Positions 1 through 64,000 of a stretch of DNA of 64,000 bases are shown piece after piece. Both the position numbers and the translations under genes were made by a program. Every line of letters begins with the position of its first letter. Positions within the stretch are counted from its first letter, which is position 1. The stretch lies in NCBI RefSeq assembly GCF_000016665.1, contig NC_009523.1, positions 3,843,501 to 3,907,500 on the forward strand. The letters are read 5' to 3'. The notes beneath the pieces were generated by a model. That model had not been told where the DNA came from. It did not search any database and saw only the letters and a program-made list of their open reading frames with translations. Origin of the DNA: Roseiflexus sp. RS-1. GTDB lineage: Bacteria; Chloroflexota; Chloroflexia; Chloroflexales; Roseiflexaceae.

Positions 1-557
1 GCGGTATGCCCCAACAGCGTCGTGACCGAAGGGCTGATGTACTGGAAGTGGTGCTGGTCGTCGAGAATGGCGATCAGATCAGACGTGTTCTCGGTAATGA
101 GGCGGTAGCGCGCCTCAATTTCGCGCAACTCCTGTTCGGCGCGACGTTGCGCCTGGATCGCCCGCCACTGGCGGATGGCACGCTGCGCCACATGGGGCAG
201 ATCGGCGAATGCGGCATCACTCTTCACAATATAATCGAGCGCGCCAGAACGGATCGCTTCGACTGCCACCCGTTCATCGCCATACCCGGTCATCAGAATG
301 ACCGGCAGCGCACGGTTGAAGTCCAGCAGTTCCAACCCTTCGCCGTCGGGCAATCGCCAATCGCACACGATCAGATCGAAGTCGGACGAATCACCGGAGA
401 GCAGCGCGTATGCCTCCTGCAACGTGTGCACAACCGACAGATCGAACAATGATCGCCATGACTCGAAGGCGCGCTCGATCAGCGCAACATGCGACTCATC
501 GTCCTCGATGAGGAGCAGACTGATCCGTTCAGCTGCATCCACACCAGACCCCATCAT
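1..557 (-). CDS. Response regulator receiver-PAS signalling protein (3' end outside window)
   Basis: Translating the minus strand from ATG at 557 gives about 185 residues without a stop before the window edge. Residues 12-125 form a receiver domain: acidic pair IEDDE, phospho-acceptor in LIVCDWRLPDG, the MTGYG switch region and the YIVKSD lysine motif. A linker helix follows, then a PAS domain starting near RYRLITENTSDLIAILDD. The missing C-terminus is probably a histidine kinase or output module. The start overlaps the stop of the upstream response regulator (ATGA), so the two are translationally coupled and form the end of a three-gene phosphorelay cluster. Family assignment is firm; signal and output are unknown. 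Confidence 0.85.
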   Translation of the reverse strand, partial: MMGSGVDAAERISLLLIEDDESHVALIERAFESWRSLFDLSVVHTLQEAYALLSGDSSDFDLIVCDWRLPDGEGLELLDFNRALPVILMTGYGDERVAVEAIRSGALDYIVKSDAAFADLPHVAQRAIRQWRAIQAQRRAEQELREIEARYRLITENTSDLIAILDDQHHFQYISPSVTTLLGHT

Positions 558-997
558 ATCGCCGAGAGTTTGTTATGGGTCAACCAGTATACGCCAACGT
601 CGTGCATGAGACTTCGGAACTCCTCAAAACCAAACGGCTTGACAAGGTAACTGTTGGCATAGGCGTCGTAGGCGCGCGACACGTCGCCTTCTGCCGATGA
701 TGAGCTCAGAATGATCACAGGGATGTGGCGCAATTCTGCCGACTGCTTGATGCTGGTCAGCACTTCAAGCCCATCGACGCGCGGCAGACGCAGATCGAGC
801 AGTATCACGTGGGGGCGGGGGCTTTGGTTGGGGTCGTTCCAGGTTCCGCGACGATAGAGGTAATCGAGAGCGCTCTCACCATCGCTGATATGCACAATCT
901 GCGGCGCTCGCTGATGCTCGCCCAGGGTTCGCCGGATTAATTCGGCATGGTCATCGTTATCTTCCACCAGCAATACTCTGAATGCGCTGTCGGTCAT
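554..997 (-). CDS. Rcp1-like single-domain response regulator
   Basis: 147 residues, one CheY-type receiver and no output domain. VLLVEDNDDHAELI supplies the acidic pocket, VILLDLRLPRVDG the phospho-acceptor Asp, IILSSSS the conserved Ser/Thr and YLVKPFGFEEF the Lys. The loop containing DYLYRRG is typical of the Rcp1 branch that pairs with phytochrome-like or PAS-type kinases. Its start lies inside the 3' end of the kinase gene (41-nt overlap) and its stop overlaps the next start, so it probably takes phosphate from the neighbouring kinase and passes it on or acts by protein contact. Confidence 0.9.
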   Translation of the reverse strand: MTDSAFRVLLVEDNDDHAELIRRTLGEHQRAPQIVHISDGESALDYLYRRGTWNDPNQSPRPHVILLDLRLPRVDGLEVLTSIKQSAELRHIPVIILSSSSAEGDVSRAYDAYANSYLVKPFGFEEFRSLMHDVGVYWLTHNKLSAI

Positions 998-3071
998 GAC
1001 TCACTCCGTGCTGCTGTGTATGGATCGTGGGAAGCGAGAAAAAGAAGGTTGCGCCAGCGCCCCGCCCAGCCGACTCGACCCAGACACGCCCGCCATGCAC
1101 TTCGATGATCCGCCGCACAATCGTTAAGCCGACGCCTGTTCCTTCACTCTGCGGATCGAGTTTGTTGAACAGACCAAAGATCTGATCGTGGTACCTTGGG
1201 TCGATGCCCACGCCATTGTCACGCACAAAGAAGATTGCTTCGTTGCTTGCCACGGCGTGCACACCGATCTCGATCTCTGGCACAGTCTGATTATCGCAGA
1301 ACTTAATCGCGTTATCAACCAGGTTCTGCACCACCTCCGCCAGACGCCGTCGATCGCCGTGAACGAGCGGCATATCCGGCGCAACCGTGATCCGCGCCTG
1401 CCGTTCTGCGATTCTCCCGGCGATCAGTTCAAGCGCTTCCTGTACGATCATGTTGAACGGTACGGTTTGCGGTTCAGCGCTGACCCGCCCGATGCGCGAC
1501 AGTTCCAGCAGATCTTGCAGCAAATGCTCCATCCGGCGCGCCGCTGCGCTGATACGCCGGATGTCGCTCAACGCCCGGTCCGTGTCGCCGTTCCGAATGT
1601 CCTGCTCCAGATAGCCGAGGAACCCCTGAATAGTGATCAGAGGACTTTTCAGGTCGTGTGATACGGTGTAGGTGAAACGTTCAAGTTCGGCGTTCTTTTG
1701 CTCAAGTTCGGCGATCAGGCGCTCCCGTTCCGCCTCGACCTCTTTGCGCCGGGTGACATCGCGCATGCTGAGAATGGCGCCTTCAAAGTGCTGGTGTGCA
1801 TCGTAGAGCAGACGAACTTCAGCTTCGAGCCAGATGCACATCTGCTGATGATTACGAAAACGGTACTCAACCCGGATGGCAGCAGCGCCCGACTCTCGCG
1901 CTTCTTCAATGGCTGCCATCACAGCGGGCGCATCATCAGGGGACACAAGCGCCGCTATCTGTTTCCCTGCAACATCTTCCGGCTCACATCCCAGAACGCG
2001 CCGCACCGAAGGGCTGACATACACAACATTGAGATGCGAATCCAGTTGCACAATCGCATCGCCCATATTCTCGGCGAGCATGCGCAGTTGCGCCTCGCTT
2101 GCCCGCAGATCCGCCTCTGCCTGACGCTGCGCAGTCACGTTGCGCGCCAGGACCATCGCATACTTTACCATACCACGGTCGTCGACCAGCGGAATGTAGT
2201 AGTATGCGTAGATGCGATCACCATACGGCAATTCTGCCGAAAAGCACCTGCCGCTCAAGACAGCGCGGAGGTTGCCTTCAACCTGTTCCGCAAACGCGGA
2301 TGAAACGACCTCACACAGGGTGCGGCCCTCGATCTTCTCCTTGAGATACCCGGTTGCGGCGAGTTCCGGTCCATCGGCGAGCACGTAGCGCAGGTCGTGG
2401 TCGAAGATCAGCACGGCGCTATCGGGCAGGTTGGCTGCCAGAATGCGATAGCGCTCCTCGGAGAGGCGCAACGCTTCCGTCTGCTGTGCCAGCGCCTGTT
2501 CATTGGCGCGGGCGTGGGCGCGGCTGCGCTCCAGACTCTCGCTCAGCAACCGTGACGTGAACGCCGTCAACCCCAGAATGAGCGCAAGATCGAACCAGTC
2601 GCCGAAATCGCCCTCATAGGGAGATCTGGTTAATCCGCGCGCTTCGGCAGTCACAACCCCCGCAATCACCAGCAGCGTCGCCGCAACCAGTCCAATGAAT
2701 GACCGCCGGTCAAGGAGCAGGCTGCCGATGACGATCATCGTGGCGTAGAGACTGGTGACCGTATCGTGCGCACCGCGACCGATGACCTGCAATGAGGCAG
2801 TGAGCATGATGATCGTCCCCAAAAGGACGATAATCGACAGACGCACCCGACGTGCGTGGAGCAACAGAAAGGAAATGAGCAAGAATCCGCTGCATGCCAG
2901 GAGGGCAGCGGTTGGAACGGGTCGCTGGAGTAACGCATTGACTCCGGAAGCAACCAGCGCAATCGTCAGACAGACGACGAGCAGGAGATGCTGCGTCCGT
3001 GCGATGCGCGTTTGCTCTTCATCATCGAAGTGCGGCGGTTGTGCGAACCTGCGCAGGAAGTGAGCCGTCAT
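957..3071 (-). CDS. Membrane PAS-PAS sensor histidine kinase
   Basis: About 704 residues from the ATG at 3071; in-frame starts at 3086 and 3173 are also possible and no Shine-Dalgarno decides between them. Six hydrophobic helices fill the N-terminal third (MASE-like sensor), then a coiled linker, two PAS domains (SEERYRILAANLPDSAV and SEAQLRMLAENMGDAIV), a HisKA domain with the phospho-His in YTVSHDLKSPL, and a HATPase domain with N box LVDNAIKF, G1 DNGVGI and G2 GTGVGLTIV. It autophosphorylates and should feed the two receivers encoded downstream. The ligand cannot be read from sequence. Confidence 0.88.
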   Translation of the reverse strand: MTAHFLRRFAQPPHFDDEEQTRIARTQHLLLVVCLTIALVASGVNALLQRPVPTAALLACSGFLLISFLLLHARRVRLSIIVLLGTIIMLTASLQVIGRGAHDTVTSLYATMIVIGSLLLDRRSFIGLVAATLLVIAGVVTAEARGLTRSPYEGDFGDWFDLALILGLTAFTSRLLSESLERSRAHARANEQALAQQTEALRLSEERYRILAANLPDSAVLIFDHDLRYVLADGPELAATGYLKEKIEGRTLCEVVSSAFAEQVEGNLRAVLSGRCFSAELPYGDRIYAYYYIPLVDDRGMVKYAMVLARNVTAQRQAEADLRASEAQLRMLAENMGDAIVQLDSHLNVVYVSPSVRRVLGCEPEDVAGKQIAALVSPDDAPAVMAAIEEARESGAAAIRVEYRFRNHQQMCIWLEAEVRLLYDAHQHFEGAILSMRDVTRRKEVEAERERLIAELEQKNAELERFTYTVSHDLKSPLITIQGFLGYLEQDIRNGDTDRALSDIRRISAAARRMEHLLQDLLELSRIGRVSAEPQTVPFNMIVQEALELIAGRIAERQARITVAPDMPLVHGDRRRLAEVVQNLVDNAIKFCDNQTVPEIEIGVHAVASNEAIFFVRDNGVGIDPRYHDQIFGLFNKLDPQSEGTGVGLTIVRRIIEVHGGRVWVESAGRGAGATFFFSLPTIHTQQHGVSHDRQRIQSIAGGR

Positions 3072-3329
3072 GCGAGATACACCCATCGACCTGTATGCAA
3101 CTATTGTACCTGAGACGAACGGGTTGCGGGGTGCAGGCGGCAGCGCATGCCACCCGTTGCTCACATGGAGCACTGTTTCCTTGTTCGCAGCGGCAGGTTC
3201 CAGATCGCATCACGCATACGCATGCGTCGCCGTACATCCATCATGGTTCGTTTATAGGATTCTCTGTGTCCTCGGCGTCTCAGCGGTGCGTTTTTACAGT
3301 GAAGTCATTCATCTCTTCCCCCTGATACG

Positions 3330-4013
3330 CTATGACAACCCGTCGCCATGCACCCCTCCCAGAATCTCCGCCAGCCGCTGCACCTGCTCGACTGACACAA
3401 GCGCCAGGACCTCATCGCCGGTCTGGAGGACGGTATCGCCGCGCGGCAGAACCAGACCGCCAGACCGGAAGATTGCGACCACGACGCATTCCCCCGGCAA
3501 GCCTAATGCTGCTATCGTCCGCCCTGCCGCATGCGACCCGGCGGCGATCTTCTCCTCAACCAGCGAATAGCGCCCGCGCCGTAACTTGAGCAGGGTCATC
3601 ATATCGCCAAGCGACATTTCTTCGAGAATCAGGTGCGCCATCAGATCCGCCTGACTGAGCGCAACATCGACGCCCATTTCGGCGGTGAACATCCATGCAT
3701 TCTTCGGGTTGTTCACCCGCGCAATGGTGCGCGGAATGTTGAATTCAAAGCGCGCCAGACTGGTCGCCACCAGGTTGACTTCGTCATCGCCGGTGACTGC
3801 CGCCATCACATCTGCCTGACGGGCGCCGCACGCTTCCAGCGTTGCCGGATCGCTGCCACTGCCTGCAACAATGACATCGGATGCAAGGAACTGTGCTAAC
3901 CGTTCGCGCGCTGCAGCCCGCAGTTCGATCACACGCACCCGATGACCGCTGGCGAGAAGCAATTCTGCCAGATGCGCGCCAACCTTGCCGCCACCCACGA
4001 TCAGCACAAACAC
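3330..4013 (-). CDS. TrkA-family K+ channel/transporter regulatory subunit (RCK)
   Basis: 227 residues. The N-terminal Rossmann (TrkA-N) domain begins FVLIVGGGKVGAHLA, and the acidic residue closing strand 2 sits in RVIELR, which favours NAD(H)-type nucleotides. A TrkA-C domain occupies about residues 140-225 (AGRTIAALGLPGECVVVAI). Such proteins gate Trk/Ktr potassium systems from the cytoplasm. It lies 3 bp after another TrkA protein, at the end of an operon that starts with a P-type cation ATPase. No TrkH/KtrB pore gene is in the window, so the partner is elsewhere or is the ATPase. Confidence 0.9.
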   Translation of the reverse strand: MFVLIVGGGKVGAHLAELLLASGHRVRVIELRAAARERLAQFLASDVIVAGSGSDPATLEACGARQADVMAAVTGDDEVNLVATSLARFEFNIPRTIARVNNPKNAWMFTAEMGVDVALSQADLMAHLILEEMSLGDMMTLLKLRRGRYSLVEEKIAAGSHAAGRTIAALGLPGECVVVAIFRSGGLVLPRGDTVLQTGDEVLALVSVEQVQRLAEILGGVHGDGLS

Positions 4014-4016
4014 AGG

Positions 4017-4661
4017 TCATACTCCTAACAGCGCCTTCAGGCGCCCGGTTGACGTTGTCAGCACCGCAATATGCACAAGATCGCCCGCCTGCAACCGCGT
4101 TTCCGGGGTCGGCAAAAAACAGCGTCCGCCCCGGCTCACCGCCACCGGGTGCACTTCACCCGGTACGGTCAGACTGGCAAGTGAGCGCCCAACCAGCGCT
4201 GGCGGCGCTTCGACATCGACGATATCGACCGATGATCCCAGGCTGACAATCGGCTCGAACCAGGAGTAACTGAGCAACTCGGTGATCCGGTGAACGCCCC
4301 ATTCGGTCGTCGAAATCGTCAGCACCCCAAGACGGCGGTAAATCTCGGCTTTGCGCGGATCATAGAGCCGGGCGACAACCCGCGGTACACGGAAGAACTG
4401 GCGTGCTGCCCGCGCAGTCACAACGTTGGTTTCGTCGCTCGATGTGACTGCCGCCAATCCATCGGTGCGGGTGATACCCGCATGCCGCAGAACCTCGCGA
4501 TCAAAGCCATGCCCGGTGATGATGCGACCGCTGAACCGCTCACCCAGCGCCGCAAACGCGGTTGGATCACGGTCAATGACGGTCACATCATGCCCACGCT
4601 GCGTGAGCGTCAATGCCAGTCCTGCACCCATACGCCCGCATCCCACAATGATGATGCGCAT
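4017..4661 (-). CDS. TrkA-family K+ channel/transporter regulatory subunit (RCK)
   Basis: 214 residues from the ATG at 4661, which has GGAGGT 5 nt upstream and is preferred over an in-frame start at 4682. The Rossmann domain starts MRIIIVGCGRMGAGLAL, with VIDRDP after strand 2; a TrkA-C domain occupies the last 75 residues (VGRSLASLTVPGEVHPVAV). It is a diverged sister of the next gene. Two single-RCK proteins in tandem suggest a hetero-oligomeric ring. The gene starts 17 bp after the P-type ATPase stop, so co-transcription is very likely. Confidence 0.9.
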   Translation of the reverse strand: MRIIIVGCGRMGAGLALTLTQRGHDVTVIDRDPTAFAALGERFSGRIITGHGFDREVLRHAGITRTDGLAAVTSSDETNVVTARAARQFFRVPRVVARLYDPRKAEIYRRLGVLTISTTEWGVHRITELLSYSWFEPIVSLGSSVDIVDVEAPPALVGRSLASLTVPGEVHPVAVSRGGRCFLPTPETRLQAGDLVHIAVLTTSTGRLKALLGV

Positions 4662-4678
4662 ACTGCACCTCCGACGTT

Positions 4679-7474
4679 TCACCGGCGCAACGACCGCTCA
4701 CGCCGGGCGATCAACCATTTGCGCATCTCGTCTACCAGCAGCAACGCTGGCGCCCAGAGCGCCAGAAAGACCCAGTTGATCGGATCGAACGCAGCTGTGC
4801 CAATGATCTCCTGCAAGAACGGCACATATACAATCGCTACGATCAGGATCAGCTCAGTGGCAATGCCGATCCAGATCAACCGGTTGCCTGTCGGCGGCAA
4901 ACGCAGGAACGAGAGCCGTTCGCTCCGTTGTGCAAACAGATTCCCGATTTGCGTCGTCACCACTGCCGCCAGCGCCATCGCCGTCGCCGAACGGTACAAC
5001 GGTCCACTTGATGGCAGATCGAGCCACCGCCCCCAATATCCATTCGTCCAGTACTGGTAGTAGAACGCCGACATCGCCGCCAGGCTCTGCACCGGTCCAA
5101 GCCAGAAATAGGCGCGGCGCAACATCGCACCGGTTACCACGTGATCGTGCAGGCTGCGCGGCGGACGATCCATCACGCCAGGTTCTGGCGGTTCGGCGCC
5201 CAATGCCAGCGCCGGAACAATATCGGTTCCCAGATCAACCGACAGAATGTGCATCACATTCAGCGCAATCGGGATGCGCCCGCCGCTGAAGGCAAACAGC
5301 ACGAATGGAACCGCCTCGGGGGTATTGCTGGTGAAGATGTAGGTGGCGAACTTTTTGATATTGGCGTAGACTGCGCGCCCTTCCTCGACGGCGTTGACAA
5401 TCGAGGCGAAGTTGTCGTCGGTCAGAACAATATCCGCTGCTTCACGGGCGACATCCGTACCGGAGCGGCCCATAGCCACGCCGATATCCGCCTGCTTCAA
5501 TGCCGGAGCATCGTTGACGCCATCACCCGTGACGGCGACAACATGCCCCTGAGCGCGCAGGGCATTGACCACGCGCAGTTTGTGTTCCGGCGCAACACGC
5601 GCGAAGATGACTTCACCCATCAGCGCGTCGCGCAGCGCCGCTTCATCCATGCTGTCCAGTTCAGCGCCGGTGACAATCCGGGGGTGCGCCTCACGGATAA
5701 TGCCAATGCGCCGGGCGATGCTTTCTGCCGTCAGACCATAATCGCCAGTGACCATGATAATACGAATCCCGGCGGTATGGCATGTCGCCACGGCTGATTC
5801 GACTTCGGGACGTGGCGGATCCATCATTGCGACCAGACCGAGGAATGTCAGGTCGCGCTCGATATGATCGGTGTCACAGGGCATCGGGAGCGCGTTGAGT
5901 GTGCGTTGTGCGACTGCCAGCACGCGCAACCCGGCGCGCGCATACTGATCATTCGCTGCAAGAATCCGGGCAAGCTGCGGATCGTCGAGCGGATGGACGA
6001 CATCGCCTGCGGCGAAGGACGCGCAGAGCGCCAGCAACTCTTTCGGCGCTCCCTTGACGTACACCACGAACCCGGCGGATGGATGCGCTGCGCCCTCCGA
6101 CTGTGGCAGACGGCAGACGACGCTCATCCGCTTGCGACGTGAGTCGAACGGCAATGCGCGGAGGCGCGGCATCCGTCGCATTTCAGTCTCGTACTCAATA
6201 CCCGCCTTGCGTGCCGCCACCAGCAGCGCCGCCTCAGTCGGATCGCCCAGGATGCTCCAGCGATCCTCAGAGGGCGTCTGTGCGTTTGGCGGAATGAGGC
6301 GGGCGTCATTGCAGAGCGAGGCAGCCAACAACAACTGGCGTAGTTCAGCATCGTCGGCTGGCTGTTCCAGGGGTGCGCCACACTCACTGAACTGTCCCTC
6401 CGGCGCATATCCGACGCCGCTGACCGAAATGGACCGCCCGCCAACCCAAATGTCGCGCACTGTCATCTCATTCTGGGTCAGCGTTCCCGTCTTGTCGGTA
6501 CAGATGACCGTCGTGCAACCAAGCGTCTCGACGGCGGAGAGACGCTTGACCAGCGCATTGCGTCGCGCCATGCGCTGCGTCCCCATCGCCAGTGCAAGCG
6601 TGACCGTCGGCAGCAACCCTTCAGGAACAAAGGCGACGATCATGCCAAGGGCAAAGATGAATCCATTCGCCAGATCGATATCCGCAATAGCGACCGCCAG
6701 CATGAAAAAACACAACCCAACGCCGACGGCAATCGTGCTGACGGCGCGTGTCAGGCGCTCCATTTCGCGCTGCAACGGGCTGAGTTGATCACCGACGCTC
6801 TGAGTCAGGCGGGCAATTTCACCGAATGCCGTGCGCATTCCGGTGGCGAACACGACCGCCTCGCCCGTGCCTGCCACAACGCTTGTGCCGGCAAACACCA
6901 GGTTTGGCAACTCGACCCGTGAGAGACCTTCGCCACTGACAGGCTCGGCAGTCTTTCGTACTGGATGCGCTTCACCGGTCAACGCCGACTGATCGACACA
7001 CAGTTCCGTCTCACGCACCAACCGTGCATCAGCCGAAATATGGTCGCCCTCAGCAAGCAGCAGCACATCACCGGGAACCAGGCGTTCCGCCAGGATACGC
7101 ACCTCTTCGCCACCACGTCGTACCCGCGCATACGACGGCAACATCCGACGCAACGCAGCCGTCGCCTGTTCAGCTTTGTACTCTTGCCAGAAACTGAACA
7201 ACCCGTTGATGACATTGACGAGCCAGATAGCAATGCCCAGCGTTGGCGTTTGAGCCGCGAATGCGACACCTTCACCGATCCAGAGCAGCCATGCCATCAG
7301 ATGGGTAAAATGCGCCAGCAGCGTGCGGATCAGCGGCGTGCGCGGCGGCTCGCGCAACACGTTGGGACCGTAACGGGTCAGACGGTTTTGCGCCTCGGCA
7401 GGACTCAACCCCTGGGGATCAGAACCGAGCGCCGCAAAGACCTGTTCGACCGACAAATGGTGGAACTCCATCAT
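4679..7474 (-). CDS. P-type cation ATPase, Na,K-ATPase-like (type II)
   Basis: 931 residues. N-terminal cation-ATPase domain, actuator with SALTGEAHPV, phosphorylation motif CTDKTGTLTQNE, nucleotide-binding KGAPKEL, and hinge TGDGVNDAPALKQADIGVAMG with about ten membrane helices. Helix M4 carries PEGLLPTVTLALAMG and M5-M6 carry SNTPEAVPF and SVDLGTDIVPALALG. These resemble animal Na,K/H,K-ATPases (type IIC: PEGLLATVT, DLGTD) more than SERCA-type calcium pumps (PEGLPAVVT). It heads an operon with two RCK proteins, fitting alkali-cation homeostasis. Exact ions are an inference. ATG codons at 7474 and 7471 are both possible starts. Confidence 0.9.
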   Translation of the reverse strand: MMEFHHLSVEQVFAALGSDPQGLSPAEAQNRLTRYGPNVLREPPRTPLIRTLLAHFTHLMAWLLWIGEGVAFAAQTPTLGIAIWLVNVINGLFSFWQEYKAEQATAALRRMLPSYARVRRGGEEVRILAERLVPGDVLLLAEGDHISADARLVRETELCVDQSALTGEAHPVRKTAEPVSGEGLSRVELPNLVFAGTSVVAGTGEAVVFATGMRTAFGEIARLTQSVGDQLSPLQREMERLTRAVSTIAVGVGLCFFMLAVAIADIDLANGFIFALGMIVAFVPEGLLPTVTLALAMGTQRMARRNALVKRLSAVETLGCTTVICTDKTGTLTQNEMTVRDIWVGGRSISVSGVGYAPEGQFSECGAPLEQPADDAELRQLLLAASLCNDARLIPPNAQTPSEDRWSILGDPTEAALLVAARKAGIEYETEMRRMPRLRALPFDSRRKRMSVVCRLPQSEGAAHPSAGFVVYVKGAPKELLALCASFAAGDVVHPLDDPQLARILAANDQYARAGLRVLAVAQRTLNALPMPCDTDHIERDLTFLGLVAMMDPPRPEVESAVATCHTAGIRIIMVTGDYGLTAESIARRIGIIREAHPRIVTGAELDSMDEAALRDALMGEVIFARVAPEHKLRVVNALRAQGHVVAVTGDGVNDAPALKQADIGVAMGRSGTDVAREAADIVLTDDNFASIVNAVEEGRAVYANIKKFATYIFTSNTPEAVPFVLFAFSGGRIPIALNVMHILSVDLGTDIVPALALGAEPPEPGVMDRPPRSLHDHVVTGAMLRRAYFWLGPVQSLAAMSAFYYQYWTNGYWGRWLDLPSSGPLYRSATAMALAAVVTTQIGNLFAQRSERLSFLRLPPTGNRLIWIGIATELILIVAIVYVPFLQEIIGTAAFDPINWVFLALWAPALLLVDEMRKWLIARRERSLRR

Positions 7475-7548
7475 CTATTCCGGTGTGTCATTCGGGACGC
7501 GAAGCCTGCCGTGGGCGCAACAGGCACGTATCGTCGAAGCATGCTCTA

Positions 7549-7848
7549 ATGGTCTTTGAAGCAATAATCCGCTCTCGCCCGCGCAGGTGGGCTTCGCCGC
7601 GCATAGCCGAGGGCGTATGGTCTTTGAGTAAGTATTCCGATATAGCCCGCGCAGGCGGGCTTCGCCTTGACTAGCCGAGGGCTTATGGAGATTGAGAATT
7701 TATTCCGCTATACCGCGCTAGCCGTGGGGCTGAAGCCCTCGGCTAACCAGGGCAAAGCCCGCCTGCGCGGGCTATACCGGATTATTTATTCAAAGACCAT
7801 CAGCCCGACGGCACGAGGCGCATACTGGATTAAGTGCTCAATCTCCAT
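7549..7848. repeat. Cluster of nested MITE-like palindromic repeats
   Basis: At least three copies of one family lie side by side. Each has an end TGGTCTTTGAATAAATAAT or the variant TGGAGATTGAG, an inner hairpin (AGCCCGC GCAG GCGGGCT) and a GC-rich block ending TAGCCGAGGGCTT. Copies near 7549 and 7617 run forward; one near 7735-7799 is inverted; the cluster closes with the variant end CTCAATCTCCAT. Their ends match the terminal repeats of the IS630-type element at 8899-10154. No coding sequence is seen from here to 8060, and nothing recognisable at 7849-8060. Confidence 0.8.
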
Positions 7849-8060
7849 TAGAGACAGAGGACAGCGTCACTCTGCTCGCTCCGATGCCAGAGCATCCTGT
7901 CCCGAAGCAATGTCGGGCTTCCATAAAGTGTAGATTGATCAGGCGCAGCAGTGTGAAAGAGAACGATGACCGGGGAAGAAGATCCGGCTACCGCCGGATC
8001 ATCACGCACATCCGGCACAGGGATGCAGAGAACAGTGATTGCAGGCGCGCCTGACGACAC

Positions 8061-8615
8061 TCAGGGAAGCGGCGTTAGAGAAACAACGGTCAGAATCCGG
8101 CTGCCCACGGGAAGGTCATTGCAGGCATCGAGGCTCCGTGTTTTCCACACCGCCTGCCAGAAATCGGCGTGGCGCCAGTTTGGGGTGGGAGTCAGAGTGA
8201 TTTCGAGCATCTGCGGGTAGCCAAGGGTGGGATGATATTCGGCGCGCACCGAGAGAACATCGTCGCAGGCGCAACCACGTGAGACGCATGTGCGACGCAC
8301 CGTACCGTGACGCCCAACGAGATCGAACAGGTCGCGCACAGCAACCGGCGGTTGCTCACACGGACGTGCGGCGTAGCGCGTTTTGATCACGCGCTCAGAG
8401 CGCACTTCGACCTCCATCCGGCACCCGCGATCACGCAACCGCATCAGGTACGCATCGAATGGGCGACCGCTCCAGCGTGCACGGGCTTCCAGCAGGTCTG
8501 CACGATGCTTTGCCGGCTCACGTTTGACGGCAAGTACGCCAGCAGCGCCGCACACGAATACGAGCAGCGTCAGGGTTGCAGGAAGAAACCAGATCTTACG
8601 GAGCGATAAGAACAT
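8061..8615 (-). CDS. Secreted or anchored hypothetical protein, possibly DUF6174-like
   Basis: 184 residues. One N-terminal hydrophobic helix (residues 8-29) acts as signal or anchor; the rest is soluble. Cysteines at CRMEVEV, RPCEQPP, RTCVSRGCACDD and DACNDLP suggest disulfides outside the membrane. The pattern of a Trp near RARWSGRPFDAYLMRLR followed by strand-rich Cys-containing segments recalls DUF6174, but this was not tested. It stands alone between repeat clusters, so context says nothing about its role. Confidence 0.6.
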   Translation of the reverse strand: MFLSLRKIWFLPATLTLLVFVCGAAGVLAVKREPAKHRADLLEARARWSGRPFDAYLMRLRDRGCRMEVEVRSERVIKTRYAARPCEQPPVAVRDLFDLVGRHGTVRRTCVSRGCACDDVLSVRAEYHPTLGYPQMLEITLTPTPNWRHADFWQAVWKTRSLDACNDLPVGSRILTVVSLTPLP

Positions 8616-8718
8616 GGGAGAATCATACCATAAGTCTGCTGCAAAAAGCTCGTCTTACTGCTGAGGAAGTGTGTTGCATGTCACATCTTGCTCGTGTGCA
8701 GCGCCATCCCGCAGGCAT

Positions 8719-8898
8719 TATGGTCTTTGAGTAATTATTCCGCTCCAGCCCGCGCAGGCGGGCTTTGCATTCCATAGCCGAGGGCTGCATCCCCACGGCA
8801 AGGGCGCATACGGGGGCGCAGCGCACCTGATGGTCTTTGAAGAAATAATCCATTCTCGCCCGCGCAGGCGGGCTTCGCCCTGGATAGCCGAGGGCTTA
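8719..8898. repeat. Two MITE-like repeats abutting the IS630 element
   Basis: Copies start near 8719 and 8831, both with the TGGTCTTTGA end, the AGCCCGCGCAGGCGGGCT hairpin (first base varies) and the TAGCCGAGGGCT block. The second runs directly into the left end of the transposase-bearing element at 8899, so the element landed in or next to a repeat. The stretch 8616-8718 has no gene and no recognised signal. Confidence 0.78.
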
Positions 8899-10154
8899 TG
8901 GTCTTTGAATAAATAATCCGCTATCCGAGACCGACATACGGTACAAGCTTTGGCGAGCCGGTTGCAAACGACGCGAAGAAAGCATCCAGATGGCTGCGCA
9001 CCTGATCGCGATCCGTCGCCCAGCGGTGCACGCGGGTGACCTCCTGACGCATCCACCGCCCCAGCTGCTCGCAATCAAGCGGCGCCACGACGCATCCGTC
9101 GGCGCCGGCATCCGTTGGATGGGCAGGCGGACATCCCCAGCCCGGCGCACGGCCCGTCCACTGGGCGTGGCCGGCCACTTGCCAGGACGGGAAAACGCCC
9201 AGCAGGTCGTGTGCGGCTCGAGCGCCACCAGGACATCCGGATGAACATGGACCGGCCAGGTATCCAGTATCACATAGATGCGCTCAGCCTCAGGATAGGC
9301 GGCGCGCCGGTCCGGGAAGCACGGCGCCAGCGTCGCCAGGCCCATCGTCGTCGCCCGCCGGGTGACCACCTGGCCCGTCACGACGTCCAACCTGCCCACG
9401 CTGCGCAGGTCGCCATCGGTCGCCAAACTCCGTTCCGCCCGCACCGGATCGGCGCCCGCCCGCCCATACCCGTTGGCCAGGGTCGGGCGCCGGGTGACCG
9501 GGACGTCATCCCGATCCACGGTCACCACCTGGTTGGGGTGCGCGTGCGCATCCTCCGCCACGTCCGCAATCTCCTGCAGGTTGGCCTGAGAGTGCGGATC
9601 AGGGCGATGCACATGACTGCGGGCGCGCTGCCAGGTGATGCCCAACCGATCCAGGATGCGGGCGATCCCGCGCAGCGAGGCGTCGCGCCCCCACGCCAAC
9701 GGGCTGCGGATGGCGTCCAGGGTCCCGCGCGTCTGGGTCAGCCCGCACGGCCGCGGGTCACGGCGGACCAGATGCTCCACCTCAGGAGCCGCCGTCGCAG
9801 GGTCATGGCGGTCAGGGGGAACAAGCGGGCGTGCGCCCGCGTCCGTCCCGGATGGGGAGGCTATCGATGCCCTCGGCGTCCCAGCGCTTCAGCCAGCGAG
9901 AGACGGTTTCCGGATGGCGCGGACGCAGCACGCGTGCGCGCGCCGTGACAGCGGGCGGCACGCCGGACGCGATGCGCAGGAACGCTGCCGCCCGTTCACG
10001 CACATAGGGCGTGGGGGCGTGATCGCGCAGGTCTTCGCGGGCCTCCCGCTCCTCGACGGACACGTGAAGGGTCCGGCGTGCCGGCATCGCAACCTCCTGA
10101 GCAAGGCTTGACACGGATGAGTATCAGTATAACGGAATATTTTTTCAAAGTCCA
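8899..10154 (-). mobile_element. Decayed IS630-family insertion sequence
   Basis: About 1256 bp. Imperfect 26-bp terminal inverted repeats at 8899-8924 and 10129-10154 agree at 22 of 26 positions and share TGG-CTTTGAA-AAATA-TCCG-TAT. The interior is filled by a broken IS630-type transposase on the minus strand. The left flank is TA (8897-8898), the usual IS630 target, but the right flank is TC, so no clean TA duplication remains. The same ends occur on the MITE-like repeats in the window, making this the probable source of their mobilising enzyme. Confidence 0.8.
8921..10114 (-). pseudogene. IS630-family transposase, broken by frameshifts
   Basis: Three reading frames are needed. The segment from 10114 to 9812 encodes an N-terminal helix-turn-helix (PETVSRWLKRWDAEGIDSLP). 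The segment from 9780 to about 9180 encodes the DDE core with VVTVDRDD and IYVILDTWPVHVHPDVLVAL, equivalent to the IS630 D-N-W-P-V-H motif. The C-terminal part resumes in another frame from about 9178 to 8921 with QLGRWMRQEVTRVHRWA and SPKLVPYVGL. Breaks near 9800 and 9190 disrupt the protein, so it should be inactive unless frameshifting occurs. Confidence 0.82.
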
Positions 10155-10240
10155 TCAGCCCCACGGCACGCGCGGGATAGCGGATTTATTTCTCAATCTC
10201 CATCAGCCCCACGGCACGAGGCGCATACCGGATTATAGCA
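10155..10240. repeat. MITE-like repeat fragments right of the IS element
   Basis: Two partial copies of the CAGCCCCACGGCACG block lie here, one followed by TTTATTTCTCAATCTCCAT, the variant terminal repeat. They continue the nested repeat cluster interrupted by the IS element. Confidence 0.65.
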
Positions 10241-10268
10241 GTTCTCACAGAGGTTGAACCTGGCGGAC

Positions 10269-10456
10269 GAGGTTGAACACTCCCGGAATCGCACTCCCCA
10301 CAAGGCGACCGAAATGAATTTCGGTCTACACTCCGCTGGCAGCGGGCGCCTCGCGCGACACGGAGGTTGAACACTCCCGGAATCGCACTCCCCACAAGGC
10401 GACCGAAATGAATTTCGGTCTACACTCCGCTGGCAGCGGGCGCCTCGCGCGACACG
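10269..10456. repeat. 94-bp tandem duplication
   Basis: Copy 1 (10269-10362) and copy 2 (10363-10456) are near-identical and head to tail, beginning GAGGTTGAACACTC and containing GACCGAAATGAATTTCGGTC, itself palindromic (GACCGAAAT/ATTTCGGTC). A diverged single copy of the same block recurs near 24603-24690, before asd. No protein is supported in this stretch. Confidence 0.85.
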
Positions 10457-10582
10457 GCGGATAGGAATAATGGTCAATGTATCTGAGAAATGCTGTAAGT
10501 TCTCAATATCTATGATGCTGCGGGATGGCGTGGAACGCATTGCTGCGCCCCTCCGGCGGCAGAGGTATGCATCATCAATGGC

Positions 10583-10604
10583 GCTAGTATGCTAGCATAC
10601 TAGC
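10583..10604. other. Perfect 22-bp palindrome
   Basis: The 22 bases starting GCTAGTATGCT are their own reverse complement, with no spacer. It sits about 90 bp before the first clear CRISPR repeat. It could be an operator for a dimeric regulator or part of a leader; there is no T-run, so a terminator is unlikely. Confidence 0.7.
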
Positions 10605-10617
10605 ACTGCGTGGCTCT

Positions 10618-10646
10618 ACCTGCTCCTTGCGCATGCAATCTGAACG
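10618..10646. repeat. Possible degenerate outer CRISPR repeat
   Basis: GCTCCTTGCGCATGC matches 13 of 15 positions of the CRISPR repeat core GCTCCTCGCGCACGC and lies 59 bp before the same core in the first intact repeat, close to the array period of 61. The rest of this unit has diverged. Chance similarity cannot be excluded. Confidence 0.4.
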
Positions 10647-10676
10647 GCGTTTTTCAGCGTTTCTCGGAGTCGTGGT

Positions 10677-11010
10677 CACCGCTCCTCGCGCACGCGGTTA
10701 CAGCGCACCCCAACGCGAACGCGCGTTCTGACCAGTCCACCGCTCCTCGCGCACGCGGTTACAGCGCGTTTTCCGCAAATTATTGTCGCTGTGTTGCACA
10801 CCGCTCCTCGCGCACGCGGTTACAGCGTATGGACAATCTGTTGCCGGACATTGACGTGACACCGCTCCTCGCGCACGCGGTTACAGCGTTCGGCGACGCG
10901 CCGACATTGGCGGAGTGGAACACCGCTCCTCGCGCACGCGGTTACAGCGGTTCGCCCGGTGCGCGCGATGCGCAGGGCGCACACCGCTCCTCGTGCAGGC
11001 GGTTACAGCC
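10677..11010. CRISPR. CRISPR array, six 29-bp repeats with five 32-bp spacers
   Basis: Repeats start at 10677, 10738, 10799, 10860, 10921 and 10982, exactly 61 bp apart; five are identical, containing CTCCTCGCGCACGCGGTTAC. The five 32-bp spacers are all different. The last repeat has three changes (bases 13, 17 and 29), the usual sign of the leader-distal end, so the leader would lie to the left. The 29/32 geometry and the GCGCACGCGG core resemble subtype I-E, though the outer stem is weakened. No cas gene is in the window. The final repeat contains the stop codon of the metal-transporter permease at 11003. Confidence 0.88.
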
Positions 11011-12118
11011 TATCTCCCCCCAGGATCGTCGCCACAAAACGCCGCCCCTGATCGGTCAATATAAGCATGCCATTCTGCTGCACCAGCAAGCCGCGCTGTT
11101 CAGCACGACGCACCACCCGTTCCGTAAATGCGGGCGCCCAGTTCAGATGTTCGCTGAGATGCGCAGCCTGACACTCAACCGCTGCCTGCGCCGTTGCCTG
11201 GTGGTGCAGCAGATGCACCGCCAGCATCGCCTGAGCAAACTCCCATCGCTGACGGATGCGCCGCAATACCTGCGCCAGCAGACCGCGTTGCGGGGCAAAC
11301 ATCCATGCCAGACAGAAGATCAATCCCGCCATCACTGCCATGGCGCCGGCAATCGACGCATTGAGCGCGAATGCCGCCCAGCACCCCAGGCTTGCCGCCA
11401 GCGCGCCAAACAGAGCGCTCAATGCCAGCAGACGCGACAAACGATCAGTTAACAGATAGGCGGCAGCCGGCGGTGCAACCATCAATGCCACGACCAGCAC
11501 CGAACCGACGGCATTGAAGGCGCCTACTGCCGTCAGCGATACCACGCTCATCAGACCGTAATGCAAAGCCGCTGGCGCAAATCCAAAAGCAGACGCCAGC
11601 GCCGCGTCGAAGGTTGTCAGTTTCAACTCCTTGTAGAACGCGATCAGCAACGCCAGCGATACTATCAGGATACCGCTCATCAGCCAGAGCGACCGCGGAC
11701 CAAGATCGTTTCCGGCGAACTCAAACCGATCCAGCGGTGCAAACGCAAGTTCGCCAAGCAGTACGGCATCGACATCGAGATGAATACTGCCTGCGTACTG
11801 CGCTATCAAGATAACGCCAATGCTGAACAGCAGCGGAAAAACCAGCCCAATCGCAGCATCTTCGCGCACCCGGTTCGAGCGACTCAACAGTTCGATCAGC
11901 ACCACGGTCGCCACTCCGGCGCCAGCTGCGGCGACGACCAGGATCGGCGAAGTCAGGTCTCGCACAACGAAGAACGCCAGCACGATCCCCAGCAGAACCG
12001 TGTGGGTAATGGCATCGCTGATCATTGCCACACGGCGCAGCACCAGGAAAACGCCGGGCAATGCACAGGCAACCGCAGTTACGCTTGCGATGAGAATAAT
12101 GTCGGTGAACAGTTCCAT
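11003..12118 (-). CDS. Metal ABC transporter permease fused to DtxR/MntR-like winged helix
   Basis: 371 residues from the ATG at 12118; an in-frame start at 12154 is less likely. The first 270 residues hold 8-9 membrane helices of the ABC-3 family that imports Mn, Zn or Fe (VFLVLRRVAMISDAITHTVLLGI, VGSVLVVALMVAPPAAAYLL). The last 80 residues are soluble and resemble a DtxR/MntR-type winged helix (HLSEHLNWAPAFTERVVRRA, then NGMLILTDQGRRF). This fusion is known in some Mn permeases and may couple metal status to transport. Last gene of a four-gene importer operon; its TAA stop lies in the terminal CRISPR repeat. Confidence 0.87.
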   Translation of the reverse strand: MELFTDIILIASVTAVACALPGVFLVLRRVAMISDAITHTVLLGIVLAFFVVRDLTSPILVVAAAGAGVATVVLIELLSRSNRVREDAAIGLVFPLLFSIGVILIAQYAGSIHLDVDAVLLGELAFAPLDRFEFAGNDLGPRSLWLMSGILIVSLALLIAFYKELKLTTFDAALASAFGFAPAALHYGLMSVVSLTAVGAFNAVGSVLVVALMVAPPAAAYLLTDRLSRLLALSALFGALAASLGCWAAFALNASIAGAMAVMAGLIFCLAWMFAPQRGLLAQVLRRIRQRWEFAQAMLAVHLLHHQATAQAAVECQAAHLSEHLNWAPAFTERVVRRAEQRGLLVQQNGMLILTDQGRRFVATILGGDRL

Positions 12119-12155
12119 ATGCGACACTGCCTTCCAGACCAATCGACCATCCACG

Positions 12156-13043
12156 TCACACGCCCCGCCCTGCGACCGGGCGAATATCCCGGAACCAGTT
12201 CCACACCAGCCCGCGGCGCGGCGCGAACAATAACGAGATCAGCGCCAGCACACTGATGCACACAACAATCACCGGTCCGGTGGGGAGACGGGCGGCAGCG
12301 CTGCTCAGCAACGCCCCGCCAACTCCGGCAACGGTGCCAAAAACGCCGGAAAGCAAAACCATCACACCGAGTCGATCAGTCCACTGACGCGCCGCAACCC
12401 CCGGAGCGACGATCAACGCACTCATGAGTACAACGCCGACCGCCTGCAAGCCGATGCTGATCGCCGCCACCAGCAGTGATGTCAGCAGCATGCTGAGCAG
12501 ATGCACCGGCAAGCCCATACTTCTGGCAAAATCGGGATCAAACGACAGGATCGCACATTCCTTCCAGAAAAGCGCCAGCACCAGCAACGCCAATCCGCCA
12601 ATCGCCGCCATTGTTGCAACATCACGCTCAAGCAAGGTTGCCGCCTGACCAAAAAGATATTTGTCAAGACCAGCCTGCGCTGCATTGGGAAGAGTTTGCA
12701 CCCACGTCAGCAACACTAACCCAAGCCCAAAGAACGTTGCCAGGATCAACCCCAATGCGCTATCCTGCTTGATGCGGGTGGTGGAGATGATCGCCGTAAC
12801 GAACAGCGCACCAATCCACCCGGCGACCGCCGCACCGATCATAAGCGCCAGCGGCTCCTTGCTTCCGGTTATGATGAATGCGAGCACAATGCCGGGCAGT
12901 GCAGCGTGCGACATCGCATCGCCAAGCAAACTTTGCCGCCGTAGCACGGCGAACGCACCCAGCATACCGCTCACAATACCCATAATCCCGGAACCGAGCG
13001 CAACAGTGCGAAAGGTGTAGTCGAACAACAGGTCGTTGAGCAT
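12156..13043 (-). CDS. Metal ABC transporter permease (ABC-3 family)
   Basis: 295 residues with about eight hydrophobic helices. Motifs VLRRQSLLGDAMSHAALPGIV and AVGVVLMSALIVAPGVAARQ are typical of the Mn/Zn/Fe ABC-3 permeases (TroC/MntB/ZnuB type). It lacks the soluble C-terminal domain of its sister gene 37 bp downstream, so the importer probably uses a permease heterodimer. It follows the ATPase gene by 14 bp in the same operon. Confidence 0.9.
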   Translation of the reverse strand: MLNDLLFDYTFRTVALGSGIMGIVSGMLGAFAVLRRQSLLGDAMSHAALPGIVLAFIITGSKEPLALMIGAAVAGWIGALFVTAIISTTRIKQDSALGLILATFFGLGLVLLTWVQTLPNAAQAGLDKYLFGQAATLLERDVATMAAIGGLALLVLALFWKECAILSFDPDFARSMGLPVHLLSMLLTSLLVAAISIGLQAVGVVLMSALIVAPGVAARQWTDRLGVMVLLSGVFGTVAGVGGALLSSAAARLPTGPVIVVCISVLALISLLFAPRRGLVWNWFRDIRPVAGRGV

Positions 13044-13057
13044 TGCTATCTTCCTGT

Positions 13058-13846
13058 CTACGATACAGTAATTCCAGCGTGCGGTTCAGGCGCAGAACGT
13101 CCAGGATCGCGTCCCTCGAGAAATGCGATCTGTCCGCCATACGTGGCGCGCAGCGTCGCTGCGTTGAATACCTCTGCCACCGGACCACTGGCGACGAGAC
13201 GTACATTCAACAGCGCAACCTGGTCAAAATACTCACTGACCGTTTGAAGGTCGTGGTGCACAACCACAACCGTTTTACCGGTCGCGCGCAAGTCGTGCAG
13301 AATATGAATAATGGTTCGCTCAGTGGTGGCATCAACACCCTGCAGCGGTTCGTCCATGAGATACACCTGCGCATCCTGCACCAGCGCACGCGCCAGAAAG
13401 ACACGCTGTTGCTGCCCGCCGGAAAGCTGACCGATCTGGCGACTGGCAAAATCCTGCATACCGACACGCGCCAGCGCTTCGAGCGCCTGTTCACGCTCAC
13501 GCTTCCCTGGACGCCGAAACCAACCCAGCGCACCATACCGCCCCATCACCACCACGTCGAGCACACTGGTCGGAAAATCCCAGTCCACGCTGCTCCGCTG
13601 TGGCACATACGCAACCAGCCTGCGCTGTTGGGCATACGGCCTGCCATAGACCAACACCTGCCCGGCGGAAGGTCGCACCAGACCCAGAATCGCTTTCATC
13701 AACGTCGTTTTGCCAGCACCGTTCGGTCCAATGATCCCCATCAGCACGCCGCCAGGGATCGTCAGATCAACATCCCACAGCACCGGCTTATCACGATACG
13801 CAACCGTTAGATCGGTCACCTGGATCGCAGGTTGCCCCGTTTTCAT
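13058..13846 (-). CDS. Metal ABC transporter ATP-binding protein
   Basis: 262 residues from the ATG at 13846, chosen for GGGGAG 6 nt upstream over a start at 13864. Walker A GPNGAGKTT, Q-loop in YVPQRSSVDWDFP, signature LSGGQQQR, Walker B VYLMDEP and H-loop VVVHHD are all intact. The Q-loop sequence SVDWDFP is characteristic of Mn/Zn importer ATPases. It powers import by the two permeases downstream. The gap to the binding-protein gene upstream is 14 bp. Confidence 0.93.
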   Translation of the reverse strand: MKTGQPAIQVTDLTVAYRDKPVLWDVDLTIPGGVLMGIIGPNGAGKTTLMKAILGLVRPSAGQVLVYGRPYAQQRRLVAYVPQRSSVDWDFPTSVLDVVVMGRYGALGWFRRPGKREREQALEALARVGMQDFASRQIGQLSGGQQQRVFLARALVQDAQVYLMDEPLQGVDATTERTIIHILHDLRATGKTVVVVHHDLQTVSEYFDQVALLNVRLVASGPVAEVFNAATLRATYGGQIAFLEGRDPGRSAPEPHAGITVS

Positions 13847-13860
13847 ATGCGTCTCCCCTT

Positions 13861-14808
13861 TCAACCTTCGCCTCGCAACGATGTAACGATAGTATCGATA
13901 TTGTGTCGCACCATACCGATGTATTCCCCCTCTGGCGTACCGGGATCGCCCAGAGCATCGGAGAAAAGTTCCCCGCCGATACGCACCTCAAACCCGCGCG
14001 CACGCACTGCGGATTGCACTGCCGCCAGCGTCCGTTGCGGCACAGATGTCTCGACGAATATGGCAGGGATGCGCCGGGTTGCAATAAAGTCGGCAAGCTG
14101 CTGAACATCGGCGGCGCCAGCCTCGACCACTGTGCTGATGCCCTGCAATCCATGCACCTCAAACCCATAGGCGCGTCCAAAATAGCGGAATGCGTCGTGT
14201 GCGGTCACCAGCACGCGCTGATCCTCGGGAATAAGCGCCGCCCGACTCTGCACATAGGCGTGCAACTCATCGAGCTGACGCCCGTAGGATTCGGCATTTG
14301 TTCGATAGATCGACGCATGCGACGGATCAAGATCGATCAACACATCGCGCACATACTCCACGGTCTGACGCCATAGCATGACATCGAACCAGACATGGGG
14401 ATCAAACTGGTTATCGTACTCGTCTGACGGAAGCAACGCCTCACGCGGGATGCCGCCAGTCACTGCGACTGTTCGACTCCGACTCTGCATCCGTTCAAAT
14501 ACCTCGCTCATCGCCGCTTCGAGATGGAGACCGTTATAAAAGATGATATCCGCCCGCTGCAACTGCACCACATCATCGGCGCTTGCCTTGTAGAGATGTG
14601 GATCGACGCCCGGTCCCATCAGGGTGACGACCTCGACCCGCTCGCCGCCAACATTGCGTACCAGATCGCCAACCATGCCCGTCGTCGCAACAACACGGAT
14701 CGGATGGGCAGCCAGATCGTCGCTGCCGGTTGCGGGTTGTGCGCATCCGACGAGCAGGGCAGCCGCCAGTATGATCCAGATAGCGGCGCGTGTCTTCAGT
14801 TTCCCCAT
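13861..14808 (-). CDS. Metal ABC transporter substrate-binding lipoprotein (TroA/PsaA type)
   Basis: 315 residues from the ATG at 14808, with GGAGG about 9 nt upstream; the start is followed by a lipoprotein signal (AAALLVGCAQ). Cluster A-I fold: GMVGDLVRNVGGERVEV, metal ligands in GVDPHLYKAS and FDPHVWFDV, a long helix and IFVETSVPQ. The two His ligands and acidic C-lobe residues fit Mn or Zn binding; the fused DtxR-like permease domain tilts toward Mn. First gene of the operon, transcribed from the consensus promoter at 14860-14888. Confidence 0.92.
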   Translation of the reverse strand: MGKLKTRAAIWIILAAALLVGCAQPATGSDDLAAHPIRVVATTGMVGDLVRNVGGERVEVVTLMGPGVDPHLYKASADDVVQLQRADIIFYNGLHLEAAMSEVFERMQSRSRTVAVTGGIPREALLPSDEYDNQFDPHVWFDVMLWRQTVEYVRDVLIDLDPSHASIYRTNAESYGRQLDELHAYVQSRAALIPEDQRVLVTAHDAFRYFGRAYGFEVHGLQGISTVVEAGAADVQQLADFIATRRIPAIFVETSVPQRTLAAVQSAVRARGFEVRIGGELFSDALGDPGTPEGEYIGMVRHNIDTIVTSLRGEG

Positions 14809-14832
14809 AATTAAAATCCTCCAAAAAGATAA

Positions 14833-14888
14833 TTTTGTCTTGCCTAAATCACGAAATGCATTATAGGTGACATTGCTGTGCGTGTCAA
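14833..14888 (-). promoter_or_regulatory. Consensus sigma-70 promoter with DtxR-like operator
   Basis: On the minus strand TTGACA (14888-14883), a 17-nt spacer and TATAAT (14865-14860) form a perfect consensus promoter for the metal importer. Twelve bases after the -10, at 14848-14833, lies TTTAGGCAAGACAAAA, which matches 14 of 16 bases of the symmetric form TTTAGGCAAGCCTAAA bound by DtxR/TroR/MntR regulators. Its place over the predicted start of transcription fits metal-dependent repression. The stretch from here to 15113 is otherwise a 5' region for the divergent gene. Confidence 0.75.
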
Positions 14889-15113
14889 GGATCAACGGCG
14901 CTCCGTGGTTGCCGGGCAGGAGAACGCGGCGCCGGATCGCGCTGACGCTCCGCTTTTTTGCATGCACATGGGGGATATGGCTGGACGGGCTTTTGCCGGA
15001 ATGCTATGATGGCATGTGAAGAAATGTGCACTCACCCACGTAACCCATGGGTGTAGATTAAGCGCAAACCGTACTGCGCCAGACCCGATACCAATGCAGA
15101 AAAGGAGTTCCTT

Positions 15114-15692
15114 ATGAGCGACAATCAACGCCCCGTCAGTCGTTTCCCCATCCCTGAGCGGCTCGATGATCTACCACAGGATATTCGTGAGCGGATCGAG
15201 AAGGTTGCCGAAAAGACCGGCTTCATCCCCAATGTGTTTCTCGCTCTGGCTCATCGTCCCGATGAGTTTCGCGCCTTCTTCGCGTACCACGATGCGTTGA
15301 TGGAACGGCCCTCCAACCTTTCCAAAGCCGAAAAAGAGATGATCGTGGTAGCGACTTCGGCTGCAAACGATTGTCTCTACTGCGTGGTCGCGCATGGCGC
15401 CATCCTCAGAATCCGCAGCAAGAACCCGCGGCTTGCCACACAGATCGCCGCCAATTACCGGCGCGCCGAGATCACGCCGCGTCAACGCGCCATGATCGAG
15501 TATGCGCTGAAAGTAGCGCTTGACTCGGCCCGAATTGACGAGTCGGACTGGCAACCGTTGTACGATCACGGCTTCACGCAGGAGGATATCTGGGAGATCG
15601 GCGCAATTGCTGCCTTCTTTGCGATGAGCAACCGGCTGGCAAATATGAGCGCGCTATGTCCTAACGATGAATTTTATACCCTGGGTCAGTGA
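15114..15692 (+). CDS. Peroxidase-related AhpD/carboxymuconolactone-decarboxylase-like protein
   Basis: 192 residues with GGAG 6 nt before the ATG. All-helical AhpD fold with the redox motif CLYCVVAHG near residue 91 (CxxC plus downstream His), preceded by LSKAEKEMIVVATSAAND. This matches the uncharacterised peroxidase-related group (TIGR01926-like) of alkylhydroperoxidase relatives, thought to use the Cys pair in peroxide reduction. It stands alone, divergent from the metal importer, and may share a metal/oxidative-stress context. Function beyond the family is inference. Confidence 0.88.
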   Translation: MSDNQRPVSRFPIPERLDDLPQDIRERIEKVAEKTGFIPNVFLALAHRPDEFRAFFAYHDALMERPSNLSKAEKEMIVVATSAANDCLYCVVAHGAILRIRSKNPRLATQIAANYRRAEITPRQRAMIEYALKVALDSARIDESDWQPLYDHGFTQEDIWEIGAIAAFFAMSNRLANMSALCPNDEFYTLGQ

Positions 15693-15721
15693 ATATGCGG
15701 ATCACACGCAGCAGGTGAGCT

Positions 15722-17260
15722 ATGTATGCATCCTCACGTCGATTGCAGTGGCGGTTGACCCTGGTCGTGATGGTTGTGTTCGCGCTGCTGAGCAGTGGCT
15801 GCTCACCCTTCCCCAGCCAGCCTGCCACACTGACACCCCCTCAGCGCGTGACGGAATCGCCGCCGGTGGTCAGCCCGACACCGGTTCCAGCGACAACACC
15901 TCCCGTCACGCCAACCCCGCTGGCGGCGCTCACCGACCCGGCTTCGCTCTACTGCATCGAGAAAGGTGGACGGTTGGAGATCCGCTCCAGTGGCAACAGC
16001 AGTCATATTGGTGTCTGTATCCTTGATGATGGCACTCTGTGTGAACAATGGTCGTTCTATCGCGGCGAATGCCAGTCTGATCAAACCTACAACCTGCCGC
16101 CTGCGCCGCCATCGGCGGATGATAAGGTCTTTGCAGCGTTGTTTGCGGACGTGCGCCGCCGGTTGCCGCCTGAGGCCTTCACCGATTTTGCCGCTCAACC
16201 GATGCGCAGCGATGATGGACGGCAGTGGTGGGTGGTCTACAGTCTCGACATGCGCAATTTTGGACTCGATGAGAGGGCAGCGCATTTCGTTGCGATCTAC
16301 TCCTATGACGACAACCGATGGCAGGAACGAGCGCGAGTAACGCTTGTCAAACAACAGACCGGGGTCAACCTGGAACCGGCTTATCTCGAGGAGGTTCGAC
16401 AGGTGGCTATCGCGCCCGGTAAACTATGGATTCAGGTTGAGGGCGGTCTGGGTCTGCATAGCGGGAGTTATCACCTGTTGAGTTTTGATGGCGTCACCCT
16501 GCAACCAGAAGTGGTTGCGTTTTCGTCATCGCCCAATGTCGGTTTTGTGACCGATCTCAACGGTGACGGTCTCAATGAAGTGGTGCTCAGGCGGTTTGAG
16601 TACTATATTTTTTGCTACGCCTGCGAGGTCTATTACCCATTCTGTGAGGTATATACCTGGCAGAATGATGACCTGGTTTTACTCGCAATCTCCGATCTGA
16701 CCGCCGGGTATCAGGGGTCTCCCTTTGCCGAACTCAACCGGAAAGCGGTTGCTTTCGTGCAGGCTGATCTGTGGGCTGAGGCTCTGCGCGCGATCAATGA
16801 TGCCGTGGCGCAGGCCGGTGCAACCGATCCGCCGACAACCGCCGGTTCATTACGCTGGAATCAGCGCCTGATCCGGATGATCCACGATGCACACCGTGAA
16901 GCTATTGAAACCAGCGCCTACCCGCTCATCAACGAGGTGTTCTATGGCGACTATGCGCGTGCAGTAGAGCATATGCGCGCGTATCAGGCAGCCGATCTGT
17001 TCCGCATCGATTCGCCGCTGATCGTCGGGACGGTCGCCGAGGGGTGGACAGAAAATCTTGGCGAGTATCTGGTTAATCATACCGGGCGCGCCCTGGCGGT
17101 TGTTCCGGATCGCGCCGAGATCTATTTTGTCGGGGCATGGGGCAAGTTTCTTGTCAATCCTGACGATCCGGCCATCGGCGCCGATCTCGAACGCGCTGCA
17201 CGGTTGCAGCCGAACGATCAGTTCTTTGCCGATGCCTTCGCCTGGTGGCAGGATCGTTAG
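15722..17260 (+). CDS. Lipoprotein with DUF333 domain and large unknown region
   Basis: 512 residues. The N-terminal signal ends in a lipobox (LLSSGCSP), then a Pro/Thr-rich linker (residues 34-70) and a DUF333 motif: DPASLYCIEKGGRLEI, CILDDGTLCEQWSFYRGEC. DUF333 occurs in secreted putative hemolysin/inhibitor proteins. The remaining 380 residues are unrecognised; one segment, FVTDLNGDGLNEVVLRRFEYY, looks like an FG-GAP/EF-hand calcium loop. It faces the outside of the cytoplasmic membrane. The gene starts 30 bp after the peroxidase-like gene. Confidence 0.75.
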   Translation: MYASSRRLQWRLTLVVMVVFALLSSGCSPFPSQPATLTPPQRVTESPPVVSPTPVPATTPPVTPTPLAALTDPASLYCIEKGGRLEIRSSGNSSHIGVCILDDGTLCEQWSFYRGECQSDQTYNLPPAPPSADDKVFAALFADVRRRLPPEAFTDFAAQPMRSDDGRQWWVVYSLDMRNFGLDERAAHFVAIYSYDDNRWQERARVTLVKQQTGVNLEPAYLEEVRQVAIAPGKLWIQVEGGLGLHSGSYHLLSFDGVTLQPEVVAFSSSPNVGFVTDLNGDGLNEVVLRRFEYYIFCYACEVYYPFCEVYTWQNDDLVLLAISDLTAGYQGSPFAELNRKAVAFVQADLWAEALRAINDAVAQAGATDPPTTAGSLRWNQRLIRMIHDAHREAIETSAYPLINEVFYGDYARAVEHMRAYQAADLFRIDSPLIVGTVAEGWTENLGEYLVNHTGRALAVVPDRAEIYFVGAWGKFLVNPDDPAIGADLERAARLQPNDQFFADAFAWWQDR

Positions 17261-17276
17261 TCTTCTTCCGTTTCAG

Positions 17277-17345
17277 ACATCAGGACGCCCAAAATCCCCC
17301 TTCTCCCCTTGTGGGAGAAGAGGGCAAGGGGGATAAGGGGCAAAG
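17277..17345. repeat. Dispersed hairpin repeat (CCCCCTTCTCC type)
   Basis: Begins CAGGACGCCCAAAATCCCC and contains CCCCTTCTCC/GGAGAAGAGGG inverted arms, ending AAGGGGCAAAG. The same unit recurs, inverted near 24120-24210 and forward three times between 58570 and 58965. It lies between convergent genes and could fold as an RNA hairpin, but lacks a T-run. Confidence 0.6.
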
Positions 17346-17356
17346 GCGCATACCGG

Positions 17357-19084
17357 TTACCGCCGCAACGCCAGACGCATCAGTTGAGCCAGACGCCACG
17401 GCGATGGCGCCTGTTCGAGTCGGGTGATCGCTTTGCACAGTTCAATGTTGCGTTGCGGTTCGACCGAGAGAAACAGTTGGGGAATGCTGAAAGGACCGCG
17501 CAGTATCGATTTTTGCGGGTTGGGGAGCATCAGCGGGTTCGCCACTTTGCCGCCATACCGCCTTTCGCCGTTCGCAATCGGGAACGCGCCCCACGGCAGC
17601 ACACCCGCCAGCACCGCCTGCTGCGCCACCGTATTGATCGTTATCGTGCCGTACTGCAAATCGCTCAACGCTCGATCAAACGCTGCACGCACCCGGCGTT
17701 CACGCAACGTGCGCGGATGGATAAGGATCGTCGCCGCCACTGTTCCCCGAACCTGCCGATTGAGAAACTCAACCGCTGCGTCGATGAACGTCGCTGCATC
17801 CTTTGCATCGAGCGCGAGTTCACCAACAGCCGGGCAGAACATCGTGCGCACAAAGCAGTCCGCGTCGAGCGACGAAGGATCGAGGTCGGGGATCACCGTC
17901 CAGGGCAGGTGATCGAGATCCGCCTGCCCGATACGATGCGCGCGAGCGTGGGCATTCAGGAGCGCATCGAGTTGTCGCCGCGCTTCGGGGAACGGCGCCT
18001 GCCGGGTGGGAATACGCGCCAGCACCTGTTCGAACGAAGCCAGGAATGAATCACGCCGTCGCCATCCACGGTGCTGCACAATCAGGCGCGGAGCGGCAGA
18101 AACAGACGCTGCGTTGCACACGAACGCACGCACCAGAAGAGTCGCATGCCGGTGCAGATCATCGTCACTCCACGGACCCGGCACGACCAGCACGGGCGTG
18201 ACATTACCCGCCTCGCCGCTGAACGGCTTTGCCAGCACCGGCTCACGCCGCGCGCGACGTTCGACGCCTTCCTGCCCTGCACCAAAGATCAGCGTATCGA
18301 AAGCGGCATCGGCGCCGCTAAAGTGGATAGTATCGACCAGTTCATGCGCGCAGAGATACGCATCAAGGTCCTTATCGCCATAGATCAGTCGGACAACACC
18401 CTGATCGAGCAGCGGGCGAAAGACCTCCTCAAAGAGCGACGCCAGCGAGGCGCAGGTCGAATGCAGCTTCAGCGCCACCACATCGCCGTCGACAAACAGT
18501 TTGTGCAGCACATCGGTCACCGGCAGGAAGGAAGACTGGCTGGCATTCAATATCAGCGCAACACGCCCACGCTCCGGCGGATTCCGGTAGACCTCCGCCT
18601 GGCGCTGCACCACTTCTTCGACGGTCATGCCCGGTTCGATCCAGACCTCGCCGGTCATCCGGGGGAAGAGAGCTGAGTCATAACGGCTGGCAGGCAGCAC
18701 CATCGCCACCACCTGCCCATCTGATCGGGTCGTCAAACTGCCAGGAAGATGCGGACGCCCATGATCGCGCACGTCGATCAGCGCCTGATGGATCAACCGC
18801 AGGGCGCGGGTCAGGATTGTGAACCAGGTGCGTTCTTCACCCTCGCCGTACCCCCCCGGCGCCAATCCCCTGGACTCCAGACTGATCGTAATCCAGCGAT
18901 CCTCAGCCTCGGCAAGGGAGCGACGCAAGGCGGCGAGGAGGTCGATGCGCTCGTCGAGGCTTACCTGAACCCAGGAATCTTTTTGCGAGTGCAGATCGGC
19001 AAGCGCGCGATCCACATCCGCCCACAGCGGCGGTGCATAAGGCGCATTCGGCACAGCCTGATGATCTGGTGCAATGGCCGTCAT
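17357..19084 (-). CDS. Aldehyde dehydrogenase family protein
   Basis: 575 residues from the ATG at 19084, which has GGAGG 6 nt upstream. The C-terminal two thirds follow the NAD(P)-aldehyde dehydrogenase fold: IHFSGADAAFDTL (equivalent to the FTGS strand), the FSGEAGNVTPVLVV region carrying the general-base Glu, and the nucleophile region FVCNAASVSAAPRLIV with a Cys. C-terminal YGTITINTVAQQAV fits. The N-terminal 110 residues are unusual for the family. Substrate unknown. Convergent with the DUF333 lipoprotein gene. Confidence 0.75.
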   Translation of the reverse strand: MTAIAPDHQAVPNAPYAPPLWADVDRALADLHSQKDSWVQVSLDERIDLLAALRRSLAEAEDRWITISLESRGLAPGGYGEGEERTWFTILTRALRLIHQALIDVRDHGRPHLPGSLTTRSDGQVVAMVLPASRYDSALFPRMTGEVWIEPGMTVEEVVQRQAEVYRNPPERGRVALILNASQSSFLPVTDVLHKLFVDGDVVALKLHSTCASLASLFEEVFRPLLDQGVVRLIYGDKDLDAYLCAHELVDTIHFSGADAAFDTLIFGAGQEGVERRARREPVLAKPFSGEAGNVTPVLVVPGPWSDDDLHRHATLLVRAFVCNAASVSAAPRLIVQHRGWRRRDSFLASFEQVLARIPTRQAPFPEARRQLDALLNAHARAHRIGQADLDHLPWTVIPDLDPSSLDADCFVRTMFCPAVGELALDAKDAATFIDAAVEFLNRQVRGTVAATILIHPRTLRERRVRAAFDRALSDLQYGTITINTVAQQAVLAGVLPWGAFPIANGERRYGGKVANPLMLPNPQKSILRGPFSIPQLFLSVEPQRNIELCKAITRLEQAPSPWRLAQLMRLALRR

Positions 19085-19386
19085 CACAGCCTCCTTCCTC
19101 ATTCCTTCAGGCAGCCGTCGTCCATCCTGGCGCGCTCCGGCGGCAAACACTGCATGAAATGCCTGAACGTCATCTCATGAGAAACTGTCTTCTTCGTATT
19201 GTATCATAACGCTGTGCATCACGCCGGGAAGAGGATCGGCATCAACCTGAATGATCGACAACCCGGCGCCTTCTCTCCGGCACATCGACTATCGGAAGCG
19301 CGCAAACGCTCCGCCGGGCAAAGCGGAGCCGCTCCGCGGGATCGTGGTATACTCAGGCATTGATCAGCAAGCAGAGGAAGAAACCG

Positions 19387-20388
19387 ATGGAGTACCGTCT
19401 GTTTGGTCGCACCGGCGTGCGTGTGGCGCCATTGTGCATTGGCGCGATGAACTTCGGCAATCCAACCGACGAAGCGGAAGCGCTGCGCATCATTGATCGC
19501 GCCCTCGACGCCGGGATCAATATGTTCGACACCGCCAACAGTTACAACAACGGGGAGAGTGAACGCATCATCGGGCGCGCCCTGGCGCGCGACGGAAAGC
19601 GTGACCGGGTGTTCCTCGCCACCAAGGGACATTTTCCCGTCGGACCCGGACCCAATGATCGGGGCAATTCGCGCCTGCACCTGATGCGCGCCTGTGAGGA
19701 CAGCCTCCGCCGCTTGCAGACCGATCATATCGATCTTTATCAGATCCATCGTCCCGATCCCGCCACACCGGTCGAAGAGACCCTGGCAGCGCTGACCGAT
19801 CTGGTGCGTCAGGGAAAGGTGCGCTATGTCGGGTGTTCGACCCACCCCGCCTGGCGAGTGATGGAAGCGCTGATGGTAAGCGAGTTGAAGGGGTATGTGC
19901 GCTACGTCTCGGAGCAACCGCCCTACAACCTGCTTGATCGACGCATCGAAAATGAACTGTTGCCGCTCTGTCAAACGTATGGTCTGGCAATTATTCCGTG
20001 GGCGCCGCTGGCTCAAGGGGTGCTGGCGGGGCGCTATACCGATATTGCTGCGCCTCCGCCCGACTCGCGCGTCGCCCTGCGCGGCGGCATCTATGCCGAA
20101 CGAGTCACTGCGCGCGGCATCGAGGTCGGGCGCGCCTTTGCCGGGCTTGCGCGCGAGCATGGTCTCACACCTGCGCAGCTTGCTCTGCTGTGGGTCAAGG
20201 ATCAACCCGGCATTACGGCGCCGATCTTCGGTGTGCGCACCATTGCGCAACTGGAAGAAGCGCTGCCGGTGCTGGAGATGACGTTGAGCGATGATCTGCG
20301 CGTCGCGTGTGATGCGCTCGTGCCGCCGGGCAGCGCGGTCGTCGATTTCCACAACACATCGGGCTGGATGAAGATGCGACTTCCGTAA
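19387..20388 (+). CDS. Aldo/keto reductase
   Basis: 333 residues from the ATG at 19387, preceded by AGAGGAAG; the in-frame start at 19360 lacks such a site. TIM-barrel aldo/keto reductase with the four catalytic residues in view: Asp in [11 protein letters not shown], Tyr in the same motif, Lys in LATKGHF and His in QIHRPDP. NADPH-binding [12 protein letters not shown] is near the C-terminus. Close in style to the IolS/YajO group. Substrate unknown; it stands as a single gene. Confidence 0.92.
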
Positions 20389-20400
20389 CCGGAATCATAG

Positions 20401-20429
20401 TTGCCAGAAACGCAGTATGGTGGTACGAT
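20401..20429 (+). promoter_or_regulatory. Promoter of the 6S-like RNA/holA transcript
   Basis: TTGCCA (20401-20406), 17-nt spacer, TACGAT (20424-20429). Transcription is expected to begin near 20436, exactly where the structured RNA starts. No other promoter of similar quality was seen before holA. Confidence 0.65.
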
Positions 20430-20435
20430 CAGCGC

Positions 20436-20605
20436 AACCCTACCCCGGTCGGGGGCGGTGTGTTGTTTCGAGCCAACACAGTTTCGAAGGGAGTCGTGCT
20501 CCGACAGCATGGGCTATGCGGCGGGCCGCAGATACCCACGGGCCGGCACCCACCTGCCTTGTGCAGGTTCGAAACCTATCCGCTTCACGCCGGCGGTGGG
20601 GTTTT
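20436..20605 (+). ncRNA. ssrS: Structured RNA, probable 6S RNA
   Basis: About 170 nt with long-range pairing. CGGTGTG (20456-20462) pairs with CACGCCG (20586-20592), and GTTTCGAGCC (20465-20474) pairs over 10 bp with GGTTCGAAAC (20566-20575). A short hairpin CCTGC-CTTGT-GCAGG occupies the 3' side (20553-20567, partly competing with the second stem), and apical hairpins include GGAG/CTCC and GCGGC/GCCGC. A long imperfect rod of this size with a central bubble fits 6S RNA, which sequesters the housekeeping RNA polymerase. The identification rests on architecture, not on a covariance-model match. Another structured leader for holA is the main alternative. Confidence 0.5.
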
Positions 20606-20627
20606 CTCCTGTCTCAGGTTCTGCGCG

Positions 20628-21575
20628 ATGCTGTATCTCATCTACGGTCCAGACGAATATGCGCGCAGTGAGGCGCTGGCAGCACTGAAGGCGCGTGTGC
20701 CCGCCGACGTCGCCGATCTGAATATGACCACGCTCGATGGACGGCGAACAACGCTCGATGACCTGGTGACCGCCTGCGAAGCGATGCCGTTCCTCGCCGA
20801 CCGGCGGTTGGTGATCGTCTATGACCTGCTGAAGCATCAAAAAGCCGGAAAGGAGCGTGATGAATTGCGTGCGTACCTGGAGCGTGTGCCGGATTTCTGC
20901 GACCTGGTCTTCATAGAAAGCGAGGATGTGGATCGACGCAGCGCGCTCTTCACCTTCCTGAAGAAACACGCCAGTGTCCACGAGTGCCTGCCGCGCGAAG
21001 GCGCTGCACTGCTGACCTGGTTGCATGAACGCGCGCAGTCGCTCGACGTTTCGCTCGACAGAGACGCAGCGCAACGCTTGACCCTGCTGGCAGGCAATGA
21101 CGGGCGATTACTGGTCAACGAACTTGCCAAACTGGCAAGTTTTGTCGGGCGTGGCGGGCGCATCACCGTCCGCGAGGTCGATCTGCTGGTTGCCGATATG
21201 CAGGAGCAGAACCTGTTCGCCTTTATCGACGACCTGAGCGCCCGCCGCCGCAGCGCAGCGCTCAGCAGTCTGCGCCGCCTGTTCGACGATGGTCAGGCAG
21301 CGCAGTACATTCTGTTCATGATGGCGCGGCAGGTACGCATCCTGCTGGGAGTCAAAGATCTTGTTGCACAGCGCATGCGTCCTGATGACATTGCGGCGCA
21401 GTTGGGGCAGAAGCCGTTTGTCGTGCGGAAAGCGATCGAGCAGGTGCGCGGATTCAGTGATGCCGATCTGCGTCAGTTGCACCGGCGCCTGCTCGAACTT
21501 GACCACGCATCAAAGACTGGACGCGCAGAGATTGAAGCTGGACTGGAATTGATCGTTGCTGACATGTGCTCCTGA
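20628..21575 (+). CDS. holA: DNA polymerase III subunit delta
   Basis: 315 residues from the ATG at 20628; the frame is open further upstream but that part belongs to the RNA. N-terminal MLYLIYGPDEYARSEALAAL is the delta-subunit opening strand and P-loop-like segment, followed by LADRRLVIVYD and RLTLLAGNDGRLLVNELAKL of the AAA+ lid, and a C-terminal collar domain (FLFMMARQVRILL-like IRFQ region). It opens the beta clamp in the clamp loader. Adjacent and convergent rpsT is a common neighbour of holA in bacteria, supporting the call. Confidence 0.92.
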   Translation: MLYLIYGPDEYARSEALAALKARVPADVADLNMTTLDGRRTTLDDLVTACEAMPFLADRRLVIVYDLLKHQKAGKERDELRAYLERVPDFCDLVFIESEDVDRRSALFTFLKKHASVHECLPREGAALLTWLHERAQSLDVSLDRDAAQRLTLLAGNDGRLLVNELAKLASFVGRGGRITVREVDLLVADMQEQNLFAFIDDLSARRRSAALSSLRRLFDDGQAAQYILFMMARQVRILLGVKDLVAQRMRPDDIAAQLGQKPFVVRKAIEQVRGFSDADLRQLHRRLLELDHASKTGRAEIEAGLELIVADMCS

Positions 21576-21587
21576 AACGCTTCAGGA
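21570..21587. terminator. Short hairpin spanning two convergent stop codons
   Basis: TCCTGAA-ACGC-TTCAGGA forms a 7-bp stem. Its arms contain the TGA of holA and the TGA of rpsT, which converge 6 bp apart. No T-run follows on either strand, so a true intrinsic terminator is uncertain. Confidence 0.35.
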
Positions 21588-21854
21588 TGGGGATGCAGCG
21601 GTCGCTTTGGCGAATTTCTTCGCCAGGCGCGACTTGCGGCGCGCGGCGTTGTTCTTATGGATGATCCCCTTGACCGCAGCACGGTCCAGCAGGCTCATCG
21701 CTTCGCGCACCAGTTCTGCATTGGGCGTGCCTGCGAAGATCGCACGTTCCGCCTTCTTGATCGCCGTCTTGACCCGCGAGCGGTACATCTTGTTGCGCAA
21801 CGCGCGGCGCGCATTCGCCCGGATGCGCTTTTCAGCAGACTTTGTGTTTGCCAA
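21582..21854 (-). CDS. rpsT: 30S ribosomal protein S20
   Basis: 90 residues, full length. [20 protein letters not shown] is the typical S20 N-terminus and [18 protein letters not shown] the C-terminal helix; very basic. It binds 16S rRNA early in 30S assembly. The start codon is TTG (21854-21852), with GAGGAG about 10 nt upstream and no in-frame ATG that would keep the conserved N-terminus. E. coli rpsT also starts with UUG, where the weak codon takes part in autogenous control. Confidence 0.96.
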
Positions 21855-21975
21855 GACTCGAACTCTCCTCGATACTGTAAACGCTGCTCATAATGAGAGC
21901 GGCTGCCGGTGCGCCGCTCATGCTGGGGTGTGATTATACCAGGAAGCGACAATCTGCGCAAATAACCTTTCCTGT

Positions 21976-22052
21976 TTCTCAGTTCTCAGTTCTTGGTTCT
22001 TAGTTCTCAGTTCTTAGTTCTTAGTTCTCAGTTCTTGGTTCTTGGTTCTCCC
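21976..22052 (+). repeat. Heptanucleotide tandem repeat before murJ
   Basis: Ten units of TTCTYAG/TTCTTGG in register from 21976 to 22045, plus a diverged last unit (TTCTCCC) that touches the GTG start of murJ at 22053. The frame through the repeat is open, so a TTG start inside it could add about 20 residues (repeating SSQFLVL). Copy-number slippage would alter the 5' region. Confidence 0.88.
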
Positions 22053-23684
22053 GTGAAACATCCACGCGCACTTCTGAACACCATCATCGTTGCGACCGGG
22101 TACCTGGCGAGCCGGGTGCTTGGTCTGGCACGCGATGTGCTGATCTCGAATCAGTTCGGCACCAGCGCCGAACTGGCTGCATTTCGCGCTTCGTTCGGCA
22201 TTCTCGACCTGATCTACCTGGTGGTTGCCGGGGGCGCGTTAGGATCGGCGTTCATCCCGGTCTTTTCGGCGGCGCTGGAGCAACGCCGCGACGCCTGGCG
22301 CCTGGCGTCCGCAGTGCTGAACCTGACATTGCTGGCGCTGGTTGCGGCATGCACTGCGGTGTGGATATGTGCCGCACCGCTGGTGGCATTGACCGTCGGA
22401 CGCGGACTGGATGAGGCAGAGCGCGCGCTCACCGTAGACGTGCTGCGCCTGATGTTGATCCAGCCGTTCCTGCTCGGCGTCGGCGGTCTCGCCAAAGCGA
22501 CGCTCGAATCGTTCAATCGCTTTGCGTTACCCGCCATCGGATCGAACCTGTACAACCTGGGGATTATTGGCGGCGCGCTGCTTGGACCATGGTTCGGCAT
22601 CTATGGTCTGGTGTGGGGGGTGAATATCGGCGCGGCGCTTTTTCTGCTGGTGCAACTGCCGGGGTTGCGCGCCGTCGGAGCAACGTATCGGATCGGACGG
22701 CAACCTTCCGACGCTCACCCCACACGCCTTCCATTCCTGTCGTTCTTCCACGCTGAAGGAGTCGGACAGGTGCTGCGACTGCTCGGACCGCGCATTTTCG
22801 GGCAGTCCGCCTGGCAGATCAACATAATTGCAATCGTCAGCCTGGCATCGACGCTCGGTAGCGCAGCACTGGCGGCTAACGCCTATGCGCTCCAATTAAT
22901 GATGTTGCCGCACGGATTGATCGCATTGAGCCTGGCAACGGTCCTCTTTCCCGACATGGCGCGTCAGTATGCCGCAGGCGACCGGGCGACGCTGCGGGCG
23001 ACGGCGCTCGGCGGAGTGCGCGCCGTGCTCTTCCTGGCGCTTCCCGCATCGGCGATCCTTGGCGTCCTGGCGCTCCCTGTACTACGCGCACTCTATCAGC
23101 GCGGCGCTTTCGACGACACATCGGCAGCATTGACAGCTGAGGCGCTGGCGATGTATGCCCTGGGACTTGCCGGGTTCGCCGCTGCCGAAATCGTGGTGCG
23201 CGCCTTTTTTGCGATGCAGGATACCCGCACACCGGTGATCGTCGGCATTGGAGCGGTGGCGCTCAACATCAGCCTGGGATGGTCGTTTCTGGAGCTGGGG
23301 ATGGGGCTGGGCGGATTGGGGCTGGCGTTCAGCCTGGCGAACCTGTTTGAAGCCACGCTGCTCCTGGCGCTACTTGGACGACGGTTGGGCGGACTGGAGC
23401 ACGACTTCTTCCGCGCAACCGGTGCAATGATCCTGGCAACCCTGGCATGCGCGCTCACCCTCGCCCTGTTGCACCGATCCTCATATGCGGTACTACCCTT
23501 CGTCGCACCCGGCGACACCTACCGCTGGCCCGGCGATTTCCTTCCAATCCTGGTATGGCTGACAGGCGCAACGGTTCCTGGAGGGCTGGTCTACGCTGGT
23601 GTCGCTGCTCTGCTGCGTGTACCGGAACTCGGCGCAACCATCGCACGCGGGCAGCGGATTCTGAGTCGGGTGCGGCTGCGGTAG
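22053..23684 (+). CDS. murJ: Lipid II flippase MurJ (MviN)
   Basis: 543 residues from the GTG at 22053, with about 14 membrane helices of the MOP superfamily. N-terminal ASRVLGLARDVLISNQFGTS with the conserved RxxGxxRD, then GALGSAFIPVFS, and QSAWQINIIAIVSLAS, LMMLPHGLIALSLATVLFPDMAR in the middle are diagnostic. It flips the peptidoglycan precursor lipid II across the cytoplasmic membrane. No Shine-Dalgarno is visible because the heptamer array runs up to the start; an in-frame TTG at 21993 is the alternative. Stands alone. Confidence 0.93.
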   Translation: MKHPRALLNTIIVATGYLASRVLGLARDVLISNQFGTSAELAAFRASFGILDLIYLVVAGGALGSAFIPVFSAALEQRRDAWRLASAVLNLTLLALVAACTAVWICAAPLVALTVGRGLDEAERALTVDVLRLMLIQPFLLGVGGLAKATLESFNRFALPAIGSNLYNLGIIGGALLGPWFGIYGLVWGVNIGAALFLLVQLPGLRAVGATYRIGRQPSDAHPTRLPFLSFFHAEGVGQVLRLLGPRIFGQSAWQINIIAIVSLASTLGSAALAANAYALQLMMLPHGLIALSLATVLFPDMARQYAAGDRATLRATALGGVRAVLFLALPASAILGVLALPVLRALYQRGAFDDTSAALTAEALAMYALGLAGFAAAEIVVRAFFAMQDTRTPVIVGIGAVALNISLGWSFLELGMGLGGLGLAFSLANLFEATLLLALLGRRLGGLEHDFFRATGAMILATLACALTLALLHRSSYAVLPFVAPGDTYRWPGDFLPILVWLTGATVPGGLVYAGVAALLRVPELGATIARGQRILSRVRLR

Positions 23685-24691
23685 GCGCCGCCACCCCGCA
23701 CACTCCGGATCGCAGCACGCCGATCACGACGCAGCCGCAGCGAACACAGGCAGCAGAGTTCCCAATGGGAACATCTACTTGCTATTCCTTACTTCGTACC
23801 TGTTCACACCTGGGGTTGTTAACACACGCGCCTGGGAGCAAGGGCGTCCCGCCCTCGCTGCGTCTACGAGGGCAAGATGCCCTCGCTCCCAGGAGAAATG
23901 TGAACGCTTGCCTTACTTCACCGCCCACAGGTACGCTGCCGCACGCCGATGGATGCCCTGCCGCGATTCGACGAGAGGGCGCAAACAGGCAACAAGCCTT
24001 TCCATCTCATCGAGCGTCAGCACCTGCTGCATGGCTTCTTCAAGGGTCGGAATAATGTGCCTGTTCTGCGCTGCTCAAGGGGAGCGTTCTTGGAAGCGAT
24101 GCGCAGTTTGCTGCATTCCCGTGCGCTTTTGCCCCTCATCCCCCCAACCCCCTGCTCCCACAAAAGGAGCAGGGGGAGGTTGGGCGTCCTGAAGCCCAAA
24201 ACGAGAGCAGGAACACAGGCGCCCCCAAAGAACCTGCCCCTGTAAGGCGAGGACGTCCCGCCCTCGCGGGGCGTCAAGGGCGAGATGCCCGCGCTCCCAA
24301 TGCGGACGAGACGCCCGCGATCCCAGCACGCGGACGAGACGCCCGCGCCCTCAGGCGGTGCAGGGACGCGAACGGCTTCAGCGCGCCAGGAATATGGTCT
24401 TTGAGTCATTATTCCGCTGTAGCCCGCGCAGGCGGGCTTCGCCCCACGCCCCCCGCACGCGGGGGGTCGGGGGGTTGAGCCGGGGGCTTATGGTCTTTGA
24501 AGAAATAATCCGCCATAGCCCGCGCAGGCGGGCTTCGCCTTGACTAGCCGAGGGGTTCACCCCGACGGCACGCGGTGCATACCGGATTATAGCAGTTCTC
24601 ACAGAGGTTGAACCTGATAGACAAGGTTGAACACTCGTGGGAACTGCGCGCCCCACACGGTGACCGAAATGAATTTCGGTCTACGCTCCGC
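23685..24691. other. Repeat-rich intergenic region
   Basis: About 1 kb without an intact gene. It holds inverted blocks GGGAGCAAGGGCGTCCCGCC / GAGGGCAAGATGCCCTCGCTCCC (23836-23900), a gene remnant (23913-24072), an inverted copy of the CCCCCTTCTCC-type hairpin repeat (24120-24210), further GACGCCCGCG(C/A)TCCC repeats (24250-24345), two or three MITE-like repeats (from 24392 to about 24600, ends ATGGTCTTTGA, hairpin AGCCCGCGCAGGCGGGCT), and a diverged copy of the 94-bp block with GACCGAAATGAATTTCGGTC (to 24690). Confidence 0.7.
23913..24072 (-). pseudogene. Possible C-terminal gene remnant
   Basis: About 52 codons between an in-frame TGA and a TAA at 23915-23913 read as a plausible protein tail: TLEEAMQQVLTLDEMERLVAC, then LRPLVESRQG and RRAAAYLWAVK. 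There is no start codon or ribosome site, and repeats surround it, so it looks like the stranded end of a deleted gene. Parent family not recognised. Confidence 0.3.
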
Positions 24692-25750
24692 TCACGACAC
24701 AATGCCGCTTGCGACAAGCAACTCAGCGTTGAGGATAGCGCCGCCAGCTGCGCCGCGGATGGTATTGTGCGACAGCGCGACCATGCGCAGGTCCAGCACC
24801 GGGCAGGCGCGCACCCGCCCGACGCTGGCGCTCATACCGCGCCCGGCATCACGGTCACGACGGGGTTGGGGACGGTCGCCGACGCGGTGAACGATGAGTG
24901 CGCGTTCCGGCGAACTCGGCAGGTGACGCACAATCTCAGGCGGCGTGAATGCTTCCAGCACCGCCAGCGCCTCCTCCGGCGACGGTTTCTGCGCAAACGA
25001 TGCCGCGATCAGCGCTGTATGTCCATCGATGATCGGAACACGGGTCACCTGTGCGCTGATGGCGATCTGCGTCTCGATAACCTGACCTTCCACAACTCTG
25101 CCAAGCAATTTGCGCGGCTCGGACTCAATCTTCGCCTCTTCGCCGCCATCGGCGATGTTCGGGATGATATTGTCGATAATGTCGAGCGACGCTACACCGG
25201 GATACCCGGCGCCGGATACCGCCTGGAGCGTGCTGATATGCGCCTTCTGCAAACCGAATGCATCGTGGAGCGGCTTCAACGGCATCACCGCGCTGATCGT
25301 CGCACAGTTCGGGTTGGTCACCAGGCATCCCTGCCAGCCGCGTTCGGTGCGTTGACGTTCGATCAGCGCCAGTTGATCGGGATTGACCTCCGGGATGATC
25401 AGCGGCACATCGGCGACTGCGCGGTAGGCGGACGCATTCGAGCAGACAGCAGTGCGCGCCGCCCAGAGCGGTTCCGCCTCACGCGCCACATCTGTCGGCA
25501 GCGCCGATAGCGCAATTGCAACATCAGCCACCGCCTCAGTTGGCTGAACGATCATCTTTGCTACCCGTTCTGGAATCGGCGTATCGAGTATCCAGCGCAC
25601 CAATTCGCCGTAGGGACGCCCAATCGTCCGGTCTGAACCGGTCAATACAGCAATCTCGAACCACGGGTGATCCGCCAGGAGTTGCACCATCCGCTGACCA
25701 ACGGCGCCTGTGGCGCCAAGAATAGCGACTGGTAATCGTTTGTGAATCAT
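24692..25750 (-). CDS. asd: Aspartate-semialdehyde dehydrogenase
   Basis: 352 residues. N-terminal PVAILGATGAVGQRMVQLL binds NADP; catalytic Cys in VTNPNCATI; substrate Arg/His region in PIIDGHTALI; AVSGAGYPGVASLDIIDNI is also conserved. Length and motif order match the archaeal/fungal-type branch rather than E. coli Asd. It reduces aspartyl phosphate to the semialdehyde, the branch point to Lys/DAP, Thr and Met. Last gene of thrC-lysC-asd; gap to lysC 22 bp. The RDAGRGMSASVGR loop near the C-terminus is also family-typical. Confidence 0.95.
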   Translation of the reverse strand: MIHKRLPVAILGATGAVGQRMVQLLADHPWFEIAVLTGSDRTIGRPYGELVRWILDTPIPERVAKMIVQPTEAVADVAIALSALPTDVAREAEPLWAARTAVCSNASAYRAVADVPLIIPEVNPDQLALIERQRTERGWQGCLVTNPNCATISAVMPLKPLHDAFGLQKAHISTLQAVSGAGYPGVASLDIIDNIIPNIADGGEEAKIESEPRKLLGRVVEGQVIETQIAISAQVTRVPIIDGHTALIAASFAQKPSPEEALAVLEAFTPPEIVRHLPSSPERALIVHRVGDRPQPRRDRDAGRGMSASVGRVRACPVLDLRMVALSHNTIRGAAGGAILNAELLVASGIVS

Positions 25751-25772
25751 ACTGTGATCCCTCCGTTACGCT

Positions 25773-27176
25773 TCATACTCCCGTCAGACGATGCACAGCG
25801 CGCACGGCGGCATCGCAGTCCGCCGCAGCGACGACGGTGCTGATTGAACATTCGGATGATCCCTGTGCAATGGCAATCACATTGATATGATTGTCGGCAA
25901 GTGCGCCAAAGACGCGCGCCGCAACCCCCGGCGTGTCGCGCATACCTGCGCCGACGGCAGTCACGATTGCGACATCCTCGCGCGCCCAGATGCGGTCAAT
26001 ATCGCGGCGCGCCAGTTCCATCGCCAGGTTATGCTCGAGCGCATAGGTGACCTGAGGAATGGTACTGGACGGCACCACAAAGCAAATACTCTGTTCCGAC
26101 GATGCCTGTGAAATCATGAGCACGTTCGCGCCAACACTGGCGACAGCGCCGAAGGTGCGTGCCGCAACGCCAGGAACGCCAATCATGCCACGTCCTTCAA
26201 CAGTGACGAGACTCAGATTACGGATGGCGGTGACGGCTTTCACCGTCTGACCGTTCGACTCAACATCCTGAACCACCAGCGTGCCAGGGTGGTACGGGTT
26301 GAACGTATTGCGAACACGCAGTGGAATGCCGCGTTCGACGATCGGGCGAATAGTGCGCGGATGCAGCACCTTCGCGCCGAAATATGCCAGTTCTCCCATC
26401 TCAGCATATGAGAGAACCGGTATCACACGGGCATCGGGCGCCAGCCGCGGGTCGGTGGTCATGACCCCATCAACGTCGGTGTAGATATCGACCTCATCGG
26501 CGTCGAGCGCAGCGCCGATGATCGCACCGCTGTAATCGCTGCCGCCGCGCCCCAGTGTGGTTGTCACCCCCTGTTCGGTCGCACCAATAAAACCGGTGAT
26601 GACCGGCACGATGCCTCTGCCGAGCAGCGGCAGGATTCGGGCGCGGGTTCGTTCGCGCGTCACTTCCTGCAACGGGCGCGCATCGCCGAAGTGTGCAGTC
26701 GTCACCACGAATTCGGAAGCATCGAGCGCTTCGGCGGGAATGCCACGCGCCCGTAGCGCCGCAGCCACCACCCGCACACTCATACGCTCGCCGAGACTCG
26801 AAATCGCATCGATTGCGCGCGGCGACAGTTCACCGAGAACGGCGACGCTGTGACACAGGATGCTGAATTCGTCGATCAGGCGTGCAATCTGATCGTCGAT
26901 AGCGGTGCGCTCCTGATCGTCGGGCACAAGCTCCGCCAGCGCAGCGGCATGCTTTTCGCGCAGCATCCGATCCAGATCGCGAAATGTGTGCTTATCGCCG
27001 GACGCAGCGGTTGTCGCGCCACGGATCAGCATATCGGTCACACCACTCATTGCGGAGACCACCAGCACCACACGCCCCCAGGCAGCACGTTGCGCTTCGG
27101 TAATTGCAGCTACTGCCTGGATCGCAGCAGCATCGCCAACCGAGGTTCCGCCAAACTTCATCACCAGCAAAGGCAT
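25773..27176 (-). CDS. lysC: Aspartate kinase
   Basis: 467 residues from the ATG at 27176, with GGAGG 8 nt upstream; the longer open frame upstream lacks family homology. Kinase domain with VMKFGGTSVGDAAAI, ELSPRAIDAISSLGERMS, LGRGGSDYSGAIIGAALDAD and YTDVDGVMTTDPR. Two ACT domains follow (about residues 305-467), including GMIGVPGVAARTFGAVA and AGMRDTPGVAARVFGALA, which bind feedback effectors (Lys/Thr). It phosphorylates aspartate at the head of the pathway. Second gene of the attenuator-controlled operon. Confidence 0.95.
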   Translation of the reverse strand: MPLLVMKFGGTSVGDAAAIQAVAAITEAQRAAWGRVVLVVSAMSGVTDMLIRGATTAASGDKHTFRDLDRMLREKHAAALAELVPDDQERTAIDDQIARLIDEFSILCHSVAVLGELSPRAIDAISSLGERMSVRVVAAALRARGIPAEALDASEFVVTTAHFGDARPLQEVTRERTRARILPLLGRGIVPVITGFIGATEQGVTTTLGRGGSDYSGAIIGAALDADEVDIYTDVDGVMTTDPRLAPDARVIPVLSYAEMGELAYFGAKVLHPRTIRPIVERGIPLRVRNTFNPYHPGTLVVQDVESNGQTVKAVTAIRNLSLVTVEGRGMIGVPGVAARTFGAVASVGANVLMISQASSEQSICFVVPSSTIPQVTYALEHNLAMELARRDIDRIWAREDVAIVTAVGAGMRDTPGVAARVFGALADNHINVIAIAQGSSECSISTVVAAADCDAAVRAVHRLTGV

Positions 27177-27193
27177 TGCGAACCCTCCTTGCA

Positions 27194-28234
27194 TCACCAG
27201 CCCAACCATCGGAGAATGGCATTCATATCCGCCGGCACCGGCTGAGGCGTCTCGAATTGCTCCACCGCCAGTCCGGGATCTTTCAGTCCATGACCGGTCA
27301 GCACCGCCACATAGCATGCATCCGGATCGGCGCGCCCTTCGGCGACCATTTTGCGCAACCCGGCGACGCCGGCTGCCGATGCCGGCTCCGCGAATACCCC
27401 TTCCAGGCGCGCCAGGTCGCGCCAGCTCCGCAGGATCTGCTCATCGCTGACGGCGTCGATCGATCCTCCCGACTGATCGCGCGCATCGAGCGCATAACAC
27501 CAGCTCGCCGGGTTGCCGATCCGGATCGCGGTCGCAACCGTCTCAGGATGTTCCACCGGAGCGCCGTGCACAATCGGCGCTGCGCCCTCCGCCTGAAAGC
27601 CGAGCATCTTCGGCAGGCGGTTGATCCTGCCTGCTTCGTAATACCGGCGGAATCCCATCCAGTACGCGGTGATATTCCCCGCATTGCCGACCGGCAGACA
27701 GAGCGCATCGGGCGGACCACCCAGCGTATCACAGATCTCGTAGGCTGCCGTCGCCTGCCCTTCGAGGCGGTGCGGATTGACGGAGTTGACCAGCGTCACC
27801 GGAAACTGCCGCGCCAGATCGCGCACAATCCGCAGCGCTTCGTCGAAGTTGCCCTCGATCACCAGCAACCGCGCGCCATACATCAGCGCCTGCGCCAGTT
27901 TGCCCAGGGCGATCTTTCCGGCAGGCACAACCACAATTGACTCGATGCCGGCATGCGCCGCATATGCCGCCGCGCTCGCCGAGGTATTGCCGGTCGAAGC
28001 GCAGATGACCGAGGTAGCGCCGGCTTCGATGGCTTTGGCGACCGCCACCACCATTCCGCGATCTTTGAACGATCCGGTCGGGTTGGCGCCTTCGTACTTC
28101 AGGTACAACTCACGCACGCCGATGGAGCGCGCCAGGCGGGGTGCGGCAATCAGCGGCGTATCGCCTTCGCCAAGGCTGAGGCGCGGCGTTTGCCCGGTCA
28201 ATGGCAGAAATGCGCCATAGCGTTCGAACAGCAT
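27194..28234 (-). CDS. thrC: Threonine synthase
   Basis: 346 residues from the ATG at 28234 (GGAGG upstream). Fold-type II PLP enzyme: GEGDTPLIAAPRLAR, PLP lysine in NPTGSFKDRGM, phosphate-binding CASTGNTSASAAAYAAHAG and LPVGNAGNITAYWMGF. It converts O-phosphohomoserine to threonine. First structural gene of thrC-lysC-asd, so its mRNA is governed by the leader peptide and terminator at 28252-28398. Short (class I-like) threonine synthase, common in Chloroflexota and Firmicutes. Confidence 0.95.
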   Translation of the reverse strand: MLFERYGAFLPLTGQTPRLSLGEGDTPLIAAPRLARSIGVRELYLKYEGANPTGSFKDRGMVVAVAKAIEAGATSVICASTGNTSASAAAYAAHAGIESIVVVPAGKIALGKLAQALMYGARLLVIEGNFDEALRIVRDLARQFPVTLVNSVNPHRLEGQATAAYEICDTLGGPPDALCLPVGNAGNITAYWMGFRRYYEAGRINRLPKMLGFQAEGAAPIVHGAPVEHPETVATAIRIGNPASWCYALDARDQSGGSIDAVSDEQILRSWRDLARLEGVFAEPASAAGVAGLRKMVAEGRADPDACYVAVLTGHGLKDPGLAVEQFETPQPVPADMNAILRWLGW

Positions 28235-28251
28235 GCCTTCCTCCGTCTGTA

Positions 28252-28286
28252 AATAGAAAAGCCCCCTTCCTGCTCCAGGAGGGGGC
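28252..28286 (-). terminator. Attenuator terminator of the thrC-lysC-asd operon
   Basis: On the minus strand a GC-rich hairpin with arms GCCCCCTCCTG and CAGGAAGGGGGC (28286-28261) is followed by TTTTCTATT (28260-28252). It lies between the leader peptide stop and the thrC ribosome site, so it can only act as a conditional terminator within the operon leader. GGGAGGG inside the leader-peptide coding region can pair with CCCTCCT of the terminator's first arm to form an antiterminator. Confidence 0.85.
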
Positions 28287-28305
28287 GTCCATCGCAATCC
28301 GGCTG

Positions 28306-28398
28306 TCAGCGCCCGGAAACCCTCCCACGACGAACCGACCCGGTCGTGGTCGTCGGGGTCGTTGTCGCGGTTATCGTCGTGCGGGGTGCTGCAAGCAT
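28306..28398 (-). CDS. Threonine-rich attenuation leader peptide
   Basis: Thirty residues, MLAAPRTTITATTTPTTTTG then SVRRGRVSGR, read from the ATG at 28398 to the TGA at 28306. Ten residues are Thr, nine of them within residues 8-19, with one Ile. This closely resembles E. coli ThrL (runs of Thr and Ile) in composition and placement: about 30 nt after a predicted transcription start, before a T-tailed hairpin, and ahead of threonine biosynthetic genes. Ribosome stalling at Thr codons when Thr-tRNA is scarce would release the antiterminator. A strong Shine-Dalgarno is not visible. Confidence 0.82.
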   Translation of the reverse strand: MLAAPRTTITATTTPTTTTGSVRRGRVSGR

Positions 28399-28433
28399 AT
28401 CAGTTGCCGGTGTCGCAGGTTGTTGACAGGGTT

Positions 28434-28462
28434 ACTATACCCGTGATGGCGCAGACTGTCAA
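28434..28462 (-). promoter_or_regulatory. Promoter of the thrC-lysC-asd operon
   Basis: TTGACA (28462-28457), 17-nt spacer, TATAGT (28439-28434) on the minus strand. Predicted start near 28427, giving a leader of about 190 nt before thrC. On the plus strand a separate TATAAT at 28555-28560 probably serves the divergent hypothetical gene. Confidence 0.8.
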
Positions 28463-28597
28463 GCGAACCGGAACCGGGAAGCGCGAGCCAGGTGCCGGGA
28501 AACGATCCGCCTTTTCAACATTCAACCTTCATCCACGGTCTCCCCTCGCTGTGCTATAATTGCTACCAGAGAACTGCACGACAGGAGCATCCCGACC

Positions 28598-30511
28598 ATG
28601 GCGCAGCGCGAACCGACCATCGCCAGCATTCTCATGGAACTGGCTGAGGAATACGACGATGTCGTCGCTGAGCGTGAAATCTACGAACGTGTGTTGCACC
28701 GGCGCCCAAGCCAGGCGCGTGATCCTTTCGCCAGCATTCGTGAACGTCTCCGCTTCCAGGCGAGCGAGGTCGGTTGGGTGCGGCTCGGTGAGGGCAAATT
28801 GTTGCCCCTGCGCGTCGCACTGACCGGATTGCGATTCCGGGTTGCGCCGGATCCGCACGAAATGGCGACCGGTCTGCTGCTGCGTACACGATTGATCCCG
28901 TTCGTTCCGCTCAATCGCACCGACTTCGTGCTGATCGACACCGGTGGATCGCCAATCCGGTTTCAATTTGACGCTATCACCCGGATCGATGATCTGTTCG
29001 GTCCGATGGAACAACCGGCGATTAACATCGGTGATTGGATGCAGCAGGAGGGCATGTTCGACGGCGATACGATCCTGGTGACGATTGAGCAGACATCGCC
29101 GCTGACGCTCCGTTTTCAACGTGAGCCGTATTCAGCCGTCCTTTCGATTGAGGCGCGCCGTCAGGAGCAGGAACTGCTTGAAGGAATCGTTGCCCGCGTT
29201 CTGTCCAGCCGGTCACTCCCGATCAGCGCCGCCGAAGCAGTGCTGCCGGTCTATGCCCGGGCATCGTGGCGCACAACATATGCGGGACGACCCTGGCAGG
29301 AACTGGTGATGAGCGACCGTCGGCTGCGCCTGATCAACGGTATGTTCCTCAGCAATCGGACGCATCATTCGCTGGTCGACCTCTTCGACAACCAGGAAAA
29401 ACACTTCTGGGAAGCGCACGACGCCGAACTGCTGGCAGCAATCGATGCACTGCAACACGACATGCTGGAGAGTCGCCGCGAGGCGGCAGCGCAGGAGATC
29501 TGGAATGGGGTTGCGCCGCGTGCGTCAACGGCGCGTGTCGTCTTCGATACACGCACCGGCGAAACAACGGTCGTCCAGCCAGACCCGATCAACGCCCTCC
29601 AGGATTATGTCGAGCAGATCGAGGAACGTCTGCGCAATGGCGAGTACGACCAGAGTGAGTGGGACATGATCGACGAGGACGATGCACTCTTCGCGGATGT
29701 GGGCATCGATGACGACGAACTGCCCATGATCGATGATCTGCGCGAATTCATCGCCGAACGCCCTGAACTGCTCGCTGCCGCCCGTCGTCTGATGGCAGCG
29801 CTCAGCCCCGACGAGATCGAGCGCCTGCGTCACGCCCAGAGCAATGAAGAGATCCAGAACATTCTGGCGGCGCGTTTTCACCGCATGCTCCCCGATCATC
29901 CGCACCTGTTCGCAACGCTTGTGCCGTATGTCGCTTCGGATACGACCATCTCCGACTTCAACGGCGGACTGCCCGAACTGGAAGCCATTTCCGATGATGA
30001 CATATCGCCGCTCGACCAGGAGTGGGACGATGAAAACGATGCCTGGGACGATGAGCTCGATGACCAGCCAACGCCCGGCGATGAGGCGCTGGCTGCCAGC
30101 CACGAATTGATGGAGCGCTTCTATGCGTTCCTTCTGGCGCAGGGCAAAAGTGAGGCAACGGCCGCCAGTCGCACCGGCGATCTGTGGATCTACGCCGATT
30201 TCCTGGCCAGCTATTATGCACAGACACTCGCCGAAGGCAACTACGCGACGCTCGATGAATGCCTGTTCTTTTTCTACCCTCGTCGCGTTGCCAGCAGCTC
30301 GCCACGCGGAGCGCGCGAACTCTGCACGTCCCTGAAGCAGTTCTACGCCTTCCTGCGTGCGGAACGCAACATCGATGATCGCTTCGCGCGCGAGATGTGG
30401 CGTCGTCGCGATCAGGCTGCGCGGGTCGTCGATCTCTATGAGCGGATCGATGCCGACTCTCCACAGTTCGAGCGATTGTTCGTGCGCCTGTTCGCCCCAT
30501 ATACCGTCTGA
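28598..30511 (+). CDS. Large acidic hypothetical protein
   Basis: 637 residues; ATG at 28598 with AGGAG 11 nt upstream and a TATAAT at 28555-28560. Not recognised. The first 60 residues are helical and could be a winged-helix module; residues about 60-330 are mixed alpha/beta with no known motif; residues about 340-400 and 465-500 are strongly acidic (QEWDDENDAWDDELDDQ). The last 120 residues (ERFYAFLLAQGKSEATAASR, then LKQFYAFLRAERNI) resemble the SAM-like DNA-binding domain of tyrosine recombinases, but no catalytic domain follows. Soluble, no signal peptide. Function unknown. Confidence 0.75.
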   Translation: MAQREPTIASILMELAEEYDDVVAEREIYERVLHRRPSQARDPFASIRERLRFQASEVGWVRLGEGKLLPLRVALTGLRFRVAPDPHEMATGLLLRTRLIPFVPLNRTDFVLIDTGGSPIRFQFDAITRIDDLFGPMEQPAINIGDWMQQEGMFDGDTILVTIEQTSPLTLRFQREPYSAVLSIEARRQEQELLEGIVARVLSSRSLPISAAEAVLPVYARASWRTTYAGRPWQELVMSDRRLRLINGMFLSNRTHHSLVDLFDNQEKHFWEAHDAELLAAIDALQHDMLESRREAAAQEIWNGVAPRASTARVVFDTRTGETTVVQPDPINALQDYVEQIEERLRNGEYDQSEWDMIDEDDALFADVGIDDDELPMIDDLREFIAERPELLAAARRLMAALSPDEIERLRHAQSNEEIQNILAARFHRMLPDHPHLFATLVPYVASDTTISDFNGGLPELEAISDDDISPLDQEWDDENDAWDDELDDQPTPGDEALAASHELMERFYAFLLAQGKSEATAASRTGDLWIYADFLASYYAQTLAEGNYATLDECLFFFYPRRVASSSPRGARELCTSLKQFYAFLRAERNIDDRFAREMWRRRDQAARVVDLYERIDADSPQFERLFVRLFAPYTV

Positions 30512-30586
30512 AACCGCCTGAATGCGCGACTACGCACGATGATGTCGCTCCTGTGCCGCCGACATCACAGGAGTGAAGTAGCGCCC

Positions 30587-32389
30587 ATGACAATAATGTA
30601 TTTCATCTCAATGCTGCGCCCCAACACCCACCTGTACGATGTGGCGCTGGATATCCATCCCATCGAAGAACCAACCCTCGATCTGGCGCTTCCTGCCTGG
30701 ACGCCAGGATCGTACCTGATCCGCGATTATGCGCGCCATGTACAATCATTCGCCGTCACGGACGATCAGGGCGCGCCATTGCCATGGCGAAAGATCGACA
30801 AAACCACCTGGCGTATCGAAAACGGCGCCGCCCGGCGCATCCGGGTCACCTATCAGGTCTATGCGTTCGAGTTGAGCGTCCGCACCAGCCACCTCGACAA
30901 CACGCATGGCTATTTCAATCCTTCTAATATCTTCATGTATCGCTGCGGTCACGCTCATGAACCATGCCTGGTCCATGTCCAGACCCCTCCTGGATGGCGA
31001 ATAACGACCGGTCTCGCACCTGCGCCGGAGCAAAACGATGGATGGGTCACATTCCACGCCCACGATTACGACGAACTGGCTGATTCACCGTTCGAGTGTG
31101 GCACGCACCGCGTGCTGACGTTTGAGGTGGACGGCATTTCCCACGACATTGCGCTCTGGGGACGCGGCAACGAAGACGAGCAGCGGATACTGACCGATAC
31201 ACGCACCATTGTTGAAACCACACGCGCTATGTTCGGTCGCCTGCCATACCGTCGCTACGTCTTCATCGTCCACCTGGTCGATGGCGGGTATGGCGGTCTG
31301 GAGCATCGTAACAGCGTATCGAATATCGTTGATCGCTGGGGATTCCGTCCTGCACGTTCGTACGAAAAGTTCCTGGCGCTCACTGCCCATGAGTTCTTCC
31401 ACGTCTGGAATGTCAAGCGCATTCGCCCCGCACCGCTGGGACCGTTCGACTACACCCGCGAAAACTATACCCGTCAGTTATGGGTGATGGAGGGCATCAC
31501 CAGTTACTACGATCACCTGATCCTCCTGCGCGCCGGGTTGATCAGCCGCGAACGCTATCTCGAAACGATCGCTGACGATATCAAACTGTTGCAGAGTCAA
31601 CCGGGACGCGCGTTGCAGTCGCTCGAACAGAGCAGTTTCGACGCCTGGATCAAGTTCTACCGCCCCGATGAGAATGGACCCAACAGCAGCGTCTCGTACT
31701 ATCTGAAGGGGAGCCTGGTTGCGCTCCTGCTCGACCTGGAAATCCGACGGCGCACCGGCGGCGCGCGTTCGCTCGACGATGTGATGCGCCACCTCTATGC
31801 GGAATATGCGGATGACCACGTGCACGACCTCTACAGCGGCGATCGGGTGAAGCGCCCCGGTTTCGATGACGACGACGGCTTCTGCCGCGCAGTCGAAACC
31901 GTCGCTGGCGAGGAAGACGGCGCGTACCGGACATTCCTGGCGCATGCAGTATCCGGCACAGGCGAGCTTGATTATGCACGCGCCTTCGAAACAGTTGGAT
32001 TGCACCTCGTGTGGGGACATACGCTTGAAAAAGAGAATGATCATCTGCCAGCATGGCACGGGTTGCGTCTCAAGACCGAGCATGGTCGCCTCAAGGTATC
32101 GGTCGTCCTGGCGGGCGGACCCGGCGAAGCTGCCGGGATCTACGCTGGCGACGAACTGATTGCTCTCGATGGTGTCCGAATTGACGAAGAGCGCCTCAAG
32201 GCGCGGATGGCGGAGCGACAACCAGGACAGACAGTTGTGTTCAGCCTGTTCCGGCGCGACGATCTCCTCCACGTTCCGCTGCAGCTCGCCGAAGCGCCAC
32301 CCGACACCCTCACGATCGCACCGGTCGAGGCGCCAACCGATGAGCAGACCCGCCAGCTCGAAGCATGGTTGAAGGTGATAGCCTCCTGA
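30587..32389 (+). CDS. M61-family glycyl aminopeptidase-like metalloprotease with PDZ domain
   Basis: 600 residues from the ATG at 30587 (GGAG 13 nt upstream); ATG at 30596 is an alternative. N-terminal M61 beta domain (PTLDLALPAWTPGSYLIRDY), substrate motif GGYGGLEHRNS, and zinc-binding HEFFHVWNVKRI with the distal Glu in WVMEGITSYYDHLIL. A C-terminal PDZ domain covers about residues 495-580 (VVLAGGPGEAAGIYAGDELIALDG). No signal peptide is seen, so cytoplasmic peptide trimming is likely. Starts 76 bp after the hypothetical gene upstream. Confidence 0.92.
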   Translation: MTIMYFISMLRPNTHLYDVALDIHPIEEPTLDLALPAWTPGSYLIRDYARHVQSFAVTDDQGAPLPWRKIDKTTWRIENGAARRIRVTYQVYAFELSVRTSHLDNTHGYFNPSNIFMYRCGHAHEPCLVHVQTPPGWRITTGLAPAPEQNDGWVTFHAHDYDELADSPFECGTHRVLTFEVDGISHDIALWGRGNEDEQRILTDTRTIVETTRAMFGRLPYRRYVFIVHLVDGGYGGLEHRNSVSNIVDRWGFRPARSYEKFLALTAHEFFHVWNVKRIRPAPLGPFDYTRENYTRQLWVMEGITSYYDHLILLRAGLISRERYLETIADDIKLLQSQPGRALQSLEQSSFDAWIKFYRPDENGPNSSVSYYLKGSLVALLLDLEIRRRTGGARSLDDVMRHLYAEYADDHVHDLYSGDRVKRPGFDDDDGFCRAVETVAGEEDGAYRTFLAHAVSGTGELDYARAFETVGLHLVWGHTLEKENDHLPAWHGLRLKTEHGRLKVSVVLAGGPGEAAGIYAGDELIALDGVRIDEERLKARMAERQPGQTVVFSLFRRDDLLHVPLQLAEAPPDTLTIAPVEAPTDEQTRQLEAWLKVIAS

Positions 32390-32536
32390 TGAAGCATGAG
32401 TCGCTGTGCTCTGTCAACAAGCAGGGTTCGCAGGCGTCCTGTGAGCCACGCCAGGCGTCCGCGACAGTTCGCCGACATGCATTTCGGCAGGCGTCCTGTA
32501 AGCTACACGGGGAGACCGCAACAGTTCGCCGAAATT
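32390..32536. repeat. Short GGCGTCC repeats downstream of the M61 gene
   Basis: CAGGCGTCCTGTGAGCCACG, a partial CAGGCGTCCGCGACAGTTCG and CAGGCGTCCTGTAAGCTACA recur with CGACAGTTCGCCGA / CAACAGTTCGCCGAA. No gene is supported here. Confidence 0.5.
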
Positions 32537-32769
32537 ATGGAGATTGAGCAACTTAAACCCGGTATGCGCCTCTTGCTGTCGGGCTGATGGAGATTGAGCA
32601 TTAAATCCGGTATGCGCCTCGTGCCGTCGGGTTGAAGCCCTCGGCTATGCAGGGCGAAGCCCGCCTGCGCGGGCTATAGTGGAATAATTACTCAAAGACC
32701 ATACGCCCTCGGCTATGCAGGGCAAAGCCCGCCTGCGCGGGCTATACCGGATTATGTATTCAAAGACCA
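32537..32769. repeat. Nested MITE-like repeats
   Basis: Two variant ends TGGAGATTGAGCA (32537 and near 32587) followed by inverted units ending TCAAAGACCA (near 32701 and 32769). Each unit has AGCCCGCCTGCGCGGGCT hairpins and the CCCTCGGCTATGCAGGGC block. Same family as at 7.5, 8.7, 10.2, 24.4 and 59.0 kb. Confidence 0.78.
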
Positions 32770-32833
32770 CAATTTCGATCAACACCTACTCAACGGGAAT
32801 GCAGCAACAGCAGGGACAGGAGGAACGTCTGCC

Positions 32834-34225
32834 ATGTCCGATCTCACCCATCTGACAATCGCCGAAGCCGCCGATCTGCTGGCGCGGCGTGAGATCGCCG
32901 CAGTCGAATTGACTGAAGCGCACCTGCGTCGGATTGACGCCCACGACGCCCGCCTTAACAGTTTCATCACCATCACTTCTGACCACGCGCTCACACAGGC
33001 GCGCGCTGCCGATGCTGAGCTGACTCGCGGCATCCGGCGCGGTCCGTTACACGGCATCCCGCTTGCGCTGAAAGACCTGTACGATACTGCTGGCATTCGC
33101 ACCACCGCTGGCTCGACATTCTTCGCCGACCGCGTCCCCGACACCGATGCCCGCGCTGTGACGCTGCTCTACCAGGCAGGCGCAGTGCTCCTCGGTAAAC
33201 TGAATATGCACGAGTGGGCGCTGGGAGTGACCAACATCAATCCGCACTACGGTCCTTCGCGCAACCCCTGGGATCCATCACGAATCACCGGCGGTTCGTC
33301 CGGCGGCGCCGCTGCCGCACTGGCAGCCGGTCTCTGCATGGGCGCGTTGGGCAGCGATACCGGCGGCAGCATCCGTATTCCGGCGTCCCTCTGCGGTATC
33401 GTTGGTCTCAAGCCAACCTTTGGGCGGGTAAGCCTGCAAGGGGTTATTCCGCTGAGCTGGAACCTCGACCACGCCGGACCGATGGCGCGCACCGTGACCG
33501 ACGCCGCATTGCTGCTCCAGGCAATTGCCGGATATGATCCGGACGATCCGGTGAGCGTTGCGCTGCCGGTCGATAATCTGCTCGCAACGCTCGATGCAGG
33601 CGTGACCGGATGGCGTATCGCCCTGGCAACCGATGCACACTTCGGTGAAGCCGATCCGGAGGTGATCTCCGCCGTCCGTCGCGCGGCAACCGTTTTCGAG
33701 GAACTGGGCGCCCGCGTGGAAGCGGTTGATCTCAGCCAGGGGCGTGAAGCAGCGCAAATGAACGCGCTGATGACAACCAGCGATGCAGCCGCATTCCACC
33801 GCGACCGTCTGCGCGATCACCCGCACCGGTTCGGCGCCGATGTACTGGCGCGTATGGAACGTGGCGCACAGTTCACGTCGACCGAGTATATCCTGGCGCG
33901 TCGCTTTCAGAGCGAATGGCGCCGACGCCTGGAACGCCTCTTCGATCAGTTCGATCTGTTGTTGACGCCTGCCACACCGATCACTGCGCCGGTCATCGAA
34001 GGGCTGGATTCAATCGAAGCGGCGCGTCAGTTGACCCGCTGCACCGCGCCGTTCAATCTCGCCGGTCTCCCTGCGCTCTCGCTGCCGTGCGGTCTGAGCG
34101 CCGCAGGATTGCCGATCGGGTTGCAGATCGTTGCCGCGCCCTGGAACGAAGCGCGGGTGCTGCGCGCAGGCAGGGCTTTCGAGAACGCAACGCAATGGCA
34201 TCGCCAGACTCCGCCGGGATGGTGA
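32834..34225 (+). CDS. Amidase signature-family hydrolase (GatA-like)
   Basis: 463 residues, AGGAGG before the ATG. Ser-cisSer-Lys triad is complete: Lys in PLALKDLYDT, cis-Ser in GGSSGGAAAALAAG and nucleophile Ser in GSDTGGSIRIPAS. Sequence GLKPTFGRVSLQGVIPLSWNLDH is also standard. Could be GatA of the amidotransferase or a stand-alone amidase; without gatB/gatC nearby the latter is more cautious. Coupled to the next gene by a 3-bp gap. Confidence 0.9.
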   Translation: MSDLTHLTIAEAADLLARREIAAVELTEAHLRRIDAHDARLNSFITITSDHALTQARAADAELTRGIRRGPLHGIPLALKDLYDTAGIRTTAGSTFFADRVPDTDARAVTLLYQAGAVLLGKLNMHEWALGVTNINPHYGPSRNPWDPSRITGGSSGGAAAALAAGLCMGALGSDTGGSIRIPASLCGIVGLKPTFGRVSLQGVIPLSWNLDHAGPMARTVTDAALLLQAIAGYDPDDPVSVALPVDNLLATLDAGVTGWRIALATDAHFGEADPEVISAVRRAATVFEELGARVEAVDLSQGREAAQMNALMTTSDAAAFHRDRLRDHPHRFGADVLARMERGAQFTSTEYILARRFQSEWRRRLERLFDQFDLLLTPATPITAPVIEGLDSIEAARQLTRCTAPFNLAGLPALSLPCGLSAAGLPIGLQIVAAPWNEARVLRAGRAFENATQWHRQTPPGW

Positions 34226-34228
34226 GGT

Positions 34229-35110
34229 ATGACGTCCACCAGCGACCAACCACGGTTCTATCTCGGCTGCGCAGTCTGGGCGCACCCATCCTGGAGCGGT
34301 GTTCTCTTCCCCCGCAATGCGCGCAGCGCCGACTATCTGCGCCTCTACAGCCGACGCCTGACAACCGTTGAAGGCAATACCACCTTTTACGCCACGCCGT
34401 CTGCCGAAACGGTACGGCGATGGGCGGACGAAACACCGCCATCGTTCCGGTTCTGCTTCAAACTCCCGCGCGATGTCAGTCACCAGGGACCGCTGATGGC
34501 ACGGATGCGCGAGACGGAGACGTTTGTCCAACGCATGGCGCCGCTCGGCGAGCGACTGGGACCGTTCTTCCTGCAACTTCCGCCAGGCTATACACCGCGC
34601 CAGATCGACGATCTCGCCGCATGGTTGCAGGCATGGTCTCCCGCGATCCCGCTGGCTGTCGAAGTGCGCCACAGCGACTGGTATACCCCACAGGAAGAAG
34701 CGGCGCTCATGGCGTTGCTGGAACGTCACGGCGTCGGGAGAGTGTTGATGGATGTGCGCCCGCTCGACCTGGGACCGTTGCCCGGCGCGGATGACGATCT
34801 GCGCCGCGCGCGTGACAACAAGCCGGATGTGCCGCTTCACCCGCTCCGAAGCGCATCGTTCACACTGATACGCTACATCGGCCATCCCGATGTGGCACGG
34901 AACGATCCGCTGCTCGACGAATGGGCAGCGCGATTGCGCACGTGGATCGCGGAAGGCACGACCGTTTTTTTCTTTATGCACTGTCCTGTAGAACGCGAGT
35001 CGCCACTCCTCTGTCGCGCGCTGCAACGCCGTCTTGAAGGCGCACCCGGCGTACCGCCGCTGCCGTGGGATAGCGCAACCGATGACGGCGAGCAACTGTC
35101 CCTGTTTTGA
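34229..35110 (+). CDS. DUF72 family protein (YecE-like)
   Basis: 293 residues. TIM-barrel-like DUF72: GCAVWAHPSWSGVLFP, LTTVEGNTTFYATPS, FRFCFKLPRDVSH, AVEVRHSDWY, YIGHPD and FFFMHCPVE near the end are the family's conserved strands. Biochemical role is unknown for the family. It begins 3 bp after the amidase stop, so the two are co-translated. Confidence 0.9.
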   Translation: MTSTSDQPRFYLGCAVWAHPSWSGVLFPRNARSADYLRLYSRRLTTVEGNTTFYATPSAETVRRWADETPPSFRFCFKLPRDVSHQGPLMARMRETETFVQRMAPLGERLGPFFLQLPPGYTPRQIDDLAAWLQAWSPAIPLAVEVRHSDWYTPQEEAALMALLERHGVGRVLMDVRPLDLGPLPGADDDLRRARDNKPDVPLHPLRSASFTLIRYIGHPDVARNDPLLDEWAARLRTWIAEGTTVFFFMHCPVERESPLLCRALQRRLEGAPGVPPLPWDSATDDGEQLSLF

Positions 35111-35118
35111 ACCCTCAC

Positions 35119-35147
35119 TTGCACACCTGATGAAGATGTGCTATTAT
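35119..35147 (+). promoter_or_regulatory. Promoter of the left cobalamin-riboswitch operon
   Basis: TTGCAC (35119-35124), 17-nt spacer, TATTAT (35142-35147). Predicted start about 20 nt before the riboswitch P1 stem. Confidence 0.7.
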
Positions 35148-35172
35148 CTCAACACCTTTCTCAAGTGAATAC

Positions 35173-35293
35173 CATCGCGGTGACCCGCAGGCCCGGATGC
35201 CAGGGCGTAAAGGTGGAAGCTGGTGTAAGTCCAGCGCTGTGCCGCAACTGTAACCGGTGACAATCACCGGAAGCCAGGACGCCTGCCGCGATG
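35173..35293 (+). promoter_or_regulatory. Cobalamin riboswitch (left)
   Basis: P1 is an 8-bp stem CATCGCGG (35173-35180) with CCGCGATG (35286-35293). Inside are the conserved elements GGTGGAAGCTGGTGTAAGTC, GCTGTGCCGCAACTGTAA and the B12-box-like GAAGCCAGGACGCCTGCC. Downstream, TTCTC in CCCTTCTCGAG can pair with GAGAA of the AGGGAGGAGAAC ribosome site of the first small gene, suggesting control of translation. It precedes a BtuFCD-like importer. A second, near-identical copy lies inverted at 54098-54215. Confidence 0.95.
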
Positions 35294-35332
35294 TTGAATG
35301 TGTTCGACCCTTCTCGAGCCAGGGAGGAGAAC

Positions 35333-35479
35333 ATGCCTGACGCCCCTTTCTCTGCACAGTGGGCAGGTCATGTCGCCCCGGTTCTCGGAAGAGACCGGGG
35401 CGGTTCGTTGACGGGCAGTGGAACGATGCCGGTGCGGAGCGCCGTCTGCGTCGCGCAAGCGGAGGTTTCACGCCTGTGA
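35333..35479 (+). CDS. 48-residue small ORF behind the riboswitch
   Basis: ATG at 35333 directly behind a strong site (GGGAGGAGAAC). The product, starting MPDAPFSAQWAGHVAPVLG, has no recognised motif or signal. A stable hairpin (CCCCGGT/ACCGGGG with inner CTC/GAG, 35374-35399) lies inside it. Its TGA overlaps the GTG start of the next gene. It may be a real small protein or a translated leader that couples riboswitch state to downstream translation. Confidence 0.5.
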   Translation: MPDAPFSAQWAGHVAPVLGRDRGGSLTGSGTMPVRSAVCVAQAEVSRL

Positions 35480-35703
35480 GTGAGAACGACGACGATGACC
35501 TGCACCGCGAACTCGCACACTGCCAGGAACGTCTGCTGCGCATCGAACAAGACCTGGCGCTGCTCGGATGGCTGCCCACATCGTATGCCTGGACGCTGAT
35601 AGAACAGTTGCACCACGAGCATGCCAGATGTGCATGGCTCTGGCGACTGATCGGCGTATCAGATCGCAACGCCTCACGAGATGAGCGCCGGAGTCGCAGA
35701 TGA
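35476..35703 (+). CDS. 75-residue hypothetical protein
   Basis: GTG start overlapping the previous stop (GTGA). Helical, with an acidic N-terminus (SENDDDDLHRELAHC) and a His/Trp/Cys-rich core: LEQLHHEHARCAWLWRL-like segment IEQLHHEHARCAWLWRLIG. The histidines and cysteine could bind metal. No family recognised. Lies in the riboswitch operon ahead of the importer genes. Confidence 0.55.
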   Translation: MSENDDDDLHRELAHCQERLLRIEQDLALLGWLPTSYAWTLIEQLHHEHARCAWLWRLIGVSDRNASRDERRSRR

Positions 35704-35788
35704 GCGCGTTTCCGGACGTTGCCCGTGTGTTCTGTACCCATTGGCGGACGGTAGAACCGGTTTGCTGAAACCCGTGTGGAGGAAGCAC

Positions 35789-37093
35789 ATGCAACGAGTA
35801 TCCCGCTGGATAACTCTCTTGCTGCTGGCGACGGCGCTGATCGCGTGCAGCGGTCAGCAAACCGCAGCGCCAACACCAACAAATGCACTTCAGGCGCCGA
35901 CGAGCGCGCCAACCATCGCACCAACCGCTGCACCACCGGCTGAACCCACAGCAGCGCCAACCGTTGCGGCGCCATCAGCGCCAGCTGCAAATCTGACCGA
36001 AGGATGCGTCACCGACTACGATCCAGAAATTGACTACTTCCCCGAAAAAGTCACCCTGAGCGATTCGGTTGGCTGGACAATCGAGTACTTCAACAACTAC
36101 AAAGTCATTACCGTGCTCAACCCCTGGCGCAACGCCGATGTGCAGTTCCGCTACGTCCTGGTGCAATGCGGCACACCCCCGCCGACGGAGACGGGTGATG
36201 CGCTGGTGATCGAAGTTCCGGTGAACAGCATCATCACCATGTCCACCACGCATTTGCCGCATCTCAGCGAACTGGGCGTGCTCGATACACTGGTCGGCGT
36301 TGATAGTTTCCTGTACATCAACAACCCCGATGTGCGCAAGAAGATCGAAGCCGGCGAACTCGTCGAGATCGGCGGCGGCGGGCAGGTCAACGTCGAACAG
36401 GCGCTTGACCTGCAGCCAGACCTGATCATGACCTATGGCGTCGGCAATCCGGAATACGATGCTCACCCCAAATTGCTCGAAGCCAACCTGAAGGTCGTGC
36501 TGAACAGCGAGTACATGGAAACGTCGCCCCTGGGACGCGCCGAGTGGATCAAGTTCACGGCGGCATTCTTCAACCGGGAAGCAAAGGCGACTGAGGTCTA
36601 CAACACGATTGTGAGCCGCTACAAGGAGATAGCCGCGAAAGCGCGCAACGTTGCAACCAGACCGACGGTGTTCGGCGATGCGCCGTTCCAGGGGACGTGG
36701 TATATGCCGGGGGGCAGAAGCTACGTCGCCCAACTGCTGGCTGACGCCGGCGCCGACTACCTCTGGGCGGATGACACCTCAACCGGGAGCCAGCCGCTGA
36801 GTTTTGAAGAGGTGTTCGAGCGTGCCCGCAATGCCGATTTCTGGCTGAATCCGGGTTCATGGAAGAGTCTGTCCGAAATCAAGGCGGCAGATGAGCGCCT
36901 CACCGGGTTCGCCGCCTTCCAGAACGGCAACGTCTTCAACAACAACAAGCGCCTCAACGAGAACGGCGGCAACGACTACTGGGAAACCGGCGTAACGAAC
37001 CCGCACCTGGTGCTGGCGGACCTGATCAAGATTTTCCATCCGGAACTGTTGCCAGACCACGAGTTGTATTTCTACCAGCAACTGACACCATAG
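35789..37093 (+). CDS. Cobalamin/iron-type ABC transporter substrate-binding lipoprotein
   Basis: 434 residues from the ATG at 35789 (GGAGG 6 nt upstream). Lipoprotein signal with LIAC lipobox, a Pro/Thr/Ala-rich tether (residues 24-68), then a class III (FecB/BtuF) binding fold: [24 protein letters not shown]-like [34 protein letters not shown]. It delivers a corrinoid or metal chelate to the BtuCD-like pair downstream. The riboswitch makes cobalamin or a precursor the best guess. Confidence 0.88.
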
Positions 37094-37101
37094 AGGATCG
37101 C

Positions 37102-37446
37102 ATGCAGAAGCCCCATATGAACCGGTATGCGCGCCACATCTTCATCTGCACCGGACGCTTCTGCGATCCGCAGGGGCAGGCTATCCATCTGTATGCGCTT
37201 CTGGCACGCCTGCTCGGTCCGCTGGGGCGCTATGAGAATCCGTGTCGGGTCAAACGGGGCACGACACCCTGCCTGGGTGTCTGCTCCGGTGGTCCAATCG
37301 CCGTTGTTTACCCCGATGGCATCTGGTACCACCACGTCGATGAAGGGGCGCTTGAACGGATTGTACACGAGCATCTGGAACAGAACAGACCCGTCGAGGA
37401 GTATATCTTTCACCGATTGTTTACCGACGAGACGGAGTCGCGCTGA
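37102..37446 (+). CDS. Thioredoxin-like [2Fe-2S] ferredoxin
   Basis: 114 residues. [15 protein letters not shown] and a distal [20 protein letters not shown] supply the four cysteines of the thioredoxin-fold [2Fe-2S] ferredoxins. Such proteins occur in cobalamin-biosynthesis loci and may reduce cobalt. Placed 8 bp after the binding protein and 14 bp before the permease, so it is part of the importer operon. Function in this context is an inference. Confidence 0.85.
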
Positions 37447-37460
37447 GGCAGACATTGAAG

Positions 37461-38576
37461 ATGGCACAGAAACGCAGCATAACAGACACGTTCCGGGAAC
37501 CGGTCACGCCGACGCCGATTGCGTCCTGGCCCCGTCTGGGATTGCGTCCGCTGGCGTTGGCGGCGATGTGCGGCGTTATGATCCTGGCGTTCCTGCTCAG
37601 CCTGAGTTTCGGGTCGGTGCGCATCCCTCTGGAACAGGTGCTGACGATCCTGCTCGGCGGGCAGGCTGAGCGCGCCAGCTGGACAACCATCATCTACGAT
37701 TTTCGCCTGCCGAAGGCGTTGACGGCAGCGCTGGCCGGCGCAGCGCTCGGCGTCAGCGGGTTGCAGATGCAGACCCTGTTCCGCAACCCGCTGGCAGATC
37801 CATTCGTGCTCGGCGTCAGTTCCGGCGCCAGCCTGGGAGTCGCGCTGGTGGTGTTGAGCGTCGGCGTCGCCAACACCACCCTGCTTGCAGTCACCGGTCT
37901 GATCGGCAATCTGAGTCTGGCAGCCGCCGCGAGCATTGGCGCCGGTGCAGTGCTGGCGCTGGTGCTGACGCTGGCGCAGCGGGTGCAGAACAGCGTGACG
38001 CTGCTTATTCTGGGATTGATGATCGGCTACATCGCCGGCGCGATTGTCAGCCTGTTGCTCTACTTCAGCATTGCGGAACGCATTCAGGCGTATATCGCGT
38101 GGGGTTTCGGCAGTTTTGGCGGGGTCACCTGGAGTCGGATGCACGTGCTTGCGCCCGTCGTGGGCATCGGGCTACTGCTGGCGCTCATCCTCACGAAATC
38201 GCTCAATGCGCTCCTGCTTGGCGAAGCATACGCCCGCAGCCTGGGGGTGGACATCCGACGGGCGCGGACCGGCATTGTCGCCAGCAGCGCCCTGCTCGCC
38301 GGGGCAGTGACAGCATTCTGCGGACCGATCGCCTTCCTCGGCATCGCCATTCCGCACCTCTGCCGGGCGCTGCTGCGCAGCGCCGATCACCGGCTGCTGA
38401 TCCCCGCCTGCATTCTGGTCGGTGCGACGACTGCGCTGCTTGCAGACCTGTTCGCGCAGGCGCCGGGGATGAGTGTTGTGCTGCCGCTGAATGCCATCAC
38501 TGCACTCATCGGCGCGCCGACGGTCATCTGGATCTTGCTGCGACGCGGTGTCGAAAGAGGAACATTTGGCGTATGA
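37461..38576 (+). CDS. Cobalamin/iron-siderophore ABC transporter permease (BtuC/FecD type)
   Basis: 371 residues from the ATG at 37461. About ten membrane helices of the FecCD family: RLPKALTAALAGAALGVSGL, QTLFRNPLADPFVLGVSSGA, LLGEAYARSLGVDIRRAR (ATPase-coupling loop) and CGPIAFLGIAIPHLCRALL. Forms the channel with the ATPase encoded next, whose start overlaps its stop (ATGA). Confidence 0.94.
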   Translation: MAQKRSITDTFREPVTPTPIASWPRLGLRPLALAAMCGVMILAFLLSLSFGSVRIPLEQVLTILLGGQAERASWTTIIYDFRLPKALTAALAGAALGVSGLQMQTLFRNPLADPFVLGVSSGASLGVALVVLSVGVANTTLLAVTGLIGNLSLAAAASIGAGAVLALVLTLAQRVQNSVTLLILGLMIGYIAGAIVSLLLYFSIAERIQAYIAWGFGSFGGVTWSRMHVLAPVVGIGLLLALILTKSLNALLLGEAYARSLGVDIRRARTGIVASSALLAGAVTAFCGPIAFLGIAIPHLCRALLRSADHRLLIPACILVGATTALLADLFAQAPGMSVVLPLNAITALIGAPTVIWILLRRGVERGTFGV

Positions 38577-39595
38577 GCAGAGCGATTCTTGCAACCGAAC
38601 ACCTGAGCATTGGCTATGCCCCTCGCCGTGGTCCACGACGGATCGTTGCCAGCAACCTGAACCTGACCCTCCACGCGGGTGAAGTCGTCTGCCTGTTGGG
38701 ACCCAACGGCGTGGGAAAGTCAACCCTGCTGCGCACGCTGGTGGGGATGCAACCGCCACTGGATGGACGGGTATGGCTCGATGGCGTCGATCTCTCCACG
38801 CTGAGCGCTCGTGAGATCGCCCGCCGTGTGAGCGTGGTGCTGACCGAGCGCGTCGAGGTCGGGCAACTGACCGTCTACGCGCTGGTTGCCCTGGGGCGTC
38901 ACCCGCATACCGACTGGACCGGACGCCTGACGCCGCATGATGAGGCGATCGTGCGGCAGGCGCTCGAGGCAGTCAATGCGGTCAACCTGGCGGGACGACT
39001 GGTGCACGAACTGAGCGACGGCGAACGGCAACGGGTGATGGTGGCGCGCGCCCTGGCGCAGGAACCGCTGGTCGTGGTGCTCGATGAGCCGACCGCCTTC
39101 CTTGACCTGCCGCGACGAGTCGAGATCATGCGCCTGCTGCGTCGCCTGGCGCACGAAACACAGCGGGCGATGATCCTTTCGACCCACGACCTCGACCTGG
39201 CGCTGCGCAGCGCTGATCTCCTCTGGCTCATGGCGCCTGGCGGCGGCGTGCATGCCGGCGCCCCGGAAGACCTGGTGCTCGGCGGAGCATTTGAGGCGAC
39301 CTTCGCCACCGAAGGGATCAGTTTCGACCGCCATGAGGGGCACTTCCGCATCCATCCGCCAACCCAGCGTCGTATCGCGCTGATGGGCGATGGGGTGGTG
39401 CGCGAGTGGACTGCCCGCGCCCTCGAACGTGCTGGCTATGCAGCGGTCACCCCTGATGAGCCAGTCGAATTACGTATCACAGTCACCGGCGACGGGTATC
39501 AACCGTGTTGGGAAGTGCGGAGGAACGGCGACGCACCGCAGCACGTTCAGACGCTGCGCGATCTGGTCGCGCTGGTGCGTCGCATTGAGGGGTAG
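38573..39595 (+). CDS. Cobalamin/iron ABC transporter ATPase with C-terminal extension
   Basis: 340 residues from the ATG at 38573, overlapping the permease stop. Walker A GPNGVGKSTL, signature LSDGERQR, Walker B VVVLDEP and H-loop STHDLD place it with FecE/BtuD ATPases. About 75 residues beyond the usual end (IALMGDGVVREWTARALERA, then LRITVTGDGYQPCWEVRR) form an extra alpha/beta domain, perhaps a regulatory or substrate-sensing module. Terminal transporter gene of the operon. Confidence 0.92.
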   Translation: MSRAILATEHLSIGYAPRRGPRRIVASNLNLTLHAGEVVCLLGPNGVGKSTLLRTLVGMQPPLDGRVWLDGVDLSTLSAREIARRVSVVLTERVEVGQLTVYALVALGRHPHTDWTGRLTPHDEAIVRQALEAVNAVNLAGRLVHELSDGERQRVMVARALAQEPLVVVLDEPTAFLDLPRRVEIMRLLRRLAHETQRAMILSTHDLDLALRSADLLWLMAPGGGVHAGAPEDLVLGGAFEATFATEGISFDRHEGHFRIHPPTQRRIALMGDGVVREWTARALERAGYAAVTPDEPVELRITVTGDGYQPCWEVRRNGDAPQHVQTLRDLVALVRRIEG

Positions 39596-39680
39596 CGCAT
39601 ACTCTCAATGATCGGTCAACGCTGGATTATTCGCGGGACTGCTTCAGGCATTCCCGCAACACGCATGTAAGGAGGGGGGC

Positions 39681-40256
39681 ATGACTGCTGCGCTTGAGCC
39701 GCGGATCGTCGAAGAGCCTGGCAACGGAACACTCGAAATCTTTCCGCTGGAACCGAAAGAAGAGACCCTGGTCGCGCTGATGACCGAATTCTTCCGCGAT
39801 CACTGGGACAAGATCCACTTCGGTCCGCTCATCCAGGGATCGGTGTTCGAGATCAAAGCCACAGCGCCGCCGACAAAGATCGGCATGCTCGATGGCTACC
39901 TGACCGTCGACTTTGGCGCGTGGCACTTCCACATCTGCATCGGCGAGCACAAAGGCAGCAAAAACAAGCCGGTCGATCCGGAACTCGCGCGCCACCGTCG
40001 CACCGCGCGCGCTGAGTTCTACCGTCGGCTCAACCCCGATGGCACAGTAGGGAGCTGGGGATTCCGCCTCTTCAATGGCAAAGACGAAAACCAGATCTAC
40101 ATCTTCCTGCCCAATCCATTTCTGTCAGACGATATGCGCTTCCTCAAGCAACCCGATTGGTCACGCCTGGCGCTGTGGGATGATCTGCGGCAGCGTTATC
40201 TGGGGTTGCCGCCCGATCCCAGAGACCGGAGCGGCAAGACGATGTTCCACGGTTGA
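39681..40256 (+). CDS. Conserved hypothetical protein of the cobalamin locus
   Basis: 191 residues; ATG at 39681 behind GGAGGGGGG. Soluble. Contains KIHFGPLIQGSVFEIKATAP, a His/Trp-rich YLTVDFGAWHFHICIGEHKG that could bind metal, and IYIFLPNPFLSDDMRFLK. I do not recognise the family with confidence. It lies 85 bp after the ATPase and probably belongs to the riboswitch operon, suggesting a role in corrinoid or cobalt handling. Confidence 0.65.
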   Translation: MTAALEPRIVEEPGNGTLEIFPLEPKEETLVALMTEFFRDHWDKIHFGPLIQGSVFEIKATAPPTKIGMLDGYLTVDFGAWHFHICIGEHKGSKNKPVDPELARHRRTARAEFYRRLNPDGTVGSWGFRLFNGKDENQIYIFLPNPFLSDDMRFLKQPDWSRLALWDDLRQRYLGLPPDPRDRSGKTMFHG

Positions 40257-40275
40257 GCCGGTCCTGCTGAAGGCG

Positions 40276-41112
40276 TCAATCCGGCGCATCGCAACCGCGT
40301 GTGTCAGGATCGATCAGGGCAGCAATGTCGCGCAACGCTGCAAGGGCGCGCAAACCGGGCCAGGTCAGCGCCATACCGTCGCACAGCAGGACACGCCCAT
40401 CACGGACTGCCGGAACATCATGATATACCTCAAATGCGTCAAAATCACGCTGGCTGAACGCATACGGTTCATCCGGCAGCAGAATCACCTCCGGCTGCAG
40501 GCGCATGAATGTTTCCAGCGGAGCGCGCGGGTATCGCCCCGGCAGGCGACGTCCCAGGTTCTCCGCGCCGCACCGTTCCAGCAGATCGCCCGCATAAGTC
40601 TCCGCGCCCACTGCCATCCACGGGTCGCGCCAGATGAAGGTGAGCGTCGGAATCCGTCGCGTCGGGCGCCGATCCGTCGCCTTCAGCGCCTGGCGCAACG
40701 CCGCAAGACCTGGCGCTGCCTGATCGCTCGCCCCCAGGACGGCGGCAAGCTGCTCGAACTGCACCGGTACATCGGCAACACTGCGGATCGCGGTGACATA
40801 CACCGGAATTCCGGCTGCGGTCAATGCCTGCACATCACGTGCACGGTTCTCTTCCTGATCGGCGATCACCAGATCGGGTTGCAGCGCAACGATCCGCGCC
40901 CGGTCAGGATTCTTCGTGCCGCGAATGCGTGGCACGCCAGCAAGCGCCGCCGCCGGTTCGATACAGTAGTCGGTCACGGCAACCACGCGCGCACCCAGAC
41001 CAATCGTGAATAACCACTCGGTCAGGCTTGGCACAAGCGACACAATGCGCTGCGGCGGATGTTTCACGTCGAGACGACGCCCAAGGGCATCATGAACGAT
41101 CATGAGGGTCAC
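40276..41112 (-). CDS. BtuF-like helical-backbone metal/corrinoid receptor, no signal peptide
   Basis: 278 residues; the GTG at 41112 overlaps the upstream TGA and has GGAG 9 nt before it (ATG at 41103 is the alternative). Class III binding fold: PQRIVSLVPSLTEWLFTIGLG, VAVTDYCIEP, PRIRGTKNPD, LQPDLVIADQEENRA. No signal peptide or lipobox, so it may act in the cytoplasm or be exported otherwise. Third gene in a compact unit with a thioesterase and a second BtuF-like gene. Ligand probably a corrinoid, by fold and location. Confidence 0.85.
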   Translation of the reverse strand: MTLMIVHDALGRRLDVKHPPQRIVSLVPSLTEWLFTIGLGARVVAVTDYCIEPAAALAGVPRIRGTKNPDRARIVALQPDLVIADQEENRARDVQALTAAGIPVYVTAIRSVADVPVQFEQLAAVLGASDQAAPGLAALRQALKATDRRPTRRIPTLTFIWRDPWMAVGAETYAGDLLERCGAENLGRRLPGRYPRAPLETFMRLQPEVILLPDEPYAFSQRDFDAFEVYHDVPAVRDGRVLLCDGMALTWPGLRALAALRDIAALIDPDTRGCDAPD

Positions 41113-41504
41113 GACATTGTCTCCGTGAGCGGCGGCACAGCGACCGGGCGATTGTTGTCATCGAGCGCGACCAGCACACACGTCGCCTGGCACGCCAGCA
41201 CCCGTTCTTCATAATCCATCGGTTCCCACCAGACATCCACCGCGATCTGCATCGAACTCCGTCCGGTGCGCACCAGACGAGCGATCACTTCGACAATCGA
41301 CCCCTCACGGATCGGATGGTGAAAGTTCACTTCACTGATCCGCACCGTCACAACCTTGCGCCGACACCAGCGCGTCGCGCAGATGAACGCTGCCTGATCG
41401 ATCCAGGCAACCGCCTTGCCGCCGAACAGGGTGCGGTAGTGGTTGGTATCGACCGGAAAAACCGGGAAAACCATGCGCGTTTCGGCACGGTCAGCGGCGC
41501 TCAT
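41109..41504 (-). CDS. Acyl-CoA thioesterase (hotdog fold)
   Basis: 131 residues, ATG overlapping the upstream stop (ATGA). Hotdog-fold YciA/BFIT-like enzyme: DTNHYRTLFGGKAVAWIDQAAFIC contains the catalytic Asn/Asp helix, and VRISEVNFHHPIREGSIVEV the second strand. Hydrolyses acyl-CoA in the cytoplasm. Sandwiched between two BtuF-like genes with overlapping ends, which makes co-expression certain but the link to cobalamin unclear. Confidence 0.9.
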   Translation of the reverse strand: MSAADRAETRMVFPVFPVDTNHYRTLFGGKAVAWIDQAAFICATRWCRRKVVTVRISEVNFHHPIREGSIVEVIARLVRTGRSSMQIAVDVWWEPMDYEERVLACQATCVLVALDDNNRPVAVPPLTETMS

Positions 41505-42394
41505 CGCTCATCTCCTTCCTGCACAAAACACGTCGGATGCAGCAGGCGCGCCAGATGTTCGATCCCTTCCACCACACGCGGCGCCGGACGTGAGCAGTAA
41601 CCATTCGCGTCCAGCGCGTACACCCGACCGGCGCGCGCTGCGGGGATGTCGAACCAGCCCGGCGGACGCGGCAGCGCATCCCACTCCTGTTGCGCGGCTT
41701 CGGCGGAGTAACCGCAGGGAATGAGCAGGATGACGTCGGGTTGCGCACCGATCACATCCTCCCAGCGCACCCGAAACGAACGTTCCCCGGCGCGGCCCAG
41801 CAGATCGCGCCCTCCCGCCAGATCGATCATCTCCGGCACCCAGTGCCCGCCGACAAACGGCGGGTCGAGCCACTCCAGCGCCACCACACCGGGACGTGGT
41901 TGACCGGCGACAGTGCGGCGAACGCGATCCAGTCGCTGACGCAGGCGCTCATTGAGACGCCTGCCGCGCTCCGGCATCCCAACCGCCTCAGCAATCGTCA
42001 ACACATCGTTGAAGATGCCATCCAGGTTCGGCGGCGCCAGCGAAACGATGCGCGGGTTGCCCGGCAGCCGCGCCGCCAGCGAGCAGACATCGGCAAACGA
42101 GACGGCGCACACATCACACAACTCCTGCGTTATCACCAGGTCGGGCTGTAATTCGGCGAGGAGTGATTCGTCGAGCAGGTAGAGACTCTCGCCGCGCGCC
42201 AGTCGCGCGCTGACCACCCGATCAATCTCGGCGCTTGTCAACCCGTGCGGAATGGCGGAAGACGTCACCCGTGGCAGATCGGCAACAACATCAGGCGGGT
42301 AATCGCATTCGTGTGACACGCCTGCCAGCATATCCGCCAGCCCCAGAGCGCAGACAATTTCCGTTGCGGAAGGAAGAAGCGATACAATGCGCAT
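41501..42394 (-). CDS. BtuF-like cobalamin/metal-binding protein
   Basis: 297 residues. MRIVSLLPSATEIVCALGLAD opens the helical-backbone fold directly, with no signal peptide; GVSHECDYPP, LQPDLVITQELCDVCAVS and EWLDPPFVGGHWVPEMIDLAGG are characteristic of the BtuF-like cobalamin-binding group. First gene of a three-gene overlapping unit. The Cys pair CDVC may bind metal. Divergent from the dnaJ operon. Confidence 0.87.
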   Translation of the reverse strand: MRIVSLLPSATEIVCALGLADMLAGVSHECDYPPDVVADLPRVTSSAIPHGLTSAEIDRVVSARLARGESLYLLDESLLAELQPDLVITQELCDVCAVSFADVCSLAARLPGNPRIVSLAPPNLDGIFNDVLTIAEAVGMPERGRRLNERLRQRLDRVRRTVAGQPRPGVVALEWLDPPFVGGHWVPEMIDLAGGRDLLGRAGERSFRVRWEDVIGAQPDVILLIPCGYSAEAAQQEWDALPRPPGWFDIPAARAGRVYALDANGYCSRPAPRVVEGIEHLARLLHPTCFVQEGDER

Positions 42395-42439
42395 ACCAGT
42401 ATCCTTTCAATTCACGTGCATCTATTCCTTATCATAATC

Positions 42440-42463
42440 TATACCCACACAATCGGGTATAAT
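42440..42463 (+). promoter_or_regulatory. Promoter -10 with inverted repeat before the dnaJ operon
   Basis: TATAAT at 42458-42463 overlaps the right arm of an inverted repeat TATACCC (42440-42446) / GGGTATA (42455-42461), spacer 8 bp. This is not a CIRCE or HAIR heat-shock element. A good -35 is not seen, which suggests a regulated promoter. Confidence 0.55.
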
Positions 42464-42497
42464 GCTTCCGTATCTCGACCGAAGAGCAGATCATCCT

Positions 42498-43436
42498 ATG
42501 GATTTCAAAGATTACTACGCTGTGCTCGGCGTTTCTCCCGATGCCGACGAACAGACCATCAAGAAGGCATACCGTAAACTCGCGCGTCAGTACCATCCCG
42601 ACGTCAATCCTGGCGACCGGCAGGCGGAAGAGCGTTTCAAAGAGATCAACGAAGCCTACGAAGCGCTCAGCGATCCGGAACGTCGCCGCAAATACGACCA
42701 GTTGCGCGAGCAGTACCAGCGCTGGCAGCAGCGTGGCGGCGTCGGCGAGTTCGACTGGGGTCCATGGCAGACCGCCCCCGGTCAGACGGTGTATACCTAC
42801 ACAGTATCGCCGGAGGACCTGGAAGATCTCTTCGGAAGCGAAAGTCCGTTTTCGGACTTTTTCGGCTCGATCTTCGGTCAACCGCGCACGGCGGCGCCGC
42901 GAGGTCCGCAACGGGGACGCGACATCGAGTTCCCGGTCGATATTTCGCTCGAAGAGGCGTTTCACGGCACAACGCGCTCGCTCCAGGTCGGGAATCGACG
43001 CATCGAGGCGAAAATCCCGGTTGGCGCTCGCACCGGCACCCGGGTGCGCCTTGCAGGTCAGGGACGACCCGGTATTGCTGGCGGACCGCCCGGTGATCTC
43101 TATTTGCTGATCAACGTCCTGCCCCATGCGCAGTTTGAGCGCGATGGCGACGATCTGACAACCACCGTGCCGCTGGATTGCTTTACTGCGATTGCTGGCG
43201 GCGAGGTGCGCGTTCCGACGATCGATGGATCGGTGATGCTCAAGATACCGCCGCGAACGCAGGCGGATCAGGTGTTCCGCCTGCGCGGAAAGGGGATGCC
43301 GCGCCTCGAACGTCCCTCTGAGCGCGGCGACCTGTTCGTGCGGGTAAAACTGGTGCTGCCCGACACACTCAGCGATGCTGATGTCGAGACTATTCGCTCT
43401 CTTGTGCGAGAACGGGGTGGCAAAAAAAAAGGGTGA
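42498..43436 (+). CDS. DnaJ-class co-chaperone, CbpA type
   Basis: 312 residues from the ATG at 42498. J-domain (residues 1-65) with the HPD motif in ARQYHPDVNPG, a G/F-rich linker containing DLFGSESPFSDFFGSIFG, no zinc-finger domain, and two C-terminal beta domains (DISLEEAFHGTTRSLQV, LRGKGMPRLERPSERGDLFV). This is class II DnaJ, like CbpA. It stimulates DnaK. A CbpM-like gene two positions downstream supports the CbpA assignment. Confidence 0.93.
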   Translation: MDFKDYYAVLGVSPDADEQTIKKAYRKLARQYHPDVNPGDRQAEERFKEINEAYEALSDPERRRKYDQLREQYQRWQQRGGVGEFDWGPWQTAPGQTVYTYTVSPEDLEDLFGSESPFSDFFGSIFGQPRTAAPRGPQRGRDIEFPVDISLEEAFHGTTRSLQVGNRRIEAKIPVGARTGTRVRLAGQGRPGIAGGPPGDLYLLINVLPHAQFERDGDDLTTTVPLDCFTAIAGGEVRVPTIDGSVMLKIPPRTQADQVFRLRGKGMPRLERPSERGDLFVRVKLVLPDTLSDADVETIRSLVRERGGKKKG

Positions 43437-43441
43437 CCGAC

Positions 43442-43558
43442 ATGCCACGACGATTGACACCACAACAGTCCGTTGCAATAACATGGACGGTGACGCTGAC
43501 CGCCATCCTGATCGGCGCCGTGCTATTGTGGGCGCTCTTGAGCATCGGGACGCGCTGA
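43442..43558 (+). CDS. 38-residue single-pass membrane microprotein
   Basis: ATG at 43442, 5 bp after the dnaJ stop. Basic N-terminus (MPRRLTPQQ) then one hydrophobic helix (AITWTVTLTAILIGAVLLWA), ending SIGTR, so type N-in. The upstream GGGTGACC is a poor ribosome site, and coupling from dnaJ may drive it. Unrecognised; its place between dnaJ and a CbpM-like gene and ahead of two membrane proteases suggests a membrane quality-control partner. Confidence 0.5.
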   Translation: MPRRLTPQQSVAITWTVTLTAILIGAVLLWALLSIGTR

Positions 43559-43594
43559 GATTGGAGTCGCACGTGTTGTATCAGGAGCAATCAT

Positions 43595-43921
43595 ATGCTG
43601 ATCCGCCGTATCAATCCTGAGACGCTGGCAGCACAGACAGGTCTGCCGGTTGAGGTGATTCAGGAACTGATCGATCTGGGGCTGATCGGGACACTACCGG
43701 AACCAACCGAAACCGACCTGCGCGAGTTGCGACGGGTGCGTCGCCTGATCGACACGCTCGGTCTCTCCCACGAGGCTGTCGATGTCATCCTCCAGATGCG
43801 CCGTCGCCTGGTCGCTCTGCAAAACGAAGTCGCGCAACTCAGGATGGAACTGTCGGAACGCCATCGTGTCGAGCGCACATCCGTCTGGATCGAAGCAGAG
43901 TGGGTCGAGACGCGGGAATGA
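43595..43921 (+). CDS. CbpM-like/MerR-type chaperone modulator
   Basis: 108 residues. N-terminal MerR-like helix-turn-helix (LAAQTGLPVEVIQELIDLGLIG) followed by TETDLRELRRVRRLIDTLGLS and a coiled coil (LVALQNEVAQLRMELSERH). Size and pattern match CbpM, which binds the J-domain of CbpA and inhibits it. It may instead be a transcription factor of the operon. Position 3' of a CbpA-like gene favours CbpM. Confidence 0.82.
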   Translation: MLIRRINPETLAAQTGLPVEVIQELIDLGLIGTLPEPTETDLRELRRVRRLIDTLGLSHEAVDVILQMRRRLVALQNEVAQLRMELSERHRVERTSVWIEAEWVETRE

Positions 43922-43962
43922 TACATGCGTCTCGACTTATTATTTCTCTCTGAGATACGCCC

Positions 43963-44658
43963 ATGATCCCTCTCTATGACACTATTCATTCGCGCTCGTT
44001 TCCGTTTGTCAACTGGATGCTCATCATCGCAAATGTTGCATTCTTCCTGATCGAAGTTGCGCTCGGAACGGACGCCGAATGGCTGGTTGCAACGTTCGGC
44101 GTTGTGCCAGCGCGTCTGCTGGCGAATCCAGGACCCGACCAGATTGCGACCCTCTTCTCATCAATGTTTCTCCATGGGGGATGGTCGCATCTGCTGAGCA
44201 ATATGCTGGCGCTCTTCATCTTTGGCGACAATGTTGAGGATCGGATGGGTGGCGGGCGCTATCTCACATTCTATATCATCTGCGGGTTGATCGCCGCCCT
44301 GACCCACGTCTTTTTCAATCCGGATTCGCGCATTCCGACCATCGGCGCGAGTGGCGCTATCAGCGGAGTGCTCGGCGCATACCTGGTTCTCTACCCTACA
44401 GCGCGGGTAATCACCCTGATCCCGATCTTCTTCCTGCCGTGGTTTGTGGAAATTCCCGCAGTTATCTACCTGGGCGTCTGGTTCCTTTCCCAGTTGCTGA
44501 ATGGAACACTGGCGATCATCATTGGCGCGCAGGGGTTTGGCGGTGTGGCATGGTGGGCGCATGCCGGCGGGTTCGTCGCCGGTATTGTGCTTGTCGGGCT
44601 GTTCATTCAGCGTCGCTACCAGCGACGAGTCTATGCAGACGAGTACTGGCCCTGGTGA
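43963..44658 (+). CDS. Rhomboid-family intramembrane serine protease
   Basis: 231 residues, about six membrane helices. Conserved oxyanion Asn/His region in MFLHGGWSHLLSNMLALFIFG, catalytic Ser in IGASGAISGVLGAYL and catalytic His in WWAHAGGFVAGI. Cleaves membrane proteins within the bilayer. Fourth gene of the dnaJ unit, 41 bp after the CbpM-like gene and 15 bp before another membrane protease. Confidence 0.93.
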   Translation: MIPLYDTIHSRSFPFVNWMLIIANVAFFLIEVALGTDAEWLVATFGVVPARLLANPGPDQIATLFSSMFLHGGWSHLLSNMLALFIFGDNVEDRMGGGRYLTFYIICGLIAALTHVFFNPDSRIPTIGASGAISGVLGAYLVLYPTARVITLIPIFFLPWFVEIPAVIYLGVWFLSQLLNGTLAIIIGAQGFGGVAWWAHAGGFVAGIVLVGLFIQRRYQRRVYADEYWPW

Positions 44659-44673
44659 GTGTGGAGGTTGCAC

Positions 44674-45522
44674 GTGGATCTGATTGGGCTATTCTGGATC
44701 TTTCTCATTATCTCATCACTGCAACCGGTCATCCGTCAGAAAATGCTGGAGACCGGACGCCTGCGGTTGCTCGAACGCATCGAACAACAACGGCAGAGTC
44801 GCGTCATCGTACTGATCCACCGGCAGGAAACGCTCAGCCTGCTCGGATTTCCGCTGGTACGCTACATCGACATCGACGACTCGGAAGCCGTGTTGCGGGC
44901 GATCAAAATGACCGACAGGGACGTTCCAATCGACCTGGTGCTCCACACACCGGGCGGATTGGTGCTGGCCGCCGAACAGATCGCCAGTGCGCTGCGCAAG
45001 CATCCGGCGAAGGTCACCGTGTTTGTGCCGCACTACGCCATGTCGGGCGGTACGCTGATCGCCCTGGCTGCCGATGAGATTGTGATGGACGAAAATGCCG
45101 TCCTGGGACCGGTCGACCCGCAACTGGGACAGCAACCGGCGGCCTCGATTCTTAAGGTGCTCGAACGCAAACCGATCAGCGAAATCGACGACGAGACCCT
45201 GATCATGGCCGACATCGCCGAGAAAGCCATTCGCCAGGTGAAAGCGACAGTCATTGAACTGCTGGCAGACCGCATGGGCGCCGAACCGGCGGAACATATT
45301 GCAACGATGCTGGCAACCGGCGTCTGGACGCACGATTATCCGATCAGCGTCCGCGAAGCGCGCGAACTCGGCTTGCCGGTCAGCACCGATATGCCGCCGC
45401 TCATCTATCAGTTGATGGGGTTGTACCCGCAAACCGCCCAGCGCCGCCCATCGGTCGAGTACATCCCGCTCCCCCGGTCGCGCGAGCCGGAGCGACGCCA
45501 GGTGCGCGGCTCACCGTGGTGA
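44674..45522 (+). CDS. Membrane SppA/SDH-type Clp-fold serine protease
   Basis: 282 residues from the GTG at 44674, preferred for GGAGG 6 nt upstream. One N-terminal membrane helix (IGLFWIFLIISSL), then a Clp/crotonase fold: VLHTPGGLVLAAEQIASAL, nucleophile Ser in HYAMSGGTLIALAAD, ENAVLGPVDPQLG, and WTHDYPI near the C-terminus holding candidate His/Asp. This is the Ser-Asp-His family related to SppA signal-peptide peptidase. Ends converge with the MetE-like gene (12-bp overlap). Confidence 0.88.
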   Translation: MDLIGLFWIFLIISSLQPVIRQKMLETGRLRLLERIEQQRQSRVIVLIHRQETLSLLGFPLVRYIDIDDSEAVLRAIKMTDRDVPIDLVLHTPGGLVLAAEQIASALRKHPAKVTVFVPHYAMSGGTLIALAADEIVMDENAVLGPVDPQLGQQPAASILKVLERKPISEIDDETLIMADIAEKAIRQVKATVIELLADRMGAEPAEHIATMLATGVWTHDYPISVREARELGLPVSTDMPPLIYQLMGLYPQTAQRRPSVEYIPLPRSREPERRQVRGSPW

Positions 45523-46587
45523 GCGTTCACCCTGCCCGTGTGCCTCCAAACCTGGCATACGCCCGATCAAACCGGCCACATCGCGCGCCAGTCGGAACGA
45601 TTGGCGCGCTGCATCTTCAGAAAGCAATCCCAAGCCGCACGTCGCCGTCACCAGCGTGTGACGCGCCATGTCAACCTGCCTGTCACATCCGGCAGTGGCA
45701 ATGATCCAGTGCGTCAGCAGATCGGCGCTGCCCACCCCGGAGAGATCAAGTGTCGTCGGCGCCAGCCCAAACGCCAGGATGCCGCCCTCCTTCACGAAAG
45801 CGCACACATCCGGATCGGCACACCACGACGCAACCCGGTGGTACGCATCGAACGACACAACATCCGCACCGGTCCGGCACAGGAGCGCTACGGGCGGCGT
45901 ACCGTCCGGCAGGAGCGCACAGCAGTGAATCCCACCCAGCGCACCGGTCGCCTGAATGCCGCGCACAACCGATTGCACCACGCGCATCGCCTCCCCCGTG
46001 GCGTCGCGTTGCGGAAGCAACGCCAGGTACGGCTCGTCGAGCATGAGCAGCACCGGCGTGCGCCAGCGCGCCAATCGTTCGATCTGCCAGATCGCCAGGC
46101 GCTGAATGTAGCTGCCTGCCGCATCCAGTGCAGCCGAATCGTTCACCAATGGCTGCCCATCAACGAACAATAGCGCCGCCAGCGTCGCCGGACCGATGAT
46201 CTGCCCCTTCAAGGCGACGGCGCGCGGAAATGCGCCATCTGCCAGCGCACGCTCAAATGCGAAGAACCCGGCGGCGGCGAACGGTGCAAGTTCTGCCTGC
46301 GCACACTCAAAACGGGCCATCAGATCGGCGCGCCGATCCGCCCGGAGAAGCGCATACCCATACGAGTCGCGGCGCGGCGCCAGCAGATCGCAAACCGGCG
46401 TCAACACCTGCTCGACCATGCGCTCCTCCACTGCGCGCTGTGGCAGTTGGGGCCAGAAGGGAATCTCCGGCGAGACTTCGGCAACCAATCGCACGGCCGC
46501 CTCAGCATCGGTATGCGGCAGGCTGCCGATGCCGGTCACTGCGCCGGCGCCGAGTCTCCGACAGGATAGGATTTCACGTATGTACAT
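45511..46587 (-). CDS. Core MetE-like methionine synthase/methyltransferase
   Basis: 358 residues, corresponding only to the catalytic half of MetE. GAGAVTGIGSLPHTDAEAAV at the start, LKGQIIGPATLA, MLDEPYLALL, zinc ligands in GGIHCCALLPD and TATCGLGLLSED are the UROD/MetE-fold motifs. Short core-MetE proteins, some in Chloroflexota, are reported to take methyl groups from corrinoid proteins rather than methyl-folate. It is the last gene of the riboswitch-controlled cobN operon, 25 bp after cobN, which fits a corrinoid-linked role. No clear Shine-Dalgarno. Confidence 0.8.
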   Translation of the reverse strand: MYIREILSCRRLGAGAVTGIGSLPHTDAEAAVRLVAEVSPEIPFWPQLPQRAVEERMVEQVLTPVCDLLAPRRDSYGYALLRADRRADLMARFECAQAELAPFAAAGFFAFERALADGAFPRAVALKGQIIGPATLAALLFVDGQPLVNDSAALDAAGSYIQRLAIWQIERLARWRTPVLLMLDEPYLALLPQRDATGEAMRVVQSVVRGIQATGALGGIHCCALLPDGTPPVALLCRTGADVVSFDAYHRVASWCADPDVCAFVKEGGILAFGLAPTTLDLSGVGSADLLTHWIIATAGCDRQVDMARHTLVTATCGLGLLSEDAARQSFRLARDVAGLIGRMPGLEAHGQGERSPR

Positions 46588-46612
46588 TCAAAACTGACGA
46601 GTGATGCTGTTC

Positions 46613-49600
46613 TCAGGCAGAACCGGCATCCTGTGGAACACCGATCCCCTCCAACCGATCCTCAAGTTGACCACGGAGCGCCTGCAGCCGCGCCAGGTCG
46701 TCATCCGAAGGTTGCCAGTACTTGCGATGATGCGCCTCCAACAGACGATCCACAACCTCCAGCAGCGCATAAGGGTTGTTCTGCTCGATCCGTTTGCGCA
46801 GCGTTTCATCGGCGATCAGGCAGCGATTGGCGGCTTCGAAGAGCGCCGGATCGACTGCCTCCGTCGTTGCAGCCAGACCAACCATATGCTCCAGGCGTTT
46901 CGCAATCTGTTGCGCACCGTGATAATCGTGCTTCAGCATCGCATCCAGCCAGCGCGGGTTCAGCAGGCGGGTGCGCAAGCCGCGCTGAATGGCGCGTTGC
47001 AACGGTTCTGCACGAATGCGCCCTTCAGTCGTATCAGCCACCATCAGGTGCGCCTGACGCCCGGTTGCTGCTTTGACACTGCATGCTAATCCGCCATAAA
47101 ACTCGTAGTAGTGATCCAGGTCGGTCATCTCGTAATCGCGTGAACTGCGTACCTGGCTGATCAGTTCGACATGCGTGAGTTGAGCATTGAGAAGGTGCGG
47201 CATCGCCTCGCCATACCGCCGACGCGTGTAGACATAGCGCAGACTGTCGGTGTAGCATGCCGCAAGCTCCGCCGGATTCTGCCATGCCTGGCTTTTGATC
47301 AACTGATCGACGCCTGCGCCGTACAGTGTATTTTGCGGACCAAACAACCGCGCAGTCGCCAGGTCTTCAGCATCGTTGTGGGACGCCCCCTGTGCGCGCA
47401 GTTCGTTGTAGAGACGACGGGTGTGACAACGAACAGGGTTGTGGTCGTCGTCCTCATCTTGCGCAGCAACCAGTGAAATTGCCTCCTGGAGCAGTTCGAT
47501 CAGGTTAGGGAACATGTCGCGGAAGAAGCCGCACATCTGAATGGTGACATCCACGCGGGGACGTTTCAATTCCGCCAGCGGGATGATCTCCAACCGCGTT
47601 TCCCATACACTACGGCAGACACGCCGCACGCCGAGATATGCAAGGATCTGTCCAATCGTCTCACCCTGCGTCTTGGCGGTCTCCAATCCCCAGAGGATCA
47701 CCGCAGTCTGACGCGGATATCTGCCGTGAGTTTGCCGATAGTGTTCAAGCGTCGCTTCAGCGATTGCCGCACCTCGTGCCAGTGCTGCATCCGTTGGCAC
47801 ACGACGCGGATCAAACTGCACCATGTTGCGTCCGGTCGGCAGAATATCCGGCGAGCGGAAAAGGTCGCCTCCCATGCCAGCAGGCAAGTAGCCGCCCGAC
47901 AGCGCGTGCACCAACCCGCCCAACTCATCGCACTGCTGCAAACCATCGCGGATAGCACAGGCAGCAACGTATACCTGCTGCCATTCTTGCTCCCGCCGTG
48001 AGAACCGTTGTCCTTCGATGACATACTCCTGCACCCAGGCGCGTGCATCGTCTTCCAGCTGTGCCAGCACTTCCGCATGGCGCTCCGGTGACTCCCAGAT
48101 CGCCCTCCAGTCCAGGCGTCTGTCGCGGCAGAGCAACTCGAACAACGAAGGACGCTCCCCATCGGCAGTGCGCAATGTCTGGATCAGGAACTCACGCACT
48201 TCCTCGTCGGTGTAGCGCTGCCCAAAGCAGTGCAGTCGACCTGGTATCAGGCTGCTTTCGTATTCGTAAAGGGTCTGTTCGAGCGCCTCAATGCCTTCCC
48301 ACGTCCATCCCAGACGTCGAACGCGATCCGTCAATCTGTCCAGGATCGATGCCTGTTGCTCAGGGTTGAGATTGCCCGCCTGCACATAGTCGCTCATCAA
48401 CGCACGCAACTCCGACAGGTCGCCATAGAGATCGCTGCGGATGAAGGGCGGCGGCAGATGGCTGATGATGGTCGCGTGCGTCCGACGCTTCGCAATCATC
48501 GCCTCGGTCGGGTTGCCGCTGTAGTAGACGTAGAAGTGGGGCGCGTTGCCGATCAGATAGTCTGGAAAGCATGCGCCCGAAACCGCTTTTTCTTTGCCGG
48601 GTAGAAACTCCAGCGTGCCATGCGTGCCGAGGTGAATGATGGCATCAGCGCGGAACACCTCTTCGAGCCAGCGGTAGAATGCTACATACTGGTGGTGCGG
48701 CGGCAGGCGCGTGTCGTGGTACTGCTGAACGTGCTGCTCGCCTGCACCACGCGACGGCTGAACGCCGAGAAAGATATTGCCGTTACGGATGCCCGGTATC
48801 CGAACACCCGCTCCTTCGCGCATGATCTGCCCTGGCGCTTCGCCCCAGAAGGTGCGGATCGTGTTCCACTGCGGGCAGTCGCGGGTCAGGGCTTGATACA
48901 CTGCCGGTTCAATAACGACGTAGTCATCAGTGCGATGCGGCTGTTTCCACTGCGGCGTATTGATCTGCCCATCGGCAACGAAGCGCTCTTTCAGTTCGGT
49001 TACATCCCAGGGTGTCACCGTATACCCGTTGTCTGCCAGATGCCGAAGGATCGCCGCCAGCGAGGCAAAACTGTCGAGGAACGCACCACACCCAACATTT
49101 CCCTCCCCTGGAGGATAATCGTAGGTGATGATCGCCACCCGCTTCTCAGCGTTCGGTTTCCTGCGCAACGCAATCCAGCGTTGCACACGGGCAATCAGGC
49201 GCTCAACGCGCTCCTCGATCAGGGTCGCCTCTTCAAAACCCAGCCCGTTCGGTTGCATCGCTCCAATCGGATACGTTTCAATACACCCATCGAGTTCCGG
49301 GAGAAAGATCGAAACCAGAAACTCGCCCACCTGCGCTCCCTGATCATCCGCCTGCCAGTCGGCAACGCTGCGCTTTGTCAATACAAAGGGATGCAGCACC
49401 GGAACATTGAGCGCACGGAGCAGGGCTATCGCCCCTTCCGGATCGCCGCCCATTGGTCCCTGCCCCAACCGAAAGGCGAGCAGGTTGATGATCAGATCGA
49501 CCTGCGGCTGACCATCCGCTGCAAGAAGATCACGTAAGCGCTCCAGATCATTCCCAACCGCGCGGGATATGGCAATTGGAACAACGTTGCAGACCGATTG

Positions 49601-50344
49601 CAGGCGTTGACACAACCGACCGGCGATCGGAAAGAGGTCAACCGGATAGGTGGTATTTCGAAAAAGAACCGCTACATTCGGTCGATGAGGCTGAGCAGGA
49701 ACCTCCGCGCGATAACGGCGCAGATCGGGATACATACGATGCGCAACAGGATCATAGATGGCAACCTGCTCCAGGGTTTGCGGCGGCTCCGGCTTTGGCA
49801 GATCGCCCTGCCCCAGATAATCGCGCGCTAGCAGGCGCAGCATCTGTTCACAATTCTCCGGGTTGGCAAATTGCCAGTACCTGACCAGCCAGAGATAGTT
49901 GCGCATGTCACGCAATTTCCCAACCGGCAGGAGTGTCCCAACCTTCTCCATCATTGCCATCATGCGCTGGATTGCATCAAGCGACGGCGGTTCTCCTGTT
50001 TCGCTCTCCTTTGCCATGCCCGCCATTGAAAATCCACCCAGACGTGTCAGAGCACGGCTCGCCATACTGTCACCATTGAGCACGACCACAGGACCGGTAA
50101 AACCGGTAATCTGCTGAACCAGTGCGCTGCTCAGGTCTTTGGGTGCACCCATCAAATCGAGCAACAGGATATCGGCGCCCTGGATTGCTGCGATGATCGG
50201 TTCCCAATCCGCAGGGTGCAGAGCGTCACGCCCGATATACTGCAACCGCAGGTTCAGTCGCTCACGCCACGGTGATCGCAGCCCCAACGCCCGCATGTGA
50301 CTCAACCCGACAGCGCTGACGGAAATAATCGTAACCGTGCTCAT
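46613..50344 (-). CDS. cobN: Cobaltochelatase subunit CobN
   Basis: 1243 residues. CobN/BchH family motifs: DAIIHLGTHGTLEFLPGKEK, FPDYLIGNAPHFYVYYSGNP with TEAMIAKRR, ALSGGYLPAGMGGDLFRSP and ILPTGRNMVQFDP. Large chelatase subunits insert Co into hydrogenobyrinate diamide (CobN) or Mg into protoporphyrin (BchH). Riboswitch control, the ECF metal/vitamin transporter genes upstream and the MetE-like gene downstream favour CobN. AAA+ partners (CobS/CobT or ChlI/ChlD) are not in the window. Overlaps the ATPase gene by 4 bp. Confidence 0.9.
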   Translation of the reverse strand: MSTVTIISVSAVGLSHMRALGLRSPWRERLNLRLQYIGRDALHPADWEPIIAAIQGADILLLDLMGAPKDLSSALVQQITGFTGPVVVLNGDSMASRALTRLGGFSMAGMAKESETGEPPSLDAIQRMMAMMEKVGTLLPVGKLRDMRNYLWLVRYWQFANPENCEQMLRLLARDYLGQGDLPKPEPPQTLEQVAIYDPVAHRMYPDLRRYRAEVPAQPHRPNVAVLFRNTTYPVDLFPIAGRLCQRLQSVCNVVPIAISRAVGNDLERLRDLLAADGQPQVDLIINLLAFRLGQGPMGGDPEGAIALLRALNVPVLHPFVLTKRSVADWQADDQGAQVGEFLVSIFLPELDGCIETYPIGAMQPNGLGFEEATLIEERVERLIARVQRWIALRRKPNAEKRVAIITYDYPPGEGNVGCGAFLDSFASLAAILRHLADNGYTVTPWDVTELKERFVADGQINTPQWKQPHRTDDYVVIEPAVYQALTRDCPQWNTIRTFWGEAPGQIMREGAGVRIPGIRNGNIFLGVQPSRGAGEQHVQQYHDTRLPPHHQYVAFYRWLEEVFRADAIIHLGTHGTLEFLPGKEKAVSGACFPDYLIGNAPHFYVYYSGNPTEAMIAKRRTHATIISHLPPPFIRSDLYGDLSELRALMSDYVQAGNLNPEQQASILDRLTDRVRRLGWTWEGIEALEQTLYEYESSLIPGRLHCFGQRYTDEEVREFLIQTLRTADGERPSLFELLCRDRRLDWRAIWESPERHAEVLAQLEDDARAWVQEYVIEGQRFSRREQEWQQVYVAACAIRDGLQQCDELGGLVHALSGGYLPAGMGGDLFRSPDILPTGRNMVQFDPRRVPTDAALARGAAIAEATLEHYRQTHGRYPRQTAVILWGLETAKTQGETIGQILAYLGVRRVCRSVWETRLEIIPLAELKRPRVDVTIQMCGFFRDMFPNLIELLQEAISLVAAQDEDDDHNPVRCHTRRLYNELRAQGASHNDAEDLATARLFGPQNTLYGAGVDQLIKSQAWQNPAELAACYTDSLRYVYTRRRYGEAMPHLLNAQLTHVELISQVRSSRDYEMTDLDHYYEFYGGLACSVKAATGRQAHLMVADTTEGRIRAEPLQRAIQRGLRTRLLNPRWLDAMLKHDYHGAQQIAKRLEHMVGLAATTEAVDPALFEAANRCLIADETLRKRIEQNNPYALLEVVDRLLEAHHRKYWQPSDDDLARLQALRGQLEDRLEGIGVPQDAGSA

Positions 50345-51774
50345 CTGTTCACCTCATCCCGGCATGGGTAGGCGCGCAAAAAGTAATCGGGCAACACCGA
50401 CGCATTGCCATCCCTGTGAATGGCGCCCTTTTCGATCCAGATCACCCGCTCGCCGAAGGCGCTGGCACACCGCCAGTCGTGTGTCACCACGATCAGCGTC
50501 AATCCCCACTGCTGCCGTAATGCGCCGAGCGCCGCAAGCATACGCTCGACTCCTCCGGCATCCTGACCGACCGATGGTTCATCGAGCAACAGGATATCAG
50601 GGCGCATTGCGACCATCGCCGCCACTGCTACCAATCGCTTCTGACCGGTGCTCAGCGCATGCGGGTGACGACCGGCGAGCGGCATTAATCCGAAACGCTC
50701 CATGACCTCTTCTGCAAGCGCAGGACTCTCCGCCTGCACTGCTATCTCGGAGCGCACACTATCCATGAACAACTGACTGTTCGGATTCTGAAACACATAC
50801 CCGATCTGGCGCAGCAGCGGTCGATGACGATCCAGACTGTAGCGCAATTGCCCCTGCTGCGGCTTGAGCAAACCCGCAATGACGCGCAGCAACGTCGTTT
50901 TGCCGCATCCGTTTTCGCCGAGCACAACGATCTGCTCGCCTTGCCGCACGGTCAGCGTGATGTCACGCAATACCGGTACGGCAGCATACCCGGCGCTTAC
51001 CGAATCCAGTTCGATGGCTATGTCCGACGGTATGTGCCGGTTGGAAGCAGAGACAATGTTCGTGTGGCGAATGAGACGCTCGACATAGTGTAGCGCCTCA
51101 TCGTGCGGCAGATCCAGCGTCACCCGCCCATCCTCGATCCAGATCAGGCGTGTGGCGTATGGGAGAATGATATCGAGACGATGCTCGGCGACGATCACGA
51201 GTGCGCCGTGCGACGCCAGATCGCGCAGCGTATCAAGCAGGCGCGCTGTGCCAACCGCATCAAGGTTCGCAAGCGGCTCATCAAGCAGGATCACGTGCGT
51301 TCCCATCGCCAGCGCCGCTGCAGTGATCAGGCGTTGCTGACCACCGCCGGACAGCGTGGAGGTCGCCTGATCGGGATTGAGATCAAGAAGCGCGCAACTG
51401 CGGGTAATCCGCTGCTGAATCGCTTCAGGCGTGAAACCCAGGTTCTCACATCCGAAGGCGATCTCATCCTCCACACGCAACGTCACAATCTGCCCCTCGG
51501 CGTCCTGTGCCACCGTACTGATGGATCGGGCAATCTGCGCGACGGGTTGACCGGTGAGGGCGACGCCGTTGAGTGCGATCTGTCCATGCATCTCACCGTA
51601 AACGACCACACTGCCGTTGACACAGTTGAGAAGTGTCGATTTTCCAGCGCCACTCGTTCCCGCAATCACAACAAACTCACCGCCGCGCAGATCAAGACTC
51701 ACATCCTGAAGCACCCACTCGCTTGCCGTTGCGTAGCGAAAACGAAGATGAGAAATGGTCAGTTGAAGAGCCAT
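50341..51774 (-). CDS. ECF transporter fused A1-A2 ATPase
   Basis: 477 residues from the ATG at 51774; the longer frame upstream lies within the T-component gene. Two ABC domains in one chain. Domain 1: GTSGAGKST, LSGGGQQR, VILLDEP. Domain 2 (from about residue 250): GENGCGKTT, LSTGQKR, ILLLDEP, VVTHDWR. This replaces the usual EcfA and EcfA' pair. It starts 16 bp inside the end of the T-component gene and stops in an ATGA overlap with cobN. Confidence 0.93.
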   Translation of the reverse strand: MALQLTISHLRFRYATASEWVLQDVSLDLRGGEFVVIAGTSGAGKSTLLNCVNGSVVVYGEMHGQIALNGVALTGQPVAQIARSISTVAQDAEGQIVTLRVEDEIAFGCENLGFTPEAIQQRITRSCALLDLNPDQATSTLSGGGQQRLITAAALAMGTHVILLDEPLANLDAVGTARLLDTLRDLASHGALVIVAEHRLDIILPYATRLIWIEDGRVTLDLPHDEALHYVERLIRHTNIVSASNRHIPSDIAIELDSVSAGYAAVPVLRDITLTVRQGEQIVVLGENGCGKTTLLRVIAGLLKPQQGQLRYSLDRHRPLLRQIGYVFQNPNSQLFMDSVRSEIAVQAESPALAEEVMERFGLMPLAGRHPHALSTGQKRLVAVAAMVAMRPDILLLDEPSVGQDAGGVERMLAALGALRQQWGLTLIVVTHDWRCASAFGERVIWIEKGAIHRDGNASVLPDYFLRAYPCRDEVNR

Positions 51775-52460
51775 TGTGCGCCTGCCACTCCGCTCATCAG
51801 GATCACCATCAGCGCCAGTGTTGCGTAATCGCGCCCGTGCAGGGCGACCGGACGATAGATCGTCGCGCATGGATCGCCGGTAAATGCGCGCGTTTCCAGC
51901 GCCAGCGCCAGACTCTCCGATAGGGTCAGGACCCGGATCAGAAGCGGCACAACCAGCGCGCGATAGAGAATACGAAGCGGCGTATGTCGCAGCGACAATC
52001 CGCGCACCCGCATCGCATCACGGATGCGCACCGCCTCGCCGACAAGTGTCGGAATCGAGCGTACCGTAATGAGCAGACTCAGGGCAACAAGCGGCGGCGC
52101 GCCCGCCTGCCGCAATGCGCGCGCCAGTTGCGTCGGATCGATCGTCCAGGCAAACGCAATCGTCAAACCGAGCAGACTGATCCTACCGAACGTCATCAGA
52201 CCACCAGACACTCCGCCGCCGAACAGTGCAGCCAGTACACCGATCAGCGCCGCCAGCGGGATGACGATCCGCGCAATACGGGCTAACAACACTCCGTAGC
52301 CAACCATCATGAAGATCAACCCCAACCCCGCAACAAACGTCAGTAGCGTGGTTGCATCGCGCAGCAGCAACCCAAACGTCAGCGCAACCGCCGCACAGGC
52401 GACGCTGAGCAGCGGATGCAGCGGCTGCGCCACGGATGCAAGCCATAGTCGCTGGAACAT
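51759..52460 (-). CDS. ECF transporter T component (CbiQ/EcfT family)
   Basis: 233 residues, five or six membrane helices. The C-terminal cytoplasmic part carries the two Arg-containing coupling helices: IRDAMRVRGLSLRHTP and LALALETRAFTG. It joins the S component to the ATPases. Gap to the S-component gene is 15 bp. Confidence 0.9.
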   Translation of the reverse strand: MFQRLWLASVAQPLHPLLSVACAAVALTFGLLLRDATTLLTFVAGLGLIFMMVGYGVLLARIARIVIPLAALIGVLAALFGGGVSGGLMTFGRISLLGLTIAFAWTIDPTQLARALRQAGAPPLVALSLLITVRSIPTLVGEAVRIRDAMRVRGLSLRHTPLRILYRALVVPLLIRVLTLSESLALALETRAFTGDPCATIYRPVALHGRDYATLALMVILMSGVAGAQWLFN

Positions 52461-52475
52461 CGAACACGCCCTTCC

Positions 52476-53021
52476 TTACGCCCGCAGCACACCCGCAACC
52501 CGCAACTCCTGCCCCAGACGCAACCCTGCCCAGGCGCCGATAAAACTCAAGAGCGCCGTTGCGCCCAGAACCGGCACAATCAGCCACGGATTCATCAGGA
52601 ACCGCGCAATCGTCGGACCTCCAACCACCGCGCCGATACCCAGACCGACCAGCACGGTCAGCGGCATATACAGACCAGCCGCCAGCAGTACCGCCTCATT
52701 GCGCTGATAGGATCGGAACACTGCAAGCACAATAAGCTCTGCCAGCGCCCCCGCAATAACATTGATCGCAAACATCACCCATGCCATCATCAACAGCACC
52801 AGACCGACGAGACTCACGACAACGAACAGTGTACCGGGCTGGCGCACCTTGAGCAGCGCAACTGCCAGCAGCAAACCGTAGAAAGGCGAGGGCGCCAGCG
52901 AACGAATGCCAGGGATTGGAAGACTGATAACCAGCGGCACAACCAGGAAACTGACAGCGAGCAGACAGGCGGCGACAACTGCGAGGAAGACGACGTCGCG
53001 GAGCGTCAACCGTGCAATCAT
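52476..53021 (-). CDS. ECF transporter S component (MptD-like)
   Basis: 181 residues, six hydrophobic helices. RLTLRDVVFLAVVAACLLAV opens in the manner of S components; AINVIAGALAELIVLAVFRSY and IARFLMNPWLIVPVL are further hydrophobic segments. Cobalamin-riboswitch control and the cobN neighbour point to cobalamin, a corrinoid precursor or cobalt as cargo. The family also includes carriers for other substrates, so the ligand is inferred from context. Confidence 0.85.
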   Translation of the reverse strand: MIARLTLRDVVFLAVVAACLLAVSFLVVPLVISLPIPGIRSLAPSPFYGLLLAVALLKVRQPGTLFVVVSLVGLVLLMMAWVMFAINVIAGALAELIVLAVFRSYQRNEAVLLAAGLYMPLTVLVGLGIGAVVGGPTIARFLMNPWLIVPVLGATALLSFIGAWAGLRLGQELRVAGVLRA

Positions 53022-53054
53022 GTGAACCTCCTTTATGTATCCAATGATGCAGCA

Positions 53055-53885
53055 CTAAACCGACACGGACAGCGTACTGCCCGAAAGCCACACCACGATG
53101 CCGACCATCTGCGGATAAGCGTAGCGCCATCCGTTCTCGCAGCGTTGTAGAAGCGGCAGCAAGCCCTCCTCCAGAGCATCGAGCGCATCAGGAGATGCAT
53201 CCGGCGCGAGCAGTTGCGCAACAGCGTATGGCGTCGAACCGACGATCTCACGGGTCTCACTGACAACCCGCACGTCTGCCAGCAGTCCCATCTGCCAGAG
53301 TGTTCCTGCAATCAACAAGTGATTCGGATCCAGCGACTCCGTCCACTTCCCACAGATCGCCTCGATCAGCGAACGGTGTGGCGGACTGCTGCCAACGCCG
53401 CTGACGATCACCAACGCGCGACGCGTAACGGTAACCATCTTTTCCAGCGTTGCACGCAGATCAACCAGGCGATAGAGCGACCAGGCGGCAAGTACAACAT
53501 CGTGCGGTTCGACCACTGCATCCTGCCAGTCGGCTTCGAGCAGCGTGATATTCGTGATTCCTCGCGCATACGCCTTGCGCCTGAGCACATGCAGCATTGC
53601 CGACGACTGATCCAGCGCGGTCACATGGCGCACCCGTGCTCCAAGGGGCAGCGTGAAACGCCCGGTTCCCGCACCCACATCGAGCAGCGTATCATCGGGG
53701 TGCAGCAGGTCGCCGATGATCGCCAGCGTCTGCGCAATAGCAGCAGTATCACCGGCGCGCTCATCGTAGCGCTCCGCATACTCCTGCCAGAACGCCCGAT
53801 CCTTCGCCGGATCAAGCCGTTCAGAAGGATGCCGCCACATACGCTCTGCCCAGACGGCAGCGAAATCGAACAGGGAATCAGACAT
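53055..53885 (-). CDS. Class I SAM-dependent methyltransferase
   Basis: 276 residues from the ATG at 53885 (GGGGAG 6 nt upstream); an in-frame ATG at 53996 would add 37 residues. SAM-binding motif LLDVGAGTGRFTLPLG, acidic loop LDQSSAMLHVL, motif II DVVLAAWSLYRL. Preceded by FWQEYAERYDERAG. First full-length gene of the right riboswitch operon, 33 bp before the ECF S-component gene. It may modify a corrinoid precursor or a tetrapyrrole, but the substrate is unknown. Confidence 0.85.
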   Translation of the reverse strand: MSDSLFDFAAVWAERMWRHPSERLDPAKDRAFWQEYAERYDERAGDTAAIAQTLAIIGDLLHPDDTLLDVGAGTGRFTLPLGARVRHVTALDQSSAMLHVLRRKAYARGITNITLLEADWQDAVVEPHDVVLAAWSLYRLVDLRATLEKMVTVTRRALVIVSGVGSSPPHRSLIEAICGKWTESLDPNHLLIAGTLWQMGLLADVRVVSETREIVGSTPYAVAQLLAPDASPDALDALEEGLLPLLQRCENGWRYAYPQMVGIVVWLSGSTLSVSV

Positions 53886-53986
53886 AATGCGCTCCCCTCG
53901 AACGATCACCAGCGCACACGAATCCTCGTGAGCGAACAAAACGCCATCACCAGGATCAAGCCACGCCTGATACTGCTGATCGGCGA

Positions 53987-54058
53987 TCAGTGACATACTG
54001 AATGCCAGGGAACGCGATAACTATCGCAGGATGATGCAGAGAATATGGACTGGAACAT
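53987..54058 (-). CDS. 23-residue ORF behind the right riboswitch
   Basis: ATG at 54058 right after TAAGGAGGAGAACC, the strongest ribosome site here. The product (MFQSIFSASSCDSYRVPWHS, then VCH) has no known motif. Its end overlaps the ATG at 53996 that opens the longer methyltransferase frame. Same arrangement as the small ORF at 35333 behind the other riboswitch, though the peptides are unrelated. Possibly a translated leader. Confidence 0.4.
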   Translation of the reverse strand: MFQSIFSASSCDSYRVPWHSVCH

Positions 54059-54097
54059 GGTTCTCCTCCTTAGCTCGAGAAGGGTCGAACACACAGT

Positions 54098-54215
54098 GTC
54101 GCGGCAGGCATCCTGGCTTCCGACGATACGATCGGTTACAGTTGCGGCACAGCGCTGGACTTGCACCAGCTTCCACCTTTACGCCCTGGCATCCGGGCCT
54201 GCGGGTCACCGCGAC
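54098..54215 (-). promoter_or_regulatory. Cobalamin riboswitch (right)
   Basis: On the minus strand P1 is GTCGCGG (54215-54209) with CCGCGAC (54104-54098). Conserved elements GGTGGAAGCTGGTGCAAGTC, GTGCCGCAACTGTAA and GGAAGCCAGGATGCCTGCC are present. It is nearly identical to the left riboswitch except in one variable stem, and also continues into CCCTTCTCGAG and GGAGGAGAAC, which can pair TTCTC with GAGAA to mask the ribosome site. Controls methyltransferase-ECF-cobN-MetE. Confidence 0.95.
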
Positions 54216-54244
54216 GTTTGAAAGGTTTATCTAGTACAAATAGC

Positions 54245-54273
54245 ATGATACTCACTTATTGATCACGTGGCAA
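54245..54273 (-). promoter_or_regulatory. Promoter of the right cobalamin-riboswitch operon
   Basis: TTGCCA (54273-54268), 17-nt spacer, TATCAT (54250-54245) on the minus strand, about 30 nt before the riboswitch P1 stem. The stretch 54274-54539 has no gene and nothing recognisable. Confidence 0.7.
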
Positions 54274-54539
54274 GACGATATACCATCACCTTAGTTGAAA
54301 CCTGTTCACGAAAGGCGTCGGGAGCGAGACGGATGACCACAACCGGAAAGGCAAGTCTCAAATCCGCCCCTCCTGCCGGAAGAACCTGCTCTTGTAAGGT
54401 TTAAAGCCGAGCAGAACATCGGTTCGTGTCACGGATTCTTGGGTGCCATGGTGCAGCAAATCTATCGCAGAACCCCTATTCCGCAGCGCAGGAGGGGACG
54501 GAAGATGAGGGCTGAAACGATTTTGTCCTCCCACCCGCC

Positions 54540-54917
54540 TCACAGCGTAATCACCTGATCCGGCGGATTGCCGGACAAGGCTTCGTACAGTTGCGGGAAA
54601 CAACCGGCGACCACGCCCTCGACCAGTCCTTTCGCTCTCACCTGCCCGAGGCCGCACTGCGTGAAATCGCCCTCACCTAGGTCGCGCTCGATGGCGCACC
54701 GGTCACACACCATCAGCAGAATGTTCTGCTCCTTTGCGATCTTCGCCAGGCGCTCACCGATTGGATCACCTCGACGTAATACATACAGATTGTCGTCGAA
54801 AAACATCATCCCCACCACCTGCGCGCCGTGAACCCCCTGTTCAAGTTGCGGCAGGATCATCTTCCCCAGTTTGTAGGTAGCCGACATATCGGTAGCGAAC
54901 ACGTATGCAACCTTCAT
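54540..54917 (-). CDS. DsrE-family sulfur-transfer-like protein
   Basis: 125 residues from the ATG at 54917 (GGAGGG 9 nt upstream). MKVAYVFATDMSATYKLGKM begins the DsrE/TusD alpha/beta fold; VVGMMFFDDNLYVLRRGDPI follows. Cysteines at MVCDRCAIERDL and TQCGLGQVRA are candidate sulfur carriers or metal ligands; a later GCFPQLYEAL is near the end. Second gene after a COG0523 GTPase, so it probably belongs to the same metal-responsive unit. Confidence 0.82.
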   Translation of the reverse strand: MKVAYVFATDMSATYKLGKMILPQLEQGVHGAQVVGMMFFDDNLYVLRRGDPIGERLAKIAKEQNILLMVCDRCAIERDLGEGDFTQCGLGQVRAKGLVEGVVAGCFPQLYEALSGNPPDQVITL

Positions 54918-54952
54918 GAATATCTTCCCTCCAGATAGACGACTTCTCCGAA

Positions 54953-56206
54953 TTAACCACCAGATCCCAGTTCCCAGACCGTCCACACACCAAACGGATC
55001 CTCAAACTGCGCCCAACCTTCCGGTCCCAGCGCCATTTCTGCATCGGTCAGCAAACATGCGTCGAGGCGGGCACGGAGCGCAGCTTCGTCCATATCCTGA
55101 CCAATCAGCACCAGTTCCTGCCGTCGATCACCCCAGCGGCTATGCCACACCTGCGCCAGTTGCGCCTCTACATCGGGGTCATCGGGCAGTTCGTCCTCGA
55201 GCAACGCCGCCCACCACATCCCGCCAGGTTCAACCCGACACGCATTTCCAGCCTGCGACCAGATGCCGCTCACCTGCATTCGCGTCGCCAGCCAGATCAG
55301 ACCTTTCGAGCGCAACACGCCGGGCCACGCATCGTGGATCAGGTCCCAGAAGCGCTGCGGGTGGAATGGACGTCGCGCACGGTAGACAAAACTCGAAATA
55401 CCGTACTCCTCGGTCTCCGGCGTGTGCTCGCCGCGCAATTCTTTGAGCCAGCCGGGCGCCTGCGCCGCACGTTCGAAATCGAACCGTCCGGTGTTCAGAA
55501 TCTCGTGCAACGGCACACGCCCAAAACTCGTGCGCACAATCCGCGCATCGGGGTTGAGTTTGCGCAGCAGCGCCTCCAGGTGATCAACCGCGTCTGGATC
55601 GACCAGATCGACTTTGTTCAACACCAGCACATCGGCGAACTCCACCTGATCGATCAGCAGATCAACCACCGACCGCTCATCCTCCTCGCCAGCGGACAGA
55701 TTGCGATCACGCAGATCATCGGTCGAGAAAAAATCGCGTGGGAAATTGAAAGAGTCAACCACCGTCACCATCGTGTCCAGGCGCGCCAGTTCCGCCAGAC
55801 TGACCCCCGTTTCATCGGCGAAGGTGAAGGTTTCAGCCACGGGCAACGGCTCGGAAATGCCGGTTGACTCGATCAGAAGATAGTCGAAGCGCCCCTCGCG
55901 CGCCAGACGCGCCACCTCGACAAGCAGATCCTCACGCAACGTGCAACAGATGCATCCGTTGGACATCTCGACCAGACGCTCATCGGTACGGCTGAGCGCT
56001 GCACCGCCGCTGCGCACCAGTTGCGCATCGATATTGATCTCGCTCATATCGTTGACAATGACCGCCACCCGCAGTCCTGAGCGATTGGCAAGCACATGGT
56101 TGAGCAGCGTCGTCTTGCCGCTGCCAAGAAACCCCGACAGCACGGTAACCGGCAGGGGACGAAAAGAATGCTGTTGCTTCACGTTCGTACTTCTCGCTCT
56201 ATGCAT
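54953..56206 (-). CDS. COG0523 (CobW/ZigA-type) metal-chaperone GTPase
   Basis: 417 residues from the ATG at 56206; a GTG at 56218 is possible. Walker [10 protein letters not shown] (residues 25-33), metal-binding CxCC in NGCICC (85-88), guanine specificity NKVD, and a C-terminal CobW_C domain ([20 protein letters not shown], ending [10 protein letters not shown]). Length and tail match the ZigA/zinc-allocation subgroup. The promoter at 56227-56255 carries a palindrome over its -10, suggesting metal-starvation control. Followed by dsrE. Confidence 0.92.
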
Positions 56207-56226
56207 GTCGTCAGGCACGCCAGCAA

Positions 56227-56255
56227 ATGATAGATCATATCAGTTCTATTGTCAA
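56227..56255 (-). promoter_or_regulatory. Promoter with Zur-like palindrome before the COG0523 gene
   Basis: TTGACA (56255-56250), 17-nt spacer, TATCAT (56232-56227) on the minus strand. TGATA-N5-TATCA (56242-56228) overlaps the -10. Related motif at 56974-56988 before the second GTPase. Fur/Zur boxes have a similar 15-bp symmetry, so a Zur-type repressor is the working guess. Confidence 0.7.
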
Positions 56256-56273
56256 CTGACGTAGAACGATCTT

Positions 56274-56307
56274 GAAAAAGAACGCCGCAGGTTGAGCCGG
56301 CGGCGTT
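56274..56307 (-). terminator. Intrinsic terminator of the glutathione peroxidase gene
   Basis: AACGCCGC (minus-strand 56307-56300) and GCGGCGTT (56288-56281) form an 8-bp stem, followed by CTTTTTC (56280-56274). It lies 28 bp after the gene's stop codon. Confidence 0.85.
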
Positions 56308-56334
56308 GGGGCGCTGTTCGACGATCGCTGCGAC

Positions 56335-56838
56335 TCAATGAGCCGTAGCCGGATGTGAACGGCGGAGCAGAGCGACAATATCACGCTCGATCGCTTCGGG
56401 CGTGTCGGTAGGAGCGTACCGACGGCGCACCTTCCCTTCGCGATCAACCAGAAACTTGGTGAAGTTCCACTTGATCGTTTGAGTCCCCAGAAATCCAGGG
56501 CGCTCCGCCTTCAGATACGCAAACAATGGATGCGTGTGCGGACCGTTGACGTCAACCTTTTCGAAGATCGGGAAGCTGACCCCATAATTGCGCGTACAGA
56601 ACTGCTGAATCGCGTTGGGATCATCGAACTCCTGCCTGCCAAACTGGTCGCACGGGAACCCCAGCACAACCAGACCATCATTTTGGTAACGACGGTAGAG
56701 CGCTTCAAGACCGGCATACTGCGGCGCAAATCCGCATTTGCTCGCAACGTTCACAATGAGAAGCACCTTGCCCCGGTAGTCGCCGAGGGACTTCGGTGTG
56801 CCGTCAATAAGATTGGCAGTCATCTCGTAGATGCTCAT
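56335..56838 (-). CDS. Glutathione peroxidase-family thiol peroxidase
   Basis: 167 residues from the ATG at 56838 (GAAAGG upstream). Peroxidatic Cys in NVASKCGFAPQY, catalytic Gln in GFPCDQFGRQEF and Trp/Asn in IKWNFTKFLVD. Cys rather than Sec, and bacterial members usually use thioredoxin. Cytoplasmic defence against peroxides. Divergent from the zinc-ribbon/COG0523 unit; its -35 TTGACA forms an inverted repeat with the divergent -35. Confidence 0.95.
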   Translation of the reverse strand: MSIYEMTANLIDGTPKSLGDYRGKVLLIVNVASKCGFAPQYAGLEALYRRYQNDGLVVLGFPCDQFGRQEFDDPNAIQQFCTRNYGVSFPIFEKVDVNGPHTHPLFAYLKAERPGFLGTQTIKWNFTKFLVDREGKVRRRYAPTDTPEAIERDIVALLRRSHPATAH

Positions 56839-56936
56839 GAGAGACCTTTCTTTCCGCCACTGAACCTGCGCCGGAATACGCTGGCAATGTGACACTTGCA
56901 ATACCTTTGCACATAGTATGCACGGTTTTGGGAGAG

Positions 56937-56988
56937 ATGTCAAACGATTCTCATTGACATCTCGATTCTTAAGTGATAGCATATATCA
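56937..56988. promoter_or_regulatory. Divergent promoters with TGATA-N5-TATCA operator
   Basis: ATGTCAA (56937-56943) and TTGACAT (56954-56960) are back-to-back -35 boxes, for the peroxidase on the minus strand and the zinc-ribbon gene on the plus strand. On the plus strand TTGACA is followed 17 nt later by TAGCAT (56977-56982), which lies within the palindrome GTGATA-GCATA-TATCAC (56973-56989). This is the second copy of the operator-like motif found before the other COG0523 gene. Confidence 0.7.
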
Positions 56989-57017
56989 CACTTACAATTC
57001 CAGGAAATGAAACACCA

Positions 57018-57260
57018 ATGCCACTCTACACCTACACCTGCCCGGAGTGCGAGATCGAGATCGAAGAGTTGCGACCTGCCGCACGCGCCGACGACCCGGT
57101 CGAGTGTCCTGTCTGTCACGGGTTGTGCACCCGTGACATCAGTTCATTCAGTTTCCGCTCACGCAGCTCGCCGACGCCGGTGTACGCCAGCCCGCAACAG
57201 GTCGCCCGTGCGCTCCATGGTCCGGGATGCCCATGCTGCACTCCGCGTCGCCGGTCGTAA
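57018..57260 (+). CDS. FmdB-like zinc-ribbon protein
   Basis: 80 residues from the ATG at 57018. MPLYTYTCPECEIEIEEL opens like FmdB-type regulators; CPECE and CPVCHGLC supply a zinc ribbon, and a C-terminal GPGCPCC adds more thiols. Small and cytoplasmic. Under the palindromic operator and 27 bp before a COG0523 GTPase, it may be a client or sensor of the metal chaperone. Confidence 0.8.
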   Translation: MPLYTYTCPECEIEIEELRPAARADDPVECPVCHGLCTRDISSFSFRSRSSPTPVYASPQQVARALHGPGCPCCTPRRRS

Positions 57261-57287
57261 CCTTTGTCGTACATGAGGAGGAGAAGC

Positions 57288-58376
57288 ATGTCTATAGAAG
57301 CGCCGCTCCGCCCTGTGCCGGTCACTATTCTGACCGGTTTCCTCGGCGCCGGTAAAACAACGCTGCTCAACCGGATACTCCATGCCGACCACGGATTGAG
57401 AGTTGCTGTGCTGGTAAACGATTTCGGCAGCATCAACATCGATACGCAACTCGTTGTCGGCGTCGAGGGCGAGACGATCTCGCTCGCCAACGGGTGCATC
57501 TGCTGTTCGATCCGCGGCGACCTGCTCAAAACGGCGCTGCTCCTGCTCGACCGCGAGGAACCGCCGGAGTATCTGATCATCGAGGCAAGCGGCGTGAGCG
57601 ACCCGTGGGCGGTGGCGGAAACGTTCGACCTTCCCGAACTGCGCCCTTTCTTCCATCTTGATTCGGTCATCACCGTCGTCGACGTGGAATATGTTCGCAA
57701 GCAACAGTACTACGAGGACCTGATCATCCATCAGATCAGCGCAGCCGACGTGGTTGTATTGAGCAAAGTCGATCTGGTGAGCGCGGAGCAGCGCGCCGAC
57801 GTGGAGCAGTGGGTGCGCCAGATCGTGCCCCGCGCCCGTATTCTCCCCGCCATCCACGGCGATGTGCCGATGAGCCTGCTGCTGGGCGTCGGGCGCTACA
57901 AACTGGACGTTCAACCGCCGGTCGTGTCCCGCCTCCATGCCCACGACCACGACCACGAGCACGGTCCGCACTGCGACCACGACCACGACCACGACCACGA
58001 GCACCACCACGACCATACAACTGAGTTCAGCTCGTGGAGTTATGTCAATCATCGCCCATTTGCGCTGAAAAAGTTGCGTACCGTTCTGCAAGACCTGCCC
58101 GAAACCATCTTTCGCGCCAAGGGGATCATCTATCTTGCAGAAACACCGGGCCGCCGCGCCATTCTCCAGATCGTCGGCGTGCGGATTACGGTCTCGGTTG
58201 GAGAACCGTGGGGCGACACGCCTCCCGGCACGCAGATGGTCTTTCTCGGAATACCCGGCGGATTGAACGGCGATGCGCTTCAGAAGGCCTTCGACTCCTG
58301 TCTGACCGACGTGCCGGCACAGGAGCAGGTAGTGGGGCAACAATCGTGGTTCCGCCGCGTGTTCGGCGGAGCGTGA
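57288..58376 (+). CDS. COG0523 (CobW-type) GTPase with His-rich metal loop
   Basis: 362 residues from the ATG at 57288 (GGAGGAG upstream). Walker A GFLGAGKTT, CxCC in NGCICC (residues 70-73), SKVD for guanine, CobW_C domain at about 250-350. Residues 217-243 hold 14 His in 27 positions, alternating with Asp/Glu and including one Cys, a strong Zn/Ni/Co-binding loop like that of YeiR/HypB types. It shares the operator-bearing promoter with the zinc-ribbon gene. Metal delivered is unknown; zinc is the first guess. Confidence 0.93.
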   Translation: MSIEAPLRPVPVTILTGFLGAGKTTLLNRILHADHGLRVAVLVNDFGSINIDTQLVVGVEGETISLANGCICCSIRGDLLKTALLLLDREEPPEYLIIEASGVSDPWAVAETFDLPELRPFFHLDSVITVVDVEYVRKQQYYEDLIIHQISAADVVVLSKVDLVSAEQRADVEQWVRQIVPRARILPAIHGDVPMSLLLGVGRYKLDVQPPVVSRLHAHDHDHEHGPHCDHDHDHDHEHHHDHTTEFSSWSYVNHRPFALKKLRTVLQDLPETIFRAKGIIYLAETPGRRAILQIVGVRITVSVGEPWGDTPPGTQMVFLGIPGGLNGDALQKAFDSCLTDVPAQEQVVGQQSWFRRVFGGA

Positions 58377-58977
58377 CCGACTCAGTGCTTTACTCCGATG
58401 CGGGCGCGACGCCTGCGCTCCCAGCCTGCTGCCGCTGCGGGACGCCCGCGCTCCCAGCCTGCTGCCGCTACAAGCGGGACGCCCGCGCTCCCAGAGTCGT
58501 GCGAACTGAAGCCCTCACTGAGGGCAAGGAAGCCTCACCGGGGGCAGGTTTTTTTGGGAAGCCCCTGCATTTCTTCTCTCGCTTTGGGCTTCAGGACGCC
58601 CAGACTCCCCCTTCTCCTCGTGTGGGAGAAGGGGGTTGGGGCGATGAGGGGCAAACGGGCGCCGCAACGGAGTGGTCGTCATTGCGGGACGACCGCGTTT
58701 CTGGCGCTCCTTCTCCGGTTGCAGGCATCCCGCCGGGTGCGCGCCGGAGGCGCGCGCACCCAGGGCATCTCCGCTTCCAGCGGCAGGTTTTTTGGCAAGC
58801 CCCTGCATTTCTTCTCTCGCTTTGGGCTTCAGGACGCCCAGACTCCCCCTTCTCCCCGTGTGGGAGAAGGGGGTTGGGGCGATGAGGGGCAAACGCGCTT
58901 CAGGATGCCCAAACTCCCCCTTCTCCCTGTGTGCGAGAAGGGGCAGGGGGGATGAGGGGCAAAGTCTCAAGGAAATT
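58377..58977. repeat. Dispersed repeats downstream of the COG0523 gene
   Basis: First, three GCGGGACGCCCGCGCTCCCA-type units (58400-58500). Then two about 110-bp direct copies (near 58545-58655 and 58786-58896), each AAGCCCCTGCATTTCTTCTC onward, with a CCCCCTTCTCC/GGAGAAGGGGG hairpin. A third hairpin copy ends near 58965. Same hairpin family as at 17.3 and 24.1 kb. No gene is supported. Confidence 0.75.
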
Positions 58978-59058
58978 AACCAGCTCGCGCAGGCGGGCTT
59001 CGCCTCGCAGAGCCGAGGGGTTCAGCCCCACGGCGCGAGGGCGAATACGGGTTCTATT
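58978..59058. repeat. MITE-like repeat fragment
   Basis: GCGCAGGCGGGCTTCGCCTC, then AGAGCCGAGGGGTTCAGCCC and CACGGCGCGAGG match the inner part of the family seen at 7.5-10.2, 24.4 and 32.5 kb, but the TGGTCTTTGA end is missing. Nothing else is recognised before 59208. Confidence 0.6.
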
Positions 59059-59208
59059 CACCAACCCCGCAGACAGGAGGCATTCCGGATGATCTGGTAT
59101 GAGACGCACTCCGGTGAAGAAGAGACAACAGAACCCAAAACCCGTTGCGCAGTGCGTCATGGCGCGGTATAGTAGAAAAGGGACTGTGATCGTTCACAGG
59201 AGACTCGT

Positions 59209-60108
59209 ATGACACGCCTGCTACCTTCCACCTATACCGGGACCTATGCCCAGGTCGGTCCGTTGACCGATCTGTCGATGTATCACGCTCATCTCGCCCA
59301 TCTTCCGAACGACATTGCCGATCTCTGCCGCATCATTCAGGGATTGCTGGTTCATGTCTTCTGGCATGGACTGGACGCATCACCCCTGACCGGAGATCGC
59401 AAACGAGCACTTCAAATGCGCCCGGCTGCTGCAAAACTGGCAGCCATCCTGGCGCTCGATGATCGACCCTTGATGATCGCCCGCCCGCCGGAACGACGCC
59501 TGGCAGCAACTTCCCGCGACTACAGCCTGCTCCTGGTAGCACTGCTGCGTCATCAGGGCATCCCGACGCGGGTACGCTGCGGTTTTGCCACCTTTTTCGC
59601 CCCTCGCCGCTACGAGGAACACTGGATGGTCGAATACTGGAGCGACGATGATCACCGCTGGGTGCTGGTCGATCCGCAGATGGACGATACTCAACGCGCG
59701 GCGCTGAGTGTCGCGTTCGATCCACTCGACGTGCCGCGGTCTCGTTTTCTCAGCGGCGGCGCTGCATGGCAGCGCTGTCGCTCCGGTTCGCTCGATCCCG
59801 CCCTCTTCGGTAGTCTCGAAAACCGGGGGATGCACGCGATCCGCTGCACATTGATCCACGACCTGGCGACGCTCAACCGCATCGAAATGCTGCCATGGGA
59901 TCGCTGGGGTCTCATGCTGCCGCCTGACGAGATGCTGCGCGATGCCGACATCACGTTGCTCGATACCGTGGCGCACGTGACTGTCGGCGCTCTGGCGACC
60001 CCTTCTCCAGAAGCGGTCGCAGCGCTGTTCGCCTCTGATGCCCGTCTGCGTCCGCCACTGCCGGTCGAGTCGATGAACGGCGAAGCGCTGTTCGACCTTC
60101 CTGCATGA
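59209..60108 (+). CDS. Transglutaminase-like protein with Cys-to-Ser active site
   Basis: 299 residues. The transglutaminase core is clear: SRDYSLLLVALLRHQGIPTR (helix after the nucleophile), GFATFF, EEHWMVEYW with His138 and WVLVDPQMD with Asp155. At the nucleophile position, where relatives read CRDF/CRDY, this protein has Ser102, so thiol chemistry is lost. It may be a binding protein or use another activity. Soluble, no signal. A CAGGAGACTCGT stretch lies before the ATG. Single gene, convergent with ppc. Confidence 0.8.
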   Translation: MTRLLPSTYTGTYAQVGPLTDLSMYHAHLAHLPNDIADLCRIIQGLLVHVFWHGLDASPLTGDRKRALQMRPAAAKLAAILALDDRPLMIARPPERRLAATSRDYSLLLVALLRHQGIPTRVRCGFATFFAPRRYEEHWMVEYWSDDDHRWVLVDPQMDDTQRAALSVAFDPLDVPRSRFLSGGAAWQRCRSGSLDPALFGSLENRGMHAIRCTLIHDLATLNRIEMLPWDRWGLMLPPDEMLRDADITLLDTVAHVTVGALATPSPEAVAALFASDARLRPPLPVESMNGEALFDLPA

Positions 60109-60137
60109 ACCTGATGGCGCCGCGCCTGGCTGCCATA

Positions 60138-62864
60138 TCAACCTGTTGCGCGCAACCCGGCTGCAATTGCGTTGATCAACACCAGGACGCGGCGGAGGTG
60201 CTCCTCGCCTGCTTCAGGATCGCGATCACGCACTGCGCGCCATGTGCGCAGACGCGCGATCTGTTCACGATGCAGGCGGTGGAGTCCTTCTCGTCGCAGA
60301 TCCAGTTGACGGGCGATATAGGGACGCTTCTCTTCGAGCGTTCCGCCATAGACCTGTTCAAGCAACGCACGGGTGCGTGCAAATTCATCGAGGATCTTCT
60401 GCAAAATGACCGTGCGTGTCGTGGCATCGTTAACAAGTTCTGCGTATGCGCACATGATCGTTTCATCAGCGTTCATCACGCTGGTCGCCACATTTCCAAG
60501 CAGATAGTGCACCGGCGCCCATTCGCGCATTCTCGCACACAGTTCGGCAAAGAGCGCCGGTTCTTCCTGCTGCACCACTGCCAGGCCGCTGCCAATGCCG
60601 TACCAGCCCGACAGATAGAAGCGCGCCTGGTTCCAACTGAACACCCACGGAATCGCCCGCAGATCGGCAAGGGATCGTGTACCGGTGCGGCGTGCAGGAC
60701 GCGATCCGATCCGGCTTGCTTCGATGGCATCGATTGGCGTTGCTTCGCGGAAGAATGGAATGAATCGTTCGTGCTCGATCAGCACGCGATAGGCTTTCTG
60801 GCTCTCCCTGGCGATCAGTTCGAGCGCCATCGCCAGGTGGTCGGGTCTGGCAGGCGCTGGACGGAGCGTTGCACCGGTGACGCCGGCAAGTAAGAGTTCG
60901 AAGTTATAGATGGCGCTGATACGGTTGGCATATTTCTGGGAAATTGTCTCACCCTGTTCGGTCATCCGCAAGTCGCCCGCCAGCGCTTCCACCGGCAGCG
61001 CCCGGATGAAGCGCCCTGTCGGTCCGGCGCCCCGGCTCAGCGTCCCGCCACGACCGTGGAAAAAGCGAATGCGCACGCCAGCTGCCCGCCCTTCGGCGGC
61101 AAGCGCCTGCTGCGCCCGCTTCAACGCCCAAAAACTGGCGCCGATGCCGCCATCCTTGTTGCTGTCACTGTAGCCAATCATAACCTGTTGCACCCGTTCG
61201 GCGGCGCCGTGCCTGCGCCGTTGCCACTCAAGACTGCGCTGCACAATGGGATGCGCCAGATAGTCGCGCAGGATCAGGGGGCTGCGCTCCAGGTCATCGA
61301 TAGTCTCGAAGAGTGGCACGATCGGGAGCGGGCAGATCGGTCCTTCTGGCGTGCTGACGAGCAACCCTGTTTCACGGGCGAAGAGAAAGATAACCAGCAG
61401 ATCGGAAAGTTGTCGCGTCATACTGACAATCAGCGCGCCCAGACCATCAATACCATACATGTGCACGTGTTCGACCAGAACGCGATAACAACTCAGCACC
61501 GCCTCCGCTTCCATTCCGAGAGACATGCCGCTCCTGGTAAAAGGGCGCGGTGATTGCAGTTCGGCTTCGAGCAGCGCCATCCGTTGCGTTTCGCTCCAGG
61601 AAGGATAATCGCCGCCGTCAATGCCGGCTGCCGTGAGCAATTGAGCAAGCGCCCGGTCGTGGAAGGCGCTGTTCTGCCGGATATCGAGCACCGCCAGGTG
61701 AAAGCCGAATGTGCGAACGCTGCGGATCAACGGGCGCACATCGGATCGCGCCAGTCGAATGGCGCCTACAGAAACCAGCGATTCATCGAGAATGCGCAGA
61801 TCGGCGATCAGTTCTGCCGCACTTGTGTAACGACCAGGACCAGGCGCACCGACCGGTTCAGGCAACCGCGCCAGTATCAGATTGACCATTTGCCGCCACG
61901 GCTCATAAGGGTTGCGATTGAGCGCCTGCTGTCCCGCCTCGCCAAGCAATGCAGCGTAGCGTTGGATGGTGTCAACAAGAATGTCGGGGGGAGTCTGGAG
62001 CAGATTCGAAAGACTCAAATGGCGCGCGATAGCAGTCAACTGTTCACGCAACAGAGCGAGCGCATTGGAGCGCAATTCGAGCAGCGCGTTGCGCGTCTCC
62101 CCGGCAGTGACCAGCGGATGCCCGTCGCGATCACCGCCGACCCATGTGCCGAACGTGATCGATGGCAACGAATCGGGGTCGTCCAGCAACGCCGGGTCAT
62201 TGCCAATCTCTTCCCAGATCTGACGCAGACGCTGATCGTGCATTGCCAGCGCTTCGGGAAAGACATTACGCAGGTAGTGGATAACATTTTGCAATTCGGC
62301 GGTCACTTCGAGTCGCTCGAGAAAAATGTCACCGGTGCGCCAGAGACGTTCCAGAATGGTGCGCACATCATCGGCGATCCCTTTGCGCTCCAGCGGCGTC
62401 CACATCTGGTTCTCGGCTTTCACCAGTTGCAGGTAAAGTTCACGGTAGTGCGCCAGCACTGTTGCCCGCTTGTTCTCGGTTGGATGGGCGGTAAGCACCG
62501 GTTCAACACGGATGCGCGGAAGCGCAGCGGCAATCTGTGCGTCACTCAGTCCGGCGTTGCGAAGCTGCATGAACGTCTGACCCCACAACCCGCGCAACGC
62601 AGCCGGACCGTCGATGGTTTCCGCAGCGCGTCGCGCCTGCGCCTCAGCATTCTCTTCAACGAGATTGAGCAACTGAAAAGCGATAGAATACGCCTGCGGC
62701 GCACGTTCGGGCAGTTGATCGGGAAGATCCCCGTGCTCTTTCCAGGGCAGGAACACTCGCACCTCTTCAGCGTTGACGGTATCCAGCACTTCGCAGAAGC
62801 GATCCATCAACCAGTGTAAATCGCGTTCCACCCGCGCCTGCGTCGGGATGTCACCTGTATTCAT
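60138..62864 (-). CDS. ppc: Phosphoenolpyruvate carboxylase
   Basis: 908 residues from the ATG at 62864 (GGAGG just upstream). Catalytic His in VLTAHPTENKRATVL, GTWVGGDRDGHP, Lys/Asp motif GYSDSNKDGG, phosphate loop FHGRGGTLSRGAGP and C-terminal LINAIAAGLRATG. Fixes bicarbonate onto PEP to give oxaloacetate; anaplerotic and linked to autotrophic carbon cycling in phototrophic Chloroflexota. No N-terminal phosphorylation site is obvious. It follows malQ by 30 bp in the same direction. Confidence 0.97.
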   Translation of the reverse strand: MNTGDIPTQARVERDLHWLMDRFCEVLDTVNAEEVRVFLPWKEHGDLPDQLPERAPQAYSIAFQLLNLVEENAEAQARRAAETIDGPAALRGLWGQTFMQLRNAGLSDAQIAAALPRIRVEPVLTAHPTENKRATVLAHYRELYLQLVKAENQMWTPLERKGIADDVRTILERLWRTGDIFLERLEVTAELQNVIHYLRNVFPEALAMHDQRLRQIWEEIGNDPALLDDPDSLPSITFGTWVGGDRDGHPLVTAGETRNALLELRSNALALLREQLTAIARHLSLSNLLQTPPDILVDTIQRYAALLGEAGQQALNRNPYEPWRQMVNLILARLPEPVGAPGPGRYTSAAELIADLRILDESLVSVGAIRLARSDVRPLIRSVRTFGFHLAVLDIRQNSAFHDRALAQLLTAAGIDGGDYPSWSETQRMALLEAELQSPRPFTRSGMSLGMEAEAVLSCYRVLVEHVHMYGIDGLGALIVSMTRQLSDLLVIFLFARETGLLVSTPEGPICPLPIVPLFETIDDLERSPLILRDYLAHPIVQRSLEWQRRRHGAAERVQQVMIGYSDSNKDGGIGASFWALKRAQQALAAEGRAAGVRIRFFHGRGGTLSRGAGPTGRFIRALPVEALAGDLRMTEQGETISQKYANRISAIYNFELLLAGVTGATLRPAPARPDHLAMALELIARESQKAYRVLIEHERFIPFFREATPIDAIEASRIGSRPARRTGTRSLADLRAIPWVFSWNQARFYLSGWYGIGSGLAVVQQEEPALFAELCARMREWAPVHYLLGNVATSVMNADETIMCAYAELVNDATTRTVILQKILDEFARTRALLEQVYGGTLEEKRPYIARQLDLRREGLHRLHREQIARLRTWRAVRDRDPEAGEEHLRRVLVLINAIAAGLRATG

Positions 62865-62894
62865 ACCACCTCCCGGCAATGTACCTTCTCTGGT

Positions 62895-64000
62895 TCAGGG
62901 TAATCGCTGATAGATCTCTGTCAGATCGCGCAGACGCCTGGCGATCTGTTGATCAAGGGCGCCAGCCGACGTGCGCCAGGTCCAGTTGTGCATCCCCAGT
63001 GTGCCGGGCAGGTTCATCCGCGCCTCGCTTCCCAGACCGAGCAGATCCTGCACGGTTGTCAGCGCCGTATCTGCGACCGACATCCATGCCGTGCGAATGA
63101 ATGCCCAGGAAATATCATCGGCAGTGCCGCACAAATAACGGAGCGCATCACGACGTTCGGCATCGGTTGAACTGCTGGTGAACCATCCGACAAGGGTGTC
63201 GTTGTCGTGGGTGCCGGTGTAAACGACGCACGCACGCGGATAGTTGTGCGGGAAGAAACGATCACCTTCGCGGCGGTTGAAGGCGAACTGAAGGATGCGC
63301 ATGCCCGGAAAGCCGAACTGCGCCATCAGCGTATCGAGACCGGCGCGTGATTCGGGCGTGAAATCGCCCAGGTCTTCTGCGATGATCGCCACGTCTCCCA
63401 GTGCAGATGTAACCGCTGTAAACAGGGCATCGCGCGGACCATCGACCCACCGCCCATCAATCGCGGTTGACGCACCTGCCGGGATTTCCCAATAGTTGTA
63501 GAACCCGCGGAAATGGTCGATACGTACCACATCAGCAACCGCAAATGCAGCACGAAAACGATCGATCCACCAGCGGTATCCATCGGCAGCCATCACGTCC
63601 CAGCGGTAGAGCGGATGTCCCCACAGTTGCCCGGTTTCGCTGAAATAATCGGGCGGCACTCCCGACACACAGGTTGGGCGCAGATCGTCATCGAGATGGA
63701 ACAGGTGGGGATGCGCCCACACATCGGCGCTATCGAGGGCAACGAAGATCGGCATATCGCCAATAATCCGGACGCCCCGCCGATTGGCATAGCGACGCAG
63801 ATCGTTCCACTGCGTGAAGAAAACCCACTGACGATACTTCTGCGCCTCGATGGCGTCCGCAAGTTCGTTGCGCGCCTGCGCCAGCGCATCCGGATCGCGC
63901 GCAGCGAGCGGGGCGGGCCATTCCGTCCAGGTACGCATGCCATACTCCTGTTTAAGCGCCATGAACAGCGCAACATCGTTGAGCCAGGCAGCCTGCGCCT
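62895..64000 (-). CDS. malQ: 4-alpha-glucanotransferase (5' end outside window)
   Basis: At least 368 residues are open from the window edge; the Met at 63962 is internal, since ALF and AAWLNDV in the same frame precede it. GH77 motifs: GVRIIGDMPIFVALDSADVW, YRWDVMAADGYRWWIDRFR, DVVRIDHFRGFYNYWEIP (nucleophile Asp), IIAEDLGDFTPE (acid/base Glu) and YTGTHDNDTLVGW. Ends MHNWTWR, typical of the family. Transfers maltodextrin segments in glycogen/maltose metabolism. Confidence 0.95.
   Translation of the reverse strand, partial: AQAAWLNDVALFMALKQEYGMRTWTEWPAPLAARDPDALAQARNELADAIEAQKYRQWVFFTQWNDLRRYANRRGVRIIGDMPIFVALDSADVWAHPHLFHLDDDLRPTCVSGVPPDYFSETGQLWGHPLYRWDVMAADGYRWWIDRFRAAFAVADVVRIDHFRGFYNYWEIPAGASTAIDGRWVDGPRDALFTAVTSALGDVAIIAEDLGDFTPESRAGLDTLMAQFGFPGMRILQFAFNRREGDRFFPHNYPRACVVYTGTHDNDTLVGWFTSSSTDAERRDALRYLCGTADDISWAFIRTAWMSVADTALTTVQDLLGLGSEARMNLPGTLGMHNWTWRTSAGALDQQIARRLRDLTEIYQRLP

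Follow-up and report, generated by a model that had tools for sequence, protein, structure and literature searches.

Cas1-Cas2 attaches a prespacer to the two ends of a site as long as a repeat, and this site becomes duplicated; CRISPR arrays grow at their leader end, where the first repeat is copied. Non-canonical (off-target) integration of spacers outside arrays, giving neo-CRISPR loci, was reportedly described by Nivala, Shipman and Church in 2018, who are also said to have proposed natural cases in Yersinia pestis and Sulfolobus islandicus. Orphan arrays, which are located away from cas genes, were reportedly the subject of work by Shmakov et al. in 2020. The 2018 study is cited in PMC9456107 and PMC11788318, the latter stating in the passage concerned that Cas1-Cas2 was overexpressed, and low-level in vitro integration at non-CRISPR plasmid sites is dealt with in a part of PMC6895254. 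The orphan arrays of Shmakov et al. (2020) are mentioned in a section of the review PMC8616872. Roseiflexus sp. RS-1 appears in PMC5017753 in a set of genomes that have more than one CRISPR array, with data taken from CRISPRdb; the main text of that paper contains neither 'orphan' nor 'type I-E'. The array described here may be listed in databases such as CRISPRdb, and the core of its repeat was not found in the main texts of papers covered by a literature search.

The array is located in a 64,000-nt stretch of the chromosome of RS-1, a hot-spring bacterium, referred to here as the window. Like the orphan arrays of Shmakov et al. (2020), it has no Cas1 or Cas6e gene beside it. Such arrays are usually interpreted as members of known systems that were displaced or have degenerated, whereas the RS-1 repeat could be assigned to none of the systems found in the genome or in the class. 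Like the neo-CRISPR loci of Nivala et al. (2018), RS-1 presents spacer-sized inserts between apparent repeat-length duplications of host DNA outside CRISPR, in a cell with an I-E integrase. In contrast to the overexpression setting that PMC11788318 attributes to that study, the genes of RS-1, a wild isolate, are native, and one of its sites has grown to five spacers. We hold, with moderate confidence, that the array is a neo-CRISPR locus, in which the resident Cas1e-Cas2e integrated spacers at an off-target chromosomal site.

Structure of the array and its overlap with a metal permease gene

Six 29-nt repeats of CACCGCTCCTCGCGCACGCGGTTACAGCG were present at 10677-11010 of the window, starting at positions 10677, 10738, 10799, 10860, 10921 and 10982, with a start-to-start distance of 61 bp in all five steps. 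The first five repeats (R1-R5) were identical at 29/29 positions, without a single difference over 145 bases, and the last one (R6) matched them at 26/29, with 3 positions different. The five spacers (S1-S5) were each 32 nt long and all unique. The orphan array therefore has the dimensions of an ordinary type I-E array (29-nt repeat, 32-nt spacer, 61-bp step). A first-pass annotation of the window had described six repeats 61 bp apart with unique 32-bp spacers, and had placed the stop codon of the permease gene in a degenerate last repeat, with array and gene sharing bases; these descriptions were borne out. The permease ORF (11003-12154, minus strand) stops within R6, where the TTA of GGTTACAGC, read in reverse, is the stop codon. 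The features of the locus are as follows.

8719..10603, no strand assigned: insert of dispersed DNA on the left side of the array; comprises an IS element with remnants of transposase, and short repeated elements up to 10513 and at 10528-10603; not in isolate 629F.7 (see below)
10604..10676, + strand: left flank of R1, in the leader position; unique, with no copy elsewhere in the own genome; lacks an AGT ending
10677..10705, + strand: repeat R1
10706..10737, + strand: spacer S1 (32 nt)
10738..10766, + strand: repeat R2
10767..10798, + strand: spacer S2 (32 nt)
10799..10827, + strand: repeat R3
10828..10859, + strand: spacer S3 (32 nt)
10860..10888, + strand: repeat R4
10889..10920, + strand: spacer S4 (32 nt)
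10921..10949, + strand: repeat R5
10950..10981, + strand: spacer S5 (32 nt)
10982..11010, + strand: repeat R6 (26/29, last); holds the permease gene's last codon and stop; isolate 629F.7 has the 3' end of R6, GTTACAGC, at its array-less site too
11003..12154, - strand: metal ABC transporter permease (ABC-3 family, by Pfam), overlapping R6

The permease at 11003-12154 was assigned to the ABC-3 metal permease family, and behind it lie genes for a second permease, an ATPase and a ZnuA-type binding protein. Helix-turn-helix matches were found in an ORF (9812-10114) inside the insert left of the array. At 10300-10460 of the window a 67-bp unit with the palindrome GACCGAAATGAATTTCGGTC is present twice, 94 bp apart, and is a member of a dispersed repeat family. 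A candidate degenerate seventh repeat at 10618 (18/29) was not counted, because about 15 further positions in the 64-kb window reach an equal score and because it lies 59 bp, not 61, from R1. Rfam gave nothing over the gathering score.

The first-pass annotation had proposed looking for other arrays with this repeat. At up to 3 mismatches, no copy of its 26-nt core was found in the whole own genome beyond the six array sites, and the array is therefore not a product of chance. It is extremely unlikely that the locus only resembles CRISPR and is a tandem or dispersed repeat unconnected with Cas proteins: although the genome is full of dispersed short repeats, also beside the array, the spacers are unique and of a constant 32 nt and the repeat occurs nowhere else. 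It is also not a coding repeat, since 61 is not a multiple of 3.

Protospacers were sought by BLAST, as had been recommended earlier, and none that was convincing was found in phages or plasmids. The array gave only chance-level pieces against these collections, in which hot-spring phages are poorly covered, and when an 18-19-nt word from each spacer was searched in viral_contigs, S1, S2, S3 and S5 had no match and S4 had one. The S4 match (L086:595-616, in a gene of the contig) covered 22 bases at the 3' end of S4 without a mismatch; it was treated as chance, because the other ten bases match no better than expected by chance and the contig comes from a different source. G+C-rich matches of 19 and 17 nt to S5 were observed in L202 and L186. 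No spacer matched the own genome outside the array, which gives no indication of self-targeting.

The resident I-E system and comparison of repeats

The RS-1 genome, a single contig of 5,801,598 bp, contains four Cas1 loci (five matches, two within one gene) and one Cas6e, at about 0.8 Mb. The Cas1 match nearest to the orphan array is about 62 kb away (G000 3,791,532, in genome coordinates). The earlier statement that no cas genes are nearby thus holds for Cas1 and Cas6e, the families searched genome-wide, and no cognate cas genes were detected beside the array in these searches. The proposed search for I-E cas genes in the genome did reveal a complete type I-E operon at ~796-808 kb, about 3 Mb from the array, encoding Cas3, Cse1, Cse2, Cas7e, Cas5e, Cas6e, Cas1e and Cas2e, each above the NCBIfam cut-off in at least one model. 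A DNA-binding regulator-like protein is encoded upstream of it. Adjoining cas2 is the resident I-E array (L013, G000 ~796,948-798,073), with 19 repeats of 29 nt and 18 steps, of which 15 are 61 bp, two are 60 bp and one is 62 bp. Next to the remaining three Cas1 genes are arrays whose consensus repeats measure 33-37 nt and whose steps measure 64-77 bp, and so the I-E system is the only one, among the systems seen, with the 29+32 ruler of the orphan array. An integrase with this ruler (Cas1e and Cas2e) is therefore encoded in the own genome. Additional CRISPR systems of the genome, observed in L015, L017, L019 and L020, comprised 59 repeats of 37 nt near the Cas1 gene 62 kb from the orphan array, 111 repeats of 33 nt next to a type I-C-like Cas1, and two large arrays that had the same 37-nt repeat.

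The resident I-E array resembles the orphan array in its 29-nt repeat, 32-nt spacers and 61-bp steps, but unlike the latter it has a strong hairpin, a conserved leader and cas2 as a neighbour. The two repeats are identical at 14/29 positions and differ at 15/29, a weak resemblance (P 0.011-0.019 in a fixed register), and when the R1-R5 repeat was compared with the I-E repeat on both strands and with shifts, P was 0.06. The minimum free energy of folding of the orphan repeat was -6.8 kcal/mol (z -0.33), in a fold other than the I-E hairpin, against -11.7 kcal/mol (z -1.25) for the resident repeat, which agrees with the earlier impression of an outer stem weaker than usual for I-E. The absence of a hairpin fits a repeat that was never selected for Cas6e.

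The comparison was extended to 158 Chloroflexia genomes, 23 of which have Cas6e; loci were taken from 20 of the 22 others (two were left out), together with L013 for RS-1. Seventeen arrays with a step of 56-66 bp were found at 15 of these 21 Cas6e loci, 16 of them at 14 loci other than the resident one. The repeats of these 16 arrays matched the resident repeat at 24-28/29 positions and the orphan repeat at 13-16/29, and the range of 13-16/29 for the orphan repeat also covers all 17 arrays at the 15 loci, the resident one included, for which the match to the resident repeat is 24-29/29. Judged by its sequence, the orphan repeat is not an I-E repeat of the Chloroflexia clade. With up to 3 mismatches allowed, it was not found in any of the other 157 Chloroflexia genomes, and it had no exact match in genome_contigs or viral_contigs. 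The first repeat is preceded by AGT at 16 of 16 Chloroflexia I-E array starts (compared by eye, with the inner pieces of the broken array L129 excluded), and the orphan array has TGGT at this place. No other leader words common to Chloroflexia I-E arrays were seen by eye at the orphan array. A neo-CRISPR locus should have a repeat that is unlike the resident one and has no other copy in the genome, and both were observed here.

The first-pass annotation had suggested that the array may rely on machinery elsewhere. Such machinery is present, in the form of the complete I-E operon some 3 Mb away; its repeat, however, differs at 15/29 positions and the orphan repeat has no I-E hairpin, and for these reasons the resident I-E system is more likely the builder of the orphan array than its user. 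It is very unlikely that the array works in trans, being expressed, processed and used by the resident Cas6e-Cascade. The genome does have the complete operon and the spacer length is right, but in the I-E register only 4/7 stem pairs are possible in the orphan repeat, two of them G-U as read from the sequence, and its 5'-handle is unlike that of the resident repeat. In addition, no sigma-70-like promoter was found in 10400-11100, although this is a weak test. The product of the array would not be processed by Cas6e and would hence confer no immunity. The array is probably not processed into working guides, and neither crRNAs nor immunity are expected from it.

The locus in related genomes and the origin of the array

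In Roseiflexus sp. isolate 629F.7 (G065), the closest relative compared, the permease gene directly adjoins the gene that in RS-1 lies to the left of the insert. The sequences corresponding to 7884-8645 and to 10990 onward of the window are neighbours there, with 87% and 90% identity, a difference of ~10-13% in the flanking DNA. G065 lacks the IS-rich DNA, the left flank of R1, R1-R5 and the spacers. The stretch common to RS-1 and G065 extends to GTTACAGC within R6 and then fades leftward: about 8 nt of the 29-bp site match exactly and the left half of R6 has no counterpart, with 2.3 kb of IS-rich DNA between. As G065 has both and is array-less, this shows that the gene end, with the 3' end of the repeat in it, can occur where there is no array; the full 29-bp site is not seen there. 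Free local alignment of R6 to the G065 junction was unexceptional (25 of 1297 windows score as high; 80 of 1297 for the R1-R5 repeat), and the correspondence between R6 and G065 therefore rests on where the match lies, at the gene end. In four other, more distant Roseiflexus genomes the sequence behind the permease gene was unrelated. Cas6e matches in two adjoining pieces, perhaps reflecting a frameshift, were observed in G065 (C3:8007-8713; L105, L109 and L110), and no array was found on the 9.9-kb contig that carries them.

The array could instead be ancestral to RS-1 and G065 and have been deleted in G065, with the 3' end of the last repeat left behind as the stop codon. The stop region GTTACAGC is indeed common to G065 and the repeat, and the four more distant genomes differ after the gene. 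The junction in G065, however, is continuous with the left flank in RS-1, without repeat remnants further left, and R1-R5 are identical while the flanks are ~10-13% different, so that an ancestral array must have stayed active; we regard such a deletion as improbable. The same contrast, no differences over 145 bases of R1-R5 against flanks that differ by ~10-13%, also disfavours the relic of a lost I-E system that the first-pass annotation had considered, as does a repeat without the stem, the 3' end and the leader of the I-E arrays of the clade.

A related possibility is that a second, foreign I-E system came with the IS-rich insert and lost its cas genes, the last repeat having recombined with the gene end over a short identity. 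This is consistent with the 29+32 geometry, with a degenerate last repeat such as ordinary arrays have, and with the IS-rich insert that adjoins the array and is missing in G065; a diverged donor is also possible, as searches beyond the Chloroflexia were for exact matches only. Five identical copies of a stemless repeat, on the other hand, would be unexpected under selection for processing by Cas6e, the repeat has no relative in 157 Chloroflexia genomes, and solitary duplications of like size, described below, are left unexplained. A foreign origin is, on balance, unlikely.

Under the neo-CRISPR explanation, the Cas1e-Cas2e integrase of the resident type I-E system, whose genes lie near 0.8 Mb, would have placed a spacer at an off-target site, the 3' end of the permease gene, and this first insertion would have duplicated 29 bp, stop codon included. 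The new repeat on the leader side, to the left, would then have been reused until five spacers accumulated. R6 would be the oldest copy, retained by the gene, and R1-R5 would be recent copies; the uniformity of R1-R5 and the divergence of R6 would arise because later events used the left copy and R6 was held by the gene. We infer both the leftward position of the leader side and the identity of the builder as the resident I-E integrase. Support for this explanation comes from the 29+32 ruler common to the array and to an intact-looking I-E operon with an unrelated repeat, and from more solitary insertions of like size. Counting against it are a 29-bp ancestral site that was not seen intact in G065, the weak resemblance to the I-E repeat, the failure of the searches to find a protospacer, and, for the solitary sites described below, an excess that varies with the filter, the missing independent empty site of L207 and the diverged state of the paralogs of L163.

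Candidate solitary insertions of I-E size elsewhere in the genome

Off-target activity of the resident integrase would be expected to have left further single events. The prediction tested was a duplication of 28-30 nt around an insert of 31-33 nt, with a step of 60-62 bp, elsewhere in the genome, and 1,017,500 bp and then 1,817,500 bp (31%) of the own genome were scanned. A first, lax filter gave no excess at 60-62 bp (4 non-array rows, with about one per distance elsewhere), but did reveal two clean cases at exactly 61 bp. A filter for exact isolated duplications of 25-34 nt, with the orphan array excluded, gave 4 rows at 60-61 bp against 18 at 78 other distances. With a stricter filter 4 rows were found at 60-61 bp against 4 elsewhere (Poisson P 2e-5), or 3 against 5 when the row L207:15353 was moved to the others (P ~0.001), and since the two filters were designed once the first results had been seen, these P values are descriptive. 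Whether an excess is observed at 60-62 bp depends on the filter. The row L207:15353 (step 60), which is still within the 4-row counts, was judged to be a tandem dispersed element and was dropped as a candidate. Three solitary candidates were retained.

L163:1613-1703 (G000 ~3,969,113): 30-nt duplication, insert of 31 nt, step 61; in a dispersed element
L169:15369-15457 (G000 ~4,102,869): 28-nt duplication, insert of 33 nt, step 61; in a dispersed element
L207:15102-15190 (G000 ~4,462,602): 29-nt duplication, insert of 31 nt, step 60; the duplication covers the right end of a dispersed element of 170 bp and 7 nt more

Each of the three has a repeat sequence of its own. For L169, all three paralogous copies of the element that were aligned carry the duplicated sequence once and are without precisely these 61 bp; at this site the repeat is thus single-copy at the empty site, by the evidence of three paralogs, as expected of a neo-CRISPR. 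L163 minus its 61 bp aligns through to many diverged paralogs with 70-79% identity, and for L207 no independent empty site was found. The inserts had no full copy elsewhere in the 2.77 Mb of DNA compared, save for the copy of the L169 site in G065. The L169 site is present whole in that genome (100% over 331 bp), more alike than the genomes are; it may have been transferred or be mobile, or the assembly may be mixed. In BLAST searches against phages the three inserts had weak or no matches, and words from the L207 and L169 inserts had 1 and 3 viral matches, respectively, none of which extended (21-23 of 31-33 letters). Compared jointly with the I-E repeat, the four sites (the orphan array and the solitary sites) gave P 0.05, barely above chance. 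The orphan array and the three candidates all lie within 3.85-4.46 Mb of the genome, where 3.6-4.5 Mb was scanned, and no solitary candidate was present in the scanned 0-0.84 Mb; this clustering may be due to chance.

The wider reading is that the native I-E integrase of a wild thermophile seeds the chromosome with spacers, most of them solitary, and that one of these became a self-propagating array of five spacers at the stop codon of a metal permease gene, without a known leader or a processable repeat. We consider the chances of this reading to be even. If true, the locus would be a natural and datable case of the de novo birth of a CRISPR array. Such a case would bear on how arrays with new repeats arise: if integrases can found and extend arrays off target in nature, new arrays need no old ones. 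Part of the orphan arrays in databases may then be newborn rather than dying. Solitary 29+32 insertions offer a simple signature for genome scans, which can be counted in genomes with I-E genes and in relatives without them.

Follow-up and report, generated by a model that had tools for sequence, protein, structure and literature searches.

A predicted threonine leader-peptide attenuator upstream of the thrC-lysC-asd operon in the Roseiflexus family

The window analysed here is a 64,000-nucleotide stretch of the genome of Roseiflexus sp. RS-1, which consists of a single contig of 5,801,598 bases; positions given below are window coordinates. On its minus strand, a promoter is followed by a Thr-rich ORF of 30 codons, a GC-rich terminator and the genes thrC, lysC and asd. 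The identity of the three genes was assigned with NCBIfam models, all of which score over their cut-offs, in agreement with the operon named in the preliminary description. thrC (27194..28234), which we propose as the first regulated gene, encodes threonine synthase (TIGR00260, 317.7 bits versus a cut-off of 167.1). lysC (25773..27176) codes for aspartate kinase and matches NF004938 and TIGR00657 from about residue 48; its true start is internal to a long listed ORF (27317..25773) and lies 20 nt after thrC. asd (24692..25750) encodes aspartate-semialdehyde dehydrogenase (TIGR00978). A public locus named Roseiflexus carries a thrC gene that is 91% identical to that of RS-1.

The promoter upstream of these genes, TTGACA-17-TATAGT, spans positions 28462..28434, matches the consensus at 11 of 12 positions and is the best site between 24 and 32 kb of the window. 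The ORF extends from 28398 to 28306, with its TGA stop codon at 28308..28306, and encodes the peptide MLAAPRTTITATTTPTTTTGSVRRGRVSGR; ten of its residues are Thr, and nine of these lie between residues 8 and 19. No Shine-Dalgarno sequence precedes it in RS-1. Between the ORF and thrC there is a GC-rich hairpin with a T-tail (28286..28251). Its stem, GCCCCCTCCTG-gag-CAGGAAGGGGGC (28261..28286), folds with -20.8 kcal/mol, is present in all nine aligned leaders and is directly followed by the U-rich tract TTTTCTATTT (28251..28260). This terminator is absent from the output of a simple terminator scan, probably because the stem has a one-base bulge. Promoter, ORF and terminator hairpin are all as they had been described initially.

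Further pairing elements overlap the ORF. The minimum free energy (MFE) fold contains a hairpin at 28326..28381, termed here the protector (1:2), for which RNAalifold draws an equivalent helix in related leaders. The competing upstream hairpin of the preliminary description is hence present, and its pairs can be refined: positions 28381–28374 (Thr codons 7 and 8) pair with 28333–28326, and 28361–28356 with 28341–28336. The run of Thr codons (codons 7–19, 28342..28380) would thus serve both as stalling site and as strand 1 of the protector. Two candidate antiterminator strands are located behind it. Strand 2a, TGGGAGGG (28320..28327), includes the GGGAGGG motif at 28326..28320, still inside the ORF, and can pair with CCCTCCT in arm 3 of the terminator. 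Strand 2b, GGGCG (28310..28314), can pair with CGCCC at 28287–28283; this is the best duplex in the Roseiflexus leaders, but in RS-1 it does not exceed composition-matched shuffles.

To what extent this arrangement is shared was examined across the order, in which 16 distinct genomes of the family, from five genera (g1, g2, g5, g8 and g9), have a close thrC and intact upstream DNA. Promoter, Thr-rich ORF and GC-rich terminator are found at thrC in every one of them. The ORFs ahead of threonine synthase comprise 24–33 codons with 7–12 Thr, and an intrinsic terminator always lies between ORF and thrC. TTGACA and the 17-nt spacer are likewise invariant in the 16 leaders, TATAGT being used in the Roseiflexus-side genera and close variants otherwise. 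The preliminary description had named orthologues without Thr run or terminator as evidence against its proposal; none was encountered in these 16 genomes. Runs such as MTTTTTTTT in two of the ORFs (L009, L011) leave no doubt that Thr is the amino acid of the leader.

Outside the family the element was not detected. A Thr leader, defined by a 12-residue window with at least six Thr no further than 400 nt upstream of thrC, was present in 18 of 18 family loci (the 16 distinct genomes and the public copies L031 and L032) and absent from all 92 other thrC loci. In other Chloroflexota families, 78 thrC loci were screened and all lack it, which rules out a phylum-wide distribution; it is also missing from 18 distant thrC homologues, mostly from the Chloroflexus-type family. 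A Thr ORF conserved across Roseiflexus and Chloroflexus, as envisaged beforehand, is therefore found on the Roseiflexus side only: an orthologous thrC is missing in the Chloroflexus-type family, whose best match, at about 38% identity, is not preceded by a Thr leader. We also built a covariance model (R1) from the nine non-g9 leaders and searched 82 whole genomes with it. The model recovered its nine leaders and the seven withheld g9 leaders (E 3e-8 to 0.005), with a single match per genome and always at thrC; it gave no match in 56 genomes of sister families. As judged from these searches, the predicted Thr leader is confined to the Roseiflexus family.

In one sister family (f3; L018, L021, L024–L027, L029 and L030), a terminator-like hairpin with a T tail was observed ahead of thrC, for example GCGATGATGCCC..GGGGC-TTTT. 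It follows a TATAAT-like box at a distance of just about 14 nt, and a Thr ORF is lacking. As most f3 hairpins have GCGATGAT-(N)-GCCC in common with Roseiflexus-type terminators, they are perhaps a remnant or a precursor. In a sister-family genome, a SAM riboswitch lies downstream of thrC (L013, 3469–3579, plus strand).

The features found at thrC very probably constitute a ribosome-mediated transcription attenuator by which thrC-lysC-asd is controlled through the sensing of charged threonyl-tRNA. Under a shortage of Thr-tRNA, the ribosome would stall in the Thr run, making strand 1 unavailable to strand 2; strand 2 (GGGAGGG and GGGCG) would then be free to pair with the C-rich arm 3 (CGCCCCCTCCT), so that no terminator could form. 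With ample Thr-tRNA, the ribosome would reach the stop codon and cover strand 2, and the 3:4 terminator would form. If the leader is not translated, the Thr codons would pair with strand 2 in the protector and termination would follow as well.

This reading requires that the Thr codons are read as such. A different explanation would be that a protein regulator binds the ACN-rich stretch as DNA or RNA, that its reading as Thr is incidental and that the terminator is either fixed or under protein control. The repetitive character of the stretch and the lack of a Shine-Dalgarno sequence ahead of the ORF would agree with such a site, but its substitution pattern does not. All four Thr codons are in use (ACT 57, ACC 47, ACG 24, ACA 21), and the ACN triplets change freely at their third base without loss of Thr: pairwise comparison of six Roseiflexus-type leaders gives 43, 40 and 80 differences in the Thr window for codon positions 1, 2 and 3. 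Thr is retained despite 13–15 nucleotide changes in this window (P 0.0004–0.019 versus random placement); randomly placed differences would leave about 4–5 Thr, and 8–10 are observed. Furthermore, the start codon, the frame and the stop codon at strand 2 are maintained in 16 leaders of five genera, and DNA words in the leader differ widely between genera. We consider a protein site very improbable on these grounds. In the last ten codons of the ORF, the differences in the same six leaders are 44, 33 and 23 at positions 1, 2 and 3; strand 2 is constrained as RNA.

The ORF might also be translated and cause stalling by means of an arrest peptide, or through a general slowing of translation, rather than through the charging of Thr-tRNA. 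Ribosome-arrest leaders do employ similar RNA switches, but arrest peptides normally need specific residues. Thr content alone is conserved between genera, the peptide being unconserved outside the Thr residues, and we give this explanation as little credence as the preceding one.

Threonyl-tRNA sensing also depends on where a ribosome would stand with respect to the RNA strands. Measured from the ATG in the 16 leaders, the last Thr codon begins at 48–72 nt, strand 2a at 70–85 nt and the stop codon at 72–99 nt. In 14 of the 16 leaders, strand 2a begins 17–25 nt after the last Thr codon does; the offset is 10 and 4 nt in L022 and L028, in which one more Thr stands alone behind the main run. The stop codon is never more than 20 nt away from strand 2a (16 of 16). 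Considering known ribosome footprints, a ribosome at the main Thr run would leave strand 2a free, and one at the stop codon would cover it. In their spacing, the Thr codons, the antiterminator strand, the stop codon and the terminator agree with what is known of classic attenuators.

Comparison of the leaders also bears upon the RNA structures themselves. For the Roseiflexus set (Roseiflexus plus three further genera), RNAalifold predicts the Thr-codon protector and the terminator. In g9, the protector joins the final Thr codons to the stretch that follows them and is drawn by RNAalifold unaided; 98% of its cells are paired, and compensatory changes, which the initial proposal had called for in the stems, occur at five of eight pairs. 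Taken together, the g9 protector and the 2b:3b helix have 93.1% of cells paired versus 81.8% in shuffles (none of 500 reaches the observed value) and 25–51% when slid, and their joint covariation score is better than that of each of 500 shuffles.

The antiterminator is the weakest point: the pairing of its G-rich and C-rich strands is conserved, but its strength mostly does not exceed what composition would give. The GGGAGGG:CCCTCCT duplex suggested in the preliminary description can form, and GUGGGAGGG with CCCUCCU-N-N has 96% of cells paired in nine leaders versus 60–77% when slid. As strand 3 hardly varies, the 2:3 pairing shows little covariation. Against composition-matched (dinucleotide) shuffles its mean z is -0.58, and it is clearly better only in L008, L022 and L028. 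The 2:3 pairing of L008 (genome G057; p=0.002) has a second helix, AGUUUGAU with AUCAAGCU, which continues GGGAGGG:CCCUCCU without a break and stands in place of the GGGCG:CGCCC of Roseiflexus. In every leader, the equilibrium MFE favours the terminator over the alternative pairing when arm 4 is present, so the switch would have to be kinetic, as in known attenuators. That same stability could be taken to indicate a constitutive leaky terminator that fixes the level of thrC, with the Thr ORF as a translated but unregulated uORF; this is the least probable explanation of all, as it leaves the retention of Thr, the covariation of the protector and the placement of strand 2 relative to the stop codon unexplained.

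Genera differ as to the start of the leader ORF. In g9 (L011, L014, L019, L020, L022, L023 and L028) the ATG is located only 6–7 nt behind the -10 box, from which a leaderless mRNA is predicted. In the non-g9 leaders this distance is 24–37 nt, and they show no clear Shine-Dalgarno sequence. Leaderless attenuator peptides are known in Actinobacteria, some of whose attenuators lie on leaderless mRNAs as predicted for g9.

The E. coli thrL leader, and its gammaproteobacterial counterparts, combine a Thr-rich leader peptide, mutually exclusive pairings and an intrinsic terminator ahead of threonine-synthesis genes. The leader described here resembles thrL in its Thr-rich ORF and terminator and would share the mutually exclusive pairings, and the earlier designation as a thrL-type attenuator holds for the mechanism, as judged by parts and geometry. 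It does not hold for descent: Rfam Thr_leader gives no match at the gathering threshold, nor even at E 5, so membership in that family was rejected, and no relation in sequence or structure is detectable. The Roseiflexus-family leaders differ from thrL, too, in having few Ile codons, which are interleaved in thrL, in preceding thrC-lysC-asd instead of thrABC, in lacking a Shine-Dalgarno sequence and, in one genus, in being leaderless (predicted). Because sister families lack the element and the thrL model does not match it, it is probably of independent origin. A T-box was also considered and rejected, RF00230 being absent from the window and from L008, L009 and L011, although it is detectable in the family (L206).

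Earlier work describes leader-peptide attenuators in Proteobacteria and Actinobacteria, and they are also reported for Firmicutes hisS genes (PMC2965389, PMC1262725). The actinobacterial trp, ilv and cys attenuators represent classic leader-peptide attenuation outside Proteobacteria (PMC1262725, PMC10272879), although for other amino acids and in another phylum; no threonine element was found in Actinobacteria (PMC1262725). The main text of a survey of 302 species names neither Chloroflexi nor Roseiflexus (PMC2965389). Our literature search found no leader-peptide attenuator of an amino-acid operon for Chloroflexi/Chloroflexota; the broad survey of Lopatovskaya et al. (2010) could hold such a prediction. 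The mechanism is hence a known one for which we found no earlier description in Chloroflexota, and priority of others is possible.

Other regulatory elements were noted in the family. In the RS-1 genome, the ilvB operon (L198, G000:C1, upstream of 2450642) is preceded by a branched-chain-rich leader ORF, MNRRNASLLLSLILVALIIITGL, with its own promoter and the terminator GCCCCTCCC..GGGAGGGGC. Comparable branched-chain-rich ilvB leaders occur in the other family genomes searched (L189–L204), and seven loci tested gave no Rfam match. Compared by layout, the ilvB leader shares promoter type, ORF and terminator with the Thr leader and differs from it in operon and in carrying Ile, Leu and Val codons; the ilvB operon of the family is also predicted to be under a leader-peptide attenuator. 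In the loci checked, no consistent Trp leader was found at trpE and no His leader was seen at hisG. One g9 genome has a T-box near trpE (L206, 3652–3932, minus strand); the family thus has T-box control alongside control by leader peptides. The window itself contains two cobalamin riboswitches (RF00174; 35161–35304, plus strand, and 54086–54228, minus strand) and a 6S RNA (RF00013; 20434–20606, plus strand). Matches to CRISPR-DR28 (7643–7774, 8856–8879, 24420–24539 and 32653–32744) are scattered, single or paired, on both strands and not within a long array; a single match occurs likewise in L213. They are possibly a dispersed repeat rather than CRISPR.

On balance, we favour a picture in which Thr attenuation arose independently in the Roseiflexus family, with leader-peptide attenuators for thrC-lysC-asd and ilvB, a T-box near trpE in at least one member and a leaderless Thr leader in one genus. 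The Thr leader would extend classic translation-coupled attenuation of an amino-acid operon to a deep-branching phylum, and would be a clear instance in which the same regulatory logic has apparently been invented anew. With their changing sequence and fixed geometry, the leaders form a useful set for testing what attenuators require. For Chloroflexota, such an attenuator implies coupled transcription-translation and the sensing of stalled ribosomes, and it would make the opening steps of the entire aspartate pathway (lysC, asd) dependent on the supply of threonine.
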